NCBI RefSeq assembly: GCF_009601705.1
Contig: NZ_CP045687.1
Coordinates: forward strand, 189,527 to 253,526
Origin: Sulfolobus sp. E5-1-F
GTDB lineage: Archaea > Thermoproteota > Thermoprotei_A > Sulfolobales > Sulfolobaceae
DNA length: 64,000 bases
Direction of reading: 5' to 3'
The translations under genes were made by a program, and so were the position numbers. The first letter of the stretch is position 1. The number at the start of each line of letters is the position of its first letter. The notes beneath the pieces are model-generated. The model did no database searches, was not told the origin of the DNA, and saw only the letters and a program-made list of their open reading frames with translations. Of the stretch, positions 1-64,000 are shown one piece after another.

Positions 1-936
1 AAGAAAGTACGCGCTAAAGGATATTGCACTAGCGTTAGCAGCATACTCCTTGGGAGTTCAGATCACGAAAATAGGAATCCCACCATCAACACTATACTAC
101 TACTTGAGGAAAGTGGGAATAAGAAGGAGAAGGGAGAAGAGACCAACATGCCCATCATGCAACTCCAACAGAGTAGTCAAGAACGGCTCATCCAGAGGGA
201 AGGCAAAGTATAGATGCAAAGTGTGTGGAAGAACGTTTTACAACACGTTGAAGCACAGAATGAATAAGGAACAAAGGGAGAGAATCTTAAAGGAGTACTT
301 GAACAGGATGAGCATGAGGGCAATATCAAGAGTTGAGGGAAAGCCATTAACTACGATCTACAGCCTAGTGAAGAGGATTGGAGCAAAGGCCTTCACGAGC
401 TTAATAATATTGAGGGGGCAACTCAAGAGTTTCGTGGCCAAGTCTACAGTGTTTGACGAGTTCTGGACTTATCTTCGTGTTAGGCATGGGAAGGTTAGAG
501 CGGATCTCTGGATTTGGACTGCTCTTTCTGATGGGATACCTTTCTACGAGTCTGGGGACAGAAGTTATGGGACTTTCCGTCTCCTCTTGAGCTGGTTACC
601 TAGGAGTGGGGTAAATTATACTGATCACTACTGTGTTTATCAAGTTCTTGATAAGCGCGTAGCTAGTAAGAAGTACACTTACATTGTGGAGAGTCATAAT
701 TCTCGGTGTAGGTCTCATCTTGCTAGGTTAGCTAGGGATACTAGGGCTGTTAATAGGAGTCAGAGGATGGTGGAATATAGCTTGGCCTTGTTGAACGTTA
801 TGTATCCTCACGTGTTCTCAAGGGAGATAACGCCCTTAAACGAGACTTACTTGAGGGCAGTACAGTATATTAGAGATAATCTGATATAATTTTACTAACA
901 GTTCTCGAATAAGATGACTGCATGAGAACACTCCCG
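1..936 (+). mobile_element. IS1-family insertion sequence (ISC1173-like), right part
   Basis: The left end lies outside the window. The right end is defined by the inverted repeat reading tcgaataagatgactg and ending in cactcccg at 936; the same end bounds the complete copy at 61161-62329. Internal sequence is nearly identical to that copy but has a 3-nt insertion near 38-43, which keeps the frame. Host sequence starts at 937 inside a truncated PH-domain gene. Confidence 0.85.
2..889 (+). CDS. IS1-family transposase, 5'-truncated by window edge
   Basis: This DDE transposase of the IS1 family cuts and joins the ends of its own IS. The frame is open from the first bases of the window, so the true start lies upstream; the TTG at 50 is only an internal codon. 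The N-terminal half has an InsA-like zinc ribbon, CPSC and CKVC about 20 residues apart. The C-terminal half has the InsB catalytic domain with DEFWTYL, DLWIWTAL and the VESHN segment carrying the catalytic Glu. It differs from the complete copy at 61298-62281 at scattered residues, for example Arg instead of Trp after VESHNS. The frame seen here has no disabling mutation. Confidence 0.9.
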   Translation, partial: RKYALKDIALALAAYSLGVQITKIGIPPSTLYYYLRKVGIRRRREKRPTCPSCNSNRVVKNGSSRGKAKYRCKVCGRTFYNTLKHRMNKEQRERILKEYLNRMSMRAISRVEGKPLTTIYSLVKRIGAKAFTSLIILRGQLKSFVAKSTVFDEFWTYLRVRHGKVRADLWIWTALSDGIPFYESGDRSYGTFRLLLSWLPRSGVNYTDHYCVYQVLDKRVASKKYTYIVESHNSRCRSHLARLARDTRAVNRSQRMVEYSLALLNVMYPHVFSREITPLNETYLRAVQYIRDNLI

Positions 937-937
937 A

Positions 938-1210
938 ATATGGTATTCCACATTACTTATTATAATTGCTTGGTTCAAGAGTTATACTTACTGTATCTCG
1001 GAAAAAGAGATAATAATAAAATCACTATTAGGTAAAAAAATAATCAAAGTAGAAAATTTTAAAGAAAGCTTTGTATCACAAGGACCTATAGCAAAGAGAT
1101 TGAAGTGTGGCTCAGTTTACATCATTTTAAATAACGGAAAGACCGCGATCTTATACGATATAAAAAATCCAGAAAAATTCTTCGAAAAAATTCAGAATTC
1201 CCGCCCTTAA
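938..1210 (+). pseudogene. C-terminal fragment of a bacterial-PH-like membrane protein, truncated by IS1
   Basis: An open frame of 90 codons starts directly at the IS1 border and has no start codon of its own. It encodes a hydrophobic segment (WYSTLLIIIAW) followed by a domain of the bPH type: a transition reading YCISEKEIIIK, then KVENF, QGPIAKRLKCGSVYI and a C-terminal DIKNPEKFFEKIQ. This order (membrane helix, then 'QG..r.l.cGsv.i.l', then 'iknP..f...I') is typical of small PH-domain membrane proteins. The N-terminus is missing. It might belong to the short N-terminal fragment beside the other IS1 copy at 62330-62395, but that cannot be shown from the junctions. Confidence 0.6.
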
Positions 1211-1245
1211 ATCATCACGTTGTCAGTACCTAGCCATAACATCAC

Positions 1246-1716
1246 TTAAGATAGTTTAGATACGACATTTTTTATCTCATCGTAGTTTGGTTCCTTCGTT
1301 GGATCTTCGGAAACCCACTTATACCTTATTATACCATTTTTGTCAATTACAAATACTGATCTCTTAGCGAGTACATATCCCTTTAGGATTGGTAACTCTC
1401 CAGCTACACCATAAGCTTTTACAGCTTCCCTATTAAAATCACTAACAATAGTGAAATTTAGCTTATTTTGCTCCTTAAATGCTTTATTACTAAACGGCGG
1501 ATCTACACTAATTCCTATAACTACTGCATTAACTTCATTAAATTTAGCAAGAGAGTCTCTAAAAGTACACATTTCTTTCGTACAAACTGAAGTAAACGCT
1601 GCTGGGTAAAATGCTAAAACCACTACTTTACCTTTAAAATCAGATGGTATTTTAACTTTTTTCAAATCTGTATCTACTAATTCCAATTCTGGAGCTTTCT
1701 CTCCTACTTCTACCAT
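1246..1716 (-). CDS. bcp: Peroxiredoxin, Bcp/PrxQ type
   Basis: This thiol peroxidase reduces H2O2 and organic peroxides in the cytoplasm. Its 156 residues match the Bcp length. The peroxidatic Cys45 lies in FTSVCTKEMC, with a second Cys at position 50. That CxxxxC spacing is the mark of atypical two-cysteine Bcp enzymes, where C50 resolves the sulfenic acid through an intramolecular disulfide. A thioredoxin-fold core (VVVLAFYPAAFT; IGISVDPP; FTIVSDFN) and an Arg after KRSVFVID complete the active site. The ATG at 1716 begins MVEVGEKAPE, a standard Bcp N-terminus. S. solfataricus has several Bcp paralogues; the gene neighbourhood would fit Bcp4, but that is from memory. Confidence 0.93.
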   Translation of the reverse strand: MVEVGEKAPELELVDTDLKKVKIPSDFKGKVVVLAFYPAAFTSVCTKEMCTFRDSLAKFNEVNAVVIGISVDPPFSNKAFKEQNKLNFTIVSDFNREAVKAYGVAGELPILKGYVLAKRSVFVIDKNGIIRYKWVSEDPTKEPNYDEIKNVVSKLS

Positions 1717-1773
1717 ACAATAGGTTTAGTATGAGAAGATAAAAAACTCAACACTAAAAGACTTTTAAAAAAT

Positions 1774-2688
1774 TTAAGTAGATATGCCAGGGACTGGTAT
1801 CGAAAGATCAATCTCCTTGGAGTCTCTTAACACCTTTATATCAACTTGTGAACCAACCATCTCTTCTAGTGTAGCTAATAAATCTATAGGAGATTTAACT
1901 TCTTGATTATTGACTTTCAGTATAATGTCGCCCCTTCTTATACCATTTCTATACGCAGTTCCATTTGGATCTATGTTCATTACAAGTAGGCCACTTTGCC
2001 TCTTTACCCCTAAGTATGTTGCTAACGCTTTGTTCAACTTTATTACTCCAACCCCTACATAAGGCCTTACATATCTGCCAAACTTCATAACGTTTTTCAC
2101 GAAACTATTAACAAGTTTGGAAGGAATTGCGAAACCTATATTCTGAGCCTCTCTTATCATCGCTGTAACAGTACCTACGACTTCACCTCTGGTATTTATA
2201 AGAGGACCTCCACTATTACCCGGATTAACAGCAGCATCTGTTTGAATTACATATATAGGAAGACCATTATGTGCCATTATAGTCCTTTCTTCACTGCTAA
2301 TTATTCCCATGCTAACACTATATAAACCCAAAGGATTCCCCACTGCTAACACTATCTCTCCAGTCTTGTATTCTTTAGCCAGTTTCAGACTAGGTAAGTT
2401 TAGTGTAGTACTTAGCATCGCAAGATCGTGATATGGATTTATCGCAACTACTTGTGCTTCTTCCCTAAATCCATCTTCAGATATTACTAGTATCTCTTTT
2501 GCATTTGATATAACATGATAAGATGTTATCAGAATATTTTTCCCTATAGAGTAGCCAGATCCTATACCTTCAGCAACTTGAGGCATAAAGAACTGGTCTA
2601 GTGCAATTTGCTTTGTTATTATGGTGACCACTGATGGAGTTACCTTTTCCACTAAATCTTCATACATTGTATATGTTACGTTAGGCAA
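1774..2688 (-). CDS. HtrA/DegP-like serine protease with one PDZ domain
   Basis: Trypsin-like protease for protein quality control. The catalytic triad is visible: His58 (SYHVIS), Asp88 (PYHDLAML) and Ser159 (NPGNSGGPL). A single PDZ domain covers about residues 205-300 (RPYVGVGV; GLLVMNIDPNGTAYRNGIRRGDIIL). At 304 residues it is short for HtrA because it lacks an evident signal peptide or membrane anchor; the chain starts directly with the protease domain, so it probably acts in the cytoplasm or at the inner membrane face. The start ATG gives MPNVTYTMYEDL. It is transcribed in the same direction as the peroxiredoxin, 57 bp away, so the two could share a stress-related transcript. Confidence 0.9.
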   Translation of the reverse strand: MPNVTYTMYEDLVEKVTPSVVTIITKQIALDQFFMPQVAEGIGSGYSIGKNILITSYHVISNAKEILVISEDGFREEAQVVAINPYHDLAMLSTTLNLPSLKLAKEYKTGEIVLAVGNPLGLYSVSMGIISSEERTIMAHNGLPIYVIQTDAAVNPGNSGGPLINTRGEVVGTVTAMIREAQNIGFAIPSKLVNSFVKNVMKFGRYVRPYVGVGVIKLNKALATYLGVKRQSGLLVMNIDPNGTAYRNGIRRGDIILKVNNQEVKSPIDLLATLEEMVGSQVDIKVLRDSKEIDLSIPVPGIST

Positions 2689-2822
2689 ACTATTTATATT
2701 CTTTCACCTTCCGAGAAAATCGAAAAAGATACTTTAAAATATATAAATTGATGAAAACTTGCCATAGTCCTCATGATGAATCTTCTAGATTCTGAAATAC
2801 CACTAGGTGGAACGAAAATAAA

Positions 2823-3658
2823 GAGTGTGGTCAACAATTTAATTAATTTGAAATTAATCGTATAAGTTGCTTCTATTATAGAAATAAATTGTTTTTATTT
2901 AGCGTAATACCTTTTTGGGTGAGCACGGGATTTTTATTGGTGAGCACATGCCTAATAGATGGAATATCCCCGTCTAGCCCAAGTTATTTTAATCCTAATG
3001 GGGTATAATATTAATCTTAAGCCAAGATTTCACGTTAGGGAGGAGGTCGCGTTAGGCTTAGCGAGTTATCTAGCTGGCTTATCCTCTTGGAGGACTACGT
3101 TACCACACTCCACCTTGTTGTACTATTACAAGAGGCTTGGTAGGGTTAGGTACGTTGTGTCCTTGAGTGGTCTTTACGCCATTGACGAGACTAAGGTTGT
3201 TTGCGTTAGGGGTAATTACTATTACGTTTGGATTATTAGGGATGTTGTGACTAAGGCTATTCCTTTCTTCATGGTCACTAGCTTGAGGAGTGGTTTTCAC
3301 GTGTTAACATGAGGGGGATTGAGGAGATCGCGAGTAGGTACTTTAAGAGGGTTGATCGAGTGGTTTACTTGCATGATGGTTTACCAGCTTATAATGCATT
3401 TGACTGGTTTAATGTTGGGCACAAGTAGGTTACGTTTGGTAGGAGGGATTACGCTGAGCAAGGGTTTAGGACATTGAAGCATAGGCTCTCCTCTATGGAC
3501 TTTCATTTCCCTTGGAGTTCAAATAGGTTAACGATTACGAGTTGGCTCTCTACCTTCTTCCTAATCTACAACATTCTTTATACTCAAGTGTATTTAGTGG
3601 ATAGGGGAGTGATAATAAATGTAAATATTTCAAATGCATAAAATTGTTGACCACACTC
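2823..3658 (+). mobile_element. IS6-family element (ISC774/ISC735-like), decayed
   Basis: Perfect 18-bp terminal inverted repeats gagtgtggtcaacaattt (2823-2840 and reverse at 3641-3658) are flanked by an exact 8-bp direct repeat aaaataaa (2815-2822 and 3659-3666). An 8-bp duplication is normal for IS6. The element is 836 bp long, against 847 bp for the copy at 60079-60925. The intact target duplication shows this copy is still at its original insertion site although its transposase is dead. Confidence 0.9.
2948..3641 (+). pseudogene. IS6-family transposase, multiply disrupted
   Basis: Compared with the copy at 60079-60925, the frame is broken in three places. A 1-nt loss soon after the start (cccgtctag for cccgtgctcac) gives an early TAG. 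A 13-bp deletion lies near 3303-3308, where one gttaa replaces gttaa-N8-gttaa. A Trp codon became TAG at about 3427. The longest remaining open stretch is 2959-3312. The 3' end is better kept than in the other copy: the frame after MDFHFPW runs to TAA at 3641 and supplies the C-terminal residues the other copy lost. Confidence 0.88.
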
Positions 3659-3676
3659 AAAATAAACTCAAAAATC

Positions 3677-3685
3677 CTTTTAAGG
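3677..3685 (+). promoter_or_regulatory. TATA box of the DUF4382 gene
   Basis: The box cttttaagg is centred 26 nt before the ATG at 3707, the spacing of leaderless Sulfolobus genes. It lies only 19 bp beyond the IS6 end, so the insertion left the core promoter intact but replaced everything upstream. Confidence 0.55.
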
Positions 3686-3706
3686 TATCTAAACCACAGT
3701 AAACTT

Positions 3707-4207
3707 ATGAGTAAGGGAATAATAGGTATCGTTATAGCGTTGTTAGTATTAGCTGGAGGAGTATACTACGGTTACTATTACTTTACTACTGGAGTTGTAA
3801 ATGTATATATTCAAGATCCTCCAACTACCCAAGGAGTTAAAATATACTTAACTATCTCTTCCATTATGATACATAAAACTAACGCTAGCAACTACTCTTG
3901 GATAACAATTTCAAATAAGACAATCACTGTACTATTAACTTCTAATATAACATTTCTAGCATCTTCAAGAATACCTTCCGGGGAATACAATGAGATATTT
4001 CTAGAGATATCTGCTGCTCAAGTCCAACTTGGAAATATTAATATTTCAGCTAAAATACCCAGCGGAGTATTTAAAATACATATCATAAACGGTATGAATC
4101 TAAAAGGAGGCTCTTCACAATCGCTACTTATAAGCTTTCCTCATGTAACCTATGCTAATGGACAAATAATAATAAATCCTTCAATTACTGCTGAGGTTAT
4201 GAGCTAA
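3707..4207 (+). CDS. Membrane-anchored extracytoplasmic DUF4382-like protein
   Basis: The 166-residue product has an N-terminal membrane helix (GIIGIVIALLVLAGGVYYG), then a soluble extracytoplasmic domain with several N-x-S/T sequons. The start of the domain, GVVNVYIQDPPTTQGVKIYLTISSIMIH, resembles DUF4382, whose members begin with a short strand, a D-P motif and 'v.itv.sv.vh'. The function is unknown; related domains are cell-surface beta-sandwich proteins. I chose the ATG at 3707 (MSKGIIGIV) because it directly precedes the membrane helix and sits 26 nt after a TATA box; a longer in-frame reading from 3644 would start inside the IS6 terminal repeat. Confidence 0.65.
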   Translation: MSKGIIGIVIALLVLAGGVYYGYYYFTTGVVNVYIQDPPTTQGVKIYLTISSIMIHKTNASNYSWITISNKTITVLLTSNITFLASSRIPSGEYNEIFLEISAAQVQLGNINISAKIPSGVFKIHIINGMNLKGGSSQSLLISFPHVTYANGQIIINPSITAEVMS

Positions 4208-4262
4208 ATTAAAATATAATTGGCAGATAGGTTAATATGCTGTAGATAAATAAATATATTTA

Positions 4263-4919
4263 ATGATGGATCTAGACTCTAAAGGTAAAGGAAACCCTTT
4301 TATCTTTTACGCTGCTTATTATCCTCCACTTTATTCTAAACTTAAAGCTAAAACTTTAAGAGAATTAGTGGAGGGTATCAAGAAAGCTGATAAGTATACG
4401 TTATTTTACCACGTTTTTCATCCAATTTTTAGCTCCCACCTAATACCCGAAGAATATTCTAACGATTTTGCACACTGGATAGCTGAGAGTTTAGGAGATA
4501 AAGAGTTAGCGGAATTAGTTTCTGACATACCAGGTGCTGAGCCTAGAACCATAGAAGACATTAGAAATGATTTGATAGAAATCCTAGAACCCAGAGCAGA
4601 TGAAAGAATGGGAATAAGAGAGTTTGTGTTTGTTTCATGCACACCAATAGTATACAAGACAAATTACATCGCAAACACTCTTGCCGAGTTCTTAGATTTA
4701 ATACAAATAATACCCGCTAGGTCACTTGTTTGGCATTTCGTAAGTAAAAGGGTACTCGGAATTTCAAAGAGAAATGATTTTTCAGAATGGCTAGACTCTA
4801 ATTTTGGACTCTCAGAACTAGCTGAGACCTTAAGTAAGATTGATCCACAAACCTATATTGAAGAAGAGGTGCTTAGGAGAGATATAATTAGAATATTAGA
4901 AAGGTGGTTATTAAGATGA
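4263..4919 (+). CDS. DUF5752-family protein linked to trehalose synthesis
   Basis: The 218-residue cytoplasmic protein has no recognised catalytic motif. It is built from two similar halves. Residues about 12-110 (PFIFYAAYYP, TLRELVEGI, NDFAHWI, ELAELVSDI, IRNDLIEILE) align with residues about 118-218 (EFVFVSCTPI, TLAEFLDLI, NDFSEWL, ELAETLSKI, RRDIIRILE). DUF5752 proteins are known beside the trehalose synthase TreT, and here the stop codon overlaps the treT start (ATGA), so the two must be co-translated. A role as partner or regulator of TreT is inferred from this linkage only. Compare the half-size relative at 29844-30128. Confidence 0.75.
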   Translation: MMDLDSKGKGNPFIFYAAYYPPLYSKLKAKTLRELVEGIKKADKYTLFYHVFHPIFSSHLIPEEYSNDFAHWIAESLGDKELAELVSDIPGAEPRTIEDIRNDLIEILEPRADERMGIREFVFVSCTPIVYKTNYIANTLAEFLDLIQIIPARSLVWHFVSKRVLGISKRNDFSEWLDSNFGLSELAETLSKIDPQTYIEEEVLRRDIIRILERWLLR

Positions 4920-6121
4920 TAGAGAAATACGTAGAATTTATAGGAGAACATGAGCTTGATGCGATCTTTAAGATAGCGGAAAAGATAAAGGATCTATCAA
5001 TACTCCATGTAAACTCTACTAAGGCAGGAGGAGGAGTAGCTGAGATATTAAACAGAATGTTACCATTAATGAAAGAATTAGGTCTCAATGTCGATTGGAA
5101 AGTAATAAAAGGAGATAATGAATTCTTTAACGTAACCAAATCTTTTCATAACTCACTACAAAATGGGACTGGGAATATACCAGAAGAATACTTTAAAATT
5201 TATGACAAATGGCAAGAGATAAACCTATCTGAAATTCCATTGGATTATGACATAATGTTTATACACGACCCACAGCCAGCAGGACTTATAAAATTCAAAA
5301 AAGGTAATAATAAGTGGATTTGGAGATGCCACATTGATATTTCAAATCCTTATCCACCGGTGTGGAACTTCCTACAGAAGTATATCTCACAATACGATAG
5401 CATGATAATCTCAGTTCCGTCATTTGGGAGAGATAATATTGAGATTCCGCAATTCATAGTTCCCCCATCAATAGACCCATTAAGTGTGAAGAATAGGGAC
5501 ATTCCTGAGACTACTGTATTTAGAATATTATATAAGTTTGGTATCAATGTTGAAAAGCCTTTAATAACTCAAGTATCGAGATTTGACTATGCTAAAGATC
5601 CTCTAGGTGTTATACAAGCATATAAGTTAGCCAGAAGACATGTAGATATACAGCTACTATACGTAGGAAGTCCAGCCACCGATGATCCGGAAGGTGAAAA
5701 GGTTTATAATGAGGTAGTTAAGGCTTCCAAAGGAGATAAAGATATACATCTTCTAATGTTACCGCCATACAGTGATTTAGAAATAAATGCATTTCAAACA
5801 GCATCTACTATAGTTATGCAGAAGTCTATAAAAGAAGGTTTTGGTCTAACTGTAAGTGAGGCAATGTGGAAGAGAAAACCAGTAATAGGAGGAAATACTG
5901 GTGGAATACCTTTACAAGTGATAAATGGAATTACTGGTTTCCTAGTCAATAGTGCACAAGGAGCAGCACACTACATAATATACTTAATTAGAAATGAGGA
6001 AATAAGGAAGAGACTTGGTATTAACGCTAGGGAACATGTAAGGAGAAATTTCCTCATAACTAGAGAATTAAGGGACTATCTAATGACAATAGCTTATGTG
6101 GCTAAAAGGTACGATACTTAA
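4916..6121 (+). CDS. treT: Trehalose glycosyltransferring synthase TreT (GT4)
   Basis: Retaining GT4 glycosyltransferase that joins a nucleotide-diphospho-glucose to glucose to make trehalose, a stress protectant, in the cytoplasm. The 401-residue chain has two Rossmann-like domains. The N-terminal one shows ILHVNSTKAGGGVAEILNRMLP and DIMFIHDPQPAGLI. The C-terminal one shows TQVSRFDYAKDPLGVIQAY, LLYVGSPATDDPEGE and the donor-site KSIKEGFGLTVSEAMWKRKPVIGGNTGGIP. I chose the ATG at 4916, which overlaps the upstream TGA; a GTG at 4904 is the alternative. Length and motif order match archaeal TreT (Thermococcus, Pyrococcus, Thermoproteus) rather than generic GT4 enzymes. Confidence 0.9.
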   Translation: MIEKYVEFIGEHELDAIFKIAEKIKDLSILHVNSTKAGGGVAEILNRMLPLMKELGLNVDWKVIKGDNEFFNVTKSFHNSLQNGTGNIPEEYFKIYDKWQEINLSEIPLDYDIMFIHDPQPAGLIKFKKGNNKWIWRCHIDISNPYPPVWNFLQKYISQYDSMIISVPSFGRDNIEIPQFIVPPSIDPLSVKNRDIPETTVFRILYKFGINVEKPLITQVSRFDYAKDPLGVIQAYKLARRHVDIQLLYVGSPATDDPEGEKVYNEVVKASKGDKDIHLLMLPPYSDLEINAFQTASTIVMQKSIKEGFGLTVSEAMWKRKPVIGGNTGGIPLQVINGITGFLVNSAQGAAHYIIYLIRNEEIRKRLGINAREHVRRNFLITRELRDYLMTIAYVAKRYDT

Positions 6122-6192
6122 TCTCCTTCTTGTTTTAATGAGCTAAGTTTGCCTCCTTTATATCGTAATATTATATGAAAAGATTTAGAAAC

Positions 6193-6201
6193 CTTATAAA
6201 C
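6193..6201 (+). promoter_or_regulatory. TATA box of the 6222 gene
   Basis: The box cttataaac is centred 25 nt before the GTG at 6222 and supports leaderless initiation there. Confidence 0.5.
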
Positions 6202-6221
6202 CTCTATTCTTATTTTATATA

Positions 6222-7286
6222 GTGCCAAGGTCTTCTGATGTCAGACTAACACCAGTTAGTGAAAGTCTTAGAGAAAGAGCTGAGATCATTATAAGGATGT
6301 ATGATATAGAAGATGAGAAAGATTTCTACACTAATGCATTCATGAGTATAATGAACATAATGGAAAAGGACGAATCTTTATTGGGAGTAGACTTCTGCTT
6401 TCTTATCCCCTATATTCTAGTTCACGAGAACTTCTCGTTTATACATTCTTCGTATATAGAGGATAAAGGCGATTTGTATTCCAATGATGAAATTATAGAA
6501 TATCTAATTAAAAAATATTTTAACTTTATAAATCCGATATATCTAAAACATTTCCTTGAATATTTAATTCCATCTACATATACCCCGTTAGTAATTAGGA
6601 ATGGGAATAATTTAATCTATAAAATCAGTTTTAACAATATAAATAAAAGATTACGAGAATACGTAGAGAACTTTTTACAGACTATTGTTACAATATTGGA
6701 TATAGGAAAAATAAATAGCAGCAAAGACACTCTAGAAATAGTCACACCATATCGATCTCTTATAGATTTTGTAAACCAAAATCATCATTTAGTGAGAGTT
6801 GAAAACAGTGTAATCAGCAAGAGAAACCAAATAATAACTAAATTCAATCTCAAAAATGATATTAAATCCGATAAATTTGTAAATGATTGGTCCCTCTATC
6901 AAATACTTACAATATATGATACTTTATTCAAAAATAACCTACTTTTATATAACATATTAGATAGACTAAATGATATTTACACCTTGTTCTTGGAACTGAG
7001 AAAGTCAGGTCATATTTTATTTCCCAATATAAGAGGAATCGAATATATCAATTATAGATTATTAGATAGGGAAATAATCAACAAAAACCTTGATATTTTT
7101 ACCCTTCTTATTAGTCCTAAAATTAGATTAATAAAAATAAATAACCAAGAGCTTATTATTACTGGTTTAAATAATTTTGACCAGAACCTCTCTAATTTTA
7201 TAAGATATGCTTTAAATGAAACAGAAATAGAAAAAGTTACTCATGGATACTTTAAAATAAAGACGAATGAGCGAATATTTTCATAA
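6222..7286 (+). CDS. Unknown protein, 354 residues
   Basis: I do not recognise this family. The GTG start is supported by a TATA box about 25 nt upstream. The protein is rich in Asn, Ile, Lys and Leu with no signal peptide, membrane helix or catalytic motif that I can see; short amphipathic helices alternate with Asn-rich segments. Its base composition is more AT-rich than the neighbouring treT, which can indicate acquired DNA. It is followed after 45 bp by another unknown AT-rich gene in the same direction, so the two may form a unit. Confidence 0.7.
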   Translation: MPRSSDVRLTPVSESLRERAEIIIRMYDIEDEKDFYTNAFMSIMNIMEKDESLLGVDFCFLIPYILVHENFSFIHSSYIEDKGDLYSNDEIIEYLIKKYFNFINPIYLKHFLEYLIPSTYTPLVIRNGNNLIYKISFNNINKRLREYVENFLQTIVTILDIGKINSSKDTLEIVTPYRSLIDFVNQNHHLVRVENSVISKRNQIITKFNLKNDIKSDKFVNDWSLYQILTIYDTLFKNNLLLYNILDRLNDIYTLFLELRKSGHILFPNIRGIEYINYRLLDREIINKNLDIFTLLISPKIRLIKINNQELIITGLNNFDQNLSNFIRYALNETEIEKVTHGYFKIKTNERIFS

Positions 7287-7331
7287 CCGATATGCAAAAC
7301 CCATAATTACTCCATTCCATCAATTAAACAC

Positions 7332-7913
7332 ATGACATTTCAATCTAGGCCTTGGAGAATTAGAAACGATATTTGGGAGAAATTGGACGAGATTTGCATA
7401 AAACTAAATAATAAGAAATCATATAATTGTACAGATAAAATAATACAGAGTGCGTCCGAACTAATAATGGAAGATATCGATATAACTGATATTAGTACCA
7501 GAAGCGCAATACTTGGAATTAAATATCTCATTTCATCTAACGTATTCTATAATCTCATCTCAATCGTCCAAGAGGAAAAAATATACAAAGAAATATCGAA
7601 TTCGTTGTTATCATTAATAGCTAATAAAGTGCAAGAGTCAGCCTTACTAGGTCTAGAGAATTCTGAAAACAATTGCAAAGAGAGGTCAATTTTAGAGAAT
7701 GTATTGAGAGGACTTACATATATTCTTGGAGAGAATATAAAATTAATTGCAGATGGAAAAACAAAGTTTGAAATAATTAATGCCACGAGTAATCCTAATA
7801 TAATCAAATTCTTACACATAATAATGGAAACTCTTAGGGAAAACTTTCAAATAATCCAATTAGATGAGAGTTGTAAGTATGATAGAATTTGCTTAAAGAT
7901 AGACTTCTGCTAA
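7332..7913 (+). CDS. Unknown protein, 193 residues
   Basis: Not recognised. The predicted chain is soluble and mostly helical (for example RNDIWEKLDEICIKLNN and SNVFYNLISIVQEEK) with five Cys residues, three of them in the C-terminal 20 residues. The start ATG reads MTFQSRPWRIRND. It lies 45 bp after the unknown gene at 6222-7286 and shares its AT-rich codon use, so joint transcription is plausible. No motif points to a function. Confidence 0.65.
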   Translation: MTFQSRPWRIRNDIWEKLDEICIKLNNKKSYNCTDKIIQSASELIMEDIDITDISTRSAILGIKYLISSNVFYNLISIVQEEKIYKEISNSLLSLIANKVQESALLGLENSENNCKERSILENVLRGLTYILGENIKLIADGKTKFEIINATSNPNIIKFLHIIMETLRENFQIIQLDESCKYDRICLKIDFC

Positions 7914-7932
7914 TCGCCATCAGTTTTTCACT

Positions 7933-8128
7933 TTACTTACCACAACATTCATTGGCATGATACACGTAAGCTTTATCCTTATTTTCTATCTTTATAATAG
8001 TCGCATTAGGATCTAAACAAATATCTGTCAGAACTCATGTTATCACATTCACCCTCATATACACTTAATGTACTGCCAATACTTTCTTCTGTTACTTCAG
8101 CCAAGGGAGCAATTCTTAGTATTTTCAC
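7933..8128 (-). pseudogene. Frameshifted mini-gene for a Cys-containing protein of about 65 residues
   Basis: A GTG at 8128 lies 27 nt after a TATA box (8151-8160). It opens a frame reading VKILRIAPLAEVTEESIG and VYEGECDNMSS, which stops after 40 codons. From about 8027 a second frame takes over and reads DICLDPNATIIKIENK and VYHANECCGK to a TAA at 7933-7935. One inserted base or two lost bases near 8027 would explain the break. The joined product has a Cys in EC, one in ICL and a terminal ECCG. No family was recognised. The position, the good promoter and the protein-like sequence in both frames argue for a real gene with a recent frameshift or a programmed one. Confidence 0.5.
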
Positions 8129-8150
8129 GCATATCTACAACTAACAAAAT

Positions 8151-8160
8151 TATTAAATTC
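8151..8160 (-). promoter_or_regulatory. TATA box of the frameshifted mini-gene
   Basis: On the minus strand gaatttaata is centred 27 nt before the GTG at 8128. The rest of 8161-8355 holds no other gene that I can see, only promoter-proximal AT-rich DNA in front of the UbiB-like gene. Confidence 0.45.
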
Positions 8161-8355
8161 TACCTTATCTAAAATAAACGTGCAAACAAGAAGGTAATTA
8201 GATTCGTGATCATATCTAACTTCTTTGGATTCTTTCGAAATTATCTGTAACTATCAATCTTCATAAGTTTGAGAAAAATCTATTTGGAGTCTAATTTCGG
8301 TGATATAAAAAGCTTCGAATAGGTACAAATACTTCCATTTTACCATATTATACTT

Positions 8356-9846
8356 GTGATTAAAAGATTACTGAAAGTATTCTTTAAACTAGCACCTAGA
8401 GTACTAGCATATAGGGAGTACAGAAATAGAATCTTAAAGGAAATGCCTATCGATGAAACGGAGATAGCGAAAGAGGCTAAGAAATTTGTTGACACTTTAA
8501 TTGAATTAGGCCCTACATTTATAAAGTTTGGACAGATTCTTTCAGTTAGACCAGATATTATGCCTGAAGCATATATAAGAGAACTAGCCAGATTACAAGA
8601 TGAAGTTCCGCTTGCACCATTTAGTCAAGTAAGTAAAATTATCGAGGAGGAACTCGGTAATAATGTAAAGATTTTGAAAGAACTTTCTTCAGCATCTTTA
8701 GGTCAAGTTTATCTTGGAGAGTATGATGGGAAAATTGTTGCAATTAAGATAAATAGGCCTAGAATAAAGGAAACCGTGAATGAAGATATTCAAGTATTGA
8801 AAAAATTAATGCCACTTCTTAGATTTATATTTGATGAGTCATTTACTGAAATAATAAAGGTGTTTCTCGACGAGTTCTCTCGAAGAATATTCGAAGAAAT
8901 GGATTACACAAAGGAGGCATTTTATTTAAATAAGATTAAAGAGGAGTTATCAGATTATCCCTCCTTAAGGATACCTTCAGTAATAAAAGCAACAAAAAGA
9001 GTGTTAATAATGGAATATATTAAGGGGTATAAAGTTACAAGTGAAGAAGCAAAAAAGATAGTTGATAACAAGATATTGGCATATAGGGTATTTAGACTGT
9101 TTATGTATATGTTACTAAACAAGGACTATTTCCATGCAGATCCTCACCCGGGTAATATAGCCGTAGACGATCAAGGGAATTTAATACTTTATGACTTTGG
9201 GATGGCTGGGAAAATAGATGAAAAGACTAGAAATCTATTGATTAGGGCATATGTGGCAATGGTAAGAATGGATGCCGATTCACTAGTGAGAGTGTTGGAC
9301 GAGCTAGGCGCAATACAACCTTTTGCGGATAGGAGGGTATTAGCGAAAGGGCTAAGGCTTTTCATGCAAGCGATGCAAGGAATAGAAGTTAGTGAACTAG
9401 AACTAGAAGATTTTATGAAACTAGCTGATCAAGTATTCTTTAAATTTCCACTCAGAATGCCTCCTAAACTTGTTCTGCCTTTTAGGATGATTAACGTTTT
9501 AGATGGAACATGTAGAGAAATAGACAAGAACTTTGACTTTGTTAAATCATCAGTAACTTTTTTGGAGGAAGAAGGATATACAACAAAGGTTGTTATTGAA
9601 CAAATAAGAGAAATCGTAGATGGAATTTGGAATAGGTTTAGGAGCTTTCTACTGTCATATTCCCAACAGCAAGAGCTAATAAACATACAAAGCAATAGGA
9701 AAGGTAATGAAATAACTAATTATATTCCTCAAATGATATTGGTTATAACAATAATATTTTATGCTATAACAAGAGATATCATAATTACCCTCATTATGAT
9801 CATTCTAGCGTTATCAATATCACTCAGTAGAAGAAAAAATACATAA
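8356..9846 (+). CDS. ABC1/UbiB-family atypical kinase
   Basis: Member of the UbiB/ADCK family of membrane-associated atypical kinases or ATPases that support isoprenoid-quinone lipid metabolism. Diagnostic motifs are present: K57-FGQ followed by SVRPD, the Ala-rich loop ASLGQVY (113-119) that replaces the P-loop, Lys131 (VAIKI), HADPHPGN (260-267) and the metal-binding DFG (280-282). Two membrane helices end the chain (MILVITIIFYAI and DIIITLIMIILAL), as in the family. At 496 residues the length is normal. The start is a GTG. It stands alone between AT-rich DNA and a convergent heat-shock gene. The natural substrate in archaea, which make caldariellaquinone, is not known. Confidence 0.88.
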   Translation: MIKRLLKVFFKLAPRVLAYREYRNRILKEMPIDETEIAKEAKKFVDTLIELGPTFIKFGQILSVRPDIMPEAYIRELARLQDEVPLAPFSQVSKIIEEELGNNVKILKELSSASLGQVYLGEYDGKIVAIKINRPRIKETVNEDIQVLKKLMPLLRFIFDESFTEIIKVFLDEFSRRIFEEMDYTKEAFYLNKIKEELSDYPSLRIPSVIKATKRVLIMEYIKGYKVTSEEAKKIVDNKILAYRVFRLFMYMLLNKDYFHADPHPGNIAVDDQGNLILYDFGMAGKIDEKTRNLLIRAYVAMVRMDADSLVRVLDELGAIQPFADRRVLAKGLRLFMQAMQGIEVSELELEDFMKLADQVFFKFPLRMPPKLVLPFRMINVLDGTCREIDKNFDFVKSSVTFLEEEGYTTKVVIEQIREIVDGIWNRFRSFLLSYSQQQELINIQSNRKGNEITNYIPQMILVITIIFYAITRDIIITLIMIILALSISLSRRKNT

Positions 9847-9857
9847 CTTAAAGAAAA

Positions 9858-10232
9858 TTACTCTATTTTGATTGATACTGAACCCTCTACGGGTATCCTT
9901 ATAGTCAACACGCCATTTTCGTACTTAGCTGTAACTGAAGAGTCCCTCTTAACCTTTACCGGTAAATGAATTACCTTATGTATCTTGAGAGGCCTCTGAG
10001 TAGTGTATTTGGTACCTATATATTGTATTTCCCTTTCAGCGTTAATTATCAACTCGTTTTGTGCAGATATTCTTACATTTATTTTATCCTTATTAAAACC
10101 CGCTAAGTCCGCAACAACTACTAGCTCTCCTCCTTCTTCATACATATCTATTGGTGGAATAATTGATTCGTAGAATTCCCTAGATAGTTCATCTAATCTT
10201 TTACCAATTTCTCTAATTATCACATTCATCAT
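9858..10232 (-). CDS. hsp20: Small heat-shock protein, Hsp20 family (Hsp14.1 type)
   Basis: Cytoplasmic ATP-independent chaperone that holds unfolding proteins. The 124 residues consist of a short N-terminal arm (REIGKRLDELSREFYES), an alpha-crystallin domain from PPIDMYEEGGELVVVADLAGF to KYENGVLTIRIP (the A-x-x-x-n-GVL motif), and the C-terminal I-x-I anchor IRIPVE that links dimers into larger oligomers. A ggtgat Shine-Dalgarno-like motif lies 7 nt before the ATG. Sequence and size fit the 14-kDa Hsp20 of S. solfataricus. Confidence 0.93.
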   Translation of the reverse strand: MMNVIIREIGKRLDELSREFYESIIPPIDMYEEGGELVVVADLAGFNKDKINVRISAQNELIINAEREIQYIGTKYTTQRPLKIHKVIHLPVKVKRDSSVTAKYENGVLTIRIPVEGSVSIKIE

Positions 10233-10365
10233 AATTTATCACCTTCTCATTCTCCATAGAGCCTTGAGCAATCTATAGATTAGATACCATCTCAGAATTC
10301 TTCTCATAAATATAGCATAGTAAAATTGTGATATAAATATTACGTACATGTTAGTACATTCGCTC

Positions 10366-10421
10366 TCAGTTAGCATGGCTCGGGTTCATCACAGATCAAG
10401 CCGAGCCCTTCTCAGCATCAG
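10366..10421 (-). other. GC-rich hairpin with C/D-box-like motifs
   Basis: In an AT-rich gap an 8-bp GC stem (gggctcgg / cccgagcc on the minus strand) closes a 16-nt loop. On the same strand ctgatgc (10415-10421), gtgatga (10386-10392) and ctga (10366-10369) resemble C, C' and D boxes of an archaeal 2'-O-methylation guide RNA, but a proper D' box and spacing are missing. The first motif overlaps the stop codon of the small membrane gene. It could also be a 3'-end hairpin of that transcript. Confidence 0.3.
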
Positions 10422-10612
10422 ATTAAAACCAATGTGAGTACTACAAAAGCCGCTGCTATGGTAACCAATGTAGAACCAATAATAAATAAATCATTTCTAA
10501 TCCGGGGAAAGAGATTAAAATAAGCTAAGCCAACATACGTAGCTCCAAATATGGCCATGACTAAAGCTATAATCAAGAAGGAAATCTTAACAAATGTTGC
10601 TGGTGGAATCAT
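10418..10612 (-). CDS. Small membrane protein, 64 residues, two helices
   Basis: Two membrane helices are evident (VKISFLIIALVMAIFGATYVGLAYF and DLFIIGSTLVTIAAAFVVLTLVLI), joined by a short charged loop (PRIRND). It begins MIPPATF. Such two-helix micro-proteins are common in Sulfolobales but I do not recognise this one. It is divergent from the large repeat protein gene that starts 150 bp away and reads toward hsp20. Confidence 0.55.
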   Translation of the reverse strand: MIPPATFVKISFLIIALVMAIFGATYVGLAYFNLFPRIRNDLFIIGSTLVTIAAAFVVLTLVLI

Positions 10613-10730
10613 TTTCTATCCTATTCTCTATTCTCAGGCGGAATATATATGTCTTATGATAATGAAAATAGTTAACTAATATTATGATTCTAATATATAG
10701 TACTACTGAAGAAAGTTCAGTAGGAAAAAC

Positions 10731-10740
10731 GCTTAAAAGT
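10731..10740 (+). promoter_or_regulatory. TATA box of the large repeat protein
   Basis: The box gcttaaaagt is centred 26 nt before the ATG at 10762 and decides the start against the in-frame ATG at 10684. Confidence 0.55.
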
Positions 10741-10761
10741 TTTTGTATAAAGACAAAAAAT

Positions 10762-13644
10762 ATGGAATGGAAAGTAATTATCACAGCAATTCTTTTAATT
10801 ATATCTCTTATCCCATTAACCTCAACGTATCATAGTGATGCTAAACCCTTGCCATTGTCTTCATTAAATCCTAATGACCCGGGCATAACTTTTTACGACG
10901 AACAAATATTTATGACGCTAAACTCATATCCAGTTAGTACAAATTTAGTAGCTTATGTAAAAGTAATTGCTCAGACTAGTGATTCTGGTTACGGACCAGC
11001 GTATTTACTGAATGCAATAACTAATAATGACTGGTGGTATCAAGTTGGTGTAGCCTATAATTGGCCTTATACAAATGGCTCATTTGACCCAGGATTTCAC
11101 ATGATCTACATGGTTTGGAATAGCAGTGGAGATCCAGTACTTGGCCCAGTTTTGCTTAACTTCAACGGAAATGTAAATAGTGGAGATGAAATAATGTTGG
11201 AAATTGAAATATCAAATGGTAATATAGTACTTTCTGCATACGATAATACCACCGGTTCTAAAGCTATTGCCACTGTTAACGCTAATGGTGCATCAAATAT
11301 TGTTACAGATCTTAACTTTTTACATGGCTACATAACTGGATTAATGACAGAATGGTACCACCTTAGAGCATATTTTGGAGGTGAACTTGGAGTAGTATAT
11401 AGATTGCAACATTTAGCAACTAGCTTCACTTTAGGTGTTAACGAAATCTATTTAACCTCCCCTCCACAAAGTATAGCTTCTAATGAGATAGCGTATTCAG
11501 TCTTAAACAACTATACCTTCTATAATTTATCCTATATAGAAGCATATACTGCGTCAAATGGATATTACTTTATAACTGGCAATCTGTATCCAATATTCTT
11601 AAATTATAAAGTAATTGGAGGCAGTTTTAATATACCTATAAACATTACATACTTTTACGACGGCTCTAAAGAGATCACAAGATTACCTTCCTTGATTTTC
11701 GTTGATACTAACACCAATATAAGTATGCCATCTATTGTTTTAGAAGGGTTAAGTAGAATTATTAGCCTAAATTCTACGCCAATTCTGGCAACTAGAAGTG
11801 GTAATCTAACAGTGTATTATCAACTTCAGTATTTTATTAATATAAACATCCCTGTAAATGCGAGTATTAATGGAATTTATACAACTCTAAGCAGTGGATG
11901 GTATAATGCATCCATAAAAGTTCTAATCAGCCCATTTACATATTATCCTAACAGTTCAAGAATAATGGTATTTTCTTATCCAACGACTCAGTTTATATTA
12001 AATAGCCCCATAAATCTCAGTATAACTTATATTTTACAGTATTACGTGCATGTTGACTCATTAACTCCACTTTTTGGATCAATAAATGGTACTAATGCTA
12101 CAATTTTCTCAGGATGGTATAATCAGAATACTATTATACAGATTTATAATATAACATTCTATCAGAGTAATGAAACTAGAGCGTTAATTACTAAAATTCT
12201 ACCTGCAAACAAAATCCTCGTAAATATGTCTTATACAATAACTGTAAATGAGTTAGTGCAATATTTTATTACTGTAAAGTCACAAATACCCATTTATGCG
12301 CTCATAAATGGAACCAACAGTACGTTAACCAGCAATTGGTATAATAAAGGGACATTTATTAATGTAGAAAACATAACATATTATGGACCAAATAATGAAT
12401 ATAGATACGTAATAGCTAGTATCTTACCTTCTAGAAACATTACAGTTGAAAATCCAATTACAATATCAATAATAACTGTAAAGCAATACCCCTTGTCTGT
12501 TTATTCTAAGATTCCAGTTTACGCTTTAGTCAACGGTACTAACGAGACATTACAAAAATACTCTTGGTTCAATACTGGAACTAGAATACAGATAGAGAAT
12601 ATCACATACTATATAAATAGTACTGCACGACTTCTTATAGAAAAAATTTTACCCTATTCAAACTTTACATTACTCCAACCAATTAATATAACTATAATTA
12701 CACTACCTCAGTATTTCTTAAATGTTAGTAGTAGCTACCCAGTATATATATTATTTAATGGTAAAAATACTACTTTAAGTGACGGATGGTATAATAACGG
12801 TACTGAAATTAAATTGTATCCAATTTGGTATATTAACCAGACTGAAAGACAAAAGTTAATGAGTATTAGTCTAAATGGAAAGCCAACTTCCAATAATGTC
12901 ATAATAGTTGATGGACCAATCTCTCTAAAATTAGACTATATAATACAATATTATATAAGTTTAATTTCAATTATACCAATTAAGGCCTTAATCAATTCAA
13001 CCTTGACAAATTTCACTCCGGGGTGGTATAATAGCGGAACACTTATTTCATTCATAAACATGACATACTACGTTTCCAATAATACCAGATATATAATATT
13101 ATCTATAGTACCATTTAACTTAACAGTAAATACTAGCGTAACTGTAAAGGTAACTACGCTAAGGGAGTACTTAGTTATTATAAATACACCCGTATTAATT
13201 ACGGTTGCAAATAAGACTATAAATACCAGCGAAATATGGGTACCAGCTGGACAATCTATATCAATACCTAGATACGTTAATATTAGCAATAATGTAAGGA
13301 TATTTTATAACACTACTTCATACTTAATAAACGTAACCCAACCAACTAATATTAATGTTAAGCCGGTAAAGGAATATCTAGTAACTATAAATGGGAATTC
13401 AGAATGGCTTCCGAGTGGAAGTGTGATAACGTTAACCCAGTTTATACCAATATATGAACAAGGCAAGTGGATAGGAACTTATAACGTTAGTAATGGTGTA
13501 ACGATAACTGTAAATGAGCCGATTACTGAGACTTTAGTAAAGACTTTAAATGGGACTTTTGTAGGAATTATTGCTATAGTAATTGCAGTTATCGTTTTAG
13601 GAATATTAATATTAACTGTAAGGAGATCCAGACCAAAGTTCTAG
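10762..13644 (+). CDS. Large secreted repeat protein anchored to the membrane
   Basis: The 960-residue product starts with a signal peptide (MEWKVIITAILLIISLIPLTS) and ends with a membrane helix (GIIAIVIAVIVLGILILTV) and a basic RRSRPKF tail, so nearly all of it faces outside. Residues about 50-260 form an unrecognised domain rich in aromatic residues. Then come six repeats of 72-79 residues, marked by a GWYN.GT-like turn at about residues 378, 451, 525, 602, 675 and 754, each with 'QYy..v.s..P....iNGTn.tl' before it and 'NITYY' after it, then two degenerate repeats. There are dozens of N-x-S/T sequons. Similar repeats end thermopsin-like surface proteins, but I see no thermopsin catalytic domain. 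The role is probably structural or adhesive. Confidence 0.75.
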   Translation: MEWKVIITAILLIISLIPLTSTYHSDAKPLPLSSLNPNDPGITFYDEQIFMTLNSYPVSTNLVAYVKVIAQTSDSGYGPAYLLNAITNNDWWYQVGVAYNWPYTNGSFDPGFHMIYMVWNSSGDPVLGPVLLNFNGNVNSGDEIMLEIEISNGNIVLSAYDNTTGSKAIATVNANGASNIVTDLNFLHGYITGLMTEWYHLRAYFGGELGVVYRLQHLATSFTLGVNEIYLTSPPQSIASNEIAYSVLNNYTFYNLSYIEAYTASNGYYFITGNLYPIFLNYKVIGGSFNIPINITYFYDGSKEITRLPSLIFVDTNTNISMPSIVLEGLSRIISLNSTPILATRSGNLTVYYQLQYFININIPVNASINGIYTTLSSGWYNASIKVLISPFTYYPNSSRIMVFSYPTTQFILNSPINLSITYILQYYVHVDSLTPLFGSINGTNATIFSGWYNQNTIIQIYNITFYQSNETRALITKILPANKILVNMSYTITVNELVQYFITVKSQIPIYALINGTNSTLTSNWYNKGTFINVENITYYGPNNEYRYVIASILPSRNITVENPITISIITVKQYPLSVYSKIPVYALVNGTNETLQKYSWFNTGTRIQIENITYYINSTARLLIEKILPYSNFTLLQPINITIITLPQYFLNVSSSYPVYILFNGKNTTLSDGWYNNGTEIKLYPIWYINQTERQKLMSISLNGKPTSNNVIIVDGPISLKLDYIIQYYISLISIIPIKALINSTLTNFTPGWYNSGTLISFINMTYYVSNNTRYIILSIVPFNLTVNTSVTVKVTTLREYLVIINTPVLITVANKTINTSEIWVPAGQSISIPRYVNISNNVRIFYNTTSYLINVTQPTNINVKPVKEYLVTINGNSEWLPSGSVITLTQFIPIYEQGKWIGTYNVSNGVTITVNEPITETLVKTLNGTFVGIIAIVIAVIVLGILILTVRRSRPKF

Positions 13645-13645
13645 G

Positions 13646-15007
13646 TCATTTAATTTTTTTATATATTACTATATTTATTATAAGTAGTGAGATAAGTGAG
13701 AAAATTAGAGAGTAATATACGTTAGTAAAGAATAGCAATAAGGCAGCAATTCCTACAATTGAGTTTATTTCTATTTCCCTTATTAGTAGCGACAATGGAT
13801 CTGCAATTCTTATTCCCTTTCCTTTGATAACGTTATTATATGATATGAAAAGACTAAGTTCCACACTAGCTATTGACGACGGCAACATAATTAAGCTCAA
13901 AGGAGCATGGCCAAAAAATGAAAAGATTATAACGTCTACTAAATAGATTATCAAAATAATTAATAATTTCGAAATATAAGAACTCCTTAATCTTGAGGGT
14001 AAGGATAGTAATAGTTGTAATCCCGATGCTTCAAGCAATATTAGCATTATTGAGGACGTTGTTATCATGAAGATTACGTAAAAGATTGCGTAAACTGGGG
14101 CAAAAAATGAGAAAATAAGTGCAAATACGGGTACAGTTAGTAAAAAACTAGCTTGAGGAACTCTAAGGAGTCCTTTCATATCTTTATAAAGATATGTTAT
14201 TAACGGAGACTGTAATTTTATGTTATATTTTGTTGGATAATGAGTTGAAACCTTGAACGACAAGAATTTCAAGGCTTGATTATAGGCAAATATTATGGAA
14301 AGACAAGTGTAAACTAGGGAGAGTAAAAGACCCTCAACATTTAAAAAGCCGAAAGGGAAGATTGGCAGGACGTATGAAGGGAGACTTACATATCTAAAGG
14401 TAAAACCGTAAGGTAATAGTATAAATATTATCCAGATTAGCGATGTTCCCACCCTAAATAGAGCAGAAGTTACTCCTAATCTTATTCTCTTCCCCAATAG
14501 TATTATCAAAGCAAAGGAAAGTGAAAAGAAAAATATTATCTCAAGTTCTACCATAAGGGCTTGTAAAATAGACTGTGTTATCATATAAGTGGAGATAGGC
14601 GCAATTACTATCGAAGCTAAAAAACCATAGTAGAAAAATTCAAATATACCTCTAAATACAGCTATATTAATATCTCTCTCAGTGAGTGGAAGCGACAGTA
14701 AGAAGGTTTTTAGATCATAATTTGTTACAAAGAAAATTACATTCAATCCGGTAGTGAAAATATTGGCAAGTATAATTAAGTCTAGAAATATAAAGGAAAA
14801 AGGGGCGTTTTTGTTTATTAATGAGATAGATGCTGAAACTATTGTTGCTATGGTATATGCAATAATATTACTTATCTTGATCGTAACCGCATTCCTTCTA
14901 ATCTTGCTAATCGCATCCGGCTTAGGTGATAAACCAAAAGATCTGCTTGTATACATCAAATATATTATTTGCTTGTAAATCATATCATGAATCTTTACGC
15001 TACTCAT
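13646..15007 (-). CDS. ABC-2-type transporter, membrane subunit
   Basis: A 453-residue integral membrane protein with about 12 hydrophobic helices (examples: IIAYTIATIVSASISLI; FLLTVPVFALIFSFFAPVYAIFYVIF; SIVGIAALLLFFTNVYYSLIFSLISLLIIN). It has no periplasmic binding or nucleotide-binding domain. Its start overlaps by 4 nt the end of the ABC ATPase gene just upstream, so the pair forms one translationally coupled exporter. The substrate cannot be read from the sequence; this layout (one ATPase, one 12-helix permease) is typical of ABC-2 exporters for lipids, drugs or peptides. Confidence 0.75.
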   Translation of the reverse strand: MSSVKIHDMIYKQIIYLMYTSRSFGLSPKPDAISKIRRNAVTIKISNIIAYTIATIVSASISLINKNAPFSFIFLDLIILANIFTTGLNVIFFVTNYDLKTFLLSLPLTERDINIAVFRGIFEFFYYGFLASIVIAPISTYMITQSILQALMVELEIIFFFSLSFALIILLGKRIRLGVTSALFRVGTSLIWIIFILLPYGFTFRYVSLPSYVLPIFPFGFLNVEGLLLSLVYTCLSIIFAYNQALKFLSFKVSTHYPTKYNIKLQSPLITYLYKDMKGLLRVPQASFLLTVPVFALIFSFFAPVYAIFYVIFMITTSSIMLILLEASGLQLLLSLPSRLRSSYISKLLIILIIYLVDVIIFSFFGHAPLSLIMLPSSIASVELSLFISYNNVIKGKGIRIADPLSLLIREIEINSIVGIAALLLFFTNVYYSLIFSLISLLIINIVIYKKIK

Positions 15008-15732
15008 TCCAATCCCTTTAATATATCCTTTATCTCCTCGTCTAATCCAGTTACGGAGAGGAAAACGTCTTCAAGGGATCTCCCAGCTTCCCTAATGTTA
15101 TCTGAAGAAGTCTCCATTACCATTATTCCCCTATTCATTATACCTATTCTATTGCAGATTTTTTCTGCAACCTCCATTATATGCGTGGAGAACAACACTC
15201 CACCTCCATTCTTAATATGGTTCTGAATTAGTTCTTTAAGGACTTTAACTGATAGAACATCTAACGCGTTGAAAGGTTCGTCAAGTATTAGTAATTTAGG
15301 TTCGTGAAGCAAAGACAATAATATAGAAACTTTTTGTTTATTCCCCATAGATAAGGAAGCTATAGGTGTATTCATGAACATATCTAAGGAGAACGCTCTA
15401 ATTAACGCGTTTATTCTGTTCAGATCTTTAATCCCTCTTAAACTTGAGACGAAACTTATTATCTCAGCTGGTGTCATATATTCATAAAGAGCTGGCTGTT
15501 CAGGAACGTAACCAACGTAATTTTTCACAATTTTGTCTTTATTGCTTATTCCTAAGATTTCTATTTCACCCTCAAAAGGAACCATATCCATTATAGCCTT
15601 CAACGTGCTGGTTTTTCCCGCACCATTTGGACCTAAAAGACAATAGACTTCTGAGTTTACTGAAAAGCTTAATGAATTAACTGCGATAAATGAACCATAC
15701 TTCACTGTAAGGTTTCTAACACTTAAGAGCAT
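15004..15732 (-). CDS. ABC transporter ATP-binding protein
   Basis: Nucleotide-binding subunit that powers the adjacent 12-helix membrane protein. In order it shows Walker A GPNGAGKT (about 34-41), Q-loop YVPEQPALYEYM, signature LSMGNKQK (a variant of LSGGQ), Walker B LLILDEP, a D-loop ALD and the switch His in FSTHIMEVAE. The 242-residue length and the PEQP Q-loop fit the ABC-2/CcmA-like exporter ATPases. The GTG/ATG choice is clear because ATG at 15732 begins MLLSVRNLTVKYG. It lies 45 bp from the pcm gene upstream and may be cotranscribed with it. Confidence 0.9.
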   Translation of the reverse strand: MLLSVRNLTVKYGSFIAVNSLSFSVNSEVYCLLGPNGAGKTSTLKAIMDMVPFEGEIEILGISNKDKIVKNYVGYVPEQPALYEYMTPAEIISFVSSLRGIKDLNRINALIRAFSLDMFMNTPIASLSMGNKQKVSILLSLLHEPKLLILDEPFNALDVLSVKVLKELIQNHIKNGGGVLFSTHIMEVAEKICNRIGIMNRGIMVMETSSDNIREAGRSLEDVFLSVTGLDEEIKDILKGLE

Positions 15733-15777
15733 TATATAAATAAATGTATCACACCATTATTAACCTTAATCTTTAAG

Positions 15778-16488
15778 CTAACTTTGGTTCGTAAATCTGG
15801 ACAGCAACCTATTTATCTTTTCTTCTATTTTCTTTAATCTCCTCTCGTTTGGATCATCATCTTCATAAAATCCAAATAATCCTCTCATTTTCATAAATAT
15901 TACATCTCCGACTCTTTCTATCTTAGGCTCGTAGCCAATTTTAGTAATCCTATATAGACCTTGAACTTTTTCATTACCTATTGGTACTACCATAATCCCA
16001 TTTTCCTTCAGTTGATCGTATAGCTTACAAGGTATAGTTGGCGCAGCTGCCCATACTATGATCCGATCATAAGGAGCCTCTTTCTCATATCCTAAACTAC
16101 CATCCATCTTAACTAATTTAATGAGAGGATATCTGGGCAGAAGAACATTTTTAGCATACTCAAATATCGTATCATCTATTTCAATAGATATAACATTACT
16201 CTCACCAACTACTTCAGCTATTAATGCTGTGTAATAACCTATACCAGTACCTATCTCTAAAACCTTCTGATTTTCTTGTAAATTAAGAATATCAAGCATG
16301 TATATGCCTAAACTTAGCGCTGTTGTTGTAATATTAGGCGTTACATAAAAGGGTTTATCTATATAATTAGGATCATATGCATATTTTTTCAATAATTGAG
16401 GCAAAAAGTCTTCTCTGTTAACCTTGATAAATGCATTAACCAACTTTGAATTTTTTATAGACCTTAATATGTCTTCTTTTGCACTCAT
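15778..16488 (-). CDS. pcm: Protein-L-isoaspartate O-methyltransferase-like enzyme
   Basis: SAM-dependent methyltransferase that starts repair of isoaspartyl damage in proteins, useful at high temperature. SAM motif I is VLEIGTGIGYYTA (76-88), followed by the acidic strand ISIEID and a motif II region YDRIIVWAAAPTIP. The PIMT-like start includes NREDFLPQLLKKYAYD. The family signature before motif I (usually iS.p.m.a) is altered to PNITTTAL, as in several crenarchaeal members. The 236 residues include a C-terminal helical tail (NERRLKKIEEKINRLLSRF) longer than in bacterial Pcm. Confidence 0.85.
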   Translation of the reverse strand: MSAKEDILRSIKNSKLVNAFIKVNREDFLPQLLKKYAYDPNYIDKPFYVTPNITTTALSLGIYMLDILNLQENQKVLEIGTGIGYYTALIAEVVGESNVISIEIDDTIFEYAKNVLLPRYPLIKLVKMDGSLGYEKEAPYDRIIVWAAAPTIPCKLYDQLKENGIMVVPIGNEKVQGLYRITKIGYEPKIERVGDVIFMKMRGLFGFYEDDDPNERRLKKIEEKINRLLSRFTNQS

Positions 16489-16600
16489 ACTTATTAACTA
16501 TTTGAAGATATTTTTAATAAATATGATGATAGGCTCTTGACACACATGAAGATGCCTCTTACTTCTGAAAATTTAAATAACAGGTATTGTTAGTTCCTTT

Positions 16601-17275
16601 ATGATGGAAAATAGTGCAAAGTTATGGAATTCAATCCAAGATATTTACTCTTCAATCCTTAAACATCCATTTATTCTCGAACTAGTTGAAGGAACCCTAA
16701 ATAGAGATAAGTTCCAATATTACATCATCCAAGATTATATGTATTTGAGGGAGTTCTCTAAGGCATTAGCTTTATTATCAGCGAAGGCTGAAGATGAGGA
16801 ACAAGCTTTATTGTTTGCAACACACATACAAGATGCCATAAAGGTAGAACAAGCACTACATAAATTTTACATAACCGAATTTAATCTAGATGTGAAAGAT
16901 TATGAAATGAGTCCAACTAATCTAGCTTATACATCTTACTTGCTTGCCGTAGCCTATTCTAGACCTTTCCATGAAGCAATATCTGCAGTACTACCTTGTT
17001 ATTGGATATATATGGAGGTCGGAAAAGAATTGTTAAAAAAAGGATCTAAGGATAAATATTATCAAAAATGGATAGAAACTTATGGTGGAGAGGAGTATGA
17101 AAAAGGTGTTAGAGCAGTATTAGGTATTGTAAACAATCTAAAAGTTAGTGAAGAGGAATTTAATAAGATGAAAATTCATTTTAGAACCGCATCTATATAC
17201 GAATATATGTTTTGGGACTCTGCGTATAGATTAGAGAGGTTTCCCTTTTTTACAGAAAGAAATAAAGGAGTATAG
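16601..17275 (+). CDS. tenA: TenA-family thiaminase II / aminopyrimidine aminohydrolase
   Basis: Helical enzyme that salvages the pyrimidine part of damaged thiamine. The 224 residues show the TenA layout: an N-terminal [21 protein letters not shown] with Asp45, the active-site Cys133 in [11 protein letters not shown] (the TenA_C form), and the C-terminal [12 protein letters not shown] with the catalytic Glu region. A TATA-like aaatttaaata lies about 27 nt before the ATG pair. The aminotransferase gene follows after only 13 bp, so they form an operon; whether that gene works in thiamine salvage is unknown. Confidence 0.9.
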
Positions 17276-17288
17276 CTAATTTGCTTTT

Positions 17289-18443
17289 ATGGATAAACTA
17301 CTACTCCATGTAGGTCCTACTACTATCAAGGAAGATGTTTTAATAGCGGGGCTTGAGAACAACGTTGGTTTTACGTCTAAGGAATTTATAGAAGCACTCT
17401 CATACTCGTTAAAAGGAATAAGATACGTAATGGGGGCAAGCAAGAATTACCAGCCAGTAATAATCCCAGGAGGTGGAACATCTGCTATGGAAAGTGTCAC
17501 ATCATTACTCAAACCTAATGACAAAATACTAGTAGTTTCAAATGGTGTATTTGGGGATAGATGGGAACAAATATTTAAGAGATATCCAGTTTATGTAAAG
17601 GTACTAAGATCTTCACCTGGCGATTACGTTAAACCAGAGGAAGTAGAGGAAGAGGTAAAAAAAGACAATTATAAGTTAATAACACTAACTCACGTAGAGA
17701 CCAGCACTGGAGTTAGAGAACCCGTAAAGGATGTAATAAATAAGGTTAGAAAATATGTAGAATTAGTAGCAGTGGATGGGGTCTCAAGTGTTGGAGCTGA
17801 GGAAGTTAAGGCTGAAGAATGGAATGTCGATGTTTACTTAACAGCTAGTCAAAAGGCATTGGGTTCCTCAGCTGGTTTAGGTTTATTATTACTTTCTCCT
17901 AAGGCCATATCGATATTGGATTCACAAGAGTCAATTGCTGGCTACTATCTGAATCTAAAGAATTGGCTACCAGTTATGAGAGCAGCTGAAGAGGGTAAGG
18001 CTGCGTATTTCGCTACCCCACCAGTTCATGTAATTTTACAACTAGCTGAAGCTTTTAGACTGATAGAGAATGAAGGTATAGAAAATAGAATAAAAAGGCA
18101 CTTAACAGTAGCTAGCGCAATTAGGGCTGGTTTAGAAGCCTTAGGATTAGAGATTGTTGCCAGAAGACCAGAGTCTTATAGCAATACTGTAACGGGTGTG
18201 ATTCTAAAGACTACTGAACCACAAAAGGTCCTGGCAGAGACCGTTAATGACGGGGTAGAGTTTGCCCCTGGAGTTCATCCGGCATTTAAATATTTCAGAA
18301 TAGGTCATATGGGCTGGGTAACCCCTAATGATGCAATAGTAGCAATAAGTGTTATTGAGAGAACCTTAAGGAAATTAGGTGAGCCAATAAGGTTTGGTGA
18401 AGGAGTGAAGGTAGTTGAAGAAGTCTTATCATCAGCCCGCTGA
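17289..18443 (+). CDS. Class-V aminotransferase (alanine/serine-glyoxylate type)
   Basis: PLP-dependent aminotransferase of the serine:pyruvate / alanine:glyoxylate group. Visible are the N-terminal [12 protein letters not shown], the phosphate-binding [21 protein letters not shown], the cofactor Asp163 ([12 protein letters not shown]) and the Schiff-base Lys189 ([14 protein letters not shown]). Length 384 is normal. It lies 13 bp after tenA. Candidate roles are glyoxylate or serine/glycine metabolism; the substrate pair cannot be fixed from sequence. Confidence 0.88.
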
Positions 18444-18523
18444 AAGTATATCATCTAAATCTAAATCCCCGAAAATATCATCACTCTCAGTTTTTAAGAT
18501 AATACCATAATAATATTATAAAT

Positions 18524-18880
18524 ATGACTGATGTTAGTAGTAACAATGTTACATTTAACGATATATTAGAGTACGAGATTATCAAAAGGACTTATCAAAA
18601 TATTATAATGAAGCTTAATTCTAGAAATTTAAAATCATTAAAAGAAGGATTAAAGGAATTATTGAACTTCGTGAGAGATATAAAGAATAATATATTAGAT
18701 AAAAGGTTAAGAAGAATGATTCAATATCAGCAAAAATTAGCCAAAAGATTACTCTTAATTATAGATATAAGATATGTGATATTCTTCATCTATAAAATAT
18801 TAGTTAACTCTTTAGTAACTAGACTTTACGAGTCTATCAGAACGTTATTGGAAGAAGTAAATAAGGTTGTCAGATATTGA
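18524..18880 (+). CDS. Unknown helical protein, 118 residues
   Basis: A basic, strongly helical product with coiled-coil-like segments (LKSLKEGLKELLNFVRDIKNNIL; RLYESIRTLLEEVNKVV) and one hydrophobic stretch (LLLIIDIRYVIFFIYKILV). A TATA-like tttttaaga lies about 27 nt before the ATG, in keeping with a leaderless gene. Its end overlaps the end of the convergent EVE-domain gene by 11 nt. No family recognised. Confidence 0.55.
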   Translation: MTDVSSNNVTFNDILEYEIIKRTYQNIIMKLNSRNLKSLKEGLKELLNFVRDIKNNILDKRLRRMIQYQQKLAKRLLLIIDIRYVIFFIYKILVNSLVTRLYESIRTLLEEVNKVVRY

Positions 18881-19376
18881 GTAATGACTCTTTAAGACAC
18901 TCTTCCACTATTTTAGCATCGCTTTCTGGGATAGGCCTCTTAAGGTTTGCAGGAGCGTTCCTAAGGTATTTAGCTATTTGCCCTTTATCTTCAATAAATC
19001 TAATCTTATCTAAAATTTTTTTCATATCGCACTCTCCAACTACAACAGGCTCTACTTTAACTCTATAAACGTATATTCCCTTATTCCTTACTGTCTCCTC
19101 AGGATATATTGGTGTCTGATCCTCATACCAGTTTGAAAGGACTTTTACTATACCTACAATCTTTCCTCCATATCTTTTCGCATAATATTTACTGACATAT
19201 ATAATAATGTAGTCACCTTCTTTTATGTACTCCTCTAGATTCTCTTTGTAACCATAAACTCCTTTATCTCTAATTACATCCCACATGTCCTCTTGTATTG
19301 GTACTAACCAGTAGGTCACAGAATGCAATAGTATTTTAAGATTATAAGATTTACTAAACCTCTTTACAAAAAGCAT
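18870..19376 (-). CDS. EVE-domain (PUA-like fold) protein
   Basis: The 168-residue protein is essentially one EVE domain, a PUA-superfamily fold that binds modified nucleobases or RNA. Typical elements are a strand YWLVPIQEDMWDVI, GVYGYKENLEEYIKEGDYIIIYVSKYYAKRYGGKIVGI and KGIYVYRVKVEPV, with a C-terminal IRFIEDKGQIAKYLRN. The N-terminal 20 residues precede the fold. A start a few codons later cannot be excluded. It stands alone and convergent to an unknown gene. Confidence 0.75.
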   Translation of the reverse strand: MLFVKRFSKSYNLKILLHSVTYWLVPIQEDMWDVIRDKGVYGYKENLEEYIKEGDYIIIYVSKYYAKRYGGKIVGIVKVLSNWYEDQTPIYPEETVRNKGIYVYRVKVEPVVVGECDMKKILDKIRFIEDKGQIAKYLRNAPANLKRPIPESDAKIVEECLKESLLNI

Positions 19377-19673
19377 TGCCGTAGTTATCAGTTTTGTACG
19401 GACCTTAAAGTTTATATTAATTCATGATAAAATTTTATATGGTTTCCCATTATTCATGATATACGGATAGCTACTGGGTTTATACCCCCCAATGGGATGG
19501 AGAAAGTTTGCTTGTGACTTAGATAAAGTGAGATGGTTGAGAATTTACATAAAATATCATGAAATCCTATGAAACCTATATGAAACCCCTAAACCTCTTA
19601 CACAACAATTCCTATAATTACATAATAATATCAAAGGAGAGCACTTTTAAGTAAAGTAGCCTATTTATACTTA
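19377..19673. other. Intergenic region with repeated TCATGATA words
   Basis: About 300 bp without a long gene. The 9-mer ttcatgata occurs at 19421-19429 and 19453-19461, and its inverse tatcatgaa at 19555-19563. A G/C-rich patch tataccccccaatggg lies near 19481. The left part holds the promoter of the EVE gene, the right part that of a 33-residue membrane peptide. A regulatory role for the repeated word is only a guess. Confidence 0.25.
19644..19653 (+). promoter_or_regulatory. TATA box of the 33-residue membrane peptide
   Basis: The box cttttaagta is centred 26 nt before the GTG at 19674, the exact leaderless spacing. Confidence 0.5.
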
Positions 19674-19775
19674 GTGAACAAGGTTCAACTTGTCTCTTAT
19701 GTTGCAATCTCCTTATCAATCTTAGGTATCATTTTAAGCACTATAGCAATCATTATGTCACAAAGAGGGCACTAA
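19674..19775 (+). CDS. Membrane micro-protein, 33 residues
   Basis: A GTG start 26 nt after a TATA box opens a 33-codon frame: a short hydrophilic N-terminus (MNKVQLVSYV), one membrane helix of about 20 residues (SLSILGIILSTIAIIM) and a polar C-terminus SQRGH. Single-helix peptides of this type are often missed by gene callers. No family assigned. The evidence is promoter spacing and protein-like hydrophobicity, not conservation. Confidence 0.5.
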   Translation: MNKVQLVSYVAISLSILGIILSTIAIIMSQRGH

Positions 19776-19833
19776 CATAGTGAGAAAGAAAAAGCTATAA
19801 ACATAGAGAGATATTACATGTTGGTTAGAATGA

Positions 19834-20160
19834 ATGATAGGCTGTAAAGATACGTCTTGTGTTAAAGATACTCTAAATGGGCTCCTTAATAAATATGGCG
19901 TTGGAAAAAATGTTACAGAAATAGTATTAGAAAATATAAATGAACTTGCAATTTATAGGAATAACAAAATATTCGTTAATTTGTTGAAGTATGATGAAAT
20001 AGCAAATGAAGTTTCGGGGGAAAGTGAAATAGTATCAGCATTTCTTCTTTTATCATCCTTATACTCTTTGGTTGGAATAAAAAGAATGGAGGAAATAATT
20101 AAAAATGAATACGGAAGAGAATCACCCATATATAAACTCTATGAGATATTATTCAAATAA
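19834..20160 (+). CDS. Unknown small protein, 108 residues
   Basis: Soluble helical product beginning MIGCKDTSCVKDTLNGLLNKYG, with Cys residues at 4 and 9. A Leu-rich stretch (SAFLLLSSLYSLVGI) lies in the second half. It overlaps the next unknown gene by 56 nt in another frame. Both may be parts of one unit. No recognised family. Confidence 0.5.
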   Translation: MIGCKDTSCVKDTLNGLLNKYGVGKNVTEIVLENINELAIYRNNKIFVNLLKYDEIANEVSGESEIVSAFLLLSSLYSLVGIKRMEEIIKNEYGRESPIYKLYEILFK

Positions 20161-20476
20161 GATCAGGCAATTTGTAAAAGAGAAGTATAATAGGGAATTA
20201 GGATTAAATATTAAATATTATTCAGATTTTGATGCAAGTAGATTAATGAAATTAATTGATAAGACCCTATTAATTAACGTAATAAGATTAGAAGGGTTAT
20301 GCGTAGAAATAGAGGAATGTACTTTACTTTCTGCATCGATATATCTTTTCACATATCTCTCATTAATTGGATTTGAGGATAATGAAATAAAAGACATTTG
20401 TAAACGTAATTTTCCAGAGCTTTACCTCTATTTATTAAAAGTAGTTAAGAAGAGATTGCCTTCAACGCACTTGTAA
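20105..20476 (+). CDS. Unknown small protein, 123 residues
   Basis: Begins [24 protein letters not shown]. It overlaps the previous unknown gene by 56 nt and the end of the convergent tpiA by 32 nt. The second half resembles the helical style of its neighbour ([29 protein letters not shown] compares with SGESEIVSAFLLLSSLYSLVGI), so the two may be distant paralogues. A later start inside the frame would remove most of the overlap. Function unknown. Confidence 0.5.
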
Positions 20477-21128
20477 TAAAATCCTCAACAACTTTCTCAG
20501 GTTGTTTAGCTTTCATAACGGCACTTGCCACGCCTATCCCATGAGCTCCGAGTTGTAACGCCTTGTATACATCTTCACCAGTCGTAATACCAGCACCTGC
20601 TATTAAATAGATTCCCTCCGATTTTCTTATCTCTACTACAGCTCTAGTTATTACCTCAGGTTTTGCCTTAGAAACTGAAATACCAGTTCCTATTAATTCT
20701 GGAGGCTCTATTAAAATTGCGTTTGGCTTTAACAGGCTAAAAGGATAAACCAGTTCGTACCTATCAACGCAAAGTACGCTTTCTAATCCCAAATTTCTAG
20801 TCCTTTTTAAGATGTCATCTATTTCATCTGCTCTTAAACGCTTTTCACTATGGTTTATTAAAGTTCCCCTCGCCCCGGCATCTTTTATCATTTCTGGCAA
20901 AATAGCCCCAGTATATGCTCCTAAAGGTACCGAATCTACATGTTCAGCATAAATTGGTAATTCCACCTCTTGGGTCATCCTATATATCATTGTAGCTGGT
21001 ACTGATAATATTATTTCCACTGAATACTGTTTACTTATTTTTTCTATCTTTTTACCTAACTCTATTGCCTTATTACCAAAGGAGTTTTCATATGCTTTAA
21101 AGTTTATTATAATAATAGGGGGTTTCAC
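20445..21128 (-). CDS. tpiA: Triosephosphate isomerase
   Basis: TIM-barrel enzyme that interconverts glyceraldehyde-3-phosphate and dihydroxyacetone phosphate. Catalytic residues are visible: Lys11 (INFKAYE), His93 (LINHSEKR) and Glu141 ([11 protein letters not shown]), with the phosphate-binding [10 protein letters not shown] and [12 protein letters not shown] near the end. The length of 227 is typical of the shortened archaeal TIM. Divergent from the DUF429 gene with 26 bp between start codons, so the promoters must overlap. Confidence 0.95.
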
Positions 21129-21154
21129 AATAAGAAGATGAAAGGGAAATAAAT

Positions 21155-21670
21155 ATGTATTGTGGAATTGATCTAGCAGTAAGAAGGAAGACTGCAGTAG
21201 CTGTTCTCATAAACAACGAAATAAAAATCATTGAACTAGTAACGAATGATGAAATTATAGAGAGTTGCAAGAGAGCAAAAGTCACTGCAATAGATTCACC
21301 TCTCTCCCACTGTAAAGGTTTTAGAAACGTCGATAAGGAGATGATAAAAAGAAAACTGAAGGTATTGCCACCATCCTTTATGAAAACACTTGTAGAAAGA
21401 GCTATCCAATTGAAGGAAAAGTTGTATAACGTAATTGAGACCCATCCAACATCTTCCATGAAATTAATTGGTTTGAATTGGAGAGAATTACATGAGGTTA
21501 AAGATTATGTGGATGCTGCATTGTGTGCAATGGCTGCAATGGCTTACGATCTAGGGTATGCAGAGGAAATTAAAGCTGATGATGGTATAATTTACCTATT
21601 ATCAACGAAATTTCCTTATGAGTTAAAAAGGAAAAATTATTTTGAGTTTTATCTGAAAGGACCTAAATGA
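21155..21670 (+). CDS. DUF429-family RNase H-like protein
   Basis: 171 residues with the DUF429 pattern: an N-terminal [15 protein letters not shown] strand carrying the first acidic residue, a second one in TAIDSPLSH, then [14 protein letters not shown] and a C-terminal [15 protein letters not shown]. These acidic positions fit an RNase H-like nuclease fold, but the substrate is not known. It starts 26 bp from tpiA and its end overlaps the convergent membrane gene by 22 nt. Confidence 0.75.
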
Positions 21671-22020
21671 GGTAATGTGATTCCTATTAGCCCTAGGAGA
21701 AATAGTATTATAAATGCAATTATTATTGCTAAAATCGCTATACCTAAAGCTTGTACCCAGCCAGTGTTAAAAACCACTTTGTATACTCCTAGAAATGCTA
21801 TAAATCCTATTATTACTCCAATTAATGGCGAAATAAGCGAAAATAGCGCTGTAAAAATTGCGTAAACCACTACTCCAATTAATGTTGCTAACATAGCCCT
21901 ACCAAACGTAGTAGTTCTTGGTGTAACTACTTTTCCAGCTAGCCATGTAGGTATAGAAATGACTATCCAAGCTATTATAAAAGCAATAATAGCACTAATC
22001 GGACCTAATATTAGAGGCAT
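21649..22020 (-). CDS. Small membrane protein, four helices
   Basis: 123 residues, nearly all hydrophobic, with four helices (ISAIIAFIIAWIVISIPTWLAG; ATLIGVVVYAIFTALFSLI; IGVIIGFIAFLGVYKVVF; ALGIAILAIIIAFIILFLLGLIG). A TPRTTTFGR loop lies after helix 1. The family is not named here. It sits 34 bp downstream of citrate synthase on the same strand and could be the last gene of that operon. Confidence 0.65.
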   Translation of the reverse strand: MPLILGPISAIIAFIIAWIVISIPTWLAGKVVTPRTTTFGRAMLATLIGVVVYAIFTALFSLISPLIGVIIGFIAFLGVYKVVFNTGWVQALGIAILAIIIAFIILFLLGLIGITLPHLGPFR

Positions 22021-22053
22021 GAATATGACTTTATAAAAAAATAATAATAAGAT

Positions 22054-23187
22054 TTATCTCTTGTCTATAGGAACATACTCTTGATACTCTGGCCCAACAT
22101 ATAAAGCTCTTGGCCTAATTAGCCTATGCTGTTCCTCTACATATTCTATTATATGTGCTAGCCAGCCTAAAGTTCTCGATAAAGCAAATAATGCAGTAAA
22201 CATGTATACTGGAAATCCTAAAGCAAAGAAGACTATTCCAGAATAGAAATCAGTATTAGGGTATATTCCTTTACTCGAAAATTGCTTTATTCCTAGCTCC
22301 TCAAGTTTTTGAGCTATCTCGAAATATTTCTTAGCTTCGCTATTCCTTTCAATTAAGGTTGAGGCTAATTTCTTAAATATTTTTGCTCTAGGATCATAAG
22401 TTTTGTAAACTCTATGACCAAATCCCATTAGTCTATTCTTTTGATTTATTATTTTATCATTAAACCACATTTCTACTTTATTCGGATCACCTATTTCTAT
22501 GAACTGCTTAAAAGCTTCTTCAGCAGCTCCACCATGTAATGGACCTTTCAATGCCGCTAAGGCAGCAGTAAGTGAGGAATACATATCTGATAAAGTGGAT
22601 GCAGCCACAAGCGCTGCAGTTGTAGATGCTGGTACTTCGTGATCGGTATAGAGTATTAGAGCCTTATCCATTGCGTTTATTTCGTCTCCAGTGGGTTCTC
22701 TAGCCAAACTTGCTAGTAAAAAGCTCTTTGCGAAACTATCTGAGGGTTCAGGTATTCTTGGCTTATTACCCTCTTTTCTTCTATATACGTTTGCTACTAG
22801 AGTAGCCATTTTAGCAATTATACTAATTGCTTTTTCCTTATCGTTCTCTTTCCATTTGAAATTCTTATCGATAGATGCTAATGCTGCTGTTCCCACTTCC
22901 AAAAGACCTATAGCGTCTGCATCTCTCGGCATTAAGTATATTGTGTCTAGAACTTCTTGAGGTACCTCATATTCCTCATTAAGTTTCTCTTTTAAATCGT
23001 TTAACTCTTTCTTTGTAGGTAATTTTCCATAAAGCATTAAATAGATAGTCTCTTCATAACTGCCGTAATTAACTAAGTCTTCAATATTATACCCTCTATA
23101 CCTCAGTATTCCCTTTTCTCCGTCTATGAATGTTAAATTCGTAACCTTTATAATAACGTTTTCTAAACCTTTACTTACAACGCTCAT
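22054..23187 (-). CDS. gltA: Citrate synthase / 2-methylcitrate synthase
   Basis: Condenses oxaloacetate with acetyl-CoA, and in this operon probably also with propionyl-CoA. The 377 residues show the small archaeal citrate synthase: GEKGILRYRGYNIEDL, the catalytic His region GPLHGGAAEEAF, the oxaloacetate-binding GFGHRVYKTYDPRA and the catalytic Asp in PNTDFYSG. I chose the ATG at 23187 (MSVVSKGLENV): it overlaps the upstream TAA (TAATG) and has a ggaggt Shine-Dalgarno 8 nt before it; the frame also extends 7 codons further upstream. Last enzyme of the prpD-prpB-CBS-gltA operon. Confidence 0.95.
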   Translation of the reverse strand: MSVVSKGLENVIIKVTNLTFIDGEKGILRYRGYNIEDLVNYGSYEETIYLMLYGKLPTKKELNDLKEKLNEEYEVPQEVLDTIYLMPRDADAIGLLEVGTAALASIDKNFKWKENDKEKAISIIAKMATLVANVYRRKEGNKPRIPEPSDSFAKSFLLASLAREPTGDEINAMDKALILYTDHEVPASTTAALVAASTLSDMYSSLTAALAALKGPLHGGAAEEAFKQFIEIGDPNKVEMWFNDKIINQKNRLMGFGHRVYKTYDPRAKIFKKLASTLIERNSEAKKYFEIAQKLEELGIKQFSSKGIYPNTDFYSGIVFFALGFPVYMFTALFALSRTLGWLAHIIEYVEEQHRLIRPRALYVGPEYQEYVPIDKR

Positions 23188-23615
23188 TAGTCCGTACCTC
23201 CTTCCCAATTTAACTCAGACCTAACTAAAAAATCTAGAACGTGTTTCTCATTTACTATATCCTTTATCGATACTACACCGACAAGCTTCCCTTCATCATC
23301 CACAACAACTATATGTCTTATATTGTTTTTAACCATTTTCTCTGCTATTTCTCCTATTGGAGAATTAGGCTTAACTGTTATTAATTTTCCGAAAGTTCCC
23401 AGATTCTCTACTTTATCATTCAAATCCTTACCACATGACACAGCACGCAGAACGTCTCTTTCTGTAAATATTCCGACTGGATAACCTTTTTCATCAACAA
23501 TTACCACGGATCCTATATTATTTTGATACATAATCTTACAAGCCTCAATAGCCTTAACACCTACCTTTACCACTACAGGGGATCTCTTGATTAAGCTTCT
23601 AGAAGTTACTGCCAT
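23187..23615 (-). CDS. Two-CBS-domain regulatory protein
   Basis: 142 residues with a tandem CBS pair: ACKIMYQNNIGSVVIVDEKGYPVGIFTERDVLRAV and IAEKMVKNNIRHIVVVDDEGKLVGVVSIKDIV. Such pairs bind adenine nucleotides or CoA derivatives and sense energy state. Its stop overlaps the citrate synthase start and it follows prpB by 24 bp, so it is made with the methylcitrate enzymes. Allosteric control of citrate synthase or of the operon is inferred from this position; no DNA-binding domain is present. Confidence 0.85.
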   Translation of the reverse strand: MAVTSRSLIKRSPVVVKVGVKAIEACKIMYQNNIGSVVIVDEKGYPVGIFTERDVLRAVSCGKDLNDKVENLGTFGKLITVKPNSPIGEIAEKMVKNNIRHIVVVDDEGKLVGVVSIKDIVNEKHVLDFLVRSELNWEGGTD

Positions 23616-23639
23616 AATTTAAATTTCGTATATAAAAAT

Positions 23640-24497
23640 TTAAAGCTTTCTAATGAGTTTTATACTACCTAATTCCTTGTCTAATCTTTCGTAAAAGAAG
23701 TAATCAATTATCTCGTACTGTTGTTGCCTAGTAATCATCTTATCTAATAAATTAACTTGCGTTCCCTCTCTTAATAATGTCTCTAGGGCATCTTTCATTG
23801 CCTTAGCTGCCACTCTAAATATAGTAACAGGAAATATTACGTATTTATAACCCATCTCCTTAAACTCTTGGGCCTTAATGTAAGGGGTTTTACCAAATTC
23901 AGTCATATTAGCTAGTAACGGAGCCTTTACCTCTTTAGCGAACTTAGCGAACTCCTCCTTACTAGTAAGAGCCTCTGGAAATATTACATCAGCGCCAGCT
24001 TCTAAATAAATTTTTGCCCTTTCTATTGCATCATCTAACCCAATTACTCCACGAGAATCGACTCTTGCAATTATTAAGGAATCTCTTCTAGCCTTTAAAG
24101 CAGCCTTTATCTTCTGAACCATTTCTAAAGGCTCTACAACCTCTTTACCCTCTAAATGCCCACATTTCTTTGGCATTCTTTGATCCTCTATTTGAATGGC
24201 GTCAGCACCGGCTTTTTCCAAAACCCTTACAGTTCTATAAACGTTTATTGCCTCACCAAACCCAGTATCTGCATCAACTATTATTGGAATATCTGCAACT
24301 TCCTTTATTTTTCTTATCATCTCAGCAACCTCATCTAATGTGATTAAACCTATATCTGGTAGACCATAAGATGAGGTAAGAGCAGCGCCCGATAGATAAA
24401 CTGCCTTAAAACCTACCTTTTTCGCTAGAATCGCAGTAAACGGATTAAATACTCCAGGTACTATTAAGAAATCAGATTCCTTTAATACTTGAGACAA
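23640..24497 (-). CDS. prpB: 2-methylisocitrate lyase-like enzyme (PrpB)
   Basis: TIM-barrel enzyme of the isocitrate lyase/PEP mutase superfamily. It shows VPGVFNPFTAILAKKVGF, metal-binding Asp75 and Asp77 (IIVDADTGFG), the catalytic loop K110-KCGH-114 diagnostic of (methyl)isocitrate lyases, and IARVDSRG. The length of 285 fits PrpB (about 290) rather than full isocitrate lyase (over 420). The start is a TTG with a ggtgag motif 8 nt upstream, overlapping the end of prpD by 26 nt. It should split 2-methylisocitrate into pyruvate and succinate. Confidence 0.88.
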   Translation of the reverse strand: MSQVLKESDFLIVPGVFNPFTAILAKKVGFKAVYLSGAALTSSYGLPDIGLITLDEVAEMIRKIKEVADIPIIVDADTGFGEAINVYRTVRVLEKAGADAIQIEDQRMPKKCGHLEGKEVVEPLEMVQKIKAALKARRDSLIIARVDSRGVIGLDDAIERAKIYLEAGADVIFPEALTSKEEFAKFAKEVKAPLLANMTEFGKTPYIKAQEFKEMGYKYVIFPVTIFRVAAKAMKDALETLLREGTQVNLLDKMITRQQQYEIIDYFFYERLDKELGSIKLIRKL

Positions 24498-25779
24498 TTT
24501 CCCTCACCTTTAATTCTTCCATATTCCACAAAATATTTAACTCTTCCTTCCTTCCTTTTAGCCTCAAGTACTTCTCCTCAACTTCGGCATCAGTCATTGG
24601 ATTATTATAATAACCTCTTGGATTCCTAATTTCAACTGTATCTTTACCCTTACTGGTATAAACTGTTACTTTAACAGGCAACTCCTTAGGATATATACTA
24701 GTATATTTCTCGTCTTCAACTACAGTAATCTTCTTCATTAAACTCCTTATTTTTTCATTGAATATCATTTCTTGATCATACGCGTCGAGCCAAAAATCCT
24801 TCTTAATTAAAGTATAAGCCAGAATATAGGGCAAACTATGATCTGCTGTCTCCTTGTTAGTGGGATTCCATTTTTCTTCATCAGCTATTATCGTCTTAGC
24901 AGCCTCATAGGTTTCAACTTCAATCTTAACAATGTCATCAACATTAACATTTAAGCTCTTTCCAGCCTCAACAACTGCCTCAGCATGATACTCCACTGGA
25001 TATTTCTTCAAACTAGTCTTAAGTATACCATCTACCTCTAACTTATTAAACACCGAAGAGTCGAAGTCTTTAGCTACAACATTAATGAAACCTAATCTAC
25101 CTGAAAAAGTCTTTGAAGGACCGGTCATTCCAAACTTAGCTAAAAGTGCCGCAAAAGTCGCTTTCCTTGAGGCATCCGCTGCAGCACCGGCCTTCCACAT
25201 GGATAATTCCCCAGATCTAGTTTCCCTAAGTGCAACGTTTGGCACTATTGTTAACGAAATAGCGTTAATAGTAGACTTTTCGTCCAATTTTAACATTTTA
25301 GCTAAACCTGCAGCAGCTCCTATCTGAAGGAAAGTTACGTGATCAAAGCCCTTCTTTCTCAACGATGTTGCATCACACAATTTTACCCCAATTTCATAAC
25401 CTGTAACGATCGCTTCTATTACATCCCTCCCTTTAAGATCAAAAAGTGAACCTAAGGATAAGAAAGCACCTATCATGTCACTGGGATGTAAAGGCTCCTT
25501 TGAAAGATAAGTGTCATTGAAGTCTAGATACCTAATTAAAAAAGTGTTGTAAAAAGCCGCGAAATCTGGAGTCGCACTTCCTCCGAAAAGTAGGGGAACA
25601 GAACCTTGGAAATACGTTAATACCTTTTTGTTAACTAAGTGAGGAGGAGAATTTAGTGCTCCATAAGCTACTGCTATTGTATCAATTATTCTCTTTTTTG
25701 CCTCATGTATAATCTTTTCACTTAAGTTTTGGTAATTTACTGAATTCACAAATTCAGCAATCTTTTCAGCTATTTCCAT
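24472..25779 (-). CDS. prpD: 2-methylcitrate dehydratase (MmgE/PrpD family)
   Basis: 435 residues with the MmgE/PrpD layout: an N-terminal helical domain (AKKRIIDTIAVAYGALNSPP), HPSDMIGAFLSLGSLFDLKGRDVIEAIVTGYEIGVKL, MWKAGAAADASRKATFAALLAKFGMTGP and a C-terminal lid (KTSLKKYPVEYHAEAVVEA; ADHSLPYILAYTLI). In the methylcitrate cycle it dehydrates 2-methylcitrate. First gene of the operon prpD-prpB-CBS-gltA, all with overlaps or very short gaps. Some family members act on citrate or itaconate; the neighbours favour propionate breakdown. Confidence 0.88.
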   Translation of the reverse strand: MEIAEKIAEFVNSVNYQNLSEKIIHEAKKRIIDTIAVAYGALNSPPHLVNKKVLTYFQGSVPLLFGGSATPDFAAFYNTFLIRYLDFNDTYLSKEPLHPSDMIGAFLSLGSLFDLKGRDVIEAIVTGYEIGVKLCDATSLRKKGFDHVTFLQIGAAAGLAKMLKLDEKSTINAISLTIVPNVALRETRSGELSMWKAGAAADASRKATFAALLAKFGMTGPSKTFSGRLGFINVVAKDFDSSVFNKLEVDGILKTSLKKYPVEYHAEAVVEAGKSLNVNVDDIVKIEVETYEAAKTIIADEEKWNPTNKETADHSLPYILAYTLIKKDFWLDAYDQEMIFNEKIRSLMKKITVVEDEKYTSIYPKELPVKVTVYTSKGKDTVEIRNPRGYYNNPMTDAEVEEKYLRLKGRKEELNILWNMEELKVREIVSSIKGI

Positions 25780-25876
25780 AATAGAGTAGAATTAAAGGGA
25801 GTATAAAAGTCGAACTATAATGAAAATTGAAAAAAGCTTAATATACTTTAGGATGCATATTTATACTCGTGATAGT

Positions 25877-26803
25877 ATGGTAAAAATAGCTTTTATAGGA
25901 GTAGGAAAAATAGGTCAGACGATAGCTTATTCTGTAATTTTTGACGGTTTAGCCAGTGAAGCTATATTATACGATATTATTCCAGAATTACCAGAAAAGT
26001 TTGAACACGAGTTAAGACATGCAATAGCTACTAGAGGTCTTTCCACTGAAGTAATCGGTACTAACTCTCTTGATGATGTAACCAATGCTGATATCATACT
26101 TATTATGGCGGGTAAGCCAAGGAAACCCGGAATGAGCAGAAGGGATCTATTTGTTGATAATGCGAAAATACAAATAGACCTCGCAAAGCAGCTTCCTCCT
26201 AAAAACCCAGGTGCGTTATACATAATGGTTGCAAATCCAGTAGATATGATGGCTTCAGTATTCATGAGATTCTCTAAACAATTTACAATAAGTACTGGAG
26301 ACACAGTAGAGACAATGAGAATGAGAGCATATATAAGTAAGAAACTCAAAGTTCCAGTGACTAAGATAACTGGATACGTAGCGGGAGAACATGGAGAAGA
26401 TGCAGTAGTTTTATGGAGTACAGTAAAAGTTAATGGGAAACCATTTGAGGAAGTAGCTAAAGGGTTAACTAAGGAGGAGGTCGAAAATTACGTTAAGTCA
26501 ATACCAGGAGAGATAATAAGAGTGATGGGAGGTACAACCTGGGGACCTGCAACTATAATAAAGGACATTGTTAGATCAGTAGTCTTAAATGAAGGGAGAG
26601 TTATGAGCATCGCAACTCCTAGAACTTATAAAGATGAAATAATACATATAAGTGTTCCAACAGTTGTAGGAGCTGAAATAGGACCAAGTTTAGAGGGTGT
26701 TTTGCCAGAAAGTGACAGAGAGAGGTTAAATAAATCTGTTGAGGACTTTTACAAGGTCTATAAGGAGAACTTAGATCATCTATTGCAAGTAATTAAACAA
26801 TGA
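25877..26803 (+). CDS. mdh: Malate/lactate dehydrogenase family enzyme
   Basis: NAD(P)-dependent 2-hydroxyacid dehydrogenase, most likely malate dehydrogenase of the citric acid cycle. The Rossmann motif [13 protein letters not shown] is at the N-terminus, followed by [31 protein letters not shown] and the catalytic His in [15 protein letters not shown] chose the ATG at 25877 (MVKIAFIG), giving 308 residues, since the motif normally begins within the first 10 residues; in-frame starts at 25820 and 25853 add only a non-conserved tail. It is divergent from prpD, linking the two sides of the cycle. Confidence 0.9.
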
Positions 26804-26904
26804 TTTCTTGATCTCGCATATATACCTCTAACTTTCTTTAAACTTCGTAAATATACATTACCCTTACCATAAGCTTTTTTATTTCCTTGATAATTACACT
26901 ATTG

Positions 26905-28071
26905 ATGAAAGTACTTATTCTAGGTGCCGATGGCTACCTTGGATGGCCATTAGCATTGAGATTAGCTAAGAGAGGACATGAAGTTATTGGAGTAGATAAC
27001 CTATACACTAGAAATGCAGTAAGGGAAGTAGGGTCAGATTCTGCATTTCCATTACCAGATCCAGAAGAAAGAATTACAGCAGCAAGGAAATTACTTGATT
27101 TCAATATAGTTTTTCACAGAGCTGATGTCAAGGATTTTGATAAATTACATGAGATTATTCAAAAGTATAAACCAGATGCCGTAGTACATTTCGCCGAACA
27201 AAGATCTGCTCCATACTCAATGATTGATGTTAATCACGCTAATTATACCTTCATAAATAATCTTACTAGCACGATAAATCTCATTTATTCAATAATTAAA
27301 GTAGATCCAAGTATCCACATTTTAAAGATGGGAACAATGGGAGAATATGGAACACCAAATTATGATATACTAGAGTCACCATTCGTAGAAATCGAAATAA
27401 ACGGCAAAAAGGATAAGATTCCATTTCCTAAATGGGCTAGTAGTTGGTATCATTGGAGTAAAGTTTATGATAGCTATAACTTGTTATGGGCAAATAAGGT
27501 ATGGAATTTGACTATCACCGATATTATGCAAGGCCCAGTATATGGTACGAGAACTGAAGAGATTATAGACGAGAAGTTGAGAACAAGGTTCGATTTTGAT
27601 GAGGTTTGGGGAACTGTTGTTAATAGATATTGTGTGGAAGCAGTATTGGGTCTTCCGTTAACACCTTATGGAAAAGGAGGTCAAACTAGAGGATTCATCT
27701 CACTTGAGGATAGTATGCAAGCGCTAACTACTCTATTGGAGCATCCTCCTAGTCAAGGAGAATATAGAGTCGTTAATCAAATTCATGAGGTGTATAGTGT
27801 GGGTCAAATAGCTCAAATGGTCAAAGAAGTTGCTGAATCTATGGGACTGAGAGTTACTATTCAAAATGTCAGAAACCCTAGAGTAGAAAAAGAGGAGCAC
27901 TATTATAAAGTTGAAACTAAGATACTGCCATCGTTAGGATTTCGCCCTAAAAAGAACATGAAGGAAGAGATAAAGAACATGATAGAGGACTTAATTCCTT
28001 ACAAGAATAGGCTAGAATCATTTAAACATGTAATACTACCTAAGACGGATTGGAGAAAAGGAAGAACTTAA
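26905..28071 (+). CDS. agl3: UDP-sulfoquinovose synthase (Agl3/SQD1 type)
   Basis: Extended short-chain dehydrogenase that makes UDP-sulfoquinovose from UDP-glucose and sulfite, the sugar donor for the sulfated N-glycan of Sulfolobus surface proteins. Features are the NAD motif GADGYLGWP (from residue 7), FHRADVKDF, FAEQRSAPYSMID, KMGTMGEYGTP, and the catalytic pair in SSWYHWSKVYDSYN. The 388-residue length and QGPVYGTRTEE match SQD1-like enzymes. The ATG at 26905 (MKVLILGADG) is chosen; the ATA/ATG-rich sequence before it is not conserved. Confidence 0.92.
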   Translation: MKVLILGADGYLGWPLALRLAKRGHEVIGVDNLYTRNAVREVGSDSAFPLPDPEERITAARKLLDFNIVFHRADVKDFDKLHEIIQKYKPDAVVHFAEQRSAPYSMIDVNHANYTFINNLTSTINLIYSIIKVDPSIHILKMGTMGEYGTPNYDILESPFVEIEINGKKDKIPFPKWASSWYHWSKVYDSYNLLWANKVWNLTITDIMQGPVYGTRTEEIIDEKLRTRFDFDEVWGTVVNRYCVEAVLGLPLTPYGKGGQTRGFISLEDSMQALTTLLEHPPSQGEYRVVNQIHEVYSVGQIAQMVKEVAESMGLRVTIQNVRNPRVEKEEHYYKVETKILPSLGFRPKKNMKEEIKNMIEDLIPYKNRLESFKHVILPKTDWRKGRT

Positions 28072-28183
28072 ATCACTCTTAACCATCAAATTGTCGCATA
28101 AAGGTAATATTCTGAGTAAATTTGTAGTGGATGTATCTTAGTTTTTTAGAAAAATTTATTTAAACCCTCATAAGAAGAGTAGG

Positions 28184-28732
28184 ATGTTGGAAAATAGCTT
28201 AAAGAAGAAGTTAGGTTATTTCATAAATTATAGTGATATAGAATACGAAGTACTTTCCCAATATTATAAGTTAGAGTTGAGAATGCCCAGTAACGCCAAT
28301 TTAGGTCAATTACTTCATGAGTATTTACAAGAATATCTAATAAATGGTATTAACAGAATTAATGAGAAATATCTCCCATTTTACTATAATTTGAATAAGG
28401 CTCTAGAGCTTCTTTCAAGAATAGTTGATGAGAGAAAATTGTACTATTGCGATAAGAAAATAGAGAGAATAGGAAACGTTAAATTAATTGGGCAAGCTGA
28501 TATTTGTTCTGACGACTTAGTGATAGAAATAAAAAGTAAACCAGAACTAAAAAAGGTCGACTTAATGCAAGCGCTTATTTACACTTATTTATACGAGAGA
28601 GATGTAATACTTTTTTTGTATGGAATATATACTGGAGAGTATACTATAGTAAGACTACCTTTTAATGAAAGAAATATAAACTCCTTATTCGAAGGTCTCA
28701 AAAAGATAAGTGAAAGAGAAGAAATATTGTGA
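28184..28732 (+). CDS. PD-(D/E)XK nuclease, Cas4/RecB-like, without Cys cluster
   Basis: 182 residues. The C-terminal half has the nuclease core: GNVKLIGQADICSDDLVIEIKSK (Asp, then E-x-K) and a following Gln in LMQALIYTYLY, the QxxxY element of Cas4/RecB-like exonucleases. The N-terminal His in GQLLHEYLQEYL can be the metal-binding H of this group. The conserved Cys residues of Cas4 that hold an Fe-S cluster are absent, and no CRISPR array or other cas gene is near, so I do not call it Cas4. A DNA repair role is possible. Confidence 0.75.
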   Translation: MLENSLKKKLGYFINYSDIEYEVLSQYYKLELRMPSNANLGQLLHEYLQEYLINGINRINEKYLPFYYNLNKALELLSRIVDERKLYYCDKKIERIGNVKLIGQADICSDDLVIEIKSKPELKKVDLMQALIYTYLYERDVILFLYGIYTGEYTIVRLPFNERNINSLFEGLKKISEREEIL

Positions 28733-28790
28733 AAACTTTTAAAACAGTATTGTAAGAAAATAATATAAAACATAAATGAGATAGGTAATT

Positions 28791-29558
28791 ATGGACTCAA
28801 TAGATAAGGGAATATTAAAGATACTTCTAAAAGATGCTAGAACACCACAAAGAAGAATTGCAATGACGCTAGGCATATCTCCTCCAGCCGTCAGTTATAG
28901 AATGGAAAAGTTATTTGGGGATATAATAAAAAGATTTACACTTTACGTTAATCCAAATTTCCTAGGTAGATATCATGGTTATGTAGCTTTTAACAATTTA
29001 TACGATTGGGATGGGGATTATATAGCTAAGATTGAGTGTTTAGAAGAAGTTAACGTTTATGAAATTGATTCCAAGAGTAGACTTGAACTTGACGAAAAGA
29101 TACGAAAAATGAGCGAGAAATTGGGAGAACCGAAAATGATCTATATACCACATCAAATGCCTTACAGTCCATCTAAGTTTGACTTAAAAGTAGTAAGCAT
29201 ACTTAAAGAGAAACCTCTAATAAAACCAATTGAACTTGCTGAAGAGTTAGGAGTATCATCTAAAACAATTAGAAGACATCTAAGATATTTGTATAGCAAA
29301 AAATTCATCCGACTAATACCTATTATAGATTTAAATAAAGCTGAGATGTCCATATTCGCAGTATTTACATCCAAAGTGGAGGATGGGAAAAAATTCTTTG
29401 CAAAATATACTTTCACTGAAATAGAGGATGACAAAGCTGGAATATTTGTAAATGTGGTTGATAGTATAGATGAAGCTAGAGACCTTGCACTAAAGTTTAA
29501 GAGAGAATACGATAAGGATGCAGAAATAATGATAACGACAAAATATGAGTTTTTATGA
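28791..29558 (+). CDS. Lrp/AsnC-like transcriptional regulator with two HTH domains
   Basis: 255 residues. An AsnC-type helix-turn-helix starts the chain (IDKGILKILLKDARTPQRRIAMTLGISPPAVSYRMEKL), and a second winged helix lies at about 135-185 (KVVSILKEKPLIKPIELAEELGVSSKTIRRHLRYL). A C-terminal domain with a strand pattern like RAM follows. Two DNA-binding domains in one chain are unusual for Lrp, but known in archaeal Lrp-like proteins. It lies 58 bp after the nuclease gene. Confidence 0.8.
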   Translation: MDSIDKGILKILLKDARTPQRRIAMTLGISPPAVSYRMEKLFGDIIKRFTLYVNPNFLGRYHGYVAFNNLYDWDGDYIAKIECLEEVNVYEIDSKSRLELDEKIRKMSEKLGEPKMIYIPHQMPYSPSKFDLKVVSILKEKPLIKPIELAEELGVSSKTIRRHLRYLYSKKFIRLIPIIDLNKAEMSIFAVFTSKVEDGKKFFAKYTFTEIEDDKAGIFVNVVDSIDEARDLALKFKREYDKDAEIMITTKYEFL

Positions 29559-29587
29559 AAGTGTTTTCACAATAATATTCTAAACCT

Positions 29588-29660
29588 TCTCACCAATATA
29601 GTTTAACCAAGCTACAATATGTCCTTCCTTAAGATGCCATTCAACACAAGCTGGATCTTC
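29588..29660. repeat. 73-bp exact direct repeat, copy 1 (copy 2 at 29963-30035)
   Basis: Bases 29588-29660 are identical to 29963-30035, which lie inside the gene at 29844-30128 and encode its central part (from about DPACVEWHLKEGHIV to LNYIGE). The copy here has no flanking gene ends, so it is a gene fragment left by a partial duplication or a recombination. The rest of 29661-29843 holds a possible 30-codon frame (MKESQKRLGIKGLEINEDF, 29696 onward) of unknown value. Confidence 0.9.
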
Positions 29661-29843
29661 GTGATATTAAGATACTTACGTAAAGAAAAATTGCATGAAA
29701 GAGAGTCAAAAAAGATTAGGGATTAAAGGTCTAGAAATTAATGAGGATTTTGAGGCAAGTAATTTTATACACCAATATAATCAGTGAATTAAAAAAGAGA
29801 CTCAAATAAAAACGCTAAAAGTCCTACTAACCGGAATAATGAA

Positions 29844-30128
29844 TTATCTGTTGTAGTATTTGACTCTCTTTTTCTGTCTACCTTTAAATGTTTTGAACTC
29901 CCTAATTCTAGCTAACGCTTCTTTCACATTACCAACTCCCTTTAACATCTCAGCCAAACCCCTCTCACCAATATAGTTTAACCAAGCTACAATATGTCCT
30001 TCCTTAAGATGCCATTCAACACAAGCTGGATCTTCCTTTCCTAGTCTCTCGATTTCCTTTTCTAGTTCATTGACATCGTGTGCTATTCCTATTGTTTTAT
30101 CATATGACTTAAAATAGAATGGCTCCAT
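29844..30128 (-). CDS. Small protein resembling half of DUF5752
   Basis: 94 residues: EPFYFKSYDKTIGIA, then VNELEKEIERL, CVEWHLKEGHIVAWLNYIGERGLAEMLKGV and a basic C-terminal tail (FKGRQKKRVKYY). The order 'PFyF...a..l.eL...I.....v..H.......WL....g..gLAemL..i' matches each half of the DUF5752 protein at 4263-4919. It therefore looks like a single-module relative. No catalytic motif is visible. A 73-bp copy of its centre lies downstream at 29588-29660. Confidence 0.6.
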   Translation of the reverse strand: MEPFYFKSYDKTIGIAHDVNELEKEIERLGKEDPACVEWHLKEGHIVAWLNYIGERGLAEMLKGVGNVKEALARIREFKTFKGRQKKRVKYYNR

Positions 30129-30504
30129 ATAACATGGATTTCCTTAGAAAGAGTTTATAAGGATTTTTGCGTAATACTGAAATATTATATGAAGTGAACG
30201 ATGAGGCAAACTACTCCACCTTTGCGGATAGTACATCTACACTTTAAAATGAGGATTTTCTGATTCTCAAGATAATCTCAATCCCACTACACCCACAGCG
30301 TACGTTCCATCGAACGGAACTGTTTACATGCCCCGTGCGAAAAATGGTTACTGTGGTTTGCCCTTCACGAGCTTCAAACCTTTGTCCTAATGGTATGGCA
30401 TAGTTCTTTCAGTCAAGGTTTAATACCTCTCATTTTTTCTCTAAATGAAAGCTTTTCCATAACGAGACCAGGAAAGGGATTCTCATACCTTAACCCCCAT
30501 AAAG
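30129..30504. other. Gap with no convincing gene; possible element remnant
   Basis: About 375 bp. The middle (30244-30402) is unusually GC-rich for the region and on the minus strand holds a 53-codon open frame without a start codon (YAIPLGQRFEAREGQTTV, then WNVRCGCSGIEI). It may be the tail of a lost mobile-element gene, but I cannot assign it. Confidence 0.3.
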
Positions 30505-30918
30505 CTAAATGAGTCTTATATTTGACTTCCCTTCTCCATATTCTATACCGTTAGACCATTTCTTGAAAATCTCTCCGCTTCCTTTTATAACCAAATTGTG
30601 TCCAGGGTTTTCACTTGGCTTAATTGTAAACTCCATAAGTCTTCCCTCTCTATTAATAATCAACGTTAATATATCATGACATTCTAAATTTAAATTATCA
30701 GAAGAAATCCCATTTATTCCAATTATTTCGTCACCCTGAATAATTCCTGCTTTATCTGCAGGTGAATCATCTTCAACAAAAGTTACCTTCTTGTTATCTA
30801 GCATTAAACCGCAATACGTCAGTATGGGGATTTCGTTTTTAGCGAAAATTACGCATTAAATAAAATACAATAAGGCTAAATTTCAAAATGTAAAATAGGA
30901 GAAAAGTTTGTATATAAG

Positions 30919-30983
30919 GAAGGCGAACCTAACGTATGACCAGTACAACAGACCATAATAGAACTTACGTTAGGTCCGCCTTC
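30919..30983 (+). promoter_or_regulatory. Hairpin at the transposase start codon
   Basis: gaaggcgaacctaacgta (30919-30936) pairs with tacgttaggtccgccttc (30966-30983) at 17 of 18 positions around a 29-nt loop. The A of the ATG (30936) is the last paired base and the rest of the codon opens the loop, so the stem hides the ribosome-binding region. Confidence 0.75.
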
Positions 30984-32021
30984 AAGAATTTATTATCCCT
31001 TTTCTCCCTAATATTCCTTTCTCTCCCAGATGAGAAGGTAAAAAAGATCTTGAGAGCACTCTTGAAAGCTAGAGGAAGATACTTAAGCGAGCTTGGAAAC
31101 GAGGGAAAATACGCGCTCAACGCCCTAAACTCGGTGAAAGCTGAAAACGTGATAAGCGCAATAGAGGAACAGGCTAAAAAACTCCTCAAGGTCAGGGACA
31201 AGAGGGTAGCAGTGGACTTCCACGCAATACCACAATACCACAAATCAAAGAACTTACTAGCAAGAATAAAACCCACCAAGGGCACAACCTATGGACTAGT
31301 CCAAATAGCGATCTACCTCATGGGAAGAGTTAAGGGATTCATAAGCGTCCAACCCGTTACCGAGAAGAACGTAACAAAGAACTTCAAGGAAATCTTCACA
31401 AACCTCGAGAGACAAGTCAAGGAGCTGGGATTCAAGCTAACAATTATCTTCGCCGATAGGGAGTTCGCCGTGAACGAGGTACTCTCGTTCCTCGTGGAGA
31501 GGGGAGTTGACTTCGTCATAGCAGCTAGGTTGAACATGTATAAGAATTACCTCAAGGAGTTGGAGGAGATTAATGTAACCTACGCTGGGGTAACCTATAC
31601 GGGTTTCTTGGTTAAGAGGCATCGTTCTGGAGCTTATTTGGTTATCTTGAGGGAGGGAGATAGGTTAGTCTCGTTTTTGGTGAGGAGTAGGGTTTCGGAG
31701 TACGAGGCCATTTTCTTGGCTGAGATGTATAGGAGGAGGTGGGGAATAGAGACTGCATTTCGTTCCCTTGAGAGCTTTAGGATAAGGACGAGGACTTGTG
31801 ACGTGAGGAAGGAGTTGGTTATCGTCCTCATCTCGTATCTCATAGTTAATGCTTGGTTTATTCTCTCATCTCGTCGGAGGATCAAGTTGAGGGAGTTTGC
31901 AGACGAGATGATCTCTCTTTCCTCGACTGAGATGAGGGGAGAGGGATCTCAAACGAGTTCTAAATCTTACTTGGACTACCCAGTTTGTTTGTATACTCGT
32001 TTACTTGTTTACTTGAATTGA
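30936..32021 (+). CDS. IS4/ISH3-like DDE transposase
   Basis: 361 residues. The first catalytic Asp is in VAVDFHAIPQYH, the second in IIFADREFAVNEV and the Glu in YRRRWGIETAFRSLES, which is the Y-x2-R-x3-E block of IS4-superfamily transposases (the usual final Lys is replaced by Glu). A helical N-terminal domain (residues 1-85) probably binds the ends. The frame is intact, so this copy may be active. The ATG at 30936 is in a hairpin. Confidence 0.88.
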   Translation: MTSTTDHNRTYVRSAFKNLLSLFSLIFLSLPDEKVKKILRALLKARGRYLSELGNEGKYALNALNSVKAENVISAIEEQAKKLLKVRDKRVAVDFHAIPQYHKSKNLLARIKPTKGTTYGLVQIAIYLMGRVKGFISVQPVTEKNVTKNFKEIFTNLERQVKELGFKLTIIFADREFAVNEVLSFLVERGVDFVIAARLNMYKNYLKELEEINVTYAGVTYTGFLVKRHRSGAYLVILREGDRLVSFLVRSRVSEYEAIFLAEMYRRRWGIETAFRSLESFRIRTRTCDVRKELVIVLISYLIVNAWFILSSRRRIKLREFADEMISLSSTEMRGEGSQTSSKSYLDYPVCLYTRLLVYLN

Positions 32022-33447
32022 CTCACTCTCGCTTTCCCTTTATCTCACGTGCAATAAATTCTATATTCCTCTTCACTTGATTAGGAAAAGTGCTATTTTT
32101 CTTCTACTTTAGCACAATATAATATATTTTAATGGGGTTAATGTTAGTTTAATACTATCTTAGTATTTTTTAGTTTATATCAAGATAAAAGAAATCCCCA
32201 TACTGACGTAGAACCTTTATCTAAGAAACTTAGCTCAAAATATTTTGACAATCTGTTAAATATAGGTGGATTTCGTAAATACACCAATTCGTCTAAATTT
32301 CTAACTCCCAATCTCTCTGCTATATCCCTAACATCCTCATACGTATATTCTCTTATCTTATATAACTCTCTAAAGAAATCATAAATTGAGTTTCCATTTT
32401 CAATCATCTCTAGATCCATTATAAGACCAATAATTAGACCTAGCTGATAATAGGAAATGCCTACGTTTAAGAAATTATTATCACGTCGGTAATACTTGAT
32501 CCATGTAGTATAGGAGGATTCTGCTAAGCTCATTCTCTTTAATCCTGGAAAGGTAAGCCATGCTAATGTGTTTGCAATGTAATTTAGAGTCTCTTCAACT
32601 TTTGATACTCTTGTTCTCAAAGGTACTATTACTGCAATATATTCTGTAAGGCCTTCCGCAACCCACAGTAATTCAGTATAGGTTTCTTTCTCATAATTAA
32701 TCTTTAAATCTTTAGGCTTAATCTTCTTTACATTATACCTATGGAAATACTCATGAACAAATAAACGGATAAGCTCTTTATAATTCCACGAGACCACTAT
32801 GGAAGAAGAGTTCTCATGCTCTATTCCGCCTAAATCGGTATCAGATCTCCTAAAAAAGAATATGTATTCATTTGCTAAGGAATCGGAGAATATCCTCTGA
32901 TCTATTTCAAACGTGCATTTACCTAGAGATTCTATAAATGGTTTATCTAGCTCATCAATAGTAGAAATTTTATGATTTCTGTCAATTTCAATTAGCTTTA
33001 ATTTAGGTGAAGCTTGAATTGGTGAGTCCGCAAATTCATTATAATTATCGGCACAAAACCAATCTCCTACTTTTTTCAGCGTGGTGTGGATAGGCCACGT
33101 AACGTTAATTTTAACACAATATTCCTCTTCAATTGTCTGAAAAGGAAAGACTGAGGGGGGATTTATGAATAGATAGTCACTCGTTGAGATCGCTTCTCTC
33201 TGATCTTTACTAACTGCTTGAATTAAATATCTGAACTTATCCTTAACGAAGAATCTGTTCTTCCCTATCCTAATCCCGTCTATTTCTACAACATATCTCT
33301 CAGTATCTCTGATAACATAAGAACCAGGGACCCATGTTGGAAAAATAATTATACCCTCTCTTCCCTCCCCAAAAACCTCGATATACTTATTTCTAGGATT
33401 TATATAAAATTTCATCTTAGAAAACAAGTAGAAAGGTAATAAAAACT

Positions 33448-33885
<438 letters not shown>

Positions 33886-33954
33886 TTATTATGTAGTGAT
33901 GCAAATTAGACTAACCAAAATTTTTAAATCTGACGAAGATAAGAAAATTTATAC

Positions 33955-34350
33955 ATGAATCTTAGAGAGAAAATTCTTGCTTACTTATATCAGAATAGGG
34001 AGTGCACATTAGAAGAGATAGCTGAGGGATTGAAGGAGGATAAATATGAAGTTGATGCGACATTGAAGTATTTAGAACGAGATGGATTAGTTATAAAGAA
34101 AACTAAAGGTATTATATTTAAAAAGACTGTCTACGATCTTACTGCATCAGGTTTTGAGGAAGCTAAGAAGATTTATGAATCTCTACAAGAAAAATCTAGA
34201 CAATTACAAGAATTAATTGTTAGTGGTAAAGTGGATCCTTCCCAGTTACCTCTAGAATACGTTGATATTCTTCCATTATTAGTCACTTTGTCACTTTTAG
34301 ATATGATGCTATTAGAGGATCTTACGCTGTTTGACGCATTTGGATATTAA
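33955..34350 (+). CDS. Winged-helix transcriptional regulator
   Basis: 131 residues. An N-terminal winged helix (LREKILAYLYQNRECTLEEIAEGLKEDKYEVDATLKYLERDGLVIKK) is followed by a wing (GIIFKKTVYDLTASGFEEAKKIYE) and a C-terminal hydrophobic helix (ILPLLVTLSLLDMMLLEDL) likely for dimerisation. MarR- or PadR-like by layout. A tttttaaatc TATA box lies about 26 nt before the ATG. The target is unknown; the divergent ferredoxin promoter is adjacent. Confidence 0.75.
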   Translation: MNLREKILAYLYQNRECTLEEIAEGLKEDKYEVDATLKYLERDGLVIKKTKGIIFKKTVYDLTASGFEEAKKIYESLQEKSRQLQELIVSGKVDPSQLPLEYVDILPLLVTLSLLDMMLLEDLTLFDAFGY

Positions 34351-34385
34351 ACGCTTAAATTCAATAGTGTGCATATAGGAGTTAT

Positions 34386-34985
34386 GTGAGACTTAAGATT
34401 ACTAGTATTGAGGATTTATTCATTCCACCACTTCAAGAATACTCCTACTTATGTAATGGTATAATCACTGACATGAAATGTAAAGGAATGGAAATTTATA
34501 GGGACCCGGACTTTATCGCTTTTACAGTAAATGACATACTAAGTTCCATGAGCTTACAAGGCTTAATTAAGATGAAAACTAGAGGAAGAAAAAGAGAAAG
34601 ATGGCTAAGGTATATCTCAAAATACAAAATGGAACTTGAACCTAAAGAATTCTCAACAATACTGAGATTGGGAGCTTTATTAACTATTTACGTTGATGGT
34701 TATGAGATAGAGGGAAATCAAGGTGATGTAGTAGTTAAGGAGTTCAGAATCAGCGGAACTGGAAGCAATACAGACCATATTAAAAAAATGCTACTTGAGC
34801 TCTCTCCTAGGCTGATAGTTATTCAGAACAAGAATAATATTTGGTACGTGGTTACGGGATACAAGGTAACATTTGTAGATTCGCAACTAAAGAAAATAGA
34901 AAAATCATTTATAAACTCAGATAGAATGGAATGTAGTGAAATACAAGAGGAGTATAACACTAGAATATGTATTGATCCTTCTTAA
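34386..34985 (+). CDS. Unknown protein, 199 residues
   Basis: GTG start 27 nt after a TATA-like gcttaaatt, so probably leaderless. The protein is soluble, of mixed fold, with a basic segment TRGRKRERWLRYISKYK in the middle and a beta-rich part (LLTIYVDGYEIEGNQGDVVVKEFRISGTGS). It has several Cys residues (LCNG, DMKCKG, MECSE, RICIDPS). No family recognised. It lies 35 bp after the regulator on the same strand. Confidence 0.6.
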   Translation: MRLKITSIEDLFIPPLQEYSYLCNGIITDMKCKGMEIYRDPDFIAFTVNDILSSMSLQGLIKMKTRGRKRERWLRYISKYKMELEPKEFSTILRLGALLTIYVDGYEIEGNQGDVVVKEFRISGTGSNTDHIKKMLLELSPRLIVIQNKNNIWYVVTGYKVTFVDSQLKKIEKSFINSDRMECSEIQEEYNTRICIDPS

Positions 34986-35369
34986 TCAGAAAATAGGTTC
35001 ATTTCATAATGTCAACACTCGGCAAATTCATCATCATTTAATCAATAGAGAAACGGATAAAAAACTTAAATATAATATTAGGGAAGAGAGCCTTTGCACT
35101 TTCTAGCAATACTTAACACGTCTTCTCATTATGCCTAAATTTAATCTGAAAACGGAAAGATAAAGAGAGTCTTATGTTATATACAATTTTATCTGTTTAA
35201 AGAGACGAAGGTGGCAAAAGATATTGTAGGCTAAGAATACTAAATATATTACATTTATAAATATATTTTGGCAATTATAAAAACTTTTAGGCTAATCGAA
35301 AATAGTATAGTCTACGTTGGAGATATTGCACTATGCAAAACAAATTTAACTTGATGTTCAGTCGTATAT
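34986..35369. other. Intergenic region with no gene seen
   Basis: 384 bp, AT-rich, with several TATA-like runs and no open frame of protein-like composition. The right end holds a box aaatttaac (about 35341) 26-29 nt before the start of the DUF929 gene. Confidence 0.4.
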
Positions 35370-36200
35370 ATGATGGCTAAAAGGAAAAAATCGCAACAAA
35401 ATGAAAATAAGTTACTTTACATACCTTTTGTTGTACTAGTCGTGGTAATTGTAATCTTAGTTGCGATTCCATACTTTAGTCATTCCTCTTCATCTTCACC
35501 GATCACGGCCAACGCTAATACTCCCCTCTTTAATCTTTACAAAGTAAGTAATACCAATTATGCGTCTAATAATTCTGTCGAAATCTACTTCGTATCTTGG
35601 TATGGTTGTCCAAACGGCGCCACAACATCATGGCCCTTATACTTAGCACTTTCAAAATATGGAAATGTAAGCGTGGTGCCACATTATTCAGTATATGAGA
35701 GTAATTTTGGAGGGGAAATACCAGGATTGCTGTTCCTAAACTATACGCCATTTTCGAACTCTCGAGTGTATTTTCACCCGATATACATTTACGGCCAATA
35801 TTTGAATGAGACAATCAATGGAACGCCAATAAATGGTGATGATGTGACCTTTGGATTAGCAGAACTAAAGAGTGAGTTACCCAGTTGGGCGTATAATCTG
35901 GTAGTATATTATGAGGTAAACCAAACATATACACAACTTAATAATATTGCCCCAGCATATTTTGGTAATTATCCGCACATAATTACAATATTAATTATAA
36001 CTGGACCTGGCGGTACTTGGATTAATTTGGGATACCCCAATCAAATCTCTCCGTCTACATTAGCAACATTAAATTCTACAGTACTATATAATATAATATT
36101 ACACAAAACTACGCCTTCTGGACAATACTTACAAGCCTACAACCAGATTCTCAATGCATCAAAAGTAATAGCGAATGCGATAAACGAGGCGTTGGCTTAA
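35370..36200 (+). CDS. DUF929-family membrane-anchored protein
   Basis: 276 residues. An N-terminal membrane helix (LLYIPFVVLVVVIVILVAIPYF) follows a basic MMAKRKKSQQNENK segment; the rest faces outside. The domain contains VEIYFVSWYGCPNGATTSWPLYLAL, a thioredoxin-like strand with a single Cys, and later GPGGTWINLGYPNQISPSTL. This matches DUF929, a family found in Sulfolobales. The thioredoxin-like look (W-x-G-C-P-x-x) suggests redox or metal binding, but only one Cys is present. Function unknown. Confidence 0.8.
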   Translation: MMAKRKKSQQNENKLLYIPFVVLVVVIVILVAIPYFSHSSSSSPITANANTPLFNLYKVSNTNYASNNSVEIYFVSWYGCPNGATTSWPLYLALSKYGNVSVVPHYSVYESNFGGEIPGLLFLNYTPFSNSRVYFHPIYIYGQYLNETINGTPINGDDVTFGLAELKSELPSWAYNLVVYYEVNQTYTQLNNIAPAYFGNYPHIITILIITGPGGTWINLGYPNQISPSTLATLNSTVLYNIILHKTTPSGQYLQAYNQILNASKVIANAINEALA

Positions 36201-36204
36201 GAGA

Positions 36205-37197
36205 TCACTTTATTATAAATACTTTTGAGAAATTACCCTCTTTTTGTACCTTTAGGGCTCTTAAAGAGGAAGGACATTCGCTACATTTATCAATTTGTGG
36301 AAGTTTCTTATTACTTAACAGAATAATTTTGGCGAACAAGTTAGAATATCTAGCCACTATGGAATCAAAATATTGTTTATTAAGTATAACTGGCAACGCT
36401 TCAATTTCATGGAACATTGAATTACTAAATAACTTAGAATTCTTCCATGCTGAAACTATGTTACTATTATCATCGAATACCTTATCCTTACCCCATATAA
36501 ACATTGGGATTAACAATACATCACCACCCTCTATCTCCTTGACCCTTCTTTTTTTATCGTATCCTTCCAAGAAGTCAAGGATAATATTCATATAATATCT
36601 TCCCAAGTTCTCATCATACATCTTATCCTTATCATATTGTTCATGGAATAACTTATTGAGCCAAATATACGCATCAACTATCTCATTTCTTCTACCTATT
36701 ATTGGGTCGTAAAACTTAAATTCTGTAAAAGAGGAGAGTGACGGAGACGCAACAATAACATTCCCCTTAATTTCGTCCTTAACCTCATTTAAACCATCTT
36801 TGAAATAGTTATAGGATATTAATGGATCTGCTGCAATACCGGGAGTATACCCTTCTTCAGTCCCAGGTATTGAATATTGAACAAATCTGTAGATATCAAA
36901 AAACCTTGCCTCTGGATACCATTCCTTAAATTTTGCCAAACCATCTTCTTTTCTTTCATTAACCTCTTCCATAATTTTTTTAAATGCCTCAATCGTATCC
37001 TTATACTCTCCATCTAAATAGCCATAAGGAATGAAAATAGGCTCTCCCCATCTAGGATCTGCATATCTAAAACCGTAACCTCTTATAATATCTGGAAGAT
37101 AAGAATCTAGTATAGTCTTTATTGCTAACTTCATTGTCGAATGTAAGTGATCTATGTGATGTATTACCTTAACTTTCTTACCAAATAAACTAGGCAC
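36205..37197 (-). CDS. Unknown protein, 330 residues
   Basis: Not recognised. It starts MPSLFGKKVKVIHHIDHLHS, with a His-rich HHIDHLH that could bind metal. It continues with GYGFRYADPRWGEPIFIPYGY, SIPGTEEGYTPGIAADPLISYNYF and GGDVLLIPMFIWGKDKV, and has a CSEC pair near the end. It is soluble, with no signal peptide. A TATA-like gctttaaatt about 26 nt before the ATG supports the start. It is convergent with the DUF929 gene, 4 bp apart. Confidence 0.65.
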   Translation of the reverse strand: MPSLFGKKVKVIHHIDHLHSTMKLAIKTILDSYLPDIIRGYGFRYADPRWGEPIFIPYGYLDGEYKDTIEAFKKIMEEVNERKEDGLAKFKEWYPEARFFDIYRFVQYSIPGTEEGYTPGIAADPLISYNYFKDGLNEVKDEIKGNVIVASPSLSSFTEFKFYDPIIGRRNEIVDAYIWLNKLFHEQYDKDKMYDENLGRYYMNIILDFLEGYDKKRRVKEIEGGDVLLIPMFIWGKDKVFDDNSNIVSAWKNSKLFSNSMFHEIEALPVILNKQYFDSIVARYSNLFAKIILLSNKKLPQIDKCSECPSSLRALKVQKEGNFSKVFIIK

Positions 37198-37236
37198 ATC
37201 TTATATTGAAAGCAATAAAATTTAAAGCCTTTCATA

Positions 37237-38304
37237 TTAAATGCTGACATTTAGAAGTCTTGACGCCAAATATCCTAAAGCATGAGTACCTAAAGCTGCT
37301 AATAGTGCTAAAGAAGCCATTTGAGCACCTTTCTTAAATGGACTTATACCGCTTAATATCCCTATGATAGAACCAACAATAAATGTGGATATCCCTGCCA
37401 CTACATAGGACGTGATCACACCAGTAAGTCCAGATAAGCCAACTAAATACGGCAAAATGGGTATTATAGCTCCAGTAATGTATGATAAACCCGTAATTAA
37501 GGCACTCTTAACTGGATCTTCTTTAACTTCAGGGTATAGAATATCTTCAGCAACGTTTACTAAACTTGATGAAACCTTCTTAGCTAGATTTAAGTTTACT
37601 CCAAGTTCTGTAAAGAAATTCACTAATCTTAATTGAACTGAGTGTTGATCAACATTCTTCTCAAACTCCAATCTCTTTCTCTCCTGGATCTTTACGTCTT
37701 TTTCTGACTTAGTAGATAGATATGCGCCTATTGCCATTGAAAGGGTTCCAGATACGCCAACTATCAACCCTCCGACAGCAACAAATAGTGGTGAAGATAT
37801 AGCCCCAGATAAGCCTGAGACCGCTGCTAGAACCTCTACTAGACCGTCACTTATACCATATACAAAGTCACCTACACTTTTAGCTTCAACATTCCCTAAA
37901 ACTTTTTCATGGACAGCCTCATCCACCATAATATCCCTTAACCTTTGTTTCTCATCAGAAGAGAAGATTTCCATTTCAGACAATTTCCTATACTTCTCTA
38001 TATCATCTTCCTCACTGCTTTCTAGGACTTTAATCGTAATATCCAGACCCAAAATTTTTCGTAACAGCGTGTAAAAGTTTACCTTGATTTTATTCAAAAT
38101 CCCTAACTTCTCTCTAACCTCAAGTCCTCTTTTTTCAGCGATTTCCCTCCAAAATTCTGAATGTTTCTTCTCCATTTCCGCTAACTTAGATAGTGTCTTC
38201 TTTAATTCTGTATTTCTCTCTTTTTCTGCTAACTTTCTGTAGACCTCATAATCAAATAGCTCTTCTTCGTAACTCTCAAGTATAATATTCTTCAACTTTA
38301 CCAC
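37237..38304 (-). CDS. VIT1/CCC1-family transporter with ferritin-like domain
   Basis: 355 residues. The N-terminal 130 form a rubrerythrin/ferritin-like helical bundle (ESYEEELFDYEVYRKLAEKE; LAEMEKKHSEFWREIA; DEAVHEKVLGNVE), with the Glu and His pattern of a di-iron site. The C-terminal part is a VIT1 transporter (VGDFVYGISDGLVEVLAAVSGL; GGLIVGVSGTLSMAIGAYLSTKSEKD; the last helices GVITSYVVAGISTFIVGSIIGILS). Such fusions (MbfA-like) export iron or manganese. GTG start. Probably protects against excess iron. Confidence 0.85.
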   Translation of the reverse strand: MVKLKNIILESYEEELFDYEVYRKLAEKERNTELKKTLSKLAEMEKKHSEFWREIAEKRGLEVREKLGILNKIKVNFYTLLRKILGLDITIKVLESSEEDDIEKYRKLSEMEIFSSDEKQRLRDIMVDEAVHEKVLGNVEAKSVGDFVYGISDGLVEVLAAVSGLSGAISSPLFVAVGGLIVGVSGTLSMAIGAYLSTKSEKDVKIQERKRLEFEKNVDQHSVQLRLVNFFTELGVNLNLAKKVSSSLVNVAEDILYPEVKEDPVKSALITGLSYITGAIIPILPYLVGLSGLTGVITSYVVAGISTFIVGSIIGILSGISPFKKGAQMASLALLAALGTHALGYLASRLLNVSI

Positions 38305-38422
38305 TCTTTATAATACTCTATAATACAGAGTAGAATTTAAGATTAACTTATAATGATTTCGAATTAATAGTTACTTCAAACATGAGGGGAAATTTTTAGT
38401 TTAATAAAGGAGAATATTAAAC

Positions 38423-38704
38423 ATGGACATATTTGAAAAGGCGAAAAAGTTGAAAAATTTAGGAGACGAATATGAAAATTTGCTTAATAGTTTGCTCAAC
38501 GATTTATTTAAGTTGATACCTGACTGTCTAGCATTGAACTTAGATGATTCCTTATTGCCAGTATATGCGGTTTCAGGATTAAAGACAAAAGGTCTACTTG
38601 CGTTTCCCTATAAGTGCAGAGGAAGAGTTGGATATGTGGTAATTGGTGAAGATGGAATTCTATACTTTGAAGATACTGAAGGAAACGTTATTGAACTTAA
38701 ATAA
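38423..38704 (+). CDS. Unknown small protein, 93 residues
   Basis: Soluble. A helical start (MDIFEKAKKLKNLGDEYENLLNSLLNDLFKLIPD) is followed by a small beta part (GLLAFPYKCRGRVGYVVIGEDGILYFEDTEGNVIEL). A TATA-like tagtttaata about 27 nt before the ATG supports it. No family recognised. The next gene, a membrane protein, follows after 36 bp. Confidence 0.6.
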   Translation: MDIFEKAKKLKNLGDEYENLLNSLLNDLFKLIPDCLALNLDDSLLPVYAVSGLKTKGLLAFPYKCRGRVGYVVIGEDGILYFEDTEGNVIELK

Positions 38705-38740
38705 AAATTAATAAAGTATTAAGTGAGAAATTAATCCGCA

Positions 38741-39289
38741 TTGAAAAATTTCACTTTAAGCAGGACAGTATTTTTACTTCCATTCTTATTATGGTGGGTT
38801 CCAATAATAGGACCATTTTTCACTGGATTGTTACTAAGTTATCATTTCAAGACAAATTATAGGCTCTCAATAGTCTCTTCCATAGTGTATTCAATTTCTC
38901 TCTCCGCATTAACGACATATGTATTTTATATAGTAAAGATTACCATTTTGGGATATCCTTTTTATTATTTAGTGTTGGCATTCAATGTACTTGGAAGCAT
39001 AACATGTATAGCAACAGCATATATGTCAAGCCGACACGGTACATTCGCAAGAATGATGAGAAATACTATAGAATTAGAATTTACAGTAAGTAATATGAAT
39101 GAAATAGACGAAATACTATCACAATATCTCGATGTAAGTCTTTGTAACCAGCCAAACATTAGGTTCATATCAGAGGACCAAATTGAAATTACACGATCAT
39201 GCAATAATCTACAAATAAATTACGAAATAATAAAAATAGGCAAAGCGCTAAGAGTTAAAGCTAAATTTGAAAACCTTAGAAATTATTAA
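38741..39289 (+). CDS. Membrane protein with cytoplasmic C-terminal domain
   Basis: 182 residues, TTG start ([21 protein letters not shown]). Three membrane helices fill the first 105 residues ([63 protein letters not shown]). The remaining 75 form a soluble domain with three Cys. Its end overlaps the end of the convergent BluB-like gene by 14 nt. Not recognised. Confidence 0.6.
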
Positions 39290-39959
39290 ATATTTTCTCA
39301 AAGGTTCTATCTAATAACATTCTAAAATTATCACTTGTTTTCTTACCAAAAATATCTTCAAATACAAGATCTGACAACAACAACCTTTTGTTCCATCCCT
39401 TTTCCTCTAGTTCTGGTATCTTTGGGAACTCCCTTACATATCCTAAGGTTAAATAACCTACCAACTCTATCTCCTTGGGAATTTTCAATATCTCCTTGAC
39501 CTTTTCCTTATTGAAAAATGACACGAATCCGACACCTATTCCCTCAGCAGTGGCAGCTAACCATAAATTACCTATCGCTAATACAGTACTATATAAAGAT
39601 GTCTCTGGCATAGTAGACCTACCTAAAATATTAGGGCCAAATCGAGTAGGATCGTAGGTTACTGCTATGTTAACAGGGGAATCTAATATAGCTTCTACTT
39701 TTATCTTGGAGAATATTATTCTGCGTTCTTCATCTAAAGTGTTTTCAAATCTCTTTCTCTCCTCTTCTACTAACTGTTTTATTTTTTTCCTAATTTCCAT
39801 ATCTTTAATTATAATGAAATTCCAAGGCTGTGAATAGCCAACTGAAGGGGCCAAATGAGCAGCAGAAAGAATTTTGGCTAAAACCTCATCTGGGATCGGG
39901 TCTGGTTTGTAATAACTTCTTATATCTCTCCTCTTTCGTATCGCTTCATATACATTCAT
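39276..39959 (-). CDS. BluB-like nitroreductase-fold flavoprotein
   Basis: 227 residues of the FMN nitroreductase fold. The sequence is closest in pattern to BluB, which breaks down FMN to dimethylbenzimidazole for cobamides: [100 protein letters not shown] and [26 protein letters not shown]. The APSVG.sQPW and GR.TMPE..lYS blocks are the BluB signature rather than general nitroreductase. TATA (gcatatatatc) about 26 nt before the ATG. Cobamide gene neighbours are absent, so the role needs testing. Confidence 0.8.
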
Positions 39960-40023
39960 ACTTATGGATAGACTATCCAGATATATATGCTTATTTGCTA
40001 AATATAATATCTTACCCTCTATC

Positions 40024-41256
40024 TCAGAGCCTATTTAGAAGTTCAGTTATAGCCTCGATATAGGAGGGATGGGGAGCTACGTAATCTTTAATCTCACTAA
40101 CCTTAACATTATACCTTATTAATAACGAAATTAGAGATATTACTTCCTCAGCATCCTTCATAAAAGCTTGAGCTCCCACAATCTTATCGTCTTTAACGCA
40201 AACCTTGAGGAACCCATCAGTCTCTTTTTCTGTAATCGCGCGACCTACTTCAGCTAAATTAATTTTAATACATTTTCCCTCCATGTTACCAACATACGCT
40301 ATTGTTGGATAAGTGTATACGACTTTAGGTATACCTTGTTTATTAAATACTTTCTTACCACCCGTAATGTTGAGTGCAGCTATTTTCCCTGCATACATTG
40401 CCTCATGAGCAGTATGAGTACCAATTATATCACCAGCAGCAAAAATGTTACTTACACTAGTCCTTAAATACTCATCAACAATCACAAAAGGATTATGATT
40501 AACTTCCTCAAATCCTTGGATAGATGGTTTCCTACCGAAAGTCATATATACAACATCTGCAGTCAGTTTCTCCCCGTTCTCTAGAACTACTTCTTTTTCT
40601 TTCATCTCCTTAACTGAACGATTTAGATACAATTTCACACCTATCTTGGAGAAGTAGTTGGTAATAGCACTACTAACCTCATTATCCAGATATGGTAGTA
40701 ATGATGGCTGCTTATCAATTAAAACTACTTCCTTACCAAGCTTTCTTAGCATCCATCCAAATTCGACTCCTCCCACATCTCCTCCTACGATAATAACGCT
40801 TTGAAAGTCCTTATTTAAGTAAGGTAAATCCTCTGAATATATTATACCTTTAACCACTTCTCTATAAGTTCCAGTAGCTAAAACAATATAATCTGTCTTA
40901 ATGGTCTCATTATTTACGTTCAACAATCCAGATCTGAGTGATGCAACCCCATGAATAACTTCTACTCCATTATCTTCCAACATGTATTCAACTCCCTTAG
41001 ATAACCTAAATGAGGCCTCTTGGCCTAGCTTTCTTAACTCTTCTAAATCAAATATTACTTTTTTACCTATCTTTTCGAGCTCTGAAGCCAAATGTATGGG
41101 ATGTAACATAGCCTTAGATGGAATACAGCCATATAATACGCATGTTCCTCCGAGTCTTTCCTCTTTTTCGACTAATATTACCTTATTATTACTTTTAGCT
41201 AATTCTAATGAAGCATATACTCCAGCTGGGCCGGAACCTATAACTGCGACTTTCAT
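40024..41256 (-). CDS. lpdA: Dihydrolipoamide dehydrogenase-like flavoprotein
   Basis: FAD/NAD disulfide oxidoreductase. The N-terminal FAD motif [11 protein letters not shown] is followed by the redox disulfide [15 protein letters not shown] (CxxxxC), the NAD motif [47 protein letters not shown] and the C-terminal [16 protein letters not shown] with the catalytic His-Pro. I chose the ATG at 41256 (MKVAVIGSG), which lies 27 nt after a TATA box; the frame extends 8 codons upstream to 41280. 410 residues is short for E3 but fits archaeal members. No 2-oxoacid dehydrogenase genes are adjacent. Confidence 0.9.
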
Positions 41257-41278
41257 AAGAAAAAATAAGTGACTCGGC

Positions 41279-41287
41279 ATTTAAAAA
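41279..41287 (-). promoter_or_regulatory. TATA box of lpdA
   Basis: On the minus strand tttttaaat is centred 27 nt before the ATG at 41256, which sets the start there. Confidence 0.5.
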
Positions 41288-41291
41288 CAAA

Positions 41292-42509
41292 TTATCGTTC
41301 TAGACTTATCTTATATGTTTCTGGTCCGGCAATAAGTCCAATTATGGCTATAGCAAAGCCAATGAGTGCTATAGTTGTAGCTGCGTTAAATGGGCTCATG
41401 AAAGTCGAAAGAATGGAAACATAAATTGGAGCGAAGCCCGCTATTATATATGCTCCATTGTATGCAGTACCAACTCCCAAAGCTCTTGCGAACGTCTTAA
41501 ATCTCTCCGATAGAAATGCAGGGGTTATAGAAAAGGGTAAGTTTACCAGAAAACCGAAAAGTAATATAGGATATAATAGGTTAATATTATGTATTTGAAT
41601 AAAGTGGTAAAAAGTAAATGAGCCTATTGCAGCAATTATTGAACCTATTATACCCACCATTCTTCTCCCTATATAATCTGAGAGTAATCCTGCAATTATC
41701 ATTGATGGTATTCCTATTAGATTCATATAGAGAACTAGGGGGCCATAGTATGAGGGGGGCAACTTCATAACCTGGCCAAATAGTGTAGGTACTAATTGAG
41801 GTCCAGCATATATTGCTAACCAGAAGCCTACCATAACCAGAAAAGGTTGCGGAAGTTCTCTTAAACCTTTCAAGGGATTTGCTGAATGCCTCAGTTTGAT
41901 CCAAATACTTGGCTCTGCCATCTTAAATCTGATTAATACTGCTAACACTGCTGGTATTACTCCGATTGCGAAAATGAGTCTCCAATAAAATGATATAAAC
42001 TCCGCTCCAGTAACAGAAGCCAGATAAGTGAATAGGGAGTCTACTCCAACAAAACCCACTAGTACTCCAGATTGCATTATACCAGAAAATATACCTCTAT
42101 AATTGTTTAGGCTCTCCATAACTATTGTAAAACTTCCAGCAACATCTCCACCAATAAAAATGCCCTGTATGAATCTGAGTATCGAAATTGTAATAGCTGC
42201 CAAGATTCCTATCTGAGCGTAAGTAGGTAATATAGAAGTTAGGCCTACGGACAGAGAATAACCTAAGACTGTAATTAACAAGCTAACTCTTCTACCGTAT
42301 TTATCTCCAACATAACCAAATACGAAACCACCTAAGGGCCTTGAGATTACAGTGAATACTATAGGCAATACTGCACCTAGTAAACCTATTCCGGGATAGA
42401 ATAATTTACCTAGTATAGTTGACGTAATAACAACAGCACCTAAATCGTAACCATCCATTATCCACGAAATATAACCTCCAACTACATTACTCCAATTTTC
42501 AGCCTTCAT
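41292..42509 (-). CDS. MFS transporter, metabolite:H+ symporter type
   Basis: 405 residues with 12 predicted helices. The first helix carries DGYDLGAVVITS, then GYVGDKYGRRVSLL (the MFS loop 2-3 motif) and RFIQGIFIGGDVAGS in helix 4, with GLLSDYIGRRMVGIIGS in the second half. These are features of the sugar/metabolite:H+ symporter branch for organic acids. A TATA-like gattttaag precedes the ATG by about 26 nt. Its stop is 36 bp before the lpdA start. The substrate is not determined. Confidence 0.85.
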   Translation of the reverse strand: MKAENWSNVVGGYISWIMDGYDLGAVVITSTILGKLFYPGIGLLGAVLPIVFTVISRPLGGFVFGYVGDKYGRRVSLLITVLGYSLSVGLTSILPTYAQIGILAAITISILRFIQGIFIGGDVAGSFTIVMESLNNYRGIFSGIMQSGVLVGFVGVDSLFTYLASVTGAEFISFYWRLIFAIGVIPAVLAVLIRFKMAEPSIWIKLRHSANPLKGLRELPQPFLVMVGFWLAIYAGPQLVPTLFGQVMKLPPSYYGPLVLYMNLIGIPSMIIAGLLSDYIGRRMVGIIGSIIAAIGSFTFYHFIQIHNINLLYPILLFGFLVNLPFSITPAFLSERFKTFARALGVGTAYNGAYIIAGFAPIYVSILSTFMSPFNAATTIALIGFAIAIIGLIAGPETYKISLER

Positions 42510-42712
42510 GGACTCTAACTCTTAAAATCATACTAAAAAATTATCTTCTAAAACTAGAAACAGCTAAACATAAACAGTATTGACTAAATATGTTTATCGA
42601 ATCCAACTGTTATGCTTGAAAATAGTATATAGCAACTAATATCTTTTTTTAAAAAATCTGAAGAACAAATCTATCTCATCGTTATTAAGTATTTTTTTAT
42701 TAATAAAATGAC

Positions 42713-43084
42713 TTAATACTTGGCTCTTACTTTCTCCCCATTATATACAAAGATTAAGTTCTTTTTTAAGCCAATGATTTTCCTATCCGTTATCACAACC
42801 AATGGAAATCTCTTCAGATCTCTCTCTAATCTTATCACACTAGTAACTCTTAATCTATTAGATTTAACTTCTGAAAGTTTCTTTAATACCCTATAGGTTT
42901 CTAACAAATCATTCACAGTATAGAATGTTAAAACTAAATTTCCATCTAATTCCACTATACTATCGTCATCTATGATGAAAACTACGTCTAAAGCCCCAAA
43001 TGTTTCAAAGAGCTTTTTGACTGAGCTTTCTAATTGAGAAATAGTCATATTGGAATTTAGATCTATGGCTATTAAAGGTTCCAT
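42713..43084 (-). CDS. Unknown small protein, 123 residues
   Basis: Soluble alpha/beta protein (MEPLIAIDLNSNMTISQLES; ALDVVFIIDDDSIVELDGNLVLTFYTVNDLLETYRVL; PLVVITDRKIIGL). The ATG at 43084 is 26 nt after a clear TATA box (43105-43114), so I prefer it to the GTG two codons upstream. No recognised family. The IS5-like element lies 93 bp upstream. Confidence 0.6.
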   Translation of the reverse strand: MEPLIAIDLNSNMTISQLESSVKKLFETFGALDVVFIIDDDSIVELDGNLVLTFYTVNDLLETYRVLKKLSEVKSNRLRVTSVIRLERDLKRFPLVVITDRKIIGLKKNLIFVYNGEKVRAKY

Positions 43085-43104
43085 AGTCACACACTTTTAA
43101 TTAT

Positions 43105-43114
43105 ACTTATAAAC
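43105..43114 (-). promoter_or_regulatory. TATA box of the 42713-43084 gene
   Basis: gtttataagt on the minus strand, centred 26 nt before the ATG at 43084. Confidence 0.5.
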
Positions 43115-43372
43115 TTTTTGCCTAATCACTTGGATAATCTTTTATTAATTTTTGCCAAAAAATACTAATATCCTCGAGAGAGTGTCCCGATTGCAAATAA
43201 TTCAATAAAGCTTGAAGGGGAGAAATATAATATTATATAAAATAAAGCGTTAAATACAATTATATCTTTCAATACAGCAGAAGATTAATTTTATATTGTA
43301 ATAGAAAATAATAGGTTGTGGAGAAAAACAGAATTTCAAACATAGCCTACACTACTCTCGTTTCTCAACGTC

Positions 43373-44284
43373 TTAACTCTCTGGAACTCGTGACAATACA
43401 GACGTGTAGATCATGGCGTTGTAGATCAACGCTATTACATAAACGAAGAGTTCAGCCATCTCCCGGTTTGTCGCGTAGGGTCTCCAATACCTCCTCAAGA
43501 AGATCCCGAAAAACTCCACGTACCTTCTGAAACTTGGGAAACCGATCAACCAAGTTGACGACTTACCTAGAAACCCCCTATCAACCACCTTGTAACCGCT
43601 GACAGAGAAGCCGACCTTGTTGTCGGGGAAGTTAGCCATTTCCACTTGAATCTCGTGAACGATCATTGTTGGTGACATGAGAGTGAATACCTTGAAGCCG
43701 AAGTAACTTCTGTTCCTCTTCTTAGCGAATTCTCCCTTAAACCTCCTCCTCACCTTACTATTCAGGTAATGGTAAAGCAGTTTAGCAGCTTGCTTGTAGT
43801 TCCTCCTCCTTAATTCAAGTTCGAATTTCTTCTTAAAAGTCTCCTTGTTAGTCTTGCCGAACGGCACTTCAATGAGGAAGGAGTCTACGGCCCAAAGCTT
43901 CCCTACCCTACCGTATAGTGCGCTGCTGGGTAAGTAATTGTTCAGCATGTTCATTCTTGTCTCCAACTCCTTTACGTACTTCTTGAACACGTCCTTTATC
44001 TCCATCCTGAGCCTTTTGGCTCTTCTATGGATTTCTGATTTCGATTTTGGTTCTCCTAGGAACCATCTGACTACGATATCGGTATGGTAGTAGCACCATA
44101 CGTCCCTGTAGGAGCACGTCCATACTACCATTACTATTAATGCTCTCAGTACGTAGAGGTCGGAGAGACCAGAGAAGGCAGTGAACGTGGTAAGCACGTA
44201 GTTCATTTTCACAAGAGTTTTATGCTTTGCCGATAAGTATTCTTTGGGAACCGGGACGGTGCAATAATTTATCCGTTCGATCAT
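43373..44284 (-). CDS. IS5-family transposase
   Basis: 303 residues. Catalytic acidic residues lie in KLWAVDSFLIEVPF and in GYKVVDRGFLGKSSTW; the C-terminal helix with the Glu is in YATNREMAELFVYVIALIYNA. The N-terminal 110 residues are basic and helical and probably bind the ends. The frame is complete. The ATG (44284) lies in the loop of a hairpin (44246-44314). Confidence 0.85.
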   Translation of the reverse strand: MIERINYCTVPVPKEYLSAKHKTLVKMNYVLTTFTAFSGLSDLYVLRALIVMVVWTCSYRDVWCYYHTDIVVRWFLGEPKSKSEIHRRAKRLRMEIKDVFKKYVKELETRMNMLNNYLPSSALYGRVGKLWAVDSFLIEVPFGKTNKETFKKKFELELRRRNYKQAAKLLYHYLNSKVRRRFKGEFAKKRNRSYFGFKVFTLMSPTMIVHEIQVEMANFPDNKVGFSVSGYKVVDRGFLGKSSTWLIGFPSFRRYVEFFGIFLRRYWRPYATNREMAELFVYVIALIYNAMIYTSVLSRVPES

Positions 44285-44314
44285 GGGAATCAGTATTACA
44301 CCCTCCCGGTTCCC
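44246..44314 (-). promoter_or_regulatory. Hairpin around the IS5 transposase start codon
   Basis: gggaaccgggacggtgca (44246-44263) pairs with tacaccctcccggttccc (44297-44314) at 16 of 18 positions, with an 11-bp perfect GC-rich core. The start codon (44282-44284) lies in the 33-nt loop. The second copy of the element (63614-63682) keeps the same stem with different mismatches. Confidence 0.7.
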
Positions 44315-44555
44315 TTTAAGTATTACTCTACTTTTAGCTTCAAGAGAAAATTCAGAATTTCTCAGCAGTTTATCTTGTCTTTTGAATAATTCTCTAAAAA
44401 CTTGTACATAGATTTATTGAATTATTTGCGTTTGGGACACTCTCTCGATGTCACGATTTATCACATCTATCTTAAAGACTTAACTTAAGTTTCTTCCTCG
44501 ACCATGTTCCCCAGATGAGGGAGTACTATTCCCCTAAGCTAACTAACCTAATAGG

Positions 44556-44564
44556 GTTTATATT
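44556..44564 (+). promoter_or_regulatory. TATA box of the nucleotidyltransferase-like gene
   Basis: gtttatatt is centred 27 nt before the ATG at 44587 and excludes the in-frame ATG at 44515. Confidence 0.5.
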
Positions 44565-44586
44565 GAGGTTAAACCAAATAACTATT

Positions 44587-45342
44587 ATGACAGTAACTAA
44601 GGAACAACTACTGAATAGGGCGATAGAAGTAATAGATAAGGCTGATAATGAAGGAATAACTTTAAGAGCTATTGGAGGTGCAGCAATCGCGTTAATAGCC
44701 AAAAACGGATCAGAATTATATCCAAGAGTATACAAGGATATAGATTATTTTGGACTTTCGTCTCAAAGTAATAAGATATCTAAATTCTTAGAAGGCATGG
44801 GATTAATCCCAAATAAGAGGTTTAATGCATTGCATGGACATACTAGATTAATGTTCTTTGACCCCATAATTAACTCAACTGTAGATGTCTTTTTGGACGA
44901 ATTCGTGATGTGTCACAAACTTGTATTAAAGGATAGATTAAGAATAATGAAATATACTATTCCGACTTCAGACCTATATCTGACAAAAATGCAAATAATA
45001 CAACTTACCGAAAATGATAAGAAGGATATAGCTGCACTACTTTACGATATCGAGTTAGGAGAAAGAGATAACGAGAAGACTATGGACTATAATTATATTG
45101 CGAAAATCCTATCTGAGGATTGGGGATTCTATAAAACTTATACAATAAATCATGATAAAATATTAGACTTCATAAAAAACGATAAAAACAGGGAAATAAT
45201 AGAACCCAAACTATTAAAATTAAGGGAAATAATAGAGAAACATCCTAAGAGTATTAAATGGAAAATGAGGGCAAAAATTGGAGAAAAAGTAAAGTGGTAT
45301 GAAGAACCAGAAGAAGTAAATACTAACTTCACTCAACAATAA
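44587..45342 (+). CDS. Nucleotidyltransferase-like protein
   Basis: 251 residues from the ATG at 44587 (MTVTKEQLLNRAIEVIDKA). The segment LRAIGGAAIALIAK, then YPRVYKDIDYFGL and STVDVFLDEF, resembles the nucleotidyltransferase fold of AbiEii/MNT-like proteins (GG-x-A...D-x-D...acidic). The G-S motif is altered to GGAAIAL. It may be a toxin-like or orphan transferase; no antitoxin gene is adjacent. It is followed by the glutamine synthetase-like gene after 35 bp. Confidence 0.6.
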   Translation: MTVTKEQLLNRAIEVIDKADNEGITLRAIGGAAIALIAKNGSELYPRVYKDIDYFGLSSQSNKISKFLEGMGLIPNKRFNALHGHTRLMFFDPIINSTVDVFLDEFVMCHKLVLKDRLRIMKYTIPTSDLYLTKMQIIQLTENDKKDIAALLYDIELGERDNEKTMDYNYIAKILSEDWGFYKTYTINHDKILDFIKNDKNREIIEPKLLKLREIIEKHPKSIKWKMRAKIGEKVKWYEEPEEVNTNFTQQ

Positions 45343-45377
45343 TAATTAATAACCTAGTAAGTTTATTTTATCATTAA

Positions 45378-46667
45378 ATGAACATAGAAAAAGAACTTAG
45401 AGAAAAGGGTGTGGAAATTTTAAGATTCACTTGGGTAGGGTTAGATGGTTATATTAGAGCAAAGGGAGCATATATTGACCACATAGATGAGTTATTAAAA
45501 ACGGGTATAGGCTTAACAATGGCAATGATGAGCTTTACCCCAATGGATTATATAAGTCCCCATGGGACATTTGGACCACAAGATGAGGACGTATTCCTTA
45601 CTCCAGACCTTAGCACACTCTCAATTTTTCCACCATCGGCCATTGTATTATGTAACTTATATAAGAGTGGGAGTCCATGGAATTATGATCCTAGAAGTAC
45701 ATTAATTAGAGCAATAGAAAAGGCGAAAGAACAATACGATTTCGACTTCAAGTCAGCCTTCGAAATAGAGTTCTATTTGACAAAGGATAGAAAACCAGTA
45801 GATGACGCTAGGTGTTTCGATCCTTCTGCATTTTATAATAATCAAATAATCCCAGAAATTGCTAAAACGTTAAGACAAATTAACATAGAACCAATAAGAA
45901 TAATAAAGGAATATGGACCAGGGCAGTATGAATTTGATATATTGCACAAGGATGCGTTAAGAAGCGCTGATGAGGTTGTTATATTTAAGGAAGTGGCAAG
46001 ACAAGTAGCAAGTAAACATGGGGTTGAGGCAAACTTTATGCCAAAACCATTTAATAAAATGGCTGGATCTGGTTTACATTTGAACATTAGCGTATGGAAA
46101 GATAATCAGAATTTGTTTTATAGCCCAAATGATAAGTATGGACTCAGTGACTTAGCTTATAACTTCATAGCTGGTTTATTGGAACATGCTAAAGCGTTAA
46201 CTGCAATAGCAGCGCCTACTATCAACTCCTACAAGAGACTAGTTCCAGGCTCTTGGGCGCCAACTAAAATAACCTATGGATATAACAATAAGTCTGCCAT
46301 GATAAGAATACCAACACCATATCCCGGAATGTCACAATTAGATAGAAGAATAGAATATAGAGTTCCAGATCCCTCAACAAATCCGTATCTTCTCTTAGTC
46401 GCGGTAATAGAGGCAGGATTAGATGGGATAGAAAAAGGATTAAAGCCTTCAGAAGCTGTTAATGAAAATGCGTACTATAGAAAAGATATTGATGACATAC
46501 CAAGAAATCTTAGAGAGGCACTGAATGAACTAAGAAAAGATACCAGATTAGTGGAAAGAATAGGCAAAGAGATTATTGATGAATTCATAAAGGTTAAGCT
46601 AGCCGAAGTAGAGGAATATGAAAGCTTAGTAACTGATTGGGAATACGAGGTGTATAGAAGATTATAA
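45378..46667 (+). CDS. Glutamine synthetase-like enzyme (GlnA family, group with amidohydrolase)
   Basis: 429 residues. The catalytic GS domain has EIEFYLTKD (metal-binding Glu), GPGQYEFDILH, KPFNKMAGSGLHLNISVW, INSYKRLVPGSWAPTKITYGY and RIEYRVPDPSTNPYLLL. The N-terminal half (LRFTWVGLDGYIRAKG; SPHGTFGPQDEDVFLTPDL) is shorter than in canonical GlnA. Together with the following amidohydrolase it forms the two halves seen fused in FluG-type proteins, so it is more likely a gamma-glutamyl-amide or -polyamine ligase than the housekeeping glutamine synthetase. Confidence 0.85.
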   Translation: MNIEKELREKGVEILRFTWVGLDGYIRAKGAYIDHIDELLKTGIGLTMAMMSFTPMDYISPHGTFGPQDEDVFLTPDLSTLSIFPPSAIVLCNLYKSGSPWNYDPRSTLIRAIEKAKEQYDFDFKSAFEIEFYLTKDRKPVDDARCFDPSAFYNNQIIPEIAKTLRQINIEPIRIIKEYGPGQYEFDILHKDALRSADEVVIFKEVARQVASKHGVEANFMPKPFNKMAGSGLHLNISVWKDNQNLFYSPNDKYGLSDLAYNFIAGLLEHAKALTAIAAPTINSYKRLVPGSWAPTKITYGYNNKSAMIRIPTPYPGMSQLDRRIEYRVPDPSTNPYLLLVAVIEAGLDGIEKGLKPSEAVNENAYYRKDIDDIPRNLREALNELRKDTRLVERIGKEIIDEFIKVKLAEVEEYESLVTDWEYEVYRRL

Positions 46668-47722
46668 TAGATTCCCATGCCCACTGGTTCTCTGCTGAGG
46701 TAATGAGTGAAAAGGAGTTTATAATGGCTTCAGCTGAATCTTGGCTCGAAAACGAAATAAGTGCAGATACGTTTACGATGAATCAATTGAGGCCATTCTA
46801 CCTATATTTAAGGAATGAACTTAAAGTATTATTAGGTAAGAATTTCATAGAAGAAAGAAATAAGTTGATCAAGAATGATCCAGTAAGCTACATGCGATTT
46901 CTATTTGATGATGCTGGAATTGAGGGATTTGTAATAGATACTGGATTTGGAAATAAGGAAATGGAAATACCTGCAAAATTAAAGTTACTATTCAGAATAG
47001 AGAGTATTATTAACGATAGCATCTTCCAAATGCCGTTCGATAAAGCCTTAGAGTACTTTGAGGAAACCTTAAGGGAAAAAATAAGAAAAGAAGGATATAA
47101 TGGTTTTAAGAGTATAATAGCTTATAGAACTGGATTACAAGTGAACTGCAATATAGAACAAGCTAGAAGAGATTTTTATAGTAACGAGAGGGAGTGGTTT
47201 GGCAAGGTCGCAAAGGGATTTAGAGATTATCTACTTTGCGAAACCTTGAGAATAGCTAGAGAGTTAAAAGTTCCCGTACAAATTCACACAGGAGCTGGAG
47301 ATAGAGATATTAAGCTAGAACTATCAAGACCTTCATACCTAACTAATGTTGTTAGGAAGTATGAAGGAAAGGTGATTTTCGTGCACGCTGGTTATCCTTA
47401 TCACAGGGAGGCAGCTTGGATGTCCTATCTTTTTCCCTCAGTTTACCTAGACACCTCGCAAGTAATACCATTTGCACCCTTAGCAGCTTATACTATACTA
47501 AATGAAATTTTTGAGGTAGCCCCATTAAACAAGGTGATGCATGGCTCTGACGCGTTTCATATTCCAGAAATAGCTTGGCTTGCAGCTAAACTAGCTAAAA
47601 AGGCTATACATAAAACCACAGAAATTATGATTGAAAAAAATATATTAAATGAAAAAGAGGGTAAAGAAATGGTTGAGAGATTCTTATACTATAATCCTAA
47701 GGAAATGTTTGGGTTCGATTAA
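46661..47722 (+). CDS. Amidohydrolase-2 family metal hydrolase, probable AUU start
   Basis: TIM-barrel hydrolase. Metal ligands: the HxH pair in IIDSHAHWFSAEV, a His in PVQIHTGAGDRD, another in IFVHAGYPYH and the Asp in MHGSDAFHIPE. The first ATG in frame (46703) would cut off the HxH pair. Upstream the frame is closed by TAG at 46655, leaving only AAG ATT ATA ATA GAT. ATT at 46661 has gaggtg 8 nt upstream (46647-46652) and overlaps the preceding stop by 7 nt, so I propose AUU as start (353 residues). Its C-terminus overlaps the convergent PNGase A gene by 39 nt. Confidence 0.75.
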   Translation: MIIDSHAHWFSAEVMSEKEFIMASAESWLENEISADTFTMNQLRPFYLYLRNELKVLLGKNFIEERNKLIKNDPVSYMRFLFDDAGIEGFVIDTGFGNKEMEIPAKLKLLFRIESIINDSIFQMPFDKALEYFEETLREKIRKEGYNGFKSIIAYRTGLQVNCNIEQARRDFYSNEREWFGKVAKGFRDYLLCETLRIARELKVPVQIHTGAGDRDIKLELSRPSYLTNVVRKYEGKVIFVHAGYPYHREAAWMSYLFPSVYLDTSQVIPFAPLAAYTILNEIFEVAPLNKVMHGSDAFHIPEIAWLAAKLAKKAIHKTTEIMIEKNILNEKEGKEMVERFLYYNPKEMFGFD

Positions 47723-49525
47723 AAACTCGCTGTGGGCATTAGGAGGATCGGCATTGGTGATTGGAATAAATTGGACTTTGTAATATACATAATATCCTGC
47801 AAAGTAAGAAGTGGAATTCTGCAGACCCTCAGCAGAAAATATCTCCTTGTAACCATTCCCATTAAGGAGTATATAATTAATTAAGTTCTTAGCAGTTACA
47901 GCATTGTTAGAAGTTGTTGAGACGAGAACTGCACCACCATAACGATTTATAACCTCTATGATTCCACTAGACCCCCCAACTGCACTAACGTTTTCCATAG
48001 TCCTAATAGTCAAATTCTGCTTATCAAATATGTTAGTATAGTTATAGTATATCCATAAATCTAAAGTACCATTCTCGGCATAAGATAAGTTGAAAGGTAT
48101 AACGTGAGGATTAGATATAGGAGCCTCAAATACAGACAATTGCATAAATATAGGATAATATACATCATAATATAGCGTGGCATTATATAGAGAACCACTT
48201 TCACTTGCGTATTCGATGAATTTCTCACCTAAATATGCCTTTTCGTAAAGCTGGTTAAATGTTTGATAAGCGTAAAATCTTCCTTCTTGAACAACATCAC
48301 AGTATTCGATTCCATCTTTAAACTGTAATATCGCAGAGTAGTTAAGTAAATATGATCCTCCTTCTTGATAATATTCTCCAACAAAACCTGGATTGAAAAT
48401 CGGTGAAGAATCCATAAATCTACTATATGCCGTTAGCAATTTAACTGAAATTAATGGATTTGACACATTAACCCATAACATTAATACTCCTGCTATATCC
48501 CAATCATAAGCTGTAGTACCAGTTAATTGCAAAGCTGTCTCTAGGTTAGTTACTGTAACTGCTATAGTATTATTTAGCGAACTTATTGCTAATAGTGGCG
48601 TTAGGTCTATAATATAAGGAGTATGGAAAGATAAGGTATTTATTGACGTTACTGGCTTCCACCAGAGTGGATCTATCCCACCAGTATATATTGTCTGATA
48701 AGGATTAACAATACCAACTAGTCTATTATTGTAAAATACTTGAGTCTCCCTAGTTGCTGGCTCATTGGCATACCATAACTCATCTAGTCCTCCACCCTCT
48801 TCATATAATAATAAGGCCATTCTATAAGTACCATTTGGTATTGTTAAATTTTGTGAAATATAATCGTTCAATGGATTCAATATTACGTAAGAGTAATTGT
48901 ACTTATTTAAAAATAGTGGTATAAAGTAATTAGGTAACCCTTTAGGCGGATTACCGGGATATAAGTAAAGTGTTACATTCATCTTATATATTCCAGTTAT
49001 CCCAATCTTAGCGTCGTAGAAGTTCTCTAAAACTAATTGAAAAGTCACATTACCGCTCAATAAATTTTCAAACATTGTGAGATCAGCCTCTGCCGTTGAA
49101 TTTAGAAACTCTTGAGTCGAACCCCAGAATATGGGAACACCATTTGCAAATATATAAACTGGCCTATCATACTGAGCTCCGTTAGACTCGTTTATGCTAA
49201 CATTTAAAATTAACATGCTATAATTACCCTTCGGTATATTGACGTGCACAATATAAGGGGTTAAGCCACTGTTGTTAAAAATAGCGTTAGTTGCTATTCT
49301 TATCACTACTGGAGTAACGTTAGGAGGATGAATCTGATAAGCCTCGAATGAATAATATGGAGGATCATACGGTATTTTTCCACTGTTTAAGATAGTAATA
49401 TTCCCTAATATTAATGGACGTGCATTACCATAGGTTATTTGCGAACTAGCTATAGGCATTATAATAGTTATAGCTAAAATTGAAAATAATAGAATTAGAG
49501 CAACACTCTTCCTCATTATTTTCAC
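47684..49525 (-). CDS. Secreted peptide-N-glycosidase A-like protein
   Basis: 613 residues with a signal peptide (SVALILLFSILAITIIMPIASS). The domain pattern fits PNGase A (removal of N-glycans from glycoproteins): FEAYQIHPPNVTPVVIRI, HVNIPKGNYSMLILNVSINESN, GGIDPLWWKPVTSINTLSFHTPYIIDLTPLL and a Tyr/Asn-rich C-terminal half. N-x-S/T sequons are frequent. Its start overlaps by 4 nt the stop of the S53 protease gene, so the two secreted enzymes are co-expressed. They should act together on glycoproteins in the acidic medium. Confidence 0.8.
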   Translation of the reverse strand: MKIMRKSVALILLFSILAITIIMPIASSQITYGNARPLILGNITILNSGKIPYDPPYYSFEAYQIHPPNVTPVVIRIATNAIFNNSGLTPYIVHVNIPKGNYSMLILNVSINESNGAQYDRPVYIFANGVPIFWGSTQEFLNSTAEADLTMFENLLSGNVTFQLVLENFYDAKIGITGIYKMNVTLYLYPGNPPKGLPNYFIPLFLNKYNYSYVILNPLNDYISQNLTIPNGTYRMALLLYEEGGGLDELWYANEPATRETQVFYNNRLVGIVNPYQTIYTGGIDPLWWKPVTSINTLSFHTPYIIDLTPLLAISSLNNTIAVTVTNLETALQLTGTTAYDWDIAGVLMLWVNVSNPLISVKLLTAYSRFMDSSPIFNPGFVGEYYQEGGSYLLNYSAILQFKDGIEYCDVVQEGRFYAYQTFNQLYEKAYLGEKFIEYASESGSLYNATLYYDVYYPIFMQLSVFEAPISNPHVIPFNLSYAENGTLDLWIYYNYTNIFDKQNLTIRTMENVSAVGGSSGIIEVINRYGGAVLVSTTSNNAVTAKNLINYILLNGNGYKEIFSAEGLQNSTSYFAGYYVYYKVQFIPITNADPPNAHSEFLIEPKHFLRIIV

Positions 49526-52500
49526 CTCCTCCTCATGAATACAAACAATAGAATAATAGCTATTATTGCTATTATTAAGGAAATTATTGCTACTACAGTT
49601 AATAAATTCACTGTTCCTTGTAATGTTGTAATACGGCCTTGTACAGTTATGAGATGGTAATTATTTAAGATGTTAAACGTCAAATTGTATGGCAACCCAT
49701 CAGATACGCTTACCGTAAATACGTATTGACCATCAGAAAGTTGAGAAGCATTAAATGGTATGCTTAGACTTATTGATGAAGGTGTAGATGAAACTATACT
49801 ATAACCTACTGGCTTGTTATTCATCAAAACTCCTAGAAGTCTTAGATATTCCCCAGTTATGTTAACAATTATTGATTCTTTAGATACAGTAACATTTGTT
49901 GTTGATAAGTACGTTATCTTAGGGGCAGGTGTTGCAGATAAGTCAGTTACGTTATACATACTAACACCACTTAGGCTAATTACTGAATTTGGTTGCAAGA
50001 ATGCATACTTTGAATTCTGTATTACCGATGAGGTTATTGTGACATTGGAATCATTAGCAACTATCGCAATATCATTCCCTCCTATTTTAGATCCTATAAT
50101 TGAGACTGAAGAGTTCTTTAGCACTAACTGGTTAATATTCGATGATGTTATCATCACGTTTGAGTTCTTAACAGTTATCGTATTAGCTATAACGTTATCT
50201 AGAATAACATTCATTCCGTTAATTGTTATATTATTTGACTTAACATTAGATAGCAGATATGTTGTGGAGTTGATTCTTGACAATAATAGTGAATCAAGAG
50301 ATTTACTGCTTATTACAATATTATTGATGAAAGTATAAGGCATTACATTAATGAAGTTAAAGGAACTTGGAGTAGAATATAAATTGTAACCATTCCAAGA
50401 TACGCCAGAAACTATGACATTCCAAGGACCAGCTAACGAATATACAGAAGATCCTTGAAAAATAGAACCATAAAATATGGATGGAACATTATAAATACCA
50501 ACCCATTCTCCCAAAGTAGAATTATATTGTAATGGTATCCCAGCCTCAGATCCTATGATTAACTGTTCATAATTAAGGGAAGTCGGTAATATTGTCGCAG
50601 TGAACATTCCATATCTAACCGGAGTACCATTAGGATAAGTTATGTTGGCGTAGATTTTCAGAATTTCACCTTCATAGACTACGCTATCCACCTTTACATT
50701 TAGTGTCAAGTTAGCTGGGGAAACGTAAAATGATGTAACAAAGTTGGCTTTGACTAACCCAGTAGAAGTGTTACTCACAGATTGTATTACGACATTATAG
50801 AATCCAGGAGAAGCATCAAAAGGTATTGTAAAGTTAGCGTAATAGAGCAAGAAGAGTAAGTAAACGCCGAATTGTATTATATCTGGAGCTGGATTGAGTT
50901 TAACCTGCCCTACAAGGTTACCATGTTGATTATAAATATATGCAGTGACGTTAGACGTAAATATACCTGTAAGTTCTGGTGTCAGCACTTCATCAATTAT
51001 AGTTATGTTTTGCCCAGGAGAAGCTGCTGGAAAACCATCGTTAATTGGAGTTAAAATTGCACCAAAACTATACTCACCAAAGTATATATAAGAGAAAGCA
51101 CTACCGTATGAGTTATTTACTATTAGTAAATAAGTACCTTGTGGTAATGGAGGAAGTAGGGCGTAACTACCCTCATATAATCCTGGAGCCATCATCATTA
51201 AGGGTACAGAAGCCAATAGCTTACCACTACTACTAACTAGATATGCTGTAACGCTTTGATTAACAACTGGACTACCATTAGGATAGTATATCCAAGCCTC
51301 AATGCCGAATGGTGAGTTATATGGAATAGGAAAGCTATAAGGATAAGGAATTGGAGATATAATATTGATCGACTCGCCAACATCAACTTCTACAGTTCCT
51401 ACTCCAGTAAACTGATCAGAACTACCGTTAACTACTATTTCCCAGACATTTGGTGGATCATTAGAAGTTATAGTATAATTTCCAACCCAATAGGTACCAT
51501 TAAAGGATAAGGGTACTGTTCCCAGATATCCCTCACTAGTATAGATATAAGCGTTAAAACTACCTTGACTAACAATTGTGTTATTAGGATAAGTTATATA
51601 CGCAGTTATTGTAAAAGTAGAGCCATAGAAGTACCAAGGTTGAAAAACTCCAGGCTCAAAAGTACTTACTGATATCGCTAAACTCTTGGATAGTAAATGC
51701 TTTATGATAAATCCTAACATCCCGGCATTTGGACTTCCCAAGCCAGTAACTAGATTGTATGAGGAATTAGCATAATAATAACCATTATATCCCAAACTTA
51801 TTTGATGGAAGGCCTCATGATATAAAGTAGCATTTTGATAGATCTCATAAAGTATTGGATTTACCAAACCTAATGGATGACCAATAATTCCATCTATATC
51901 AGCAATAATTCCAGCCCACAATGGAGCAGATAAACTTGTTCCTCCAATTACCGCCTCTTGACCTAAGGCATAGATTGTAAACCCAGTATATGGATTGGCG
52001 TCTGCTGCAACGTCTGGAATAGCCCTATAGTTTGAGTGGGTAATATAGCGCTGATACCAAGGAGCTGGGAATAACTGACTATATCCACCTCCAGAGCTCA
52101 CGCTACCTTGGACTACACCAAAATACAATGGATTAACACTCCATGCGATCTCAGCACCATAATTCCCTGAAGCATTATAAGTGGAAATATATCCGCTAGT
52201 AATATTAGCAAATAGTGTAGTACCACCTACAGCTGTAACGAAAGGAGATGATGCAGGATAATTAGCTGAAGCGTAAACAGTTGGTAAATCATTGTATGCA
52301 CCTAAATCTCCCGATGAAGCTAAAAATGTAATTCCCTCTGCCGACCCCAACTCAAAGTAATAGTCGTAATAAGGATAGTTAGGAAATAGTATACCATTGA
52401 ATACTGCATAAAAGCCTGAAGCACCAAATAGTATCCCGGGAAGGCCCCAACTCATTGAAACTACTTGCGCTAGATCCTCGCTTACTACAACATCAATTGC

Positions 52501-53448
52501 TGAAAACAATCCTTCTAAGGTTTCCGATGGGGCAACTACTAGTAAAATATTTGCATATGGAGCAGCCGTATGAGCTGCTTCAACATCTAACGCAACTTCT
52601 TCGTACCAACCAGTAAACAACCCATTTTCTGGATTATAAGGACCTACTGGTAATACGGTCAAGTTTATCGATGGCAAACCGAATTTAGCATCAAACAGAT
52701 TTATATCTTGATATATTTCTGGGTCACCATAGGCATCTATTATCGCAATTGTAACTTTTTTATCAGCAGTCGAGTTTAGTAGCGGAGTTATATTGTAAGC
52801 CCCCTCAATGACTTTTGGAGTGTACCAGCTTGCTGAGAATTGGAAAGTATAGACAAATGATGAATAAACTTGTTTATTAGGTATTAAATTGCCATTTTCA
52901 AATTTACCTAACTGAATTAAAGGTAGTGATACGTTAGTGAAGTTTGTTAAACCACCTATTAGTATGTTATCAAGAACAGATGGTATTTTAACGTTACTAG
53001 CAGGCTTATAGTATATCTGGCCACTAGCTGATTTGGCTAATACGAAACTAGTCCCAAAAATTGATGAAACAAGGGAAACTGGTGCCTCAGCCATAATTTC
53101 AAAAGGACTCTTGTACACTATTGCGAAACCCTTACTCTCAAGATATCTTATAGTTTCGTTAACCTTCTCTTGATTACTAAACATCGAGATAAGCTGAGCG
53201 TTACTTAGTGGCTTAATTTGATGGTTAGCAACTTCTTGTGCTACAAGATAAAGTTCATTAAGATTCTTTGGAGGGATAAAGAAGTAAAGAATAATGTTAG
53301 TATTTGACGGTAGAGATGAGATAATGTTAGACTGGGGATAGCTAGGGTTTATAGAGGTTGTGGAATATGCTATAGATATTAAGGGGAATAAAACGGATAT
53401 TAACAAAAAAGTAGATATAACTATAACTTGTATTATTCTACTTTCCAT
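49522..53448 (-). CDS. Secreted S53 (kumamolisin-like) protease with Ig-like and beta-helix tail
   Basis: 1308 residues. Signal peptide (VIVISTFLLISVLFPLISIA), pro-kumamolisin activation domain (about 40-190), then the S53 catalytic domain with Glu284 and Asp288 (YEEVALDVEAAH) and Ser505 in GGTSLSAPLWAG. Acid-stable endopeptidases of this type fit growth at pH 2-4. After about residue 600 come several Ig-like domains (YPNGSPV and YPNGTPV repeats), a repetitive beta-helix-like stretch (NNITINGMNVILDNVIANTI, NSNVMITSS, NSSVSIIGS), and a C-terminal membrane anchor (VAIISLIIAIIAIILLFVFMRRR). The TATA box tataaaag is at 53471-53478, 26 nt before the ATG. Confidence 0.9.
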   Translation of the reverse strand: MESRIIQVIVISTFLLISVLFPLISIAYSTTSINPSYPQSNIISSLPSNTNIILYFFIPPKNLNELYLVAQEVANHQIKPLSNAQLISMFSNQEKVNETIRYLESKGFAIVYKSPFEIMAEAPVSLVSSIFGTSFVLAKSASGQIYYKPASNVKIPSVLDNILIGGLTNFTNVSLPLIQLGKFENGNLIPNKQVYSSFVYTFQFSASWYTPKVIEGAYNITPLLNSTADKKVTIAIIDAYGDPEIYQDINLFDAKFGLPSINLTVLPVGPYNPENGLFTGWYEEVALDVEAAHTAAPYANILLVVAPSETLEGLFSAIDVVVSEDLAQVVSMSWGLPGILFGASGFYAVFNGILFPNYPYYDYYFELGSAEGITFLASSGDLGAYNDLPTVYASANYPASSPFVTAVGGTTLFANITSGYISTYNASGNYGAEIAWSVNPLYFGVVQGSVSSGGGYSQLFPAPWYQRYITHSNYRAIPDVAADANPYTGFTIYALGQEAVIGGTSLSAPLWAGIIADIDGIIGHPLGLVNPILYEIYQNATLYHEAFHQISLGYNGYYYANSSYNLVTGLGSPNAGMLGFIIKHLLSKSLAISVSTFEPGVFQPWYFYGSTFTITAYITYPNNTIVSQGSFNAYIYTSEGYLGTVPLSFNGTYWVGNYTITSNDPPNVWEIVVNGSSDQFTGVGTVEVDVGESINIISPIPYPYSFPIPYNSPFGIEAWIYYPNGSPVVNQSVTAYLVSSSGKLLASVPLMMMAPGLYEGSYALLPPLPQGTYLLIVNNSYGSAFSYIYFGEYSFGAILTPINDGFPAASPGQNITIIDEVLTPELTGIFTSNVTAYIYNQHGNLVGQVKLNPAPDIIQFGVYLLFLLYYANFTIPFDASPGFYNVVIQSVSNTSTGLVKANFVTSFYVSPANLTLNVKVDSVVYEGEILKIYANITYPNGTPVRYGMFTATILPTSLNYEQLIIGSEAGIPLQYNSTLGEWVGIYNVPSIFYGSIFQGSSVYSLAGPWNVIVSGVSWNGYNLYSTPSSFNFINVMPYTFINNIVISSKSLDSLLLSRINSTTYLLSNVKSNNITINGMNVILDNVIANTITVKNSNVMITSSNINQLVLKNSSVSIIGSKIGGNDIAIVANDSNVTITSSVIQNSKYAFLQPNSVISLSGVSMYNVTDLSATPAPKITYLSTTNVTVSKESIIVNITGEYLRLLGVLMNNKPVGYSIVSSTPSSISLSIPFNASQLSDGQYVFTVSVSDGLPYNLTFNILNNYHLITVQGRITTLQGTVNLLTVVAIISLIIAIIAIILLFVFMRRR

Positions 53449-53540
53449 ATAATTAATAAACCTTCACGCATATAAAAGAATTACTTCAAAGTAAAATCAT
53501 AAAAAGATTCTTTCACAAAAAAGGAATTATCCAATGAAGA

Positions 53541-53560
53541 GAAAAACAAAAATAAAAAGC
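53541..53560 (-). terminator. U-rich terminator after sso7d
   Basis: On the minus strand the transcript reads gctttttatttttgttttt about 30 nt after the Sso7d stop. Long U-runs end transcription in Sulfolobus. A strong terminator fits a highly expressed gene. Confidence 0.55.
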
Positions 53561-53589
53561 TTCTCACTTTCTATTTTAACCTTGTCCGT

Positions 53590-53832
<243 letters not shown>

Positions 53833-54083
53833 CTATTAACAAGAGTAAGACTTAAAGGAAATCCTTAGCGCAATCTAAAGTTATTACCTTAGCCCATACA
53901 AAAAACAAAGCTATCTTTGACGTTAAGCATACTCCGCATAAACATAATATATTTACTTACCATTTTATAGCGAAATCATTTATATTATCTAAATCTAAAA
54001 GATTGTGTCCTAAGAAAACATTACATGTCATTTTGTAGAAAAAAATATAAGTCATTTAAAAAACACTTATTCTAGTGAAAAAT

Positions 54084-54377
54084 ATGACAATGGCAGAAGC
54101 ACTAAACAAGATTATGAAAAACAGAACAACTACTCTAAAACTATCCTATTATCCCTTCCTATTAGCAGTAAAGGACAATATACCAGAACTAGATATAATG
54201 CTGAAAAGAAAAAGAGAACTAAACTATTACTTAGACAAATTATATAACGAAAGCAAAAAATACTTACTAAAATACGCTAAAGATAAGTACTATTGCGTGT
54301 GCGGAAGAACATTCCCTTCAGCGTATGACTTTTACACTCACGTTTTCAGAGAGCATAAATTAAGCATTAGGAATTAA
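54084..54377 (+). CDS. Small protein with one C2H2-like zinc finger
   Basis: 97 residues from the ATG at 54084 ([14 protein letters not shown]); a GTG three codons earlier is the other candidate, but the TATA box catttaaaa is centred 27 nt before 54084. The first 70 residues are basic and helical. The end is a single finger, [23 protein letters not shown]: Cys-x-Cys and His-x4-His, with one residue between the cysteines instead of two. Probably DNA-binding. Its stop overlaps the convergent APC permease gene by 4 nt. Confidence 0.65.
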
Positions 54378-55873
54378 TCCGGTGGTATCTCCTTATATAC
54401 TAACCTTAAATCTATACCCTTACTCTTCCTATAAAGATAAGATGATATATAAATAATAGCGCCTAAGCCTATTAAGCTAACTATGTAAGCTATTCCCGGC
54501 CAATAGGGTGCGCCGTTATCAGTTATAACGCCAAAGTAAGGATTAGTAAATGCCTCATAACCCATAAAACCCAAAAACGCAATCGAAAGTACAGCCGATA
54601 TTATCATACCTAAATTTCTCTCACTTAAAGCTTGTCTAACACCAGCAATCGATACTAATATTAAGTAAGCAATAGCTAAAGGAGTATAACTGTATAAAGC
54701 CTCATATCCGTTAGGACTTATTATCGGAAATGCTAAAAATACTAAGGTCACTGCAAAATCCAAGAGATGAGCATAAGCAGGAGAACCTTGCTTATTCAGT
54801 CTTGAAAATATCTCTGGAAATAACCTATCGAAAGAGAAGGCAAAAACATATCTAGCGAAAACCACAACACCAAAAGCCATAACAAAGAACTCCCAAGCTA
54901 TTAAGCTTATCCCTATAAACCACTCCAAAGCATAGTTATTAGCTAAAGCAATACTGACTGTCCAGAAATTATAAGTATACGTTGGATATAAGGAAAAGTT
55001 GAACCCATAGCCTCCTGCAAAATCCATCAAAAAGAATGGAATTGTTATAAAGATAAGCGTTAATAAGCTGCCCAAAATTAGATTATATCTTATCCCATTC
55101 TTACTCCTTATTTCCGAGGCAACAGCTGGTCCAGCATATAACCAAATATAGGCAAATGATGCGAAATAAGGAATCATGTAAAACGTAGCAGGCAAACTAA
55201 ATGTTGGGCCAGAATAAGGTTGAGCAGTTAAATTAAAGTCCTTTAAGAAAGGTTGAATTGCAACGTGAAAGTTTGAAATGTTGAAAACTAATACTAAGAT
55301 TGCAACGAATATACCTAAAAGTGAAAACACACCTAGGGCAGAAGTCAAAGTATAGCCCCACTTAGGTCTAAGAATATTAATAAGAATTATTATTAGAAAT
55401 GCAAATGCAGCCAAACCATAAGCCAAGAACGCATTATTCGTAGTAAACACGCTATTTGCGAGACCAATTAAATAGGGCTGAGAATTTAAAGTACCTATAG
55501 TTAATAATACAGCATTAATTGCTGATACAGAAAAGAAAGCTGATAGTGCGAAGTATGGAGGCATATTGAACGCTAATGCAATACCCATTATCGCACCTAA
55601 AGGACCATTAAGCTTTCTAGATAACCATACGTAATCACCACCAGTCCTAGGAATCTTGGAAATAAAGTACGTATAAAGGAAGACTAAGGGAAGAGTAAAT
55701 AAGAAAGTTAATATGGAAGCTATCCATAATACAGCACCCTTAACTATGTAAGGACTTATCCCAATGAAAGTAGCTAATCCTGCACCCATGTTAGCAACAT
55801 TCAACATTGTAGCGTCCAACAAGGAGACCTTCTTAACAAGGCCAGAAGTTTCCCTAACGAACAGCTTTGCCAT
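54374..55873 (-). CDS. APC-superfamily amino acid permease
   Basis: 499 residues, 12 or more helices. The N-terminal loop [20 protein letters not shown] is the first-helix break of the APC family (GxG), followed by the permease motif [28 protein letters not shown]. The end is a cytoplasmic [23 protein letters not shown]-like tttaaaaat about 26 nt before the ATG indicates its own promoter although the gene lies 4 bp after the GT-C-like gene. Substrate unknown; amino acids or polyamines are usual. Confidence 0.85.
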
Positions 55874-55877
55874 AATC

Positions 55878-58235
55878 TTACTTATGTCGAAATATTTTTA
55901 AATTTATCTTACGAAAATATGTTCGGTCATGTTTCAGAGAAACAAATAAAATTATAAAGATTAGAAGAGTAACTAAATTGATTATTATCGAAAAATACAC
56001 AACATCAGCATCATTATAAGCATAACCGAAACTCCTGCCTAGTTGCGGAGAAGGATAAGAGGAAATACTATCTCCATTAAATTCATGCAAAGTCGTCATA
56101 TTGTAAGGAATGAACATTACAGCTAAAAGATAAGACAAAGAATCTCCATTAAAGAATAACTTTGTACTATTATTAGATACTAGGATATTACCTAAATAGG
56201 AAAATTCTACAGAAATATTTGGAGAGGAGGTAGAAACTGAAAGCGAGTAAGACCCATTGCTAATGCCGAAAACGCCTCCGCCTGGTATAGAAATATAAAT
56301 CAGAATCACCTTGTAAAGACCAGATTTTACATTTAAGTTTAAAGAAGAGGTATTGCTAACTGAAATAAATGAAATATCAGGAAATTCTGATAAAATCTCT
56401 TCATCATATACATTCACGTTTATTGTATTTGTAAAATTGGTAGGATATGGTAAGTGTTTCAAATTAAGTTCAACTGGGTAAATACCTTGTTTATATGAGG
56501 ATAAGGCTAAGAGCTCAGCATATGTGACATTACCTACATAACCACCTATATACCTTGGAGGAATCTCAAACATCAAATACGAGGGAATTACATTAAGAGA
56601 ACGGTTAGTTAAAGGTACTTCCGGGTATTCGAAATTCACGTAAATTGGAGAATATATATTATAAGTAAAGTCATTATTTCTAAATACTAAAAAGTAAGAA
56701 TTATTATAAACTAAACTAAAGACGTCCCTATGAGAGTTAATTATGCTTAAAGTGTAATTATCGTTAACACTTGTAACAACATATTGTACCCCAAAATCGT
56801 TCAAAATAATCCCTATATTAGATGTATTTAGTAAGGGAACAGAAGTGACATTGGGTAATACTCCAATAAACGTAGACCAATTTGCAGGAACTACAGCACT
56901 AACTACAACATTACCAATAGTGTGATTCTCTAAAAATTGAGCTAAACTTAGCAATAATGGAGTAGGATTCACAGGATTGTATTCCCCCAGATAGTTTCCA
57001 CTAATAACCATAGAAGACGAAAAAGCAAATTGAGATAGCACTATGAGAATAACTAATGGAATTAAGTAGTGTTTAGACAGAAGAATCTTAGCCATCACGA
57101 GAGATACGAGAAGAAATAGTGGTGCTATTATCATCTCAGTTAAATAAGTTGGCAAGAAAATCCATAAATAATTGTACACAAAAGTTTGAGCCAAGAAATT
57201 TAGCAAAGGATAGGTTAAGTTTAATGTAAAGCTATACCCTAATATGTTTACATTTGAAGATACTAGTAATACTAAAAACACGTAAATTGCTAAGAAATAA
57301 TTAGCCACTGAACCTTTTTTCTTTAGAAAAATATAACCCAAAATTCCAGTTTCGACAAATGCGAAAGACATCACGTATATAAGAAAGGGATTTCCAAATG
57401 ACAAATAAGATACTAAGGGCCTAAATAACGATAAGCCCCTCAACGAATCTAATAGTGGAAACGTTAAGTAATTTAACCATAGTTGTTGATTAGATATTGA
57501 GAAACTTATTGAAGAGTATGAGTGAAAGTTATAAAATAAAATTATAAAAAGCCTAGAATTTAATAGGAGATAAAGAGATATCGAGTAGAGGAAAACCTTT
57601 AAATCACTTAATTTATGCCTATAAATAAGAACTGAAAATATTATGAAAAGTGTGTAAACAAAACCCCTAGGGTCGGTTGTAGTTAGAGAAGCAAAAACTG
57701 AAAGAAGCAAAGCACCGAGAAATTCACCTTTTTCAAACGCATAAAAAGCACCAGCAATTAAAGCTGGTAAAAGCGCGTAAAAAGCAGCATAATCAGACCA
57801 ATGACTATAGTAATAAGCAGTTGGGGTTATCGCGTAAAGGAAAGCAATTACAGCTGAAACACCAATCCTCACTTCATTTTTGGTCTCTTTAGCGTATCTA
57901 TTAAGAAAATATCTAGAGGCAAAGTACATTGATGGAATAGATAAGGCGAATGGGTATAGGAAATAAGATACACAATCAGCAATAACTGGCGATATTAAAT
58001 TAAAATATAACATAACCACTATAGGCATCCAAACATTATCCATTATTGCAGGGAAACCAAGGGAAAGTATTGCTGATTGTCTAGAATCAAGATAGAAATA
58101 GGGATAGGAGTCTCTCTGATAAATATAGCCTACGTGAGGGAAAACCTTCCATAAAGCTATAATAGGCGTTGCTATCGATAGAACCAATACTAATACTAGC
58201 TCAATTAGCAAACCTCTTTTTACGTCTATTCTCAT
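55878..58235 (-). CDS. GT-C-like polytopic membrane protein
   Basis: 785 residues from the ATG at 58235 ([19 protein letters not shown]). The first 430 form about 12 membrane helices with an extracytoplasmic first loop containing acidic residues ([17 protein letters not shown]), as in GT-C glycosyltransferases that use lipid-linked sugars. The C-terminal 350 face outside and contain [20 protein letters not shown] and [16 protein letters not shown], similar to the tail of YfhO/arabinofuranosyltransferase-like proteins. A terminal helix ends the chain. It overlaps the frameshifted surface gene by 35 nt, so it is part of the pilin operon. Glycosylation of its neighbours' products is an inference. 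Confidence 0.65.
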
Positions 58236-58874
58236 ACATTCCCACACCTATCAAAAGTGGGATTATAATCAAATCCGCAAAAAGTATGTACCCACCCGCA
58301 CTGTTATTAAAGGAATCATTTAAGTTTTCTGAAATAGGTGCTTGAGAACCTTTAGCTAGTTTGAAATCTTTAGGAATAATTGGGATTTCTTCACTATTTA
58401 CAATATTTGATTTGATAAGCGTATAAGTGGAAACTGAAACAATTTCACCGTATTCATTTTTCTGAACCAATATAATCTTATAAGGAATACCAGAAGAATT
58501 GACGAAGTAATACCAATCAAATTCATTATAGCCTATATAAGAAATACCATTATATATATATAATAACCATTACTGTAATTAACTAATACTAGAACTACTT
58601 GTCTATCAATAACAGGTTTACTAACGTTAGGAATATAGAAGAATGTTTTAGGGTAAGATAAGTTATCGTAATTCACTCCAGGCGGAAACATCTCACTGAA
58701 ATTCATAACGTAGACAATTACACTATATTGAAAAGTTCCATTTGGATATGTATCATTCACTTCCTCCAAAAGAATCTCGTTTAGAAACTGGTTAGAAGAA
58801 AGTATATGAACATTTACACTATATTCTACAAAAGCGTGAGGAAATAGTAAGAGTAATAATACTAAGCTAAACAT
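58201..58874 (-). pseudogene. Surface-anchored protein, off-frame by one TA unit
   Basis: Paralogue of the next gene upstream (58874-59581). The first frame (58874 to 58533) reads FVEYSVNVHILSS, MFPPGVNYDNLSYPKTFFYIPNVSKPVIDRQVVLVLVNYSNGYYIY and then stops at a (TA)6 tract (58551-58562). The second frame continues YIGYNEFDWYYFVNSSGIPYKIIL to a C-terminal membrane helix ([21 protein letters not shown]) at 58201. Dropping one TA unit gives an uninterrupted 223-residue protein that aligns along the whole paralogue (235 residues). It may be a phase-variable gene rather than a dead one. Confidence 0.8.
58551..58562 (-). repeat. (TA)6 dinucleotide tract causing the frameshift
   Basis: Six TA units inside the surface-protein gene. 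With five units the gene is in frame (GYYIYNGISYIGYNEF), with six it ends after MVFLI. Slippage of one unit would turn the gene on or off. Confidence 0.75.
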
Positions 58875-59581
58875 TATGAAGCTCCCCTCTTCCTAAACAG
58901 TAATATAACGATTATTGAAATAGCACCTATTCCTATAGTTACCTCTATTAACCTTCCAGCACTACTGAAGATAAATATATCACCAACATATAAAGGAACA
59001 GATCTACCTTGTTCTAAAGTAACATTCGAAGGAAAGTAAATAGATGCATGAGGATTTATCAAATTTGAAGATAACAGTACATAAGTTGTGTTACTAATCA
59101 ACTCTTCTCCTATATATTGATACAAGAAAATCCTAGAAGGAACGCCAGATGAATTAACGTAGATAATCCAAACTATATAGTCACCAACTGTTAAATTCTG
59201 AACACCCCTATAGACGTATACCCCATTGGTAATATTGTAAAGCTCTAGTTCCACAGACCTATTCAAACTCGCAGAACCCACATTTGGAATATAAAGAAAG
59301 TCCTTAGGGAATTCTATGGAGTCGTAATTTATGCCAGGTGGATAATAATATGAGTAATTTAAATTTATATACCATACCAAATATTCAAACGTGTCGTTCT
59401 CAAAAATTTTAGTAACATTCTCTATCTCTAAAGCAGTAAGTGAAGAATTTGACTGATAATTAACATAATGCACTTTATACTCTACAAACAGACCTAAGAA
59501 TATTGAAGACTGCACAAGCATTGTAATTATGGAAAAAGAAAAAATCGCTAGAAGAACGGAATAGACAAAAAATTTCTTCAC
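58874..59581 (-). CDS. Surface-anchored protein of the pilin operon
   Basis: 235 residues: N-terminal hydrophobic signal or anchor (VYSVLLAIFSFSIITMLVQSSIFLGLF), a beta-rich outside domain with many N-x-S/T sequons, and a C-terminal helix (LIEVTIGIGAISIIVILLF) followed by RKRGAS. Landmarks shared with its neighbour are YPPGINYDSIEFPKDFLYIPNVGSASLNRSVELEL and YVNSSGVPSRIFLYQY. The stop TAA overlaps the ATG of the frameshifted paralogue, and the pilin gene ends 12 bp upstream. Unknown family. Confidence 0.7.
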   Translation of the reverse strand: MKKFFVYSVLLAIFSFSIITMLVQSSIFLGLFVEYKVHYVNYQSNSSLTALEIENVTKIFENDTFEYLVWYINLNYSYYYPPGINYDSIEFPKDFLYIPNVGSASLNRSVELELYNITNGVYVYRGVQNLTVGDYIVWIIYVNSSGVPSRIFLYQYIGEELISNTTYVLLSSNLINPHASIYFPSNVTLEQGRSVPLYVGDIFIFSSAGRLIEVTIGIGAISIIVILLFRKRGAS

Positions 59582-59592
59582 TTAATTCCCCA

Positions 59593-60021
59593 TCAGCTGC
59601 TTAGTACTGTTGCTACACCAGTAACTGATTCACCAGTATTAGTAACAACTTGAAAAGTAACTTGTTCACCAGGGGTCAGGCTCGAAATACCATTACTACC
59701 CGTTATAGTCACTGATATTGTTGTAGTGCTACCTGCAGTAATAGTAACTGTTGTACCTATGGAAGACACGCTACCTCCCGCTTGCACTATTACTCCTAGT
59801 ATTTGTCCATTTGCTGAACCAGTATTACTTAGCGTAATATATAACACACCACCTTTTATGTATGCGCTTACTAGGTGTATGTTTGGTGATGATGAGAAGG
59901 CTCCGAATAGTCCGAAGGCAAATCCCACAACTACTAGTGCTATTATTACTGATGCTATTACAAGTATTAGTGCAGTTACAGCACCAGATAAAGCCTTAGT
60001 GTTTTTCCTCTTACTAACCAT
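59593..60021 (-). CDS. Type IV pilin-like protein with class III signal peptide
   Basis: 142 residues. The short basic leader MVSKRKNTKALS is followed by G-AVTALILVIASVIIALVVVGFAFGLFG. This is a class III signal peptide, cut by the PibD prepilin peptidase after KALS or close to it, with the hydrophobic helix that forms the pilus core. The remaining 100 residues are a Thr/Ser/Gly-rich beta domain (LVSAYIKGGVLYITLSNTGSANGQILGVIV), as in archaeal adhesive pilins. No pilus ATPase or platform gene is in the window, so assembly would use machinery encoded elsewhere. First gene of the surface operon, with an agaggt Shine-Dalgarno 4 nt before the ATG. Confidence 0.82.
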   Translation of the reverse strand: MVSKRKNTKALSGAVTALILVIASVIIALVVVGFAFGLFGAFSSSPNIHLVSAYIKGGVLYITLSNTGSANGQILGVIVQAGGSVSSIGTTVTITAGSTTTISVTITGSNGISSLTPGEQVTFQVVTNTGESVTGVATVLSS

Positions 60022-60095
60022 TGAACCTCTGATAACTTTATAAAAATAATTCTATATAAATCTTTCGGTGACATTTGCGAGTGTGGTCAACAATT

Positions 60096-60800
60096 TCATG
60101 CATTTGAAATATTTGCATTTATTATCACTCCCCTATCCACTAAATATACTTGAGTGTAAAGAATGTTGTAGATTAGGAAGAAGGTAGAGAGCCAACTCGT
60201 AATCGTTAACCTATTTGAACTTTAGGTGAAGCGAAAGCCCATAGAGGAGAGCCTATGCTTTAATGTCCTAAACCCTTGCTCAGCGTAATCCCTCCTACCA
60301 AACGTAACCCACTTGTGCCCAACATTAAACCAGTCAAAAGCACTATAAGCTGGTAGCCCGTCATGCAAGTAAACTACTCGATCAATCCTCTTAAAGTACC
60401 TACTCGCAATTCCCTCAATCCCCCTCATGTTAACTAGGACAATTAACACGTGAAAACCACTCCTCAAGCTAGTGACCATGAAGAAAGGAATAGCCTTAGT
60501 CACAACATCCCTAACGATCCAAACGTAATAATAATTACCCCTAACGCAAACAACCTTAGTCTCGTCAATAGCGTAAAGACCACTCAAGGACACAACGTAC
60601 TTAACCCTACCAAGCCTCTTGTAATAGTAAAGCAAGGTGGAGTGTGGTAACGTAGTCCTCCAAGAGGATAAGCCAGCTAGATAGCTCGCTAAGCCTAACG
60701 CGACCTCCTCCCTAACGTGAAATCTTGGCTTAAGATTAATATACTCCATTAGGATTAAAATAACTTGGGTGAGCACGGGAATACTCCACTTGTTAGGCAT
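60096..60800 (-). pseudogene. IS6-family transposase with premature stop
   Basis: From the ATG at 60800 (MPNKWSIPVLTQV) the frame runs to a TAA at 60222-60224. The decayed copy at 2823-3658 has Trp at that position, and in this copy the frame continues past the stop to 60096, so 41 C-terminal residues are lost. The catalytic residues are kept: Asp in YAIDETKVV, Asp in VYLHDGLPAY and Glu in YAEQGFRTLKHR. Loss of the tail probably inactivates the enzyme, but a truncated product of 192 residues could still be made. Confidence 0.8.
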
Positions 60801-60833
60801 GTGCTCACCAATAAAAATCCCGTGCTCACCCAA
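60765..60833 (-). promoter_or_regulatory. Hairpin around the IS6 transposase start codon
   Basis: ttgggtgagcacggga (60765-60780) is the perfect inverse of tcccgtgctcacccaa (60818-60833). The ATG (60798-60800) lies in the 37-nt loop, next to a third copy of gtgctcacc (60801-60809). The decayed copy keeps one arm (2915-2930) but not the other. Confidence 0.75.
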
Positions 60834-61297
60834 AAAGGTATTACGCTAAATAAAAACAATTTATTTCTATAATAGAAATAACTTATACGATTAATTTCAA
60901 ATTAATTAAATTGTTGACCACACTCATGTTTAACATAGTAATTGTGATATTCAATATAATCAAACCTAAATAATCCTTATATTTATTTGTGATATTTTAT
61001 TTAAAAGATAGATAATTAAGTTTTTAACTCCGTTGAGCGAAGAGACTAAATTCCATCTTCCTAAAAACAGATACTCTCTCTACGGGAAGTTTTTTGTAAT
61101 TTACTTGAAATAGAAACGATTATTCAATACAAATCGAACACAGAATCACATATCGCTTACGCGGGAGTGTTCTCATGCAGTCATCTTATTCGATATATTA
61201 TTGTAAAAATATATCAGATTAGAAATTTTTATAATTACTCAACTTGATCTAGAGGTAACCGCGAAACTAGAACGTACAAAATAGTCTAAGAAGCTTT

Positions 61298-62281
61298 ATG
61301 TGCGAGAGCCGCGAGTTTTTTGAGCGGGCGAATAGCATGAACCTCACGGCTCTCGCACAACTAATACTTTTGATTTTAAGAAATTTAAATCTTAAAAGAA
61401 AGTACGAGCTAAAGGATATTGCACTAGCATTAGCCTACTCCTTGGGAGTTCAGATCACGAAAATAGGAATCCCGCCATCAACACTATACTACTACGTGAA
61501 GAAAGTGGGAATAAGGAGGAGAAGGGAGAAGAGACCAACATGCCCATCATGCAACTCCAACAGAGTAGTCAAGAACGGCTCATCTAGAGGGAAGGCAAAG
61601 TATAGATGCAAAGTGTGTGGAAGAACGTTTTACAACACGTTGAAGCACAGAATGAATAAGGAACAAAGGGAGAGAATCTTAAAGGAGTACTTGAACAGGA
61701 TGAGCATGAGGGCAATATCAAGAGTTGAGGGAAAGCCATTAACTACGATCTACAGCCTAATGAAGAGGATTGGAGCAAAGGCCTTCACGAGCTTGGTAAT
61801 ATTGAGGGGTCAACTCAAGGGTTTCATGGCTAAGTCTACAGTGTTTGACGAGTTCTGGACTTATCTTCGTGTTAGGCATGGGAAGGTTAGAGCGGATCTC
61901 TGGATTTGGACTGCTCTTTCTGATGGGATACCTTTCTACGAGTCTGGGGACAGAAGTTATGGAACTTTCCGTCTCCTCTTGAGCTGGTTACCTAGGAGTG
62001 GGGTAAATTATACTGATCACTACTGTGTTTATCAAGTTCTTGATAAACGCGTAGCTAGTAAGAAGTACACTTACATTGTGGAGAGCCATAATTCTTGGTG
62101 TAGGTCTCATCTTGCTAGGTTAGCTAGGGATACTAGGGCTGTTAATAGGAGTCAGAGGATGGTGGATTACAGTTTAGCCTTGTTGAACGTTATGTATCCT
62201 CACGTGTTCTCAAGGGAGATAACTCCCTTAAACGAGACTTACTTGAGGACAGTACAGTATATTAGAGACTGTCTGATATAA
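61298..62281 (+). CDS. IS1-family transposase, complete
   Basis: 327 residues. Zinc ribbon CPSCNSNRVV and YRCKVCGRTF at about 81-107, HTH-like LKEYLNRMSMRAISRVEGKPLTTIYSLMKR at about 118-147 and the DDE domain with DEFWTYLRV, DLWIWTALSD and YIVESHNSWCRSHLARL (Glu and basic residues). A single frame replaces the InsA-InsB frameshift of bacterial IS1. Two starts are possible: ATG at 61298 at the edge of a hairpin stem, and ATG at 61337 (MNLTALAQL) in its loop. No disabling mutation. Confidence 0.9.
   Translation: MCESREFFERANSMNLTALAQLILLILRNLNLKRKYELKDIALALAYSLGVQITKIGIPPSTLYYYVKKVGIRRRREKRPTCPSCNSNRVVKNGSSRGKAKYRCKVCGRTFYNTLKHRMNKEQRERILKEYLNRMSMRAISRVEGKPLTTIYSLMKRIGAKAFTSLVILRGQLKGFMAKSTVFDEFWTYLRVRHGKVRADLWIWTALSDGIPFYESGDRSYGTFRLLLSWLPRSGVNYTDHYCVYQVLDKRVASKKYTYIVESHNSWCRSHLARLARDTRAVNRSQRMVDYSLALLNVMYPHVFSREITPLNETYLRTVQYIRDCLI
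61299..61359 (+). promoter_or_regulatory. Hairpin around the IS1 transposase start codon
   Basis: tgtgcgagagccg (61299-61311) pairs perfectly with cggctctcgcaca (61347-61359), and a further 3 bp pair after one mismatch. The stem includes the U and G of the first ATG; a second in-frame ATG is in the loop. Confidence 0.75.
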
Positions 62282-62329
62282 TTTTACTAACAGTTCTCGA
62301 ATAAGATGACTGCATGAGAACACTCCCGC

Positions 62330-62395
62330 TATGTTTAGTATTAACTTTGCTTCTTTTACTATTAATGGAAATTCTTTGATATTAGTCTCACTCAT
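62330..62395 (-). pseudogene. N-terminal fragment of a gene cut by IS1
   Basis: ATG at 62395 opens 22 codons (MSETNIKEFPLIVKEAKLIL, then NI) running straight into the IS1 end. A second ATG lies one codon upstream. No continuation is found on the other side of the IS (61160 and left). It could be the start of a PH-domain gene like the fragment at 938-1210. The rest of 62396-62651 holds no gene, only the promoters of this fragment and of the ATPase-like gene. Confidence 0.45.
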
Positions 62396-62651
62396 CATTT
62401 GCAGACTATCTCAACTTAATGCGGTTTATATCAAAAGATAGTTAGTGGTATGAAATCCACTGCGTAGGGCCCGAAGTTGTCCCACGATTAGCAGTTGAGG
62501 TTAAGTCCTATTACCTAATATAGAGATTAAATGAGAGTATAGTAACAAACGGTAATCAACTATTGCGTAAAATATTTTAGAAATAGTTAGACTATTCTAC
62601 ATTGGCTATTTATACAACTCTTTTTTACTTTTAAAATTTTAATTATCATAT

Positions 62652-63482
62652 ATGGAAATAGATATAAAAACTCCCTTTTCATCTGTCAAAATTAATAATT
62701 ATAGGAAGGAGATTGAGATAATTAGTGTAAAGGACAGGATAATTATAGGAAGGATTTACTATTATCTGACAAAGACAATTTTCTTACTCCCAAGACTTTA
62801 CGGAATAATGGCAAAGGATCCGTTATTGGATTGGAAGAGGGAGCTGGAAATGCAATTCACACAAATTTTGACAAATGAGCTATCATTAGCTAGATTAGTT
62901 AATGTTAATGCGAACTTTAAAATGTATACCCCAAAATTATTAATTGAAGGAAACCTTAATGACGGTAAGGTAGATGCAAGAGTTGAATTAAAGGTTCTAC
63001 CTGAATTAGGACAAGAAAACATTGTTAGAAGTTTAGTTAAGATAGATTCGTTTTATTTCTCAGATATTAACAAAAAGAGGCCATATATCATACCGGCAAT
63101 TAGGGCTGGTTTAGTTGCTTCATTTTACAGATTTCTTCCAATTAAGTTTGAACAATCACCCGGTATTCCGAAAACTCTAGGAATAATATCAGACTTCATA
63201 AATTCTTTAGTTTTACCCCAGGGATATTCTGAGGTGATTTTAGGACATAAAATCTACATTAAAGACGATGACGTTTATTGTGATAATGATATAATATATA
63301 ATGCAAATCCGGAAATATTGAGCTTATTCCCGATTATGTTTTTTATTAAGAATACAAGTGATAATGATATAATAATAATCGAGGAACCAGAGGCTCATCT
63401 AAAGGAATTTAAGGATACTTTAAAAGAATTAATAAGCAAATCTAAGGCAAAGATAGTACTAGTTAATAGTGAAGGTCTCTAG
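62652..63482 (+). CDS. ABC/AAA-type ATPase-like protein without Walker A, cut at its 3' end
   Basis: 276 residues. The second half is that of AAA_15/AAA_21-type ATPases: YIIPAIRAGLVASFYRFLP (the usual 'PasRsg' block), DFINSLVLPQGYSEV and a clear Walker B IIIIEEPEAHLKEF. The N-terminal part has MEIDIKTPFSSVKINNYRKEIEIISVKDRIIIGRIYYYL where the family has its Walker A loop, but the G-x4-GKS/T motif is not there. The stop TAG (63480-63482) lies at the border of an IS5 element, so the natural C-terminus is probably lost. It is likely a degraded or non-hydrolysing family member. Confidence 0.6.
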   Translation: MEIDIKTPFSSVKINNYRKEIEIISVKDRIIIGRIYYYLTKTIFLLPRLYGIMAKDPLLDWKRELEMQFTQILTNELSLARLVNVNANFKMYTPKLLIEGNLNDGKVDARVELKVLPELGQENIVRSLVKIDSFYFSDINKKRPYIIPAIRAGLVASFYRFLPIKFEQSPGIPKTLGIISDFINSLVLPQGYSEVILGHKIYIKDDDVYCDNDIIYNANPEILSLFPIMFFIKNTSDNDIIIIEEPEAHLKEFKDTLKELISKSKAKIVLVNSEGL

Positions 63483-63613
63483 AGAGAGTGTCCCAAACGC
63501 AAATAATTCAATAAATCTATGTACAGATTTATAGAGAATTATTCAAAAGACAAGATAAACTGCTGAGAAATTATGAATTTTCTCTTGAAGCTAAAAGTGG
63601 AGTAATACTTAAA

Positions 63614-63682
63614 GGGAACCGGGAGGGTGTAATACTGATTCCCATGATCCAACAGGAAAGGTCCTACACCCCACCGGTTCCC
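63614..63682 (+). promoter_or_regulatory. Hairpin around the start codon, second IS5 copy
   Basis: gggaaccgggagggtgta (63614-63631) pairs with tacaccccaccggttccc (63665-63682) at 16 of 18 positions. The mismatches are at other positions than in the first copy, so the stem is kept although the bases between differ. ATG at 63644 in the loop. Confidence 0.7.
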
Positions 63683-64000
63683 AAAGAATACTTATCGGCA
63701 AAGCATAAAACTCTTGTGAAAATGAACTACGTACTAACCACGTTCACTGCATTCTCTGGTCTCTCCGACCTCTACGTACTAAGAGCATTAATAGTAATGG
63801 TAGTATGGACATGCTCCTACAGGGACGTATGGTGCTACTACCATACCGATATCGTAGTCAGATGGTTCCTAGGAGAACCTAAATCGAAATCAGAAATCCA
63901 TAGGAGAGCTAAGAGGCTAAAGATGGAGATAAAGGACGTGTTCAAGAAGTACGTAAAGGAATTGGAGACAAGAATGAACATGCTGAACAATTACCTACCG
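63644..64000 (+). CDS. IS5-family transposase, 3'-truncated by window edge
   Basis: The frame from ATG 63644 (MIQQERSYTPPVPKEYLSAK) is open to the last base. From VPKEYLSAK on it is nearly identical to the transposase at 43373-44284; the first ten residues differ, mainly inside the hairpin loop. Basic helical N-terminal part only; the catalytic domain lies outside the window. Confidence 0.85.
   Translation, partial: MIQQERSYTPPVPKEYLSAKHKTLVKMNYVLTTFTAFSGLSDLYVLRALIVMVVWTCSYRDVWCYYHTDIVVRWFLGEPKSKSEIHRRAKRLKMEIKDVFKKYVKELETRMNMLNNYLP

Follow-up and report, generated by a model that had tools for sequence, protein, structure and literature searches.

The well-studied AUU start codons are bacterial and tied to initiation factor IF3, with infC, the gene for IF3, as the standard case; a further non-canonical start is the GTC of sigR in Streptomyces. 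Archaeal initiation to our knowledge dispenses with IF3 and relies on aIF1, aIF1A and aIF2 instead (see also PMC7531240). The Streptomyces infC gene uses AUC, and the non-canonical starts of infC have been missed by gene callers (PMC5472188), while current accounts give AUG, GUG and UUG as the start codons of archaea (PMC7531240). No report of AUU or AUA starts in Sulfolobales was found in the open-access literature, which is weak evidence of novelty. Two further systems are relevant to the locus described here. Overlapping gene pairs of the ATGA or TGATG kind, treated in PMC6728339, share a few bases in the same direction and carry a Shine-Dalgarno (SD) motif inside the upstream gene; the only Sulfolobus solfataricus pair tested in vitro, cited there and with an adjacent UGAGUG, was uncoupled. 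Fused proteins of glutamine synthetase (GS) and amidohydrolase domains also exist, namely FluG (PMC6478659).

The window is a stretch of 64,000 nucleotides from contig NZ_CP045687.1 of the thermoacidophilic archaeon Sulfolobus sp. E5-1-F. It contains a two-gene operon (ligase, then amidohydrolase) whose second gene is probably translated from a non-canonical start codon, for which AUU at 46661 is the leading candidate. The features of the operon are as follows.

45378..46667, plus strand: glutamine-synthetase-like gamma-glutamyl ligase, 429 aa (PF00120, E 1e-110)
46647..46652, plus strand: SD-like GAGGTG, a 6-nt match, 8 nt upstream of ATT
46655..46657, plus strand: in-frame TAG closing the amidohydrolase frame upstream, present in all four species with ATT
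46661..47722, plus strand: amidohydrolase coding sequence (PF04909, E 1.4e-41, residues 3-352; structure 2QPX, E 7.7e-27)
46661..46663, plus strand: ATT, the most likely start codon, aligned with the ATG of orthologues L008, L010, L014 and L015
46664..46669, plus strand: ATA ATA, alternative non-canonical starts at SD spacings of 11 and 14 nt
46676..46684, plus strand: HxH metal motif H6-A7-H8, upstream of the first ATG
46703..46705, plus strand: first in-frame ATG (Met15), an internal methionine and a false start for an automatic caller

According to the preliminary description of this DNA, the HxH motif is encoded ahead of the first ATG, and direct reading confirms that both histidine codons (46676-46678 and 46682-46684) lie 5' of 46703. 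As it also stated, the TAG at 46655 leaves just AAG (46658), ATT (46661), ATA (46664) and ATA (46667) before the conserved Asp, where the frame continues GAT TCC CAT GCC CAC TGG (46670-46687); this frame has no ATG, GTG or TTG between the TAG and 46703. Translation from ATT would yield 353 aa with the N-terminus M-I-I-D-S-H-A-H-W, against 339 aa from the ATG. With no canonical start before the conserved N-terminus, the protein either begins at a non-canonical codon or is short of two metal ligands and of its first strand. The GAGGTG, which doubles as Glu-Val codons of the ligase, lies 8 nt from ATT when counted from its last G, and 11 and 14 nt from the two ATA codons. The ligase gene ends TAT AGA AGA TTA TAA, its stop at 46665-46667. 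The 8-nt spacing and the 7-nt overlap of ATT with the preceding gene both stand as first reported.

The product matches PF04909 (Amidohydro_2) with 143.6 bits against a gathering threshold of 26.4, and the ATT version, from its residue 3 on, aligns with the complete profile (1-289 of 289). A search over 60 related genomes gave 20 orthologues at 60-100% identity, all from Sulfolobaceae, in every one of which D4, H6, H8, W9 and F10 are invariant, and conservation of the residues preceding Met15 is above average in all of them. A wider locus search with the single protein as query found no match, while a query with the alignment found 41 loci, which formed the basis of the bacterial comparison; D4, H6 and H8 are invariant in 21 archaeal and bacterial homologues, the bacterial ones at 25-34% identity. 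The closest solved structure is 2QPX from Lactobacillus paracasei, whose zinc ligands are H17, H19, K166, H227, H263 and D317 and whose substrate residue is Tyr171 (PMC6478659). These match H6, H8, K150, H209, H242, D297 and Y155 of the amidohydrolase, which thus retains all six metal-site residues, each invariant among the 21 homologues, as well as the tyrosine. On this alignment the binuclear metal site, made up of the HxH pair, a carboxylated Lys, two further His and an Asp, would be complete only if translation begins upstream of the ATG at 46703. The earlier warning that annotation from this ATG costs the enzyme two metal ligands was right, H6 and H8 being the equivalents of H17 and H19.

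The four closest orthologues, from species of the genus (G000, the genome of the window, with G001, G002 and G006; 91-92% protein identity), have TAG-NNG-ATT-ATA-ATA-GAT in common, and a pattern search found these bases in those four only. The genes of the four differ at 15-38% of fourfold-degenerate sites, and within codons 1-12 all five variable bases fall at third positions (TCC/TCT, GCC/GCA, CAC/CAT, TCT/TCG and GCT/GCA; probability about 0.004 if position were irrelevant), and this restriction to third positions indicates that the stretch is translated. It bears directly on the possibility that the ATG at 46703 is the start after all, with the product an enzyme without two metal ligands that has been degraded or has taken on a new function. 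That codon is the sole canonical start in frame near the 5' end; but four species show coding constraint over codons 1-12, the HxH motif is invariant in all relatives, and loss of residues 1-14 would remove the first barrel strand from a protein that is otherwise 91-92% identical among species. We consider a start at 46703 extremely improbable, and translation from upstream of it is, on these comparisons, as good as certain.

The same divergence speaks to the quality of the sequence. Four genomes that share these codons while differing at 15-38% of fourfold sites represent neither a sequencing error nor a single clone. A sequencing or assembly error that masks an ATG, for which nothing speaks beyond the oddity of the start itself, would have to recur with identical codons in four genomes that have diverged and were sequenced independently, and its probability is close to nil. 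Since three other species carry the same sequence, it is very unlikely that resequencing would show an ATG here.

Outside the ATT group, 16 of the 20 orthologues have ATG, GTG or TTG within a few codons of the ATT site. The preliminary description had suggested looking for a canonical codon at this position in relatives, and ATG is found exactly at the ATT column in four of the 16 (L008, L010, L014 and L015), with a canonical codon nearby in the other 12. In L005 and L006, of the same genus, ATG precedes the ATT column by one codon; in L017 and L018 the start follows it by one codon (ATG-ATA-GAC); and the remaining canonical orthologues have GTG, TTG or an earlier ATG. The simplest history would be a single loss of the canonical start before the four species diverged, with AUU used since. 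The ATT of the four species is one inherited event by shared descent, and is partly held in place by the overlapping ligase codons. None of the four departs from ATT-ATA-ATA, and the comparison therefore gives no choice among the three codons.

Each of the 20 orthologous loci has the ligase gene directly upstream of the amidohydrolase. The best NCBIfam models of the ligase are GGputSyn, GlnA and GSIII, all under their curated cut-offs. Further upstream in the window, at 44515-45342, there is an ORF of 275 aa without a Pfam or NCBIfam match. The two genes together look like a FluG that has been split, with the ligase preceding the amidohydrolase: the two domains are the same, a gamma-glutamyl ligase and an amidohydrolase, but here they are encoded by two separate genes, ligase first, in place of one fused polypeptide.

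Another reading is that a -1 frameshift close to the stop codon of the ligase joins the two into a FluG-like protein of reverse order. The genes do overlap, with their frames offset by -1, frameshifting of this kind has been documented for S. solfataricus fucA1 (PMC8211752), and fused GS/amidohydrolase proteins are known in FluG (PMC6478659). Against this, AGA-TTA or CGA-TTA does not allow re-pairing in the -1 frame and there is no X-XXY-YYZ heptamer; the codons at the site vary over the four species (AGA AGA, AGG AGA, AGG CGA and AGA CGA); the domain order of FluG is the opposite one; and every other orthologue has a start of its own. No stable RNA structure was found at the start site (z -0.5, with 58 of 200 shuffles as stable). 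A fusion is disfavoured by this lack of structure, the missing slippery site and the variable codons, and we regard it as very improbable. The preliminary description had named a frame joined with the upstream gene as an outcome that would overturn its reading; neither a fusion nor a slippery site was found, and the ORFs of ligase and amidohydrolase are out of frame with each other and separated by a stop.

If translation starts at a non-canonical codon, the remaining choice is among ATT at 46661 and the two ATA codons that follow it. An AUA start at 46664 (MIDSHAHW) or 46667 (MDSHAHW) would be the same phenomenon with another codon. ATA at 46664 would create an ATAA overlap of stop and start that mimics the usual 4-nt ATGA; all four ATT species keep the two AUA codons; L017 and L018 start one codon past the ATT column; and AUA occupies the start site of the uS3 gene in the same genome (see below). 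However, the SD spacing would then be 11 or 14 nt, compared with 8 nt for ATT and 7 nt in uS3 and the TATA-binding protein (TBP) gene, and ATT is the first of the three, in a column where four orthologues have ATG. We therefore think an AUA start rather unlikely. AUU is favoured by the 8-nt spacing together with the full GAGGTG, which is identical in all four ATT species and mostly weaker in the relatives with canonical starts (GAAGTG, GAGGTA, GAGGTT or GAAGTT, Glu-Val still being encoded). The proposal of ATT 46661 as the probable start is thus supported as the best candidate, with ATA 46664 or 46667 less likely.

For a start at AUU, the 30S subunit would be recruited or held by the GAGGTG within the end of the ligase gene, and the initiator Met-tRNA (anticodon CAU) would pair with the AU of AUU, the third-position mismatch being tolerated, so that the product would begin M-I-I-D-S-H-A-H-W. 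Upstream ribosomes would stop within 7 nt of AUU, and their termination may help to supply subunits; coupling of the amidohydrolase start to ligase termination is no more than possible. The exact codon, the insertion of methionine and the roles of the SD motif and of coupling are what we infer from the arrangement of the sequence. The odd start codon would likely lower the yield of amidohydrolase relative to ligase. One earlier finding counts against an AUU start: in vitro, aIF1 of S. solfataricus disfavours non-canonical start codons, as cited in PMC6237735.

In infC, as here, a conserved AUU takes the place of AUG, was missed by gene callers, and is replaced by another non-canonical codon in relatives. 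The differences are that infC is bacterial and regulated by IF3, whereas the amidohydrolase is metabolic and has no sign of autoregulation (its product is an Amidohydro_2 enzyme and no initiation factor), and that its AUU has replaced an ATG, GTG or TTG that is seen in sister lineages. The ATGA and TGATG pairs treated in PMC6728339 are alike in that two genes of one orientation overlap by a few bases and the SD lies inside the upstream gene, but the amidohydrolase overlap is 7 nt and its start is non-canonical.

A partial survey for other such starts compared 1.6 Mb of the genome of the window (G000) with 1.2 Mb of the sister species G005. Among 411 orthologue pairs, 46 were flagged for conserved residues before the first canonical start and were read by eye, which left five genes with coding-type conservation. 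Most of the 46 were set aside: they were pseudogenes, frames that were RNA-like or antisense, or conserved but non-coding sequence ahead of an ordinary ATG. Also dropped were a HAD hydrolase (G000:C1 ~1582785), which has a TTG, and eS1 (~1569519), which has ATG at codon 2. Three genes are of particular interest.

G000:C1:1594410 (L130 ~14410), plus strand: start site of uS3, ATA after a strong SD
G000:C1:1457920 (L123 ~17920), plus strand: TBP gene, with no ATG, GTG or TTG before the conserved N-terminus
G000:C1:1567607-1567630 (L171-L177): KsgA rRNA dimethyltransferase, with a GTA that shares bases with the stop of the preceding gene (GTAA)

In uS3 the end of rpl22 is followed by the SD GAGGTGG and by the same spacer in seven species, and translation would begin at ATA in G000, G001 and G006, at ATT in G004, and at ATG in G002, G003 and G005. 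The frame is closed just upstream, and the next canonical codon in G000 lies 34 codons on. In the solved structure of S. solfataricus uS3, chain 9fhl_Z starts MPNIKRYF, with Met at this site. In the TBP gene the SD GGTGA is followed by ATC in G000, G001, G002 and G006 and by ATA in G005, and 17 aligned residues pass without a canonical codon. The distance from SD to start is 7 nt in both genes, one below that of the amidohydrolase, and we find both convincing as non-canonical starts. KsgA is a likely further case: GTA is present in six species and GTG in G003, there is no clear SD, and the NCBI model of the KsgA group begins at the GTA codon (model position 2 corresponds to residue 5). In other genera an ATG is nearby, except in L178 and L179, which have only ATA or GTA.

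Since uS3 and TBP, both essential genes, show the same anatomy of an SD followed by AUA, AUU or AUC, the amidohydrolase looks like a member of a tolerated, SD-dependent class of starts in this genus, more than a single oddity, as far as sequence comparison can tell. The chances seem evenly balanced for the broader proposition that the genus routinely initiates on AUU, AUA and AUC with an SD 7-8 nt upstream, that starts drift among AUG, AUA, AUU and AUC even in uS3 and TBP, and that a noticeable share of Sulfolobales starts is misannotated. A conserved archaeal case backed by uS3 and TBP would mean that start selection in archaea can rest on the position of the SD with a mismatch at the third base, and sister species that differ only in AUA, AUU, AUC or AUG at the start site offer ready-made comparisons for testing how aIF1 governs the fidelity of starts. 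Annotation restricted to ATG, GTG and TTG can strip catalytic residues and shorten proteins.

The other two of the five genes, and two further loci, also have unusual 5' ends. In both species a TGA immediately precedes the open frame of a winged-helix/CTP-dependent riboflavin kinase (G000:C1:1454978-1455000, L123 ~14978), with a conserved KD(E/D)SN following it, and the SD-spaced TTG is in another frame and stops after three codons; readthrough, a +1 shift and an odd start are candidate explanations. In the genome of the window, isoleucyl-tRNA synthetase (G000:C1:1586667-1586700, L130 ~6667) runs for 75 codons without a canonical start and has ACT where G005 has ATG. An ORF of unknown family (G000:C1:~1307061, minus strand, L116 ~7061) has ATT 7 nt after GGTGG or GGTGA in all seven species of the genus; it is rated only a possible ATT start because the stretch also resembles a promoter before a downstream ATG. 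Lastly, a small membrane protein (RTFLAWIRTG..., G000:C1:~1427558, minus strand) appears to be frameshifted close to its N-terminus relative to G005, through either a pseudogene or a sequence error.
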